A stretch of 24,173 nucleotides of DNA from Candidatus Schekmanbacteria bacterium. GTDB taxonomy: Bacteria; CSSED10-310; JACPHN01. The position numbers and the translations under genes are program-made. Numbering within the stretch: the first letter of the stretch is position 1; each line of letters begins with the position of its first letter. The stretch is taken from NCBI GenBank assembly GCA_016188575.1, contig JACPHN010000231.1:1-24173 (forward strand), written 5' to 3'. The notes below the pieces were generated by a model. The model ran no database searches and was not told the DNA's origin. It saw nothing but the letters and a program-made list of their open reading frames with translations. This document shows, piece after piece, positions 1 to 24,173 of this stretch.

Positions 1-3
1 CTC

Positions 4-285
4 TCACGCGGCGCCATCCGTGAGGAGGGCATCCGCTTCGCCCAGTACATCGTCAAGTCCGTGTCCCACCCCTGCAGCGATTTCCTGCTCGCCGCGCACG
101 AGGAGCCGCAGCAATTGGCGTTCACGTTCGCCGCGTTCATAGGCGTCCACGCTCAGCATGATCGCTGCCGCACGCCCCCGCTGGGTGATGACAAGCGGTT
201 GGTGGGAAGTTTGCACACGCTTCAATACTGAGGCAGCATCCTGCCGCAGATCTGTCACTGGAATAATTTCTGGAACTTTTGCCAT
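4..285 (-). CDS. Phd/YefM-family antitoxin
   Basis: This encodes a 93-residue antitoxin of the Phd/YefM type, a DNA-binding protein that neutralises a cognate toxin and represses its own operon. The N-terminal part reads MAKVPEIIPVTDLRQDAAS followed by a stretch ending in LVITQRGRAAAIMLS, which is the usual Phd/YefM pattern (VTDLR...VLKRV, then 'PLVITQRGRAAAIMLSVDAYE'). An in-frame ATG exists 24 codons further upstream, but the start at 285 is preferred because a strong Shine-Dalgarno (GGAGGTGA) lies just before it. The stop at 4-6 overlaps a possible GTG (5-7), so a RelE/ParE-type toxin probably begins there and runs off the left edge; the toxin itself is not visible. The family call is firm, the toxin is inference. 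Confidence 0.85.
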   Translation of the reverse strand: MAKVPEIIPVTDLRQDAASVLKRVQTSHQPLVITQRGRAAAIMLSVDAYERGERERQLLRLLVRGEQEIAAGVGHGLDDVLGEADALLTDGAA

Positions 286-476
286 GAGTATCACCTCCAA
301 GTGTACGTCTAAGCATACTGCCAGGAGGTTCGCCAGACGAGGAGATTCCTGGCTCATTCTGATCTTCTGTGGGCCGAACGGGGCGCCGGGTCAGCGGCAG
401 CACCCGGAGATAGCTTATTACCGCAGGACGCTGTCCGCCTACAGAGCCTTGTTTGGATTGACCTGGAGCAGCGCCG
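286..476. other. Intergenic region upstream of the antitoxin
   Basis: This gap lies between the stop of the methyltransferase gene and the antitoxin start, both on the minus strand. It holds the antitoxin ribosome binding site. On the minus strand there is a TATGCT hexamer (317-312) that could be a -10 box, and an imperfect palindrome GTGTAC-N6-GCATAC (301-318) that could be an autoregulatory operator. I see no RNA gene and no convincing terminator. Confidence 0.3.
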
Positions 477-2345
477 TCATTCCGCGCGCCGCTCGATCGC
501 TCGCGCTTTCGCGGCGGCATCCTCGAGGATCGCGGAGAGCCCGCGCAGCTCACCGTCGGGTCTGCCATCAAAAGCCCCACCGGCAACCAGCTCGGGAATG
601 ATCCGCGCATACAGCTCGGTCAGCGACGACGCCTCGCCGCCGGCCAGCAAGGCCATTGCACGCCGGCTGACCGCAACGCTGGTCCATTCGCCCGCGCCCG
701 TCGCCCCGCGTTCGGGCGTTTCCGGCTGCTCTGCGCGCAGAAAGCGAAACACGAAGTCTCCGTGAATGCTCCCCGCGCGCTGCTGATTGAGGGTGGTCTT
801 GTAGGCGGCGATCGGCGGCTGGAAGTAGACCCCGTCCCTGGGCAGCAGAAAACCCGCGGCGCGCGTCGCCTGCATCAGTGCCCAGACGGCGGGATAATGC
901 TTGTTGTTGAAAGTCATCACCAGCGCTCCGTGCGGTTTGAGCACGCGGCGCACCTCCTTAAAGACCTGGGCGAGCAAATCGCGGTATCGTTCCGCCGTCT
1001 TTTCTTGCGCTGGGTTGATGACCGCCTCCTCCGTTCGCTCGATCGGCCCCGCCGCAAGTTGCAGATGGTCGCGAAGCCAGACCGCCCAGAAGTCCGACAT
1101 TTCGGAGTAGTTGACATAGTCACCGTACGGGGGATCGGTGATACAGACGTCGATCGAGCCGTCCGGCAGGGGCAAGCGCGTGGAGCTCGCGTTGAGCACC
1201 GTCCAGGCAGCGTCGCCCGCGAGGACTGCCGCGCAGGTCCCGGGGAGCGCGGCCGCGGCGCCGAGGTAGCGCTGGGCGTAGCGCTTTCCAGACAGCATCC
1301 GTGTCAGGCGCTGACACAGGTGTCGAGCGACGTTGCGCTCCGCAAAAATGTCGCTTGGCCAGTAGTGCGCACCCGGCTTGACCGCGGAAGCTCCCTTGAT
1401 GTGAGCCAGTCGGCTGACCTCGAAGAGCGCGCTGCTGAACGCCAGGAGGAGCAGCTCGCGGATGGCGGGATCGCCGCCTGCAGCGATTTCTTCGAAGACG
1501 GCACGGGCCTTGGCGAGCGCGTAGAGGTTGCGGCTGGAGAAGAGCTCGTGGAAAAAGCGAAACCCGCGCCGGAGCACCTGGCCCGTGCTGCGCCCGGGGA
1601 AAATGGGATCTTCGGGGTAGGAGAGCCCCTGTGCGCGGCACAGCTCGCGCCCCGTGCGCTCCCATTGCTGGGCAGCAGCCGCGCTGGACGGCGATACCGG
1701 CACCGCCGCTCGGTGTCCGCAATGGGAGCAATGGATTTTTTCGCGCATGGGCACGGCAGGCCGCGGAGCGGTTTGCAGCACCGCAAGCTCGCCGCCGCAC
1801 GCACAGCGATAGGCGCCCGGACCCACCTTGTCGCAGCGCGCCAGCGCCACGTCGGCGCCGCACCCCGGGCACTTGCAGGCGACCGACCATTCGAGCCACT
1901 CGCGCTCCGCGTGTCCAGCGCACGCCGGGCACGTCGCCGCGTCCACTCCGCCCAGCGCCGCCTTGAGCCCCGACCTCGCCGCGCGGACGGCGCTCGCCAG
2001 CGCCTTCACGTCGACGTGAAGCACCTGTGCTCGACTGATAAACGCGGCCATCGGATTGAGGTCGACGCCGATCACCCTGCGCCCCGCGTGCAGCCCCTCG
2101 ACGAGCGTCACGCCACCGCCGAGGAACGGGTCGAGCACGACATCTCCGGGGCGGCTGTGCCGCCGCACCAGCGCCGCGAAAACCGTGGCCGGCCGCCGCG
2201 CGAAATACCGGTGCATCAGGTAAACCGGCGTGTGCGGCGCAGGGGCGTCGACCGCGCGCGCCGTCTCTACTTCGCTTCGCCGCTCGGGTGCCGACGCCGA
2301 CTTGAACAGCGCAAGCTGCTCCGCGCGCTTGCCGCCCCTACCCAC
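477..2345 (-). CDS. DNA amino-methyltransferase with cysteine-rich insert
   Basis: This is a 622-residue S-adenosylmethionine-dependent DNA methyltransferase of the N6-adenine/N4-cytosine class. Motif I is DPFLGGG at residues 72-78, followed by an acidic ribose-binding segment (VIGVDLNP, 91-98). The catalytic motif IV is DPPYGDY at 404-410. Between them lie paired cysteines, CPAC (139-142), CPGC (159-162), CAC (181-183) and CSHC (206-209), which look like zinc-ribbon knuckles. Motif order is I then IV with a long insert, as in the large COG1743/DUF1156-like methyltransferases. No restriction endonuclease gene is adjacent, so it may be an orphan methylase or part of a system outside the window. 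The gene ends 22 nt from the rocD stop region and runs on the same strand as rocD. The methyltransferase class is secure; target sequence and role are unknown. Confidence 0.85.
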   Translation of the reverse strand: MGRGGKRAEQLALFKSASAPERRSEVETARAVDAPAPHTPVYLMHRYFARRPATVFAALVRRHSRPGDVVLDPFLGGGVTLVEGLHAGRRVIGVDLNPMAAFISRAQVLHVDVKALASAVRAARSGLKAALGGVDAATCPACAGHAEREWLEWSVACKCPGCGADVALARCDKVGPGAYRCACGGELAVLQTAPRPAVPMREKIHCSHCGHRAAVPVSPSSAAAAQQWERTGRELCRAQGLSYPEDPIFPGRSTGQVLRRGFRFFHELFSSRNLYALAKARAVFEEIAAGGDPAIRELLLLAFSSALFEVSRLAHIKGASAVKPGAHYWPSDIFAERNVARHLCQRLTRMLSGKRYAQRYLGAAAALPGTCAAVLAGDAAWTVLNASSTRLPLPDGSIDVCITDPPYGDYVNYSEMSDFWAVWLRDHLQLAAGPIERTEEAVINPAQEKTAERYRDLLAQVFKEVRRVLKPHGALVMTFNNKHYPAVWALMQATRAAGFLLPRDGVYFQPPIAAYKTTLNQQRAGSIHGDFVFRFLRAEQPETPERGATGAGEWTSVAVSRRAMALLAGGEASSLTELYARIIPELVAGGAFDGRPDGELRGLSAILEDAAAKARAIERRAE

Positions 2346-2366
2346 GGCTGTCCGCCGCGCCGATCA

Positions 2367-3587
2367 TCAGTCCTGCAGGACTGCCGCGATCTGCTCGAGT
2401 GCCCACTTCAGCTCGCGCTTGCGCACCACCAGCGGCGGGGCGAAGCGAATCACCTGCCCGTGCGTTTCCTTCGCGAGGATCCCCAGGTCGCGCAGGCGCT
2501 CGCAGAACGGCCGCGCCGGGCCGGAGCTGACCTTGATCTCGACGCCGATCAGCAGCCCCACGCCGCGGACGTCGGCAACGTGTTTGGACTCGATGGCGCG
2601 AAGCTCTTTCATCATGAACTTGCCGAGCCGCGCGGCGCGCTCGGGCAGCTTCTCTTCGACCAGGACGGCAAGCGACGCCCGGGCCACGGCGCAGGCGAGC
2701 GGGTTACCGCCGAACGTCGAGCCGTGATCGCCGGGCTTGAACACGCCCATGATCTCCTCCGACGACAGCACGCCGGAAATCGGCAACACGCCTCCGCCGA
2801 GCGCCTTGCCCACAATCAAGACGTCGGGGCGAATATCCTCATGCTCGAAGGCAAACAACTTGCCGGTGCGCCCAAGACCGGTCTGGATCTCGTCGAGGGC
2901 CAGCAAGACGTTGTGCCTGGTGCAAATCTCGCGCACCCGCTGCAGGTAGCCGGCCGACGGCACGATGATGCCCCCCTCGCCCTGGATTGGCTCCACGAGA
3001 AAGGCGACGGTGTGCGGCGTGATCGCGTGCTCCAGGGCCTCCGAGTCACCGTAATCGATGAGCTTGAAGCCCGGCGCGAACGGCCCGAAGCCGTCTCTGT
3101 ACTGCTCTTCGGAGCTGAACCCGACGATCGTCGTCGTGCGCCCGTGGAAGTTGTTCCTGCAGACGATGATCTCGGCCTGGTCGGCGGGAACGCCCTTGAC
3201 CTTGTATCCCCACTTGCGCACCGTCTTGAGCGCCGTTTCGACTGCCTCGGCGCCAGTGTTCATCAGCAGCGTCTTGGGGTAGCCGGTGAGCGTTGTGAGC
3301 AGCTCGAGCAAGCGCCCCATCTGCGTGCTATGAAACGCGCGCGACACCAGTGTGACCTGGTCCGCCTGGTTCTTGAGCGCATCAATGATGCGCGGATGGC
3401 GGTGTCCCTGGTTCAGCGCAGAGTAGGCGCTCAGCATGTCGAGGTATTTCTTGCCGTCGGGGTCCCACACCCACGGGCCTTCCGCGCGTTCGATCACGAC
3501 GGGAAGCGGCAAGTAGTTGTTGGCTCCGTATTTGAGCTCGAGGTCGATGTGCCGCTGAGACGTGGATACACTCACAGACGCCGCCAT
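2367..3587 (-). CDS. rocD: Ornithine aminotransferase
   Basis: This is a class III PLP-dependent aminotransferase of 406 residues that converts ornithine plus 2-oxoglutarate to glutamate-5-semialdehyde and glutamate, in cytoplasmic arginine/proline metabolism. Visible motifs are the PLP phosphate loop NTGAEAVETA (110-119), DEIQTGLGRTG beginning at D232 (ring-nitrogen aspartate), and the Schiff-base lysine K261 in VGKALGGG. Length matches ornithine aminotransferases (about 400). An upstream in-frame ATG at 3674 would add 29 unlike residues; the start at 3587 has a GGAGG six bases upstream and is preferred. It is transcribed divergently from lysC. The acetylornithine and 4-aminobutyrate aminotransferases are related, but the overall pattern (LDMLSAYSALNQGH, SRAFHST) fits RocD best. 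Confidence 0.93.
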   Translation of the reverse strand: MAASVSVSTSQRHIDLELKYGANNYLPLPVVIERAEGPWVWDPDGKKYLDMLSAYSALNQGHRHPRIIDALKNQADQVTLVSRAFHSTQMGRLLELLTTLTGYPKTLLMNTGAEAVETALKTVRKWGYKVKGVPADQAEIIVCRNNFHGRTTTIVGFSSEEQYRDGFGPFAPGFKLIDYGDSEALEHAITPHTVAFLVEPIQGEGGIIVPSAGYLQRVREICTRHNVLLALDEIQTGLGRTGKLFAFEHEDIRPDVLIVGKALGGGVLPISGVLSSEEIMGVFKPGDHGSTFGGNPLACAVARASLAVLVEEKLPERAARLGKFMMKELRAIESKHVADVRGVGLLIGVEIKVSSGPARPFCERLRDLGILAKETHGQVIRFAPPLVVRKRELKWALEQIAAVLQD

Positions 3588-3632
3588 GATGGGCCTCCGC
3601 TTTCCTGCTGCAAAGACGTGGGACGGGGAGCG

Positions 3633-3661
3633 TTGACGATCATTCGGCGGCGAAGTATACG
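3633..3661 (+). promoter_or_regulatory. Sigma70-like promoter for lysC
   Basis: TTGACG (3633-3638), a 17-bp spacer, and TATACG (3656-3661) make a near-consensus housekeeping promoter reading towards lysC. This would give a 5' leader of about 50 nt. I see no lysine-riboswitch-like structure in so short a leader. The call comes from consensus match and spacing only. Confidence 0.6.
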
Positions 3662-3682
3662 AGGTGGCACCCACAAACGCAA
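3654..3682 (-). promoter_or_regulatory. Possible divergent promoter for rocD
   Basis: Read on the minus strand, TTGCGT (3682-3677), a 17-bp spacer and TATACT (3659-3654) precede rocD, with a leader of about 60 nt. The -10 box shares the palindromic GTATAC core with the lysC -10 box, so the two promoters would overlap back to back. The -35 match is weak (TTG only). Confidence 0.4.
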
Positions 3683-3718
3683 CGGCTCCAGGCGCTTACG
3701 GGCGCTCACGAGAGGATC

Positions 3719-4945
3719 ATGCGAATCGTTGTTCAAAAGTTCGGCGGTAGCTCGCTGGCGGACCAGGACCGCATTCGGCGGGTCGCCCAGCGGGTAGTCA
3801 AGACCAGAGAGTCCGGCAATCACGTCGTCGTCGTCGTCAGCGCCATGGGCAAGACGACCGACGAGCTGCTCGCCATGGCGCGGGGGTGCTGCGCCAACCC
3901 GGATCGGCGCGAGCTCGACATGCTCGTGACCGCCGGCGAGCGCATTTCCATGGCGATTCTCGCCATGGTGATCAAGGACCTCGGACACGACGCGATTTCC
4001 TTTACCGGCTCGCAAAGCGGCATCATCACCAACGATCGCCATTTCGACGCGCGCATCATCGAGGTGCGTCCGTACCGCATTCAGGATGAGCTCGAGCGCG
4101 ACCGCATCGTCATCGTGGCGGGATATCAAGGTGTCAGTTACCGCCGTGAGATCACCACGCTCGGCCGCGGCGGGTCGGATACGACCGCCGTGGCGCTCGC
4201 CGCGGCGCTTGGCGCCGAGCGCTGCGAGATCTATTCCGATGTCGATGGAGTCTACTCGGCGGATCCGCGCATCGTTCCGGACGCCCACCGCTGGGACGAG
4301 CTCGGTTACGAAGAGATGCAGGAAATGGCGGAGGCGGGTGCGAAGGTGCTGCACGCCCAGGCGGTGGAAATCGCCAAGCGGGCAGGGATCGCGATCTACT
4401 GCCGGGCCACCGATGGCACGGGCGGCCAGACGATCATTCGCAACCTCGCCCCGGCGCCCCCCCCACGGATCACCGGCGTGGTATGCTCGCGCGGCATGGC
4501 CGTGGCGACGATCGCGACGACCGATTCGGAGTCCGTAGACGCCGCCCTCTCCGCGGTGGAGGATCTGGGCGTCGACGTCCGCGAGCTGCGCTTTCGGCCG
4601 ACCGCGCAACCAGGAGGCGAGCTCCAGCTCGTCCTGGCTCTGGCTCAGCACCCGGACCCAGCGGGGGCCTTGCTCGGGCTGTCGCGGAGGTTCAGCGAGC
4701 ACGCTCACATTGCCGCCGATCTCGCCGCGCTTTCGGTCATCGGCACCGGCATCACCAAGTCACTGGACAACGTCCGCCGCGCCTGGCGGCTGTGCTCGCC
4801 CTGCGCGGCCATGAGCACGTCGTCGTTCCGCATCTCGTTCATCGTCGAAGCCCAGCGCCTCGAAGCGCTCGCCCGTTCCGTACACGGGGCGATGGTTGCG
4901 GCCGGCGAGATGGAAGCGCACGCGGCGAGCGCTCTGGAATATTGA
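3719..4945 (+). CDS. lysC: Aspartate kinase
   Basis: This encodes a 408-residue aspartokinase, the first step of the lysine, threonine, methionine and diaminopimelate pathway (aspartate plus ATP to 4-phosphoaspartate). The amino-acid kinase domain shows KFGGSSL (7-13), the glycine-rich substrate loop GRGGSDT (149-155) and [12 protein letters not shown] (173-184). The remaining C-terminal part carries a pair of ACT regulatory domains with the STSSFRISF segment typical of the end of the family, so feedback control by lysine and/or threonine is expected. Start is supported by AGAGG upstream of ATG and by the family N-terminus. It is probably the first gene of a lysC - S1 protein - rlpA transcription unit (gaps 52 and 19 nt). 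Confidence 0.96.
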
Positions 4946-4997
4946 CAACGACGAGCACTGTCGACGACCGCATTGCACGGCGGTCGTGGAGGCATTC

Positions 4998-6509
4998 ATG
5001 AAAAAGGGTAGAAAACCGACGGATCGTTTCCCGGATGATGACGAGGAGCTCGCCGCCACCAGCGCCGAGGAGCTCACACTTGAACAACTCGCGGCGATGG
5101 AGGCCGAGCTCCACGTCGCCAAGACGACCGGCCGCGCTCTGGCGGCAGGCCAAAAGGTGCGGGGTACGATCATCGCGGCCCGCGAGGATTGCTATTTCGT
5201 CGACATCGGGGACAAGGCCGAGGCCGTGCTGCAGCGCCTCGACTCGCCCGGCGACGAGGCGCAGCGACCGTTGCACGTGGGTGATCGCATCGAGGCCTTT
5301 GTCCTGTCGACCAAAGACGGTACCATCGAGCTGTCCCAGACGCTGGACAAGCGCGCACAGACGCAAGAGCTGCTCATGGAGGCGTATCGCACCGGAGTGC
5401 CGGTCGAAGGCCGCGTGCTCGAGAGCGTCCGCGGCGGCTACCGCATCGGTCTGGGCGAGAGCCGCAAGGGCTTCTGTCCGCTATCGCAGATCGACATGGC
5501 GTTTACGCAGGACGCCGAGACGCACGTCGGCCAGACGTACACGTTTCGCATCGTCGAGGCCCGCAACGGCGGCAAGGACCTCGTGTTGAGCCGCCGGAAA
5601 CTCCTCGAGGAAGAACGCGAGGTCAAGGCCGCCGCCCTGCGCGAACAGCTCGTGCCGGGGGCACGGCTCGTCGGTACGGTGCGCTCCATACAGCCGTTCG
5701 GCGCCTTCATCGACCTCGGCGGGCTGGACGGGCTGCTGCACGTCTCGGAGATGGGACACGAGAGAATCGAATCGCCGGCACAGGTTGTTTCCGTCGGGCA
5801 GCGACTCGAGGTCGTGGTCAAGGGTTTCGATACCAAGTCCGGCCGCATCGCCCTGACGCGAAAGCCGCTCCTTGAAGATCCCTGGTCGGGGATCGAGGAG
5901 CGCTACCCGGCGGGTCTCACGTGCGACGGCAGAGTCACGCGCCTGCTCGATTTCGGCGCTTTCGTCGAGCTGGAGCCCGGCGTGGAGGGGCTGCTGCACA
6001 TCTCGGAGATTGCTCCCGGCAAGCGCTTGCGACACGCGTCCGAAGGCCTGTCGATCGGCGACGAGATCGCCGTGCGCATCCAATCGGTCGACCCACCGTC
6101 CCGGCGAATTTCGCTCGCTCGGAGTTTTGGCGAGGCCGGCGACGAGACGCTCGAGCTCGCGGTGGGTGTGACGTTCGAGGGAATCGTGGAAGGCCAGCTC
6201 CCGCACGGCGTCTTGGTGGGCTTGCCGGGAGGTCAGGGCCGCGGGCTGTTGCCGAACCGCCGCGCTGGCGAGGGTGAAGCGGCACGCGCTCCTGTCGAAC
6301 CGTTGCCGGTGGGCAGCAAGGTCCGGGTCCAGGTAATCTATCTCAGCGAAGGTCCGAAGGGAAAACAGGTGCGCCTCGCGCTTCCGGACGCCGAGGGAAC
6401 GGAGGAGCGCGATAGCGTGGCGCGCTTCAAGGAGCGGGCGAGGTCGGAGCGGGGGAACTGGAAAAAGAGCAGCTTCGCGCAGCTCGAGAGCCTGCGGCGG
6501 CGATCCTGA
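4998..6509 (+). CDS. S1 RNA-binding domain protein with five repeats (RpsA-like)
   Basis: This is a 503-residue protein composed almost wholly of S1 (OB-fold) RNA-binding domains, at about residues 51-115, 134-201, 220-289, 305-376 and 387-463. Domains three and four are the most canonical (GTVRSIQPFGAFIDLGGLDG, and the DFGAFVELEPGVEGLLHISE type). Domains one, two and five are more diverged. The tail is basic. The arrangement resembles ribosomal protein S1 (four to six repeats) but could equally be a second S1-like translation or RNA-decay factor. The start at 4998 is chosen because GGAGG precedes it by six bases; an open frame extends upstream into lysC without a site. It sits between lysC and rlpA on the same strand. 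Confidence 0.88.
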   Translation: MKKGRKPTDRFPDDDEELAATSAEELTLEQLAAMEAELHVAKTTGRALAAGQKVRGTIIAAREDCYFVDIGDKAEAVLQRLDSPGDEAQRPLHVGDRIEAFVLSTKDGTIELSQTLDKRAQTQELLMEAYRTGVPVEGRVLESVRGGYRIGLGESRKGFCPLSQIDMAFTQDAETHVGQTYTFRIVEARNGGKDLVLSRRKLLEEEREVKAAALREQLVPGARLVGTVRSIQPFGAFIDLGGLDGLLHVSEMGHERIESPAQVVSVGQRLEVVVKGFDTKSGRIALTRKPLLEDPWSGIEERYPAGLTCDGRVTRLLDFGAFVELEPGVEGLLHISEIAPGKRLRHASEGLSIGDEIAVRIQSVDPPSRRISLARSFGEAGDETLELAVGVTFEGIVEGQLPHGVLVGLPGGQGRGLLPNRRAGEGEAARAPVEPLPVGSKVRVQVIYLSEGPKGKQVRLALPDAEGTEERDSVARFKERARSERGNWKKSSFAQLESLRRRS

Positions 6510-6528
6510 CGGCCGGAGCATCTGGGAA

Positions 6529-7200
6529 ATGCGCGCGCAAATGACCGGATGTGGGAGGTGGATCTTCGCGGCGCTGCTGGTGGCCGCGGCGGCTTCCGGG
6601 TGCTCACATCGAAGAAGCCCTGATCTGACGCGCTACGTGGGCACGGACGTCGCGTTCGAGAAGGGAGAGGCGTCCTGGTACGGGGAACCGTACCATGGTC
6701 GGGAATCTTCGAGCGGTGAAATATACGACATGTACGCGCTGACGGCGGCGCATCGGACGCTGCCGTTCGGCACCCGGGTGCGTGTCGTCAACGCGGACAA
6801 CGACGCGGAGGTCGTCGTGCGCATCAACGATCGGGGACCGTTTGTCTCCGGGCGCATCATCGACGTTTCCCGGCGCGCGGCGGAAGCACTGGAGATGCTC
6901 GGTCCGGGTGTGGTTCCGGTACGTCTCTACTTGCTCGAGGCCGGGCAGGTCCCGGCGAGCGGGCAGGCATTCACCGTGCAGGCCGGATCGTTCCGCGATC
7001 GGCGCTATGCAGAGAGCCTCGTGCGGGCGCTGACCGCGGAGCGCTTCAGCGCCCGCATCGAGGAGGCGGCGATCCCCCAGGGAACCACGTATCGCGTGCG
7101 CGTGGGCCGATTCGCCACGCAGGAAGAGGCGGAGCGCGTGAGTCGAAACGTCCGCGGGCACCCTGACGTGGAGGACACTCTCGTGGTCAGCGCTGATTGA
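6529..7200 (+). CDS. rlpA: RlpA-like septal lytic transglycosylase lipoprotein
   Basis: This is a 223-residue lipoprotein that would cleave stem-peptide-free glycan strands of peptidoglycan at the division site. A signal sequence (WIFAALLVAAAASGC) ends in a lipobox with C25. The double-psi beta-barrel domain (about 45-135) retains residues that line up with the active-site triad described for Pseudomonas RlpA: E64, D67 and H75 in GEIYDMYALTAAHRTLPFG. It also has the INDRGPF segment. A C-terminal SPOR domain (about 145-220, starting AFTVQAGSF) binds denuded glycan and targets septa. The gene lies 19 nt after the S1 gene and is probably cotranscribed. M5 (6541) is an alternative start. Confidence 0.92.
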   Translation: MRAQMTGCGRWIFAALLVAAAASGCSHRRSPDLTRYVGTDVAFEKGEASWYGEPYHGRESSSGEIYDMYALTAAHRTLPFGTRVRVVNADNDAEVVVRINDRGPFVSGRIIDVSRRAAEALEMLGPGVVPVRLYLLEAGQVPASGQAFTVQAGSFRDRRYAESLVRALTAERFSARIEEAAIPQGTTYRVRVGRFATQEEAERVSRNVRGHPDVEDTLVVSAD

Positions 7201-7209
7201 CCACCGGTA

Positions 7210-7373
7210 GGACCCGTAACGAAATAACTGTGTCAAGCACCGAGGCCGAGCGAGAAGGCCGCTGGCGAGGAGCGACGACGAAGCGTATCAATGGAGCGAT
7301 ACGGTGAGGAGGAGAGACGAAGCCGGCGGCCTTCGCAGCCGGCCGAATGCAACAGTTATTTCGGTACGGGTCC
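7210..7373. mobile_element. MITE-like fold-back element, 164 bp
   Basis: The element is bounded by 22-bp terminal inverted repeats, 7210-7231 and 7352-7373, which match at 21 of 22 positions (outer end GGACCCGTA). Inside, a subterminal pair (AAGGCCGCTGGC near 7255-7266 and its imperfect complement ending near 7332) extends the palindrome. CGTATC-N8-GATACG (7284-7303) forms a separate hairpin. It encodes nothing and lies between the convergent rlpA and LCCL genes, where it could also stop transcription from both sides. A second, half-length copy occurs at 21454-21548. No target-site duplication is obvious. Confidence 0.75.
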
Positions 7374-7383
7374 CAAGCACGGG

Positions 7384-8382
7384 CTAGCGCCCCGCCACCG
7401 AGAAACTCCGCTCCCACGCCCCCCAGGATTCGGTCCGCACCCCATTGCGCTCGCTCCCCGGGAATTGCTCGCCGGGCCCCGCAATCACTACGGTGAGCGC
7501 GCCGCCATGCGCGGAGATCGCTCCCGCATGCAGTGCGGCGGTGCATACGCTCGAATCGTCCGTATACATGTCCGTGCCCCAGGCCCGCGACAAGTCGCAG
7601 TCGGCAGGGCACACCGCGAGGTAGGATTTTCCTTCGGCCCCTGCCAGCGTCTTGCCCGTCTGCTCACACCCCAGCACGACTTCGTCAGAGGACACGCTGA
7701 AGCTCCTGTCCCAGCTCTCCCACGGCTCGGAGGTGACGCCGTTTTGCTGGGACCCCGCATAGGTCGACTGGCCCGGCAGGATCGTTACGGTAATTTCCCC
7801 GCCGAAAGCGGGGCTCGACACACCCGCGTGAGCTGCCGCGAGGCAGATCGCCGAATCATCGGTGTATATCCCCGTCCCCCAGAGCGCTCCAGTGACGCAG
7901 CCGCGCGGGCAGGTGACGCGAATCGCCGTGCCGGGGCCGCCTTCGAGTGCCTTGCCCGGGTGGTCGCACGCGATCTCTCGGCGCAGCGCCGCGAAGGTGA
8001 AGCTCGTGCCCCAGGGTCCCCAGGCCTCGCTGCTGACGCCGTTGGCCACGGTGCCGGTGTAGCTGGCGCGGCCCGCGGCGGCGACAACGTGGACGTCACC
8101 TCCCTGCGAGGCAAGGACGCCCGCGTGAATCGCGGCCGCGCAGATAGCGGAGTCGTCCGTGTACACCTCGGTGCCCCAGACGCGCTGCTCGCCGCATCCC
8201 GCCGGGCACCGGACAGTCACCGCGTCCCCGCCGCGCAGCTTGACGTCCTTGCCCGCAGTCGCGCACTCGGCCGCAACGCCGCCGGCGCCGGTGTCCGCCG
8301 GCGAAGGAACCGGCCACCCCAGCGCGAGAAGCGAAGCGATGCCGGCCATCAGGCTGATTCCAATACCAGGGCGCCTTCCCAT
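7384..8382 (-). CDS. Secreted protein with three tandem LCCL domains
   Basis: This is a 332-residue exported protein. After a signal peptide (about 1-30, ending SPADTG) come three LCCL-like modules at about 40-130, 139-230 and 239-330. Each carries the family hallmark YTDDSxxCxAAxHAG and four cysteines at a repeat spacing of about 100 residues (C40/C59/C63/C81; C139/C158/C162/C180; C239/C258/C262/C280). LCCL domains are best known from Limulus factor C, cochlin and Lgl1, where they are extracellular and suggested to bind lipopolysaccharide or lipids. The function of bacterial versions is not established. An in-frame start at 8511 exists, but 8382 has GGGAG upstream and begins directly at the signal peptide. 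It diverges from the cyclase gene, with 80 bp between. Confidence 0.88.
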   Translation of the reverse strand: MGRRPGIGISLMAGIASLLALGWPVPSPADTGAGGVAAECATAGKDVKLRGGDAVTVRCPAGCGEQRVWGTEVYTDDSAICAAAIHAGVLASQGGDVHVVAAAGRASYTGTVANGVSSEAWGPWGTSFTFAALRREIACDHPGKALEGGPGTAIRVTCPRGCVTGALWGTGIYTDDSAICLAAAHAGVSSPAFGGEITVTILPGQSTYAGSQQNGVTSEPWESWDRSFSVSSDEVVLGCEQTGKTLAGAEGKSYLAVCPADCDLSRAWGTDMYTDDSSVCTAALHAGAISAHGGALTVVIAGPGEQFPGSERNGVRTESWGAWERSFSVAGR

Positions 8383-8462
8383 GGTGCACGGTCTCCCAAA
8401 GCTCAGTATGGGACATTGCTTGCTCCTTGACAAGCGCGCCGATGCCCCGTAGGGATATGCAC

Positions 8463-9965
8463 ATGTCGACCCGAGCCAGTCAAGCCCTGCTGTCCCCCCG
8501 GTCCGCACCAATCCCCTCCGACTCCGCGCCGCCGACCGCGCGGCGGTCTGGTGTCGCCGGTTCCGGTGGCTCCGCCCTCGCGCCGGCCGCGCTCACGCAA
8601 GCCGCCGATCCCACCGGCGCTCGCCTGGACGAGCGGGCTCGCGACTACTGCCGCGCGAATGCGGCGGATTTTTCCCGTGAGGTCAACACGGTAGTGTTGC
8701 TACTTCTCACGCGCAAGGCACCCGTCATCTTCCTGATCACTATCGGCGTCGGCCTCCTCAACGCCGAAAAGGCAGGGGGAGCGGCACTGTTGTACCTGCT
8801 TCCCGCAGCCACCCTCACCATCTTGTGCTCCTTGGCGGCCTGGACAGGTCTGGCGCTCGATACGCTCGCCCGCACCGCCCGGTATTACCTTGACCTGATC
8901 CTCGGCGTTGGTCTGCTTGGCCTTTCCCTGACGTGGATGCACGTCATCGATCGCGGCGAAACACCTAGCAATGGTCCCGTTCAAGCCGCCCTGATCGTGG
9001 TCGGCGCGCTGCCGTTTCACGCCAGTTTCCGTTGGATCTGTGCCCGCAACGTCCTGTATGCGGTAACTGTGGCCGGCGTCGTGGCCGCGACGCACCCAAG
9101 TTTCCTACTGGAGGCCCGGGGTCAATTTCTTGGCGGCCTCCTCCTCGGTACCTGGATCGCATATTACTTCTTCAAGAATCAGCAGATCCGCTTCTATCTT
9201 GAAAGTATTGAGAGACGCCTGAATCTACATTTCTTGGAGCAGATGGAGCTAGGGTTCTACCCCCATCAAAAGGAGATTTTGCAAACGAAAGGCCAGCTCT
9301 TGGAGACAATGCCCCTTGGCCACAAGCGCGCGGTCGTCGGGGAGATCGACGTCATCGGCAGCAGCGCTTTGCAGGGACCAACTTTCGAGAGCGGGCTCGA
9401 CGAGGTCTTCGCCCAATGCTACGGGTACATGTACCAAAATTATGCCATGAATGTCGGCCGCCCACAGGAACCCTATTGCGACGGACACCTGCACAAGGAA
9501 TCCGGCGACGGCTTTCGCTTCACCGTCGACCACCCCTTTCCCGTGCCACCGGGAAAGCAGCCGGCCGCAGTGGCGCTTGACCTCGCCGAGCATTTCATTG
9601 CCATTTTTCACGACGGGCTCAGCAGCGTGCTGGGACGGCCTGCATACGCCGCTGTCGTGCTCACAGTGGATGAGCTGGAGGGCTACTGGAGCCGGGGGCC
9701 GGTCAAGACCTATGATTTCAAGTACTCCGGAATTCTTCGTAATAGCCGTCTTGCGGACGCCCGCAAGGCCCTCATGAAGACCTGTCCGCAGCGGTTTCCC
9801 GCTGGCAACCTCATTCTCCTCGAGGAAAGTGTGTGGCGCATGCTTCCCCACGAACGACAGGCGGAGCTGGAGATGCTCGAGCTTGCCACCATGGGCATGA
9901 CCGTGACGGGATGCCCGGACATGGATCGTGTCTACTATCGGTACGTTCAGCGAAAGGCGACATGA
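8463..9965 (+). CDS. Membrane protein with divergent class III nucleotidyl-cyclase domain
   Basis: This is a 500-residue protein with a proline/serine-rich N-terminus and about five or six hydrophobic helices (residues 76-238), followed by a cytoplasmic domain resembling adenylate/guanylate cyclases. Equivalents of the two metal aspartates are D296 in GEIDVIGSSAL and D349 in KESGDGF. K345 is at the purine-selecting lysine position (K-x-x-G-D). The later SGILRNSRLADAR segment aligns with the Asn/Arg transition-state motif, but its spacing is shortened. The GNLILLEESVW segment fits the final strand. It may therefore make a cyclic nucleotide, or be a catalytically weakened sensor. Start chosen for AGGG eight bases before 8463; ATG 8442 and 8457 are alternatives. 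Its stop overlaps the next gene by 4 nt. Membrane topology is clear, the cyclase assignment is my reading of weak motifs. Confidence 0.65.
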   Translation: MSTRASQALLSPRSAPIPSDSAPPTARRSGVAGSGGSALAPAALTQAADPTGARLDERARDYCRANAADFSREVNTVVLLLLTRKAPVIFLITIGVGLLNAEKAGGAALLYLLPAATLTILCSLAAWTGLALDTLARTARYYLDLILGVGLLGLSLTWMHVIDRGETPSNGPVQAALIVVGALPFHASFRWICARNVLYAVTVAGVVAATHPSFLLEARGQFLGGLLLGTWIAYYFFKNQQIRFYLESIERRLNLHFLEQMELGFYPHQKEILQTKGQLLETMPLGHKRAVVGEIDVIGSSALQGPTFESGLDEVFAQCYGYMYQNYAMNVGRPQEPYCDGHLHKESGDGFRFTVDHPFPVPPGKQPAAVALDLAEHFIAIFHDGLSSVLGRPAYAAVVLTVDELEGYWSRGPVKTYDFKYSGILRNSRLADARKALMKTCPQRFPAGNLILLEESVWRMLPHERQAELEMLELATMGMTVTGCPDMDRVYYRYVQRKAT

Positions 9966-10660
9966 GTATCATGAGAGAGAGAGAGAGAGAGAGAGAGAGC
10001 AAAGATGATGCCGTCACCGTGCGCGAAATCACGCACGACCCCGTCGAGCTCGAGCGCTATCGCGAGCGCGGAGCGGCACTCTGGGGCGGCATTCGACTGC
10101 CAATCGAATACCTCCAGCAGGGGAGAGTCTTCGCTCTCTATCGAGGCGTGCCCGGTTCGCCGCAACTCGGCGGCTTCGCCCTCATCCTCCGCCCGCCGCT
10201 GCGCACGGTGCGCCTGCTGCCGGCGGAGGTGCGGTCGGCCGATCCCGTGCTTGGCGCCCTCGGTGAAGAGGCCATTCTGGAGATCACGGGCGTGTGGATC
10301 GATCCCGAGACACGCGATCGCAGAGTGAGCTGGCTTCTCTGGCGGCATCTGACGCAAACGGCGCTGAAGGCGCGAAAGCCGTACTCGATCTACGGCTACG
10401 ACGGTTCCGTTGCCGGGCTCCGGCGACTCTACGAACCGCTGCGCGGGCGGAGGTTGTTCGCGGGCGACGCCAGCGGGCGCGCGGACGTCTCCGGGGGCCC
10501 AAGCCACCGGTCTCTGGAGCTCTACATCTTCCCCACCGCGCGGCTGCGGTGGGCGTTTTGGGTAACCGCGTGGCGCGGCTGGTGGAAAGGCAAGCGCAGC
10601 GGGGGTTTCACACGGCCGGGCGCCGCGGCGAGGAATGCCGCCGGCAACAGCGCCGAGTAG
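9962..10660 (+). CDS. GNAT-like acyltransferase with (GA)n-repeat start
   Basis: This 232-residue protein starts in the ATGA overlap with the cyclase gene, so translation is probably coupled. Codons 4-13 are a dinucleotide tract that encodes MRERERERES. A GNAT-like fold is suggested by the central FALYRGVPGSPQLGGFALIL strands, the EITGVWIDPETRDRRVSWLL segment (acetyl-CoA loop and helix position) and a later YSIYGYD...LRRLYEPL region. This resembles autoinducer-synthase or N-acyl amino acid synthase relatives, but no exact family is recognised. The end is arginine/tryptophan-rich and basic. In the present sequence the tract keeps the gene open (ON); gain or loss of one GA would shift the frame. 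M4 (9971) is a second possible start, but it too precedes the tract. Confidence 0.55.
   Translation: MSIMRERERERESKDDAVTVREITHDPVELERYRERGAALWGGIRLPIEYLQQGRVFALYRGVPGSPQLGGFALILRPPLRTVRLLPAEVRSADPVLGALGEEAILEITGVWIDPETRDRRVSWLLWRHLTQTALKARKPYSIYGYDGSVAGLRRLYEPLRGRRLFAGDASGRADVSGGPSHRSLELYIFPTARLRWAFWVTAWRGWWKGKRSGGFTRPGAAARNAAGNSAE
9973..9999 (+). repeat. (GA)13 dinucleotide microsatellite inside a coding start
   Basis: Thirteen GA units plus one G lie directly after the second ATG of the GNAT-like gene. Slipped-strand changes of one or two units would frameshift the gene, which is the classic phase-variation arrangement. Such a long perfect dinucleotide tract is rare in GC-rich coding DNA and is not required by the protein. 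Confidence 0.9.
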
Positions 10661-10703
10661 GGTGGTGGTGAGGAGTTTCGCGACGGTGGGGACGGTTGAT
10701 TTC

Positions 10704-11357
10704 ATGCGCGAATGCGTCTACTGCTCCGGCCCCTTGTTCTGCCCGGAGGAGGTGGCGGCGATGACAGCAATCGCCGAAAGCCTGGAGGCGGGGGGCTTCG
10801 CGACGTTTCTGCCACATCGGGACGGGATCGAAGCGCACGTCATCCCGTATGCGTCCGGGCTAGGAGGCTTGCTCCCGGCGCCGCTGAGGCGGCGGATCGA
10901 CAGGGCCATCTTTGCGCTCGACGTGTTTCAGATCGTCGAGCGGTGCGATTACCTGGTCTTCAACATGAACGGCAGAGCCCCGGATGAAGGTGCAGCCGTG
11001 GAGGCCGGCATCGCATTTGCCTGTGGAAAACCGGTCGTGGTTTTCAAGAGCGATGTGCGCTCGGCCTTTGGCGGTGCGGACAACTCCATGATCGTCGGCC
11101 TGTCTCCGGTGCCACCCGTTGACGAGGTGCGTAAGCTCCCGCGGGCCATCCTGGCGGTGGCAAGCGCCCGGCGACCCTCGCCCGAAATCGCGGCGCTGCC
11201 CCCCAATGTAGCGCACGTCGTGGCTTCGGGAAGGCGCATCGCGCGTCTCCTGGCCCGGCTCCCTGCGCCGGCTCCCCTGCCGAATGCGGAGCTCGTCGAA
11301 CGAATCGTCCGCCTTTGTGAGGAGGACGGGATCTCGGACCCCACAGCGCAGAGCTGA
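10704..11357 (+). CDS. Nucleoside 2-deoxyribosyltransferase-like protein
   Basis: This 217-residue protein matches the nucleoside deoxyribosyltransferase/YtoQ-like Rossmann family. The first strand and loop read CVYCSGPLFCPEE, followed by a helix and the GGFATFLPHRDG strand. The helix DVFQIVERCDYLVFNMNG then leads to the conserved D-E-G-x-x-x-E-x-G segment in PDEGAAVEAGIAFACGKPVVVFKSD, which carries the catalytic glutamate of the family. The C-terminal third is an unrecognised helical extension. Members transfer or hydrolyse N-glycosidic bonds of (deoxy)nucleosides or nucleotides; the substrate here is unknown. A GTG at 10686 with AGGAG ten bases upstream is an alternative start adding six residues. 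It lies 43 nt after the GNAT-like gene and converges on the DUF885 gene. Confidence 0.7.
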   Translation: MRECVYCSGPLFCPEEVAAMTAIAESLEAGGFATFLPHRDGIEAHVIPYASGLGGLLPAPLRRRIDRAIFALDVFQIVERCDYLVFNMNGRAPDEGAAVEAGIAFACGKPVVVFKSDVRSAFGGADNSMIVGLSPVPPVDEVRKLPRAILAVASARRPSPEIAALPPNVAHVVASGRRIARLLARLPAPAPLPNAELVERIVRLCEEDGISDPTAQS

Positions 11358-11399
11358 GCGCGCGCCGGCGACGCCTGCCGCCGAGATCGGGCGCTCGCG

Positions 11400-13226
11400 C
11401 TACGAACCGCCAGCCGCTGGCGCTCCCCCCGCCGACGCGATCCAGGCGTCGACCTCGCGCTCGAGAAGCGCAAGCGGCAGCGCACCGTTCCCCAGGACGG
11501 CCTGGTGGAAGCGGCGCAGCTCGAAGCGGTCGCCAAGCGCCTGCCGCGCCCGTTCCCGGAGCTCGACGATCTTCAGCTCCCCGATCTTGTAGGCGCATGC
11601 TTGCCCCGGTGTGACGATGTAGCGCTCGATCTCGCGGACGACATCGCCCCGGGGCATGCCGGTGTTCGCGACCATGTACTCGATCGCCTGCTCGCGCGTC
11701 CACGCGTGCGCGTGGATGCCGGTGTCGACGACCAGTCGAACCGCCCGAAATGCCTGCGACACCAAGTAACCGAGGCGGTCGAACGGGTCCTTGAAGAAGC
11801 CTTGCTCGTCGGCCAGGCGCTCCGCATACAAGGCCCACCCCTCCGAGTACGCCGTGAACGGCACCAGCCGCCGGAAGAAGGCGACGTCGCGCAGCTCCTG
11901 CGCGATCGCGATCTGCAGATGGTGGCCCGGCACCGCCTCGTGGTAGGCCAGCGTCCTCATTCCGAACTTCGGGACGTCCCCCATTTTGCCGAGATTGGCG
12001 TAGAAAATCCCCGGTTTGGAGCCGTCGAGCGGCGGTGGATTGTAATAGGCCCCCGGGGCCGACGACTCCTTGAATGCCGGCATCCGCTCCACCGTAACCG
12101 GTGCCGCCGGCAAGACCCTGAACAGCTCGGCCAGATGCCCGCTCATGTCGTCGACGATGTGCTGGTAGTCCGCCAGCGCCTGTTTACGTCCTTCGTCCGT
12201 GCCGGGATACAGAAAGCGCGGATCGCTGTTGAGCTGTTGGAGCGTGTCGTTGAGGTTCTGCGACACGATCCCCTGGCCTTCGAGAATCTTCCGCAGCTCC
12301 TGTTGGATGCGCTCCACCTCCCGCTTTCCGAGCTCGTGAACCGCGTCCGGCGTCAGCTCAGTCGTGGTATGAGAGCGCAGTCGGTACGCGTAATAGGCCG
12401 CGCCGTCAGGAAGGTGCCAGACGCCGTCCTCCGAACCAGTAGCGGCGCGCTGCCGCTCGACCTCGGCGATTAGCGATCGGTACGCCGGATAGACCACGTC
12501 GGCGACCGCTGCGCGGCAGCTCTCGCGCAGCGAGGATTTACTCGCGTCCGGCAGCTCCGCGAGCTTGTCGAGTGACCGGGAGAATCCGCGAAAGATCTCG
12601 TTTTCCTCGGGTTTCGGTTTCAGGAACGCGCCGGTGTCGGCGATGACGCGGTCGTAGACGAAGCGCGGCGGCGCGATTCCGAGCGCGGCGCGGTGGCGCA
12701 TACCTGCCGCGAGCTGATCCAGCGCTGTGGCGAGCTTCGAAAGTCGCGTGATGAAATCCTCCGCGTCTCCCTCATCGCGCACCTGGTGGACGTTGATCAT
12801 GAAGTCCGCGAGCCCGCTCTGCAGGCCAAACACGTGGTTGACCGGATAGTCGTGAAAGCGGAAAGGCCGTCTCCGGTTCAGATCATCGAGGAACCACTCG
12901 AGCACGTCACGGGAGAGGCGCTGGGATGGCGAGAGCGCGGCCTGATCATAGCTCCGCAGGGTCGCGAGATTGTCGGCGACTTCCTGCGCCTCCCGCTCGG
13001 TTCTCGCCACTGAAAAGTCGTCGAGGTCGTCGTTGTGAGACTCGATTCCATACTGCTCGAGAATGCGGAGCTGCGACAGGAGCATCGGCCTCTCGAGGAC
13101 ATACTGCAGGAACACCCGGGCATAAAAATGGTCGATCGACCACGGTTTGAACCAGATCGTCGGTACGAGAAAAAGTGCCGCGGCCGTCACCAACACTACG
13201 AGGGTGATAATCGCAATCCTTTTCAT
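11400..13226 (-). CDS. DUF885 family metallopeptidase-like protein
   Basis: This 608-residue protein has an N-terminal signal anchor (IAIITLVVLVTAAALFLVPTI, about 4-24) and a long helical DUF885 domain. The zincin motif HEAVPGHH occupies residues 429-436, followed by a downstream glutamate in SEGWALYAE (E462). Together they give the expected zinc ligands and catalytic Glu of gluzincin-like peptidases. DUF885 proteins are regarded as metallopeptidases, but few have known substrates. Its ATG overlaps the stop of the ABC ATPase gene by 4 nt, so it is the last gene of the transporter operon. That suggests, without proving, that it processes what the transporter imports or acts on its envelope partner. 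It converges on the deoxyribosyltransferase-like gene, 42 nt apart. Confidence 0.88.
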   Translation of the reverse strand: MKRIAIITLVVLVTAAALFLVPTIWFKPWSIDHFYARVFLQYVLERPMLLSQLRILEQYGIESHNDDLDDFSVARTEREAQEVADNLATLRSYDQAALSPSQRLSRDVLEWFLDDLNRRRPFRFHDYPVNHVFGLQSGLADFMINVHQVRDEGDAEDFITRLSKLATALDQLAAGMRHRAALGIAPPRFVYDRVIADTGAFLKPKPEENEIFRGFSRSLDKLAELPDASKSSLRESCRAAVADVVYPAYRSLIAEVERQRAATGSEDGVWHLPDGAAYYAYRLRSHTTTELTPDAVHELGKREVERIQQELRKILEGQGIVSQNLNDTLQQLNSDPRFLYPGTDEGRKQALADYQHIVDDMSGHLAELFRVLPAAPVTVERMPAFKESSAPGAYYNPPPLDGSKPGIFYANLGKMGDVPKFGMRTLAYHEAVPGHHLQIAIAQELRDVAFFRRLVPFTAYSEGWALYAERLADEQGFFKDPFDRLGYLVSQAFRAVRLVVDTGIHAHAWTREQAIEYMVANTGMPRGDVVREIERYIVTPGQACAYKIGELKIVELRERARQALGDRFELRRFHQAVLGNGALPLALLEREVDAWIASAGGAPAAGGS

Positions 13227-14134
13227 GACGCATCACCCCCCGCCGACTGACCTGGTCCGCGCTCGCGGTAGAGCTGCCGCCTGGAGGGATCGAGGCCGAG
13301 CTCGCAGATCTGCTCCAGCAGGGCGCCGAAGCGCGGATCTTTTTTGATTGCGAGGACTCTCGGGTGCGGGAACGGCACCCTTTCATCGAGGAGAAAGCGC
13401 GAGCCGTTCGCGGCGCCGGAATCGGTGACGTAGTATGGCGACAGCACGAGAATGCGGTCGGCCAGAAACACCGCCTCCTCCAGATCATGGGTGATGAAAA
13501 GCACCGTCATGCGCGTCTGGTAGAAGTTGTCGAGCAGATAGAGCTGCAGATCGTAGCGCGTGGTGTAGTCGAGCGCTCCGAATGGCTCGTCCATCATGAG
13601 CAGCCGGGGGCGCATGATCATGGCCTGGGCAATAGCGACCCGCTGCCGCATACCGCCGGAGAGCTCGAAGGGGTACTTGTGGGCATGCTCGGCAAGCCGC
13701 ATCTTCTCCAGGGCGTGCATTGCCTCGCTGCGAAACGTCTTGCGCCGCCGCCGATAGCGGGGATAGCGAACCCACTTGCCGAGCAGCGTGAACTCCTCGA
13801 GCTCGAGCCCATAGGTGACGTTGTCCAGGACAGTTAGGTTAGGAAACAGCGAGTAGTGCTGAAAGACGATTCCGCGCTCCCGGGACGGACCGACGACGTG
13901 CTTGCCGTCGACCAGCACCTCGCCCGTCCGCGGCAACTCCATCCCGAGGAGTAGCCGCAGCAGGGTCGACTTTCCGCAGCCACTTGGCCCAACCAGGGCG
14001 ACGAGCTCTCCGGCCGGCACGCGCAGGTCCAGGGAATCGAGAACGCGCTTCCAGCCGGCACCTTTGACGGGATATTCCTGAACGACCTGTTTCAGCTCGA
14101 GTTGCCACGGGCCCGATGGCTCGGTCGCGCTCAT
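13223..14134 (-). CDS. ABC transporter ATP-binding protein, NitT/TauT type
   Basis: This 303-residue ATPase energises the adjacent permease. It has Walker A GPSGCGKST (49-57), the Q-loop Q92, signature LSGGMRQR (158-165), Walker B LLMMDEP (178-184) and H-loop H216 in FITHDLEEA. The short C-terminal extension after the nucleotide-binding domain is typical of the nitrate/taurine/sulfonate group. The start at 14134 overlaps the permease stop as ATGA and has a strong purine-rich ribosome site (GGGGAG); a start at 14176 inside the permease is unlikely. Its own stop overlaps the DUF885 start. Confidence 0.94.
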   Translation of the reverse strand: MSATEPSGPWQLELKQVVQEYPVKGAGWKRVLDSLDLRVPAGELVALVGPSGCGKSTLLRLLLGMELPRTGEVLVDGKHVVGPSRERGIVFQHYSLFPNLTVLDNVTYGLELEEFTLLGKWVRYPRYRRRRKTFRSEAMHALEKMRLAEHAHKYPFELSGGMRQRVAIAQAMIMRPRLLMMDEPFGALDYTTRYDLQLYLLDNFYQTRMTVLFITHDLEEAVFLADRILVLSPYYVTDSGAANGSRFLLDERVPFPHPRVLAIKKDPRFGALLEQICELGLDPSRRQLYRERGPGQSAGGDAS

Positions 14135-14973
14135 TTCTCCCCCTCCCCAACCCAGCGGAAGCCCCACCGCATCCAAAGGCGTAGGGCGAGGTCCATGAGA
14201 TAGCCCAGAAATGTGATCCAGAAGACGTATGGAATGATCACGTCCATTGCCATGTAGCGGCGGACGACGAAGATGCGGTAGCCGAGCCCGACGTCAGCGG
14301 CGATGGACTCCGCGGCGATGAGAAAGAGCCACGCAGGCCCGAGGCTGAGGCGCACCGCGCTGAGCAGCTTGGGGAAAATCTGGGGAAGCACGACCTTGTA
14401 GATGACTTCGGGCTGAGAGGCGCCCAGGGTCAACGCCTTGACGACTTGCTCGTAGGGGATCTCGCGCGCCCGCAGATACATGTCGATCGCGATCACCGGC
14501 GCCACGCCAACGAAGATCAGGATGATCTTTGCTTTCTCCTCGACGCCGAACAGAATGAAGAGAATTGGGAGCAGCGCCAGCGGTGGGATCTTTGCGAAAA
14601 AAATCAGAAACGGATAGGTAGCCGCGCGGGCGATCGGGAGGACGCCGATATTGAGGCCCACGGCCAGCCCGACGAGCGCCGCCAGGCCGAGGCCGATCGC
14701 GAGCCGACGGAGCGATGCCTTCGTATCGACCCAGAGCCGATACTCCCCCTTGCGATCGGCTTCGAAGGCGGCGCGCCAGATGCCGTCGGCAAGCTGCCCC
14801 ACTGTCGGCATGACCTTGTCGTCCGGGTTTTCCGCGTGGCGCGCCGCCGAGCCGTACAGGTAGATGGCAGCCAGCAGCGCGAAGGGAAGCACCGCCAACA
14901 CGAGCGAGGCACGCCCCGACATCGCAGCGAGAATGCCGTACCAGCGGCGCGTGTGCCGGCCGTGCCCGGGCAT
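14131..14973 (-). CDS. ABC transporter permease, NitT/TauT type
   Basis: This 280-residue inner-membrane permease has about six hydrophobic helices. The conserved EAA-type cytoplasmic loop, which docks the ATPase, reads KALTLGASQPEVIYKVVLP. This sits in the usual place between the core helices. Sequences such as FFAKIPPLALLPILFILFG and SLGPAWLFLIAAES are typical of nitrate/taurine/sulfonate permeases. The ATG follows directly on the TAG of the binding-protein gene, so translation is coupled. The N-terminus up to the first helix is basic. Confidence 0.94.
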   Translation of the reverse strand: MPGHGRHTRRWYGILAAMSGRASLVLAVLPFALLAAIYLYGSAARHAENPDDKVMPTVGQLADGIWRAAFEADRKGEYRLWVDTKASLRRLAIGLGLAALVGLAVGLNIGVLPIARAATYPFLIFFAKIPPLALLPILFILFGVEEKAKIILIFVGVAPVIAIDMYLRAREIPYEQVVKALTLGASQPEVIYKVVLPQIFPKLLSAVRLSLGPAWLFLIAAESIAADVGLGYRIFVVRRYMAMDVIIPYVFWITFLGYLMDLALRLWMRWGFRWVGEGEK

Positions 14974-16062
14974 CTACAGCTCTCCGCGCGCCGCCATTTC
15001 GGTAAATGAGGAATCGAAGCGCAGCCGCACCTTCCCCTTGTCTCCGAGCACATTGCCGTCCGGGAGCTCAATTCCAACCGCATCGACCGACGTCACTCCC
15101 TCGCCGAGCAGGCCATGCCCGAAACAGAACTGACGCACGTACTCCATCGTTTCCTTGATCTTGGCACCTTTGAAGAAATCGGCGGCATCGGCTGCCTTGT
15201 AAAACATCGCCGTGGTCTTGAGCTGTTGCTTGAGCTCGGCGACCGTCGAGCCCGCCTTTTCCGCCATTGCGGCGGTGGCCTTGGTGCCCGCGGCGCCGCG
15301 CCCTGACATGGTGCTCATCGCTTCGTACCAGGCGCCTGTCAACGCCTTGCCGAGCTCCGGATGCTCCTTGAGCTTCTTGGTGTTGACCACCATCATGTCG
15401 ATAATTTCGCCCGGAATGCTGGAGGAGTCGAAGACCAGCGTCGCCCCCTTGGCCTGACGCGCCTGGATGAGCTGGGGATTCCAGGTCACGATGGATTCGA
15501 CACTTTCATTGGTGAGAAAAGTCGGCGCGATGTCCGAATCCGACGTGTTGACGATCTTGATGTCCTTCTCCGCCAGGCCGTTCATCTCCAGGGCGCGCGC
15601 CAGCAGATAGTGCGACACCGAAAGCTCCACGAGCTGTACGGTCTTTCCTTTGAGGTCCACGACCTTTGCGCCATGGCGCAGCAAGATGCCATCATTGCCG
15701 TTGGAGAAGTCGCCGATGATGAGCGCGGTCGAATCCACGCCGCTGGCGGCGGGCATGTCCAGCGCTTCCATGTTGGTCATTGCACAGGCATCGACCTCGC
15801 CCGCGACAAACTGCTCGATGGTCGCCAGATAGTCGCCCTGGATGAGCTTGATCTCGATTCCGTACTTGTCGGCCCACTTCTTCAGGATGCCGTCCTCGTC
15901 CGCGTACGGCCATGGCATCCACCCCACGTAGATTGACCATGCAACCTTGAAGCTGGGCTTGGCGGTTGCGGAGGACAGGCCGCTGCCGATGACGAGAGCG
16001 AGTGCGACCACGGCAACGAGGGGGTGGAAACCGAACGCGGCAAGCCGCCGACAAAAACGCAT
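14974..16062 (-). CDS. ABC transporter periplasmic binding protein, NMT1/THI5-like
   Basis: This 362-residue secreted solute-binding protein starts with a signal peptide (MRFCRRLAAF... cleaved near SSATAKPS). The body has the NitT/TauT pattern YVGWMPWPYADEDGILKKWA, then TNMEALDMPAASGVDS and SNGNDGILLRHG, IVTWNPQLIQA and IPGEIIDMMVVNTKKL. The TNMEALDMPAA/NGND run is reminiscent of the urea-carboxylase-associated (guanidine-related) binding proteins, but I cannot confirm the ligand. GGAGG lies six bases before the ATG at 16062, which decides between three nearby ATGs. First gene of the four-gene operon. No ykkC/guanidine riboswitch is recognisable in the leader. Confidence 0.9.
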   Translation of the reverse strand: MRFCRRLAAFGFHPLVAVVALALVIGSGLSSATAKPSFKVAWSIYVGWMPWPYADEDGILKKWADKYGIEIKLIQGDYLATIEQFVAGEVDACAMTNMEALDMPAASGVDSTALIIGDFSNGNDGILLRHGAKVVDLKGKTVQLVELSVSHYLLARALEMNGLAEKDIKIVNTSDSDIAPTFLTNESVESIVTWNPQLIQARQAKGATLVFDSSSIPGEIIDMMVVNTKKLKEHPELGKALTGAWYEAMSTMSGRGAAGTKATAAMAEKAGSTVAELKQQLKTTAMFYKAADAADFFKGAKIKETMEYVRQFCFGHGLLGEGVTSVDAVGIELPDGNVLGDKGKVRLRFDSSFTEMAARGEL

Positions 16063-16238
16063 GTTCATCCTCCAGCGCATGTGACCCAGGCCCACGCGAG
16101 AGCCGACAAGGCATTGCCGCTGCGCATGGCCCGCGCCGCGACCGGCTCCCGCACTCAACTCGGCGAATGAGAATGGCACCGGCCGAGCTTGTTTTCAACC
16201 ACCGCGCTATGCTGGCGCCGGCGTAAGGAGTACCGAGC
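16063..16238. promoter_or_regulatory. Divergent intergenic region between transporter operon and kinase gene
   Basis: These 176 bp must hold the promoters of both the binding-protein operon (minus) and the APH-like kinase (plus). The ribosome sites are clear (GGAGG on the minus strand near 16070; AAGGAG near 16224-16230 on the plus strand). No consensus -35/-10 pair with proper spacing is seen; a TATGCT at 16208-16213 on the plus strand is a possible -10 box. Confidence 0.35.
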
Positions 16239-17201
16239 ATGCCATCCTTGTTTCCGGAAGCGTCGACACCCGAGGAGTATGACGAGGTCTGCGCGGACGA
16301 GCGCCGCCTGCGGCCGGGAGTGCGCGCGATCGGCGCGGAGCTGGACCTCGGAGAGCGCGAGATGGTGCGCTTTCCGAACGGCTCGGTGCCGGTCTATGCC
16401 ATTGGCGAGGATCTCGTCCTGAAGATCTATCCGCCCCTCGATCGCGCCGAGCACAGCCTCGAGGCCGGCGTCCTCCGCTCGCTCGAAAGGCGGCTGCCGA
16501 TACCGACACCCGCTGTCCACGCGGTCGGGGAGCTGGAGGGTTGGACTTACCTCCTGATGGACCGGCTACGCGGGCAGAGCCTCGTTACCGCCTGGCCGCG
16601 TCTTTCGGAGGTGGACCGATCCGGCCTCGCCACGCAGCTCGGAGAGGCGCTCGCCGCCCTGCATGCGCTGGAGCCACCGCAGCTCGAAGGCCTCTGCATC
16701 GACTGGCCGGGATTCGTCGCGGAACAGCACCGGACGGCGGCGGAGCGGCAACGTCGCTGGGGACTTTCCGAGGCATGGCGGGAGCAGATTCCGGAGTTTC
16801 TCGACGGCGTCGAGCTCGGCGACGGAGGGGCCAGAGCGCTGCTGCACACCGAGGTGATGCGGGAGCATCTTCTGGTGGACCAGAGCGGCTCCAGATGGGT
16901 GTTTTCCGGCCTCTTCGACTTCGAGCCCGCCATGGTCGGGGCGCCTGAATACGAGTTTGCTGCGGTCGGCCTCTTCTTTTCATGCGGCGAGGCGCGGCTG
17001 CTTCGGCGCGTGCTGCTGGCCTACGGATATCGCGCCGCGGCGCTCGACGGCGCACTCGAGCGCCGACTGCTCGCCTACGCGCTCCTGCATCGGTATAGCC
17101 ATCTGCCCTGGTACCTGAAGCGCCTGCCGCCGCCGCCGGGGACCACCAACCTGGCGGCGCTGGCAGGCCTGTGGTGGGGCGTGAGCGCGACCGGCCACTG
17201 A
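16239..17201 (+). CDS. APH-fold kinase with altered catalytic loop
   Basis: This is a 320-residue member of the aminoglycoside/choline-kinase-like fold. The putative ATP lysine is K62 (EDLVLKIY), the hinge region is TYLLMDRLRG (about 103-112), and the DFE metal-binding segment is at 227-229 (LFDFEPAMVGAPEYEF). The catalytic loop reads LLHTEVMREHLLVD (201-214). The usual HGD is therefore HTE, and the usual asparagine is replaced by H210. This may be a specialised subfamily rather than a dead enzyme, because the loop is otherwise conserved in form. Substrate unknown. Start supported by GGAG eight bases upstream. It converges on the beta-helix gene, 5 nt apart. Confidence 0.75.
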   Translation: MPSLFPEASTPEEYDEVCADERRLRPGVRAIGAELDLGEREMVRFPNGSVPVYAIGEDLVLKIYPPLDRAEHSLEAGVLRSLERRLPIPTPAVHAVGELEGWTYLLMDRLRGQSLVTAWPRLSEVDRSGLATQLGEALAALHALEPPQLEGLCIDWPGFVAEQHRTAAERQRRWGLSEAWREQIPEFLDGVELGDGGARALLHTEVMREHLLVDQSGSRWVFSGLFDFEPAMVGAPEYEFAAVGLFFSCGEARLLRRVLLAYGYRAAALDGALERRLLAYALLHRYSHLPWYLKRLPPPPGTTNLAALAGLWWGVSATGH

Positions 17202-17206
17202 GGCCA

Positions 17207-19084
17207 TCACCGCCGCTGCCCGCTGCGGCGGTAAAACCGGGGGCGGGAGGTGGCGGGAACCGCCAGGGCGCGGCCCTTTCCCGAGGCGACGACGATTACA
17301 CTGCCGCAGCAGAGCAGTGATGCCAGCACCGCGCCCGAACCGGGACCTACCGTCGGCGGCGACGCACACGTCTCTCCCTGCCGCTGCTCGTGCGCGCCCG
17401 GATCGAACAGCCCCGACGCCGATGGCACCGGGTTACCGAAGAAGTCCCACTGGCCAACGTCGAGACCGAATCTGGTCCCCAGGTCGAGCCCGGCGTCGAC
17501 GACCGGCGATGCCGCAGCCAGTCGGTGGTCGGCCGCTTCCGCCCCGCCCGCCTGGCAAAGCGCATCCACGCCCGCGACCGTCGCCACCAGCGCCTGGTCC
17601 AGAGTCTCCTGGCCCGTCGCCGATGCCCAGGCCGAAACGTCGGCGTAGACTGTCTCGCCCCACACCACGGGGCGCGTCTCGCCGCCCAGGTAGGCGTTGC
17701 CCTCGATCCGCAGGCCCGTGCCGCCGGCGGGGCGGGGGACCTCGACGAACGCCACGTCGCCGTCGACCACCAGGACGTTGTTGCGCAGGTGGATGTCAGA
17801 CCAGGTGTCGCCGAGTCCCGGAACGTCGACCAGGTAGAACAGTCCCTGGACGGCTTCCGGGATTGGGACGTCGGCGACGAAGGGAGCGAAGATCGTATTG
17901 TTGTAGATCTCGAAGCGCTTGGGGGCGCCGAACATCAGCACGGCGGCAAAGCAATGTGGCACCATCTCGGCCGGCCGGTCGGGGAGCAACTGGCCATTCC
18001 GCAGCAGCACGTTGAAGCGGACAACGTTGTCGTGGCTCGGCCAGTTCGCACCCGCGCCCCCGGTTTCCGGATCGCCGGCGCCAAGGGTGAACCCCCACCC
18101 TTCGTTGTCGTGGACAAAGTTGTGCTGAATGGTCGAGCTCGTTCCCCAGAAGTCGATACCTCCGTTATCAGTCTGGTTCTGGAGCGCGTACCGCTGATGA
18201 TCGACCTCGTTGTGCTGCACGAGGAAATTGTGGCCGTCGTAGACGGTAATCGCGCACGGGCCGTTGGGCTCGAGCTCGGGGTTGTTGCCGCCGTTATCGT
18301 GGATGTGATTGTATTCGATGACCGCGTCGCGCGCGTTCATCAGGACCAGGCCCGCGCCAAATCCTCCCATGAGGCCCGCACCGGTGTTGTTCCAGAGCTC
18401 CGAGCGCTCGACGCGGACGTTCGCGATTCCGTAGTGGTCGCCGCTCACCGCGGCGGGCAGCAGGTAGTGGCCGAAGAACGACGGACCGGCGGCGTTGTCG
18501 TGGGCGTTCACCTCGCTGAGGACGATGTCGCGGATCTCGGAGGGGGGATCTGCGGTGGCCGCGTAGAGCGCGTACGTGTGGTGGTAAATCTCGACCCCGG
18601 TGACCCTGATGCCGGCGAGGCTCAGCGCGGTTTCGTTGAGCACCATGATGCCGCTGCCGCCGCCCGCGGCATCCGCGCCGGCGAGCACGACGTTGGCAAG
18701 GGCGAACGCCGCGACGCCCGCGGCGACCACGCCGGAATCCCCGGCAGCGCTCGCGATCGTCGCCCGGCCGGCCCCGTAGGACGTTATCTGCAGCGGCTGC
18801 GCAGCCGTCGCCTGGTTGTTGTCGGGGCTCAGGAGCAGCGGTCCGGCAAAGGTACTGCCGCCTTCGAGCAGAATGGCGTCGCCGGGCCCGTAGGTGCCGG
18901 TGTTGACGCGGCCGATCGTCTTCCAGGCGGTGCCGGGGGTAATCCCGTCAGCCTCGTCGCTCCCGCCGGCACTCACGTAGTATGTCGCCGCGCCGGCGCA
19001 CGCCGGGACGAGCAACAGGTCGCCGCCAAGCACAGTGGCCGCCACGGCCAGCGCCAGGCTACCGGCAGCCAACCGCGCGACCAT
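17207..19084 (-). CDS. Secreted right-handed parallel beta-helix protein
   Basis: This is a 625-residue exported protein. A signal peptide (LAAGSLALAVAATVLGGDLLLVPACAGA) precedes a domain of about 450 residues with the regular asparagine/glycine-rich repeats of pectate-lyase-like parallel beta-helices (VRVERSELWNNTGAG, YNHIHDNGGNN, IQHNFVHDNEGWGF, EIYNNTIFAPF). Such proteins bind or cleave polysaccharides, or serve as surface structures; no catalytic motif could be assigned. After a DPGAHE segment the C-terminus has a hydrophobic stretch (AVLASLLCCGSVIVVA) and a basic tail, possibly a membrane anchor or sorting tag. An open frame continues upstream to 19321 through repeat DNA, so I place the start at 19084, although its ribosome site is weak. 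Confidence 0.75.
   Translation of the reverse strand: MVARLAAGSLALAVAATVLGGDLLLVPACAGAATYYVSAGGSDEADGITPGTAWKTIGRVNTGTYGPGDAILLEGGSTFAGPLLLSPDNNQATAAQPLQITSYGAGRATIASAAGDSGVVAAGVAAFALANVVLAGADAAGGGSGIMVLNETALSLAGIRVTGVEIYHHTYALYAATADPPSEIRDIVLSEVNAHDNAAGPSFFGHYLLPAAVSGDHYGIANVRVERSELWNNTGAGLMGGFGAGLVLMNARDAVIEYNHIHDNGGNNPELEPNGPCAITVYDGHNFLVQHNEVDHQRYALQNQTDNGGIDFWGTSSTIQHNFVHDNEGWGFTLGAGDPETGGAGANWPSHDNVVRFNVLLRNGQLLPDRPAEMVPHCFAAVLMFGAPKRFEIYNNTIFAPFVADVPIPEAVQGLFYLVDVPGLGDTWSDIHLRNNVLVVDGDVAFVEVPRPAGGTGLRIEGNAYLGGETRPVVWGETVYADVSAWASATGQETLDQALVATVAGVDALCQAGGAEAADHRLAAASPVVDAGLDLGTRFGLDVGQWDFFGNPVPSASGLFDPGAHEQRQGETCASPPTVGPGSGAVLASLLCCGSVIVVASGKGRALAVPATSRPRFYRRSGQRR
17209..17232. terminator. 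Hairpin between convergent genes
   Basis: A perfect 8-bp stem (ACCGCCGC 17209-17216 with GCGGCGGT 17225-17232) with an 8-nt loop lies just past the kinase stop and within the last codons of the beta-helix gene. Neither side has a T tract, so it is at most a weak bidirectional terminator. Confidence 0.3.
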
Positions 19085-19114
19085 GCCCTGAGGGACGCGT
19101 GATGCACCTTGCTT

Positions 19115-19190
19115 CGTCACTCCGGGCCCCGGCTTTCGCCGGGCCGGGGTCGCCGGGGTCCACGGGCTGCTGACTTTTGCCGGCATGACG
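19115..19190. repeat. REP/PAKAG-like palindromic repeat
   Basis: This segment of about 76 bp has near-complementary ends, CGTCACTCCGG (19115-19125) and CCGGCATGACG (19180-19190). It also has an internal hairpin CCCGGC-TTTC-GCCGGG (19128-19143). It belongs to the widespread proteobacterial type that, when translated, gives 'VIPAKAG-like' phrases (here VIIVMPAKVSSPW). It sits directly upstream of the beta-helix gene and explains the open reading frame there. Confidence 0.65.
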
Positions 19191-19342
19191 ATAATGACGC
19201 CCGCACGCTGCATCGCTTCAGCGTCTCTGGCAATGTGCATCACGCGCCTTCGCGGCGGAGCCGAGTGAAGGGCGGAAGAGAGTGCGGATTCAGGAATCGC
19301 CTGCGACCTTATATTGTTCATCGGTTCCGCTCCATGAGTTTC

Positions 19343-19385
19343 GGCGTCGGCCGAATGTGCCTTGCACCATCATTCGGCCGACGCC
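19343..19385. repeat. 15-bp perfect inverted repeat
   Basis: GGCGTCGGCCGAATG (19343-19357) and its exact complement (19371-19385) enclose a 13-nt loop. It has no T tract and no adjacent gene end that would make it a terminator. It is probably a stem-loop repeat or protein-binding palindrome of unknown role. Confidence 0.7.
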
Positions 19386-19500
19386 TGAATTTCCGAGATG
19401 AAGTGGTGGTGCCAGCTCCCGATCGGGAGCTGCGCTCGCCGCCGATGTCTTGCAACCGACGCGCCAATCCTGAATCCACCGCCTGTCTGACATCGACGCG

Positions 19501-19572
19501 ACAGCGCCCCCTCCGTCGGTCCCCCCGCTTCCGGGGGGAAGTGAGGTGAGAGGTCTTCGTGACGCGCTTTCC
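19501..19572. repeat. Dispersed repeat copy 1 (C-rich/G-rich hairpin)
   Basis: This copy shares about 80 percent identity with 19870-19942. Both begin ACAGC, continue with CCCCCTCCGTC and a GC hairpin (CCCCCC...GGGGGG), and end GGTCTTCGTG...GCGCTTTCC. This is the common proteobacterial non-coding repeat type and may form a strong RNA stem. Confidence 0.7.
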
Positions 19573-19869
19573 GCAATCGCGGCGCGAACGGCGCGAGACG
19601 ATCGACGCGACCGCCGCGGTGCGGGCGCGCTCGCGAGCCGCAGCGTTTTCGGCGCAGGCACGTCACGATTCGGGACACCGCGCCATAATTTCTGCGCCCG
19701 CTCAGAGATTACGCCGGCGCCTGTGACCACCGTTTCGCGCCAGTTCTTGAACGGTCTTCAGGACCTCGTCGAGCTCGGAAGTCGCACCTGAGCCCCACGG
19801 GCGGCACGGTCCATCATGTGCCTCGCCGACGGGAATGCGCAAAGCGATGTAAAGGATCCGCATCCACCG

Positions 19870-19942
19870 ACAGCACCCCCCTCCGTCTCTCCGCCCGCTC
19901 GCGGGGGGAGGTGGGGTGGGGGGTCTTCGTGGTGCGCTTTCC
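19870..19942. repeat. Dispersed repeat copy 2
   Basis: This is a direct repeat of 19501-19572, starting 369 bp downstream of it. It lies just past the 3' end of the lipoprotein gene, which is on the minus strand. The same order of blocks is conserved, with scattered substitutions. Confidence 0.7.
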
Positions 19943-19974
19943 ACTCAGCTTGCCGTGGAGGGGGCGCTGCCGCG

Positions 19975-20763
19975 CTACACGGGCTGTTTCGCCGCGGCGG
20001 CCGCGGCCGGCGCCGTGCCCGCCAGCGCCGCGAGCTTGTCGAGGCCGATTGCGGAGAGCAGTTGCTTGAGGTTCTCCATTGACAGCCCCCGACCCTTCAC
20101 CTCGACCAGAAACCTGCTTGCCACGAAGACCTGCACGTTTCCAGACTGACTTCCATTCTCGAAGCGCTCGAAGCCCTTGTGGCCGCCGATCGTGGTCGTT
20201 CGCTCATAGCCCGTCTCGGTCTCACGATCGATGTCGACCATCGTCCAGGCCATGGCGCCGACGGCCGCAAAGCCGCTCGCGGTGCCCATGTCCGTGACCG
20301 TCACCTCAGCGGACCCGCCGCCTTGAGCCTGGTACGCGGCGTCGACCTTCGAAATCTTCATGCCGAACGCCGCGCTCTTCTCCCCGGTAGCACTCCGGCG
20401 GGTCAGGCCGGCCGCCGTTTCGGGCATCAGGGCCTTGAGCTCGCGAAAGTCCACCGGCTCCACAGCGGCTGCCTGACCTATGGCCTGATTCATCTGCTGC
20501 ATGGCCTGGGCAAGCGCCTGTCCGCCCTGCTCGAGGCCCTGAGCGACCGTCTGTGGGTCAACGCCGGCAGGGGAGCCCGGCGCGGCGGCCTGGCCGGCTC
20601 CCGTGGCGGCGGAGGGCGGCGGCACCTCGCCGGGGTGCCCGCTGCCGCCCTCTGTTGCAGGGGAGCTAACAGCGCTCCTCTCGTCCTGAGCGCCACTGCC
20701 ACCACAGCTCGTGCCAGCCAGAAGAATCACCAATGTTACGACAACAAACGCATACGTCCTCAT
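19975..20763 (-). CDS. Putative lipoprotein of unknown function
   Basis: This encodes a 262-residue exported protein. The N-terminal hydrophobic segment FVVVTLVILLAGTSC ends at a lipobox-like cysteine (C20). A low-complexity Gly/Pro/Ala-rich linker follows, then a folded region from about 100 to 250 containing a VDFRELKALMPE segment, AAVGAMAWTMVDIDRETETGYERT and IGGHKGFERFENGSQSG. It ends in an alanine-rich tail. I do not recognise a characterised family. Start at 20763 is chosen because GAGGA lies seven bases upstream; the ATG at 20769 is too close to it. No neighbour indicates a role. Confidence 0.7.
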   Translation of the reverse strand: MRTYAFVVVTLVILLAGTSCGGSGAQDERSAVSSPATEGGSGHPGEVPPPSAATGAGQAAAPGSPAGVDPQTVAQGLEQGGQALAQAMQQMNQAIGQAAAVEPVDFRELKALMPETAAGLTRRSATGEKSAAFGMKISKVDAAYQAQGGGSAEVTVTDMGTASGFAAVGAMAWTMVDIDRETETGYERTTTIGGHKGFERFENGSQSGNVQVFVASRFLVEVKGRGLSMENLKQLLSAIGLDKLAALAGTAPAAAAAAKQPV

Positions 20764-20828
20764 GCTCATTCCTCGACCCTAAGAAGCGATAACTCCGCGC
20801 CACAGCGCTGATCTGGTGACTACTATAC

Positions 20829-21410
20829 ATGGCTGCGGCGGGACCCACACGGGGCAGCGTCTGTTCTCCGCGCCGTCCCTTCGAGCGAATGGCGTTGACG
20901 CCTGGGGAGGCTGGGAAGATCGGAGGGGCCCTTTTGCGTCAGGCGGAAGCCGTCTTCGATCGGTGGCACCGGTTCCGCGACGGCGCCGTCCAGGATGGCA
21001 CCTTTCGGCGGTACATGCGGCCGATCATGGCCAGAGTCGGCGCGCCGCTGCGCGAAGGGGGACAATGTGCTCACGCCAGGACGCAAGGGACGTGTGCGGA
21101 GATCTTGTCGCTGGAGCCGGCGCTGTGGACGTTCGTCTTCCACTACCGCGAAGGCGTCGAGCCCACCAACAACGCGAGCGAGCGCGCCATCCGGCCAGCG
21201 GTCCAGATGAGAAAGACCAGCTTCGGTACCCGGAGCGAAGGCGGCTGGCGGTTCATCGAGCGCATGCTCACGGTCGTCATGACCCTCAGGCAGCAGCAGA
21301 GGAGCGTCTTCGAGTACCTGACCGAAGCCGCTCAGGCACGCCTCGAGGGGCGATCCGCTCCTCTTGTCCTACCGGGCGCTCGCGTGCCTCTCTGCCTGGC
21401 GGGGGCATGA
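20829..21410 (+). pseudogene. IS66-type transposase, 5'-truncated remnant
   Basis: Only the C-terminal part of an IS66-family DDE transposase is present. The run FHYREGVEPTNNASERAIRP, then QMRKTSFGTRSEGGWRFIE, MLTVVMTLRQQQRSVFEYLT is the end of the catalytic domain, including the final-acidic-residue region (NNASER). The N-terminal two thirds are missing, and the first about 30 residues before PFERMALTPGEAGKIG are not obviously homologous. No flanking inverted repeats or tnpA/tnpB genes are visible. It is most likely an inactive fragment. Confidence 0.75.
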
Positions 21411-21453
21411 TGAGGTGAACGCTTACTCCAGGAGCCTGAACCCTGCACCCAGT

Positions 21454-21548
21454 ACCGTATCGCTCCATTGATACGCTTCGTCGTCGCTTCTCGCCAGCGG
21501 CCTTCACGCTCGACCGCGGTGCTGACACAGATGTTTCGTTACGGGTCC
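21454..21548. repeat. Half copy of the 164-bp fold-back element, inverted
   Basis: In reverse complement this matches 7210-7305 with six substitutions and one single-base gap over about 96 bp (about 93 percent). It includes the outer terminal repeat and the CGTATC-N8-GATACG hairpin. The second half of the element is absent, so this copy is truncated at the central hairpin. It lies 43 bp after the IS66 remnant. Confidence 0.85.
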
Positions 21549-21559
21549 TTACCTCCGCA

Positions 21560-22594
21560 TGCCCACGAAAATCCCTCTGCATTGGAAGAGTCAAGAGGCG
21601 CAGCAATTTCTGTCGACCAGAGACCTGCCCTCGCGACCAATCTTTCCGAACTCATGACGAAGGCCTGCGGCGATGCGGTTGACCAAGCGGGACACACCTC
21701 GAATTTCGTGAATAGGGTACCGCGGTTTCCCGCCCTCACGTATCTCGATCGCGAGATGCCATGCGGGGAGTCCCTGGCGCGATCTTCCCTTCGCGATGGG
21801 GCATCCGGCATTCCGCTGCCTCTCGTGCGCGTTCGTGAAATGGCGTCAGCGGCTTGCCGTGATCCGTAGACATGTCGCGCAACGGCGCCAGCGGTTCCAC
21901 GCGCGTGATGGCGAGAAATGGCTACGGTGGCGCTGGATTCCCTGACGTCATTCTCACTTACTGATCGCACAGCATTGTGCAAGAAATAGCGTTCGGCGTT
22001 CTTCTTGCCGAACCGTTCGACGAGGGCGCCATAGTTGCGCTCGTACATCCGGTCCCAGTCCATCCGCGCCAGTGCTTCGTGCGTGCGCGCACGGCCGGTC
22101 GCTTCGAGCCCCGCGCTCAGCGCCGCAATGGCTTCATCCAGGCTCGCCAGCGCTGCTTTCAACACCGGCTCATGCCGTTTGCGCAATGCGTCTTCCTCGG
22201 CAGGCGACGCGAGGCGATCGAGTAGCTTCGTGCCGCGCGCGACCTGCTCCAGAATCGGCGTGTCGATCTCGTGCTCAAGGCCCTGTGGGAGGACGCGCGC
22301 GCAAGGCTCCGCGGCTCGGTCGTTGCCCGAAGCGCCGAGCAGATCGCGGCTCAGAGCCCGGACGCCGTCGTCGAATGCCTGGTTGGCGATGTCACGCGCC
22401 GCCATCCCGTCGATCTCCGCCCAGGCCGTCTCTTCCCCAGCCCGTGCCGCGCTCAGCAACGCCTGTTGCGCGCCGTTGAACCGGTCGACGAGATCCGCCA
22501 AGCCCAACCCTGACTTCGCCCTTACCCAAGCGAGGTGATATCGCCCGTGTCCCAGACGCGGCGCACTGCCGGCAGATCGTCCCGCCTTGCGCAT
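21560..22594 (-). pseudogene. Decayed ORF of unknown origin
   Basis: The minus-strand frame ending at 21539 has a protein-like first half from about residue 30 to 210 (GLADLVDRFNGAQQALL..., ARDIANQAFDDGVRALS, LARMDWDRMYERNYGALV, ERFGKKNAERYF). Beyond about 21960 it turns arginine/serine-rich and unconvincing. In another minus frame near 21590-21780 a different protein-like run appears (LAIEIREGGKPRYPIHEIRG, then LVNRIAAGLRHEFGKIGREG), vaguely like a phage virion-morphogenesis fragment. Together this looks like remains of one or more genes broken by frameshifts. No function is assigned. Confidence 0.4.
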
Positions 22595-23023
22595 TCGGTG
22601 TCAACCCTCCTGATCGGCGGTATTCCGGCGCCACCGGCCCCGTCACGCTGAACAGCGGCCAGGCAGGCGGGCGCGTGAACATGAAGCGCATTTTAGTTTT
22701 CCACCGGCTCCGCCGACCCGCGCCGGATGAAACGGAGGACCTCGTAACCTGAGTTTCCTACTAGAGCAGATCGCAGGATCCTGAAACCTCGCGCGGCCCC
22801 GGGGTCACAGCCAACCCGCCATCAGGTAACCTACCTTTGCTCTTCGGGCCTCGTCAAGCGTTTCCTCTGGTCCTGGCCGCCTGGGCCGTGCCAAAGTCAT
22901 GAGCTTCGGTGGAGGCTGTTGGCGGACGCGCAAGCGGCAACCCCATGGTGCATTCCCGTCGTCTGGTTCGGCGACGTCCATGGCGCCGCCGTAGCCCCAG
23001 ACAGAAAGGAAGCCCGACCCGCC
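22595..23023. other. Gene-poor region before the pglX-like fragment
   Basis: No gene is supported. A plus frame from about 22896 to 23023 has a protein-like run (WRLLADAQAATPWCIPVVWF, then GDVHGAAVAPDRKEARPA). It runs into the ATG of the pglX-like fragment and may be a decayed upstream gene. No promoter or RNA gene was found. Confidence 0.3.
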
Positions 23024-23380
23024 ATGCTCGACCGCGCCGCCTGCTCGCCGATCTCAGGAAGCTCGTGATCACCCCTCGAAGACGACCCGCGCAAGCGCTG
23101 TCGGGAACTGCCCGAGGCCGATCGGCCGCTGCAGATCGAATACGCCGAGGCAAGACCCGCAGGCTGCACCGCCTCGGCCTACGAGGACTGGCGCGACGAG
23201 CGTCTGGCCCAAGTCGCGGTGGCCTGGGTGCTCGCCTGCGTCGTCGTGCGCTTCATCGAAGACAACGAGCTCATCGAGCGGCTGTACTTGTCGGGCCCCG
23301 GCGACCGCCTGATCGACCTGTTGCTCGCACCGACTGACGATCCGACGTGGCGCACGATCGAAGTCGCGGTTACGATCTGA
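23024..23380 (+). pseudogene. pglX: Frameshifted N-terminal fragment resembling BREX-2 PglX
   Basis: Joined across two frameshifts (near 23040 and 23075), the sequence reads MLDRAA / LLADLRKLVIT / LEDDPRKRC...EYAEARPAG, then TASAYEDWRDERLAQVAVAW and VLACVVVRFIEDNELIERLY. This is the N-terminal signature of the large BREX type-2 (Pgl) adenine methyltransferase PglX: a helical start followed by 'WRDEQVxQVAVAWVLxxVFVRFxEDNxLI'. Homology ends near LSGPGDRL (about 23312), after which it appears fused to a transposase fragment; the frame stops at 23378-23380. The full gene is about 1,200 codons, so over 90 percent is missing and no other BREX gene is present. Non-functional. Confidence 0.7.
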
Positions 23381-23640
23381 GATCGGAGGCGATCCGCCTC
23401 GATTCCACCAGCCTGTCGACCTTCCGCGGGGGCAAATACGGCGAGCTCTTCAAACTTCAAATGGGCTACCGCGAGGAGTAAAGGCCACACCTCGCGCAAC
23501 TGAAGATCATGCTCGGAGCCCTGGGTCCGCTGGGTTGTCTGCCGGTGACCGAAGCACTGCCGCGAAACTGCGCCGCCGACTCGCTGTACGTTCCTGTCGA
23601 CCGAAACGTGAGAAAGCTGCCTTATGATTCGTCGCGCACG
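23310..23640 (+). pseudogene. IS1634/IS4-like transposase fragment
   Basis: A DDE-transposase core segment is read from about 23368 (GYDLRSEAIRLDSTSLST), then KYGELFKLQMGYREE, an in-frame TAA at 23479-23481, then RPHLAQLKIMLGALGPLGC, LPVTEALPRNCAADSLYVPV and DRNVRKL. The first aspartate (LDSTS) and the 'GY-x-RPHL' segment fit IS1634-type elements. The preceding IDLLLAPTDDPTWRTIE, in another frame, may be the part just before, separated by a frameshift or deletion. Both ends are missing. It appears to have interrupted the pglX-like sequence. Confidence 0.65.
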
Positions 23641-23721
23641 GTACCCGCCGGCCGCCTCTCCCCTTGCGTCGCACCGTCGATTGGGCCTAGCCTTCGGGGC
23701 AGTGTGGTCCCCGCTCTCGCC

Positions 23722-23727
23722 GGAGGT
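23722..23727 (+). promoter_or_regulatory. Strong ribosome binding site deciding the start of the repeat-controlled gene
   Basis: GGAGGT lies four bases before the ATG at 23732. It marks this ATG as the genuine start even though that frame is closed after 65 codons in the present sequence. Confidence 0.75.
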
Positions 23728-23731
23728 AGGC

Positions 23732-24173
23732 ATGTGGTGGCGCGTCCCTTCTTTTTCTCTCTCTCTCTCTCTCTCTCTGTGTGAATCTGGCGGCGACCAC
23801 CTGCCTGTTCGTGCTGATCGCCCTCCCCAGCCCGGCGCGCGCCGCGGGCGACTCCTTCGAATCCGGCACCTTCGCCGCGCTGCCGTGGGAAATCAGCCCG
23901 GTGGACGCGTGGCAGGTGGTCGCGGGTGACGCGGCCGATGGCGCCTCCGCGGCCCGCACCGCGCCGCTCGCGGACGGTGGCACGGCGGTGCTCGAAGTCA
24001 CCCTGGCGGTTTCCTCGCCAGGCGAGGTCGCCTTCTGGGTGAAGACCTCGACTGCGGCGCCGGCCGACGCCCTGGTATTCGCGATCGCGGGGGCTTCGGG
24101 GACCTTCTACGACAAGGACCGCTGGTCGGGGGAGCAGCCCTGGACCCGCGCTTCCTACGCGCTGGCCGCCGGC
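23732..24173 (+). CDS. Secreted protein with repeat-controlled start, 3' partial (OFF state)
   Basis: From 23781 the frame reads VNLAATTCLFVLIALPSPARA, a signal-peptide core with an A-x-A cleavage site. Next comes a mature start, AGDSFESGTFAALPWEISPV, and a jelly-roll/lectin-like domain (WQVVAGDAADGASAARTAPL, then GEVAFWVKTSTA, LVFAIAGASG, SGEQPWTRASYALAAG) that runs off the right edge. Only a GTG at 23781, with no ribosome site and no positive residue, could start this frame directly. The ATG at 23732 (MWWRVPSF...) has a perfect ribosome site and supplies the missing arginine, but the (CT)11 tract leaves it out of frame and closed at 23929. I infer a surface or secreted protein switched by repeat length. 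Listed as one gene despite the frame break. Confidence 0.65.
23757..23778 (+). repeat. (CT)11 dinucleotide microsatellite in a coding start
   Basis: Eleven perfect CT units, preceded by five Ts, lie between the ATG at 23732 and the signal-peptide-encoding frame that opens at 23781. Adding one unit or removing two would join the ATG to that frame. In the present length they are out of register. Confidence 0.9.

Follow-up and report, generated by a model that had tools for sequence, protein, structure and literature searches.

Repeat-driven phase variation has been described as typical of small-genome bacterial pathogens without many sense-and-respond regulators (PMC11475388). In Neisseria gonorrhoeae, opa (about 11 copies) carries CTCTT repeats in its leader-peptide sequence (PMC3745409), in Helicobacter pylori CT repeats are found in the signal-peptide region of oipA (PMC10564699), and NalP of Neisseria meningitidis is a phase-variable autotransporter protease with a homopolymer tract in its coding sequence (PMC3723659). 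Repeat hypervariation has also been described in the uncultivated lineage Gracilibacterium, as a 9-mer coding repeat within a surface protein (PMC6851277), and a general occurrence of homopolymer tracts close to 5' ends has been reported for prokaryotes (PMC2831843).

Here we describe a dispersed family of genes for predicted secreted proteins in an uncultivated Candidatus Schekmanbacteria bacterium, in which a CT tract lies within the signal-peptide coding region. From the sequence, translational phase variation by slippage of this tract is the best explanation of the family, with a probability that we put at about 0.8. The open-access literature that we searched contained no description of a CT-leader family of such size outside pathogens.

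A CT-tract gene at the end of the window

The window, the whole stretch of 24,173 nucleotides that was analysed, is the entire contig C86 of a 9,204,407-base draft genome in 275 contigs; other loci are likewise named by contig. The gene at its end has the following layout.

23664..23693, + strand: promoter-like box (TTGCGT, 18 bp, TAGCCT), matching the CTTGCN box aligned 5' of the paralogues' leaders; its -10 half and its promoter function are putative
23722..23727, + strand: Shine-Dalgarno sequence GGAGGT, read from the sequence; a purine-rich Shine-Dalgarno sequence is kept across the paralogues
23732..23929, + strand: OFF-state open reading frame MWWRVPSFSLSLSLSLCESGG..., 65 aa plus stop, from the ATG at 23732-23734, a start backed by in-frame, tract-poor paralogues
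23757..23778, + strand: perfect (CT)11 tract, the candidate switch (sequence and tract count), encoding (Ser-Leu)n where the signal peptide begins
23781..23843, + strand: remainder of the signal peptide, VNLAATTCLFVLIALPSPARA, in frame +1 relative to the ATG (sequence and translation); the GTG at 23781 is without a Shine-Dalgarno sequence
23844..24173, + strand: mature secreted N-terminal domain, beginning DSFESGTFAALPW... and truncated by the contig end (own-genome matches and alignment)

An earlier note on this DNA had described a secreted-protein gene locked OFF by its CT tract, and its coordinates for the Shine-Dalgarno sequence, ATG, tract and out-of-frame secreted part match the sequence to the base. 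It had also reasoned that gain of one CT unit or loss of two would fuse the frames, which is borne out, the signal-peptide frame being offset from the ATG by 1 mod 3. The pure repeat sits between the start codon and the predicted functional domain and, as its unit is not a multiple of three, gain or loss of a unit shifts the frame. The signal-peptide and secreted-domain frame stays open to the contig end at 24173. Given the ATG as the true start, the window copy as assembled is OFF. The secreted domain, previously called lectin-like, has no Pfam family, and a PDB profile search gave only a marginal match (E 0.22). Upstream, an apparent remnant of an IS66-type transposase, recognised by eye at 20829-21418, is followed by a gene-poor, degenerate stretch that extends up to the CT-leader gene.

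Under a first-order Markov model a (CT)11 tract is expected about 5e-9 times in the window, and across the 9.2-Mb genome 19 CT tracts of at least six units are present against about 1.5 expected. Seventeen of the 19 are leaders of the window gene's own family; the remaining two are a tract on C194, away from any 5' end, and the (AG)13 tract of another gene in the window. TCT accounts for 3.8% of the Ser codons in the window genes, and three Ser-Leu pairs written solely as TCT/CTC have a probability of about 4e-6 from window codon usage. Since TCT is so rare among Ser codons, the choice of codons for Ser-Leu does not by itself account for the CT tract. The (AG)13 gene is a separate, second candidate contingency gene:

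9962..10660, + strand: 232-aa open reading frame, in frame (ON), whose ATG overlaps the upstream stop (ATGA); no Pfam match
9974..9999, + strand: (AG)13 tract within the opening codons of this reading frame (MSIMRERERERE...)

A dispersed family and other tract-bearing leaders

About 29 dispersed leaders of the same design occur in the genome, of which 28 were aligned and the 29th, at the start of C205, is cut by the contig edge. These paralogues greatly strengthen the reading of the gene as a contingency locus, and the view of it as a single locus gives way to that of a genome-wide family. The 131-aa frame that follows the tract matches 39 stretches of its own genome, and the window DNA from 23480 onward matches 31. 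The common layout runs from a CTTGCG-type box through a purine-rich Shine-Dalgarno sequence, ATG and leader codons to a CT run that is read as Ser-Leu repeats, followed by the remaining part of the signal peptide and then (D/E)SFE(S/T)G. The CTTGCN box is found 5' of nearly all 28 aligned leaders, which begin with one of three N-termini (MSWRVPSLSL, MPRRVMSLSL or MTQRVASLSL). The pure CT run varies from 9 to 27 nt among the paralogues, and even within a group at approximately 87-92% DNA identity, C86 (the window copy), C44, C77a, C14b and C123 have runs of 23, 23, 17, 11 and 9 nt, respectively.

The family was sought in 40 other genomes and found in none of them; seven of these share the phylum of the organism, none being more closely related, and its rpoB shares no more than 60% identity with the best named records. 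No member was confirmed in named GTDB contigs, IMG/VR, phages or plasmids, and a search of IMG/VR with the leader DNA pattern gave no match. CT tracts of at least eight units are absent from all seven same-phylum genomes and present in 14 of 144 wider genomes.

The first, N-terminal domain of the family has no match to a known family in Pfam. Full-length members continue with a Thr/Pro-rich linker, an FN3-like segment and differing C-termini. By eye, the FN3-like segment of C162, C211, C143 and C133 seems to be split by a hydrophobic two-helix hairpin with an Arg-rich loop. The C-terminus of C211 contains HEVGHAIGAAH, which conforms to the metzincin zinc motif HExxHxxGxxH, with a Reprolysin_5 match of 22.3 bits that is below the Pfam cut-off of 27; HExxH motifs are present in C162 and C195, and C143 carries a Glucodextran_B domain. 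The best reading is that these are predicted secreted, partly proteolytic proteins. Elsewhere in the window, 7383-8380 on the minus strand encodes a secreted protein built from three repeats of about 100 aa, similar to one another and LCCL-like on visual inspection.

Other secreted families in the same genome carry poly-G within their leaders or signal peptides:

C260, C96 and C231: poly-G leader MRKVGGG, with YGRIVAVAVAACCC
C240 and C239: poly-G leader MNPRPRGGG
C144 (twice) and C271: poly-G leader MRAKWFDGVARRFSGGGG
C141 and C254: poly-G leader MRRCGLVAVVAAVTIGAMGGGG

Read from the Shine-Dalgarno-linked ATG, every one of the ten is OFF, five in each wrong frame; two have short runs of 6-7 G, and one OFF copy on C144 is open for 1128 codons. 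A genome-wide excess of poly-G was considered and rejected: the 36 distinct tracts of at least 10 are not above a simple base-composition expectation, and we therefore use only the leader position of poly-G as evidence. A further candidate switch family has poly-G of 10-25 just past a hydrophobic stretch (..GIAIAGGGG followed by ..VDALVEPLETVTD), with copies on C237 (twice), C266, C151, C139, C111 and C74.

Start codon, OFF state and alternative explanations

Seven copies with a short or interrupted CT run (C162, C211, C258, C77b, C153, C67 and C4) are in frame from the Shine-Dalgarno-linked ATG through the signal peptide, with an open length from the ATG of 1164 aa in C162 and 1129 aa in C211; C67 and C4 are broken further downstream. 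That these tract-poor paralogues read from this ATG identifies it as the true start. The GTG at 23781, which is without a Shine-Dalgarno sequence, was rejected as a start on the same grounds. The earlier note had looked to tract-free homologues starting at the GTG as evidence against its reading; the homologues that lack a long tract begin at the ATG, which removes this objection.

Sixteen copies with a pure CT run of 13-27 nt, including C205 and C180, could be scored, and 15 of them are OFF, 13 in frame +1 and two in frame +2. The exception, C77a, is in frame across the signal peptide and frameshifted later. Among copies with short or interrupted tracts, seven of 12 are ON and five OFF; the difference in OFF frequency (15/16 vs 5/12) gives a Fisher p of 0.004, which is optimistic because paralogues are not independent. 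With CT and poly-G loci pooled, 1/26 is ON against one third expected (p ~4e-4 if the loci were independent, which they are not). OFF is thus commoner than the expected two thirds for both CT (15/16) and poly-G (10/10) loci, which could also mean decay.

Nevertheless, OFF copies can retain long reading frames: C143 and C195, both in the middle of long contigs, are open for 1107 and 886 codons. Values of dN/dS among OFF-OFF pairs are mostly 0.1-0.5 (C133/C232, 0.23 over 226 codons; C195/C232, 0.30; C133/C93, 0.39). At the level of the family, the downstream frame is open and under selection despite being OFF. In the close subgroup of the window copy, two of five copies are broken (C14b by a stop, C77a by a frameshift), and dN/dS values of 0.5-1.9, based on few changes, indicate weak constraint, and the window copy itself may therefore be decaying. 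The description of the gene as locked OFF holds for the OFF state and not for the lock, since with such a tract OFF could in principle be reversed; it is rather the ON copies with interrupted tracts that would be locked.

It could be argued that the OFF copies are decaying duplicates, pseudogenes in whose leaders the CT tract expanded neutrally. Such decay would fit the OFF state of nearly all long-tract copies, the additional stops or frameshifts in C14b, C4, C67, C102, C249 and C77a, and the weak constraint in the window subgroup. However, it sits poorly with reading frames of 1107 and 886 codons in OFF copies, with the dN/dS values among them, with the conservation of box, Shine-Dalgarno sequence, ATG and leader, and with the concentration of CT tracts of such length in one family, and we consider it unlikely as a general explanation.

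Recoding, in which the ribosome or RNA polymerase slips by one dinucleotide on the CT tract, would let OFF alleles yield some full-length protein and make the tract a set-point instead of a genetic switch. By codon logic a 2-nt slip on a CT repeat re-pairs perfectly, and 13 of the 16 long-tract copies are in the same wrong frame, +1 (p ~1e-4 vs uniform, if independent); the common ancestry of the paralogues can itself account for this common frame. Moreover, the other wrong frame is taken by two long CT copies and by half of the poly-G loci and, as both wrong frames occur, no single slip direction serves all, which argues against a single programmed frameshift and leaves recoding very improbable. 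Least credible of all is that tract lengths in the draft are wrong and the real genes in frame. In this 275-contig draft many copies do have a contig end only a few hundred bases away, but at 13-27 nt the tracts are short enough for ordinary reads to span, the mid-contig copies C143 and C195 are also OFF, and random length error would leave about one third of the copies in frame.

Slippage model and comparison with described systems

According to the phase-variation model, transcription would proceed from the common promoter-like box. As the in-frame paralogues show, the Shine-Dalgarno-linked ATG is where ribosomes begin, and it is the CT tract that encodes the opening Ser-Leu repeats of the signal peptide. 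An in-frame number of units would yield the full secreted protein, with the N-terminal domain, the Thr/Pro linker, the FN3-like segment that bears the hydrophobic hairpin and, where the member has one, the metzincin-like protease end, whereas out of frame translation would stop after 11-69 codons. Gain or loss of a CT unit would flip the gene; slippage in living cells and its reversibility are suggested by the anatomy of the leader, by the differing tract lengths among close copies and by purifying selection on OFF copies. Interruption of the tract would fix a copy ON. Missing mismatch repair as the source of tract instability was rejected, since mutS1 and mutL are both present in the genome.

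A likely use of such switching would be to keep a stock of secreted or surface enzymes and to express few of them per cell, a form of bet-hedging that might, speculatively, be directed at phages, predators, competitors or changing substrates. It may also be, at somewhat less than even odds, that in this large-genome bacterium of a thinly sampled phylum a secreted repertoire from several unrelated families is gated by CT or poly-G at the signal peptide and nearly all OFF at once, leaving at most a rare random subset per cell, an antigenic-variation logic outside known pathogens. With one switch in many copies of differing tract length, a single genome offers a natural replicate experiment, and metagenome reads could serve to measure directly how the tracts slip, how OFF is selected for and how interruption of a tract fixes a copy.

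Among described systems, NalP resembles the present family as an exported protease under repeat-driven switching, both protease and switching being predicted here; it is a single autotransporter, whereas the present genes are a family, some of whose members end in a metzincin-like part. Those ends resemble Reprolysin-like (M12) metzincin metallopeptidases in the C211 motif and its weak Reprolysin_5 match, and differ in that this match is below the Pfam cut-off and the N-terminal part is without a known family. The Gracilibacterium repeat is different in kind, having no leader frame switch. In oipA and related Hop genes, a CT dinucleotide repeat in the signal-peptide region decides between ON and OFF, as it is predicted to do in the leaders described here; the Hop proteins, however, are located in the outer membrane and encoded at few loci of a host-adapted pathogen, with no family-model match in common. 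Like opa, the present genes form a dispersed multigene exported family with a repeat within the signal-peptide coding sequence and, as far as sequence can indicate, frame-switched translation. Yet opa uses a pentamer rather than a dinucleotide and encodes outer-membrane adhesins of a small-genome human pathogen, while here some 29 leaders belong to a secreted family unrelated to Opa, and the genome measures 9.2 Mb. Pfam and NCBIfam models found no homology to Neisseria Opa or Helicobacter Hop, and by analogy the CT-leader family would work like opa and oipA while being homologous to neither. If true, the occurrence of some 29 CT leaders together with the poly-G leaders of other secreted families, in a 9.2-Mb genome with mutS and mutL, would mean that the repeat-switching strategy is in use where host immunity is no obvious driver.
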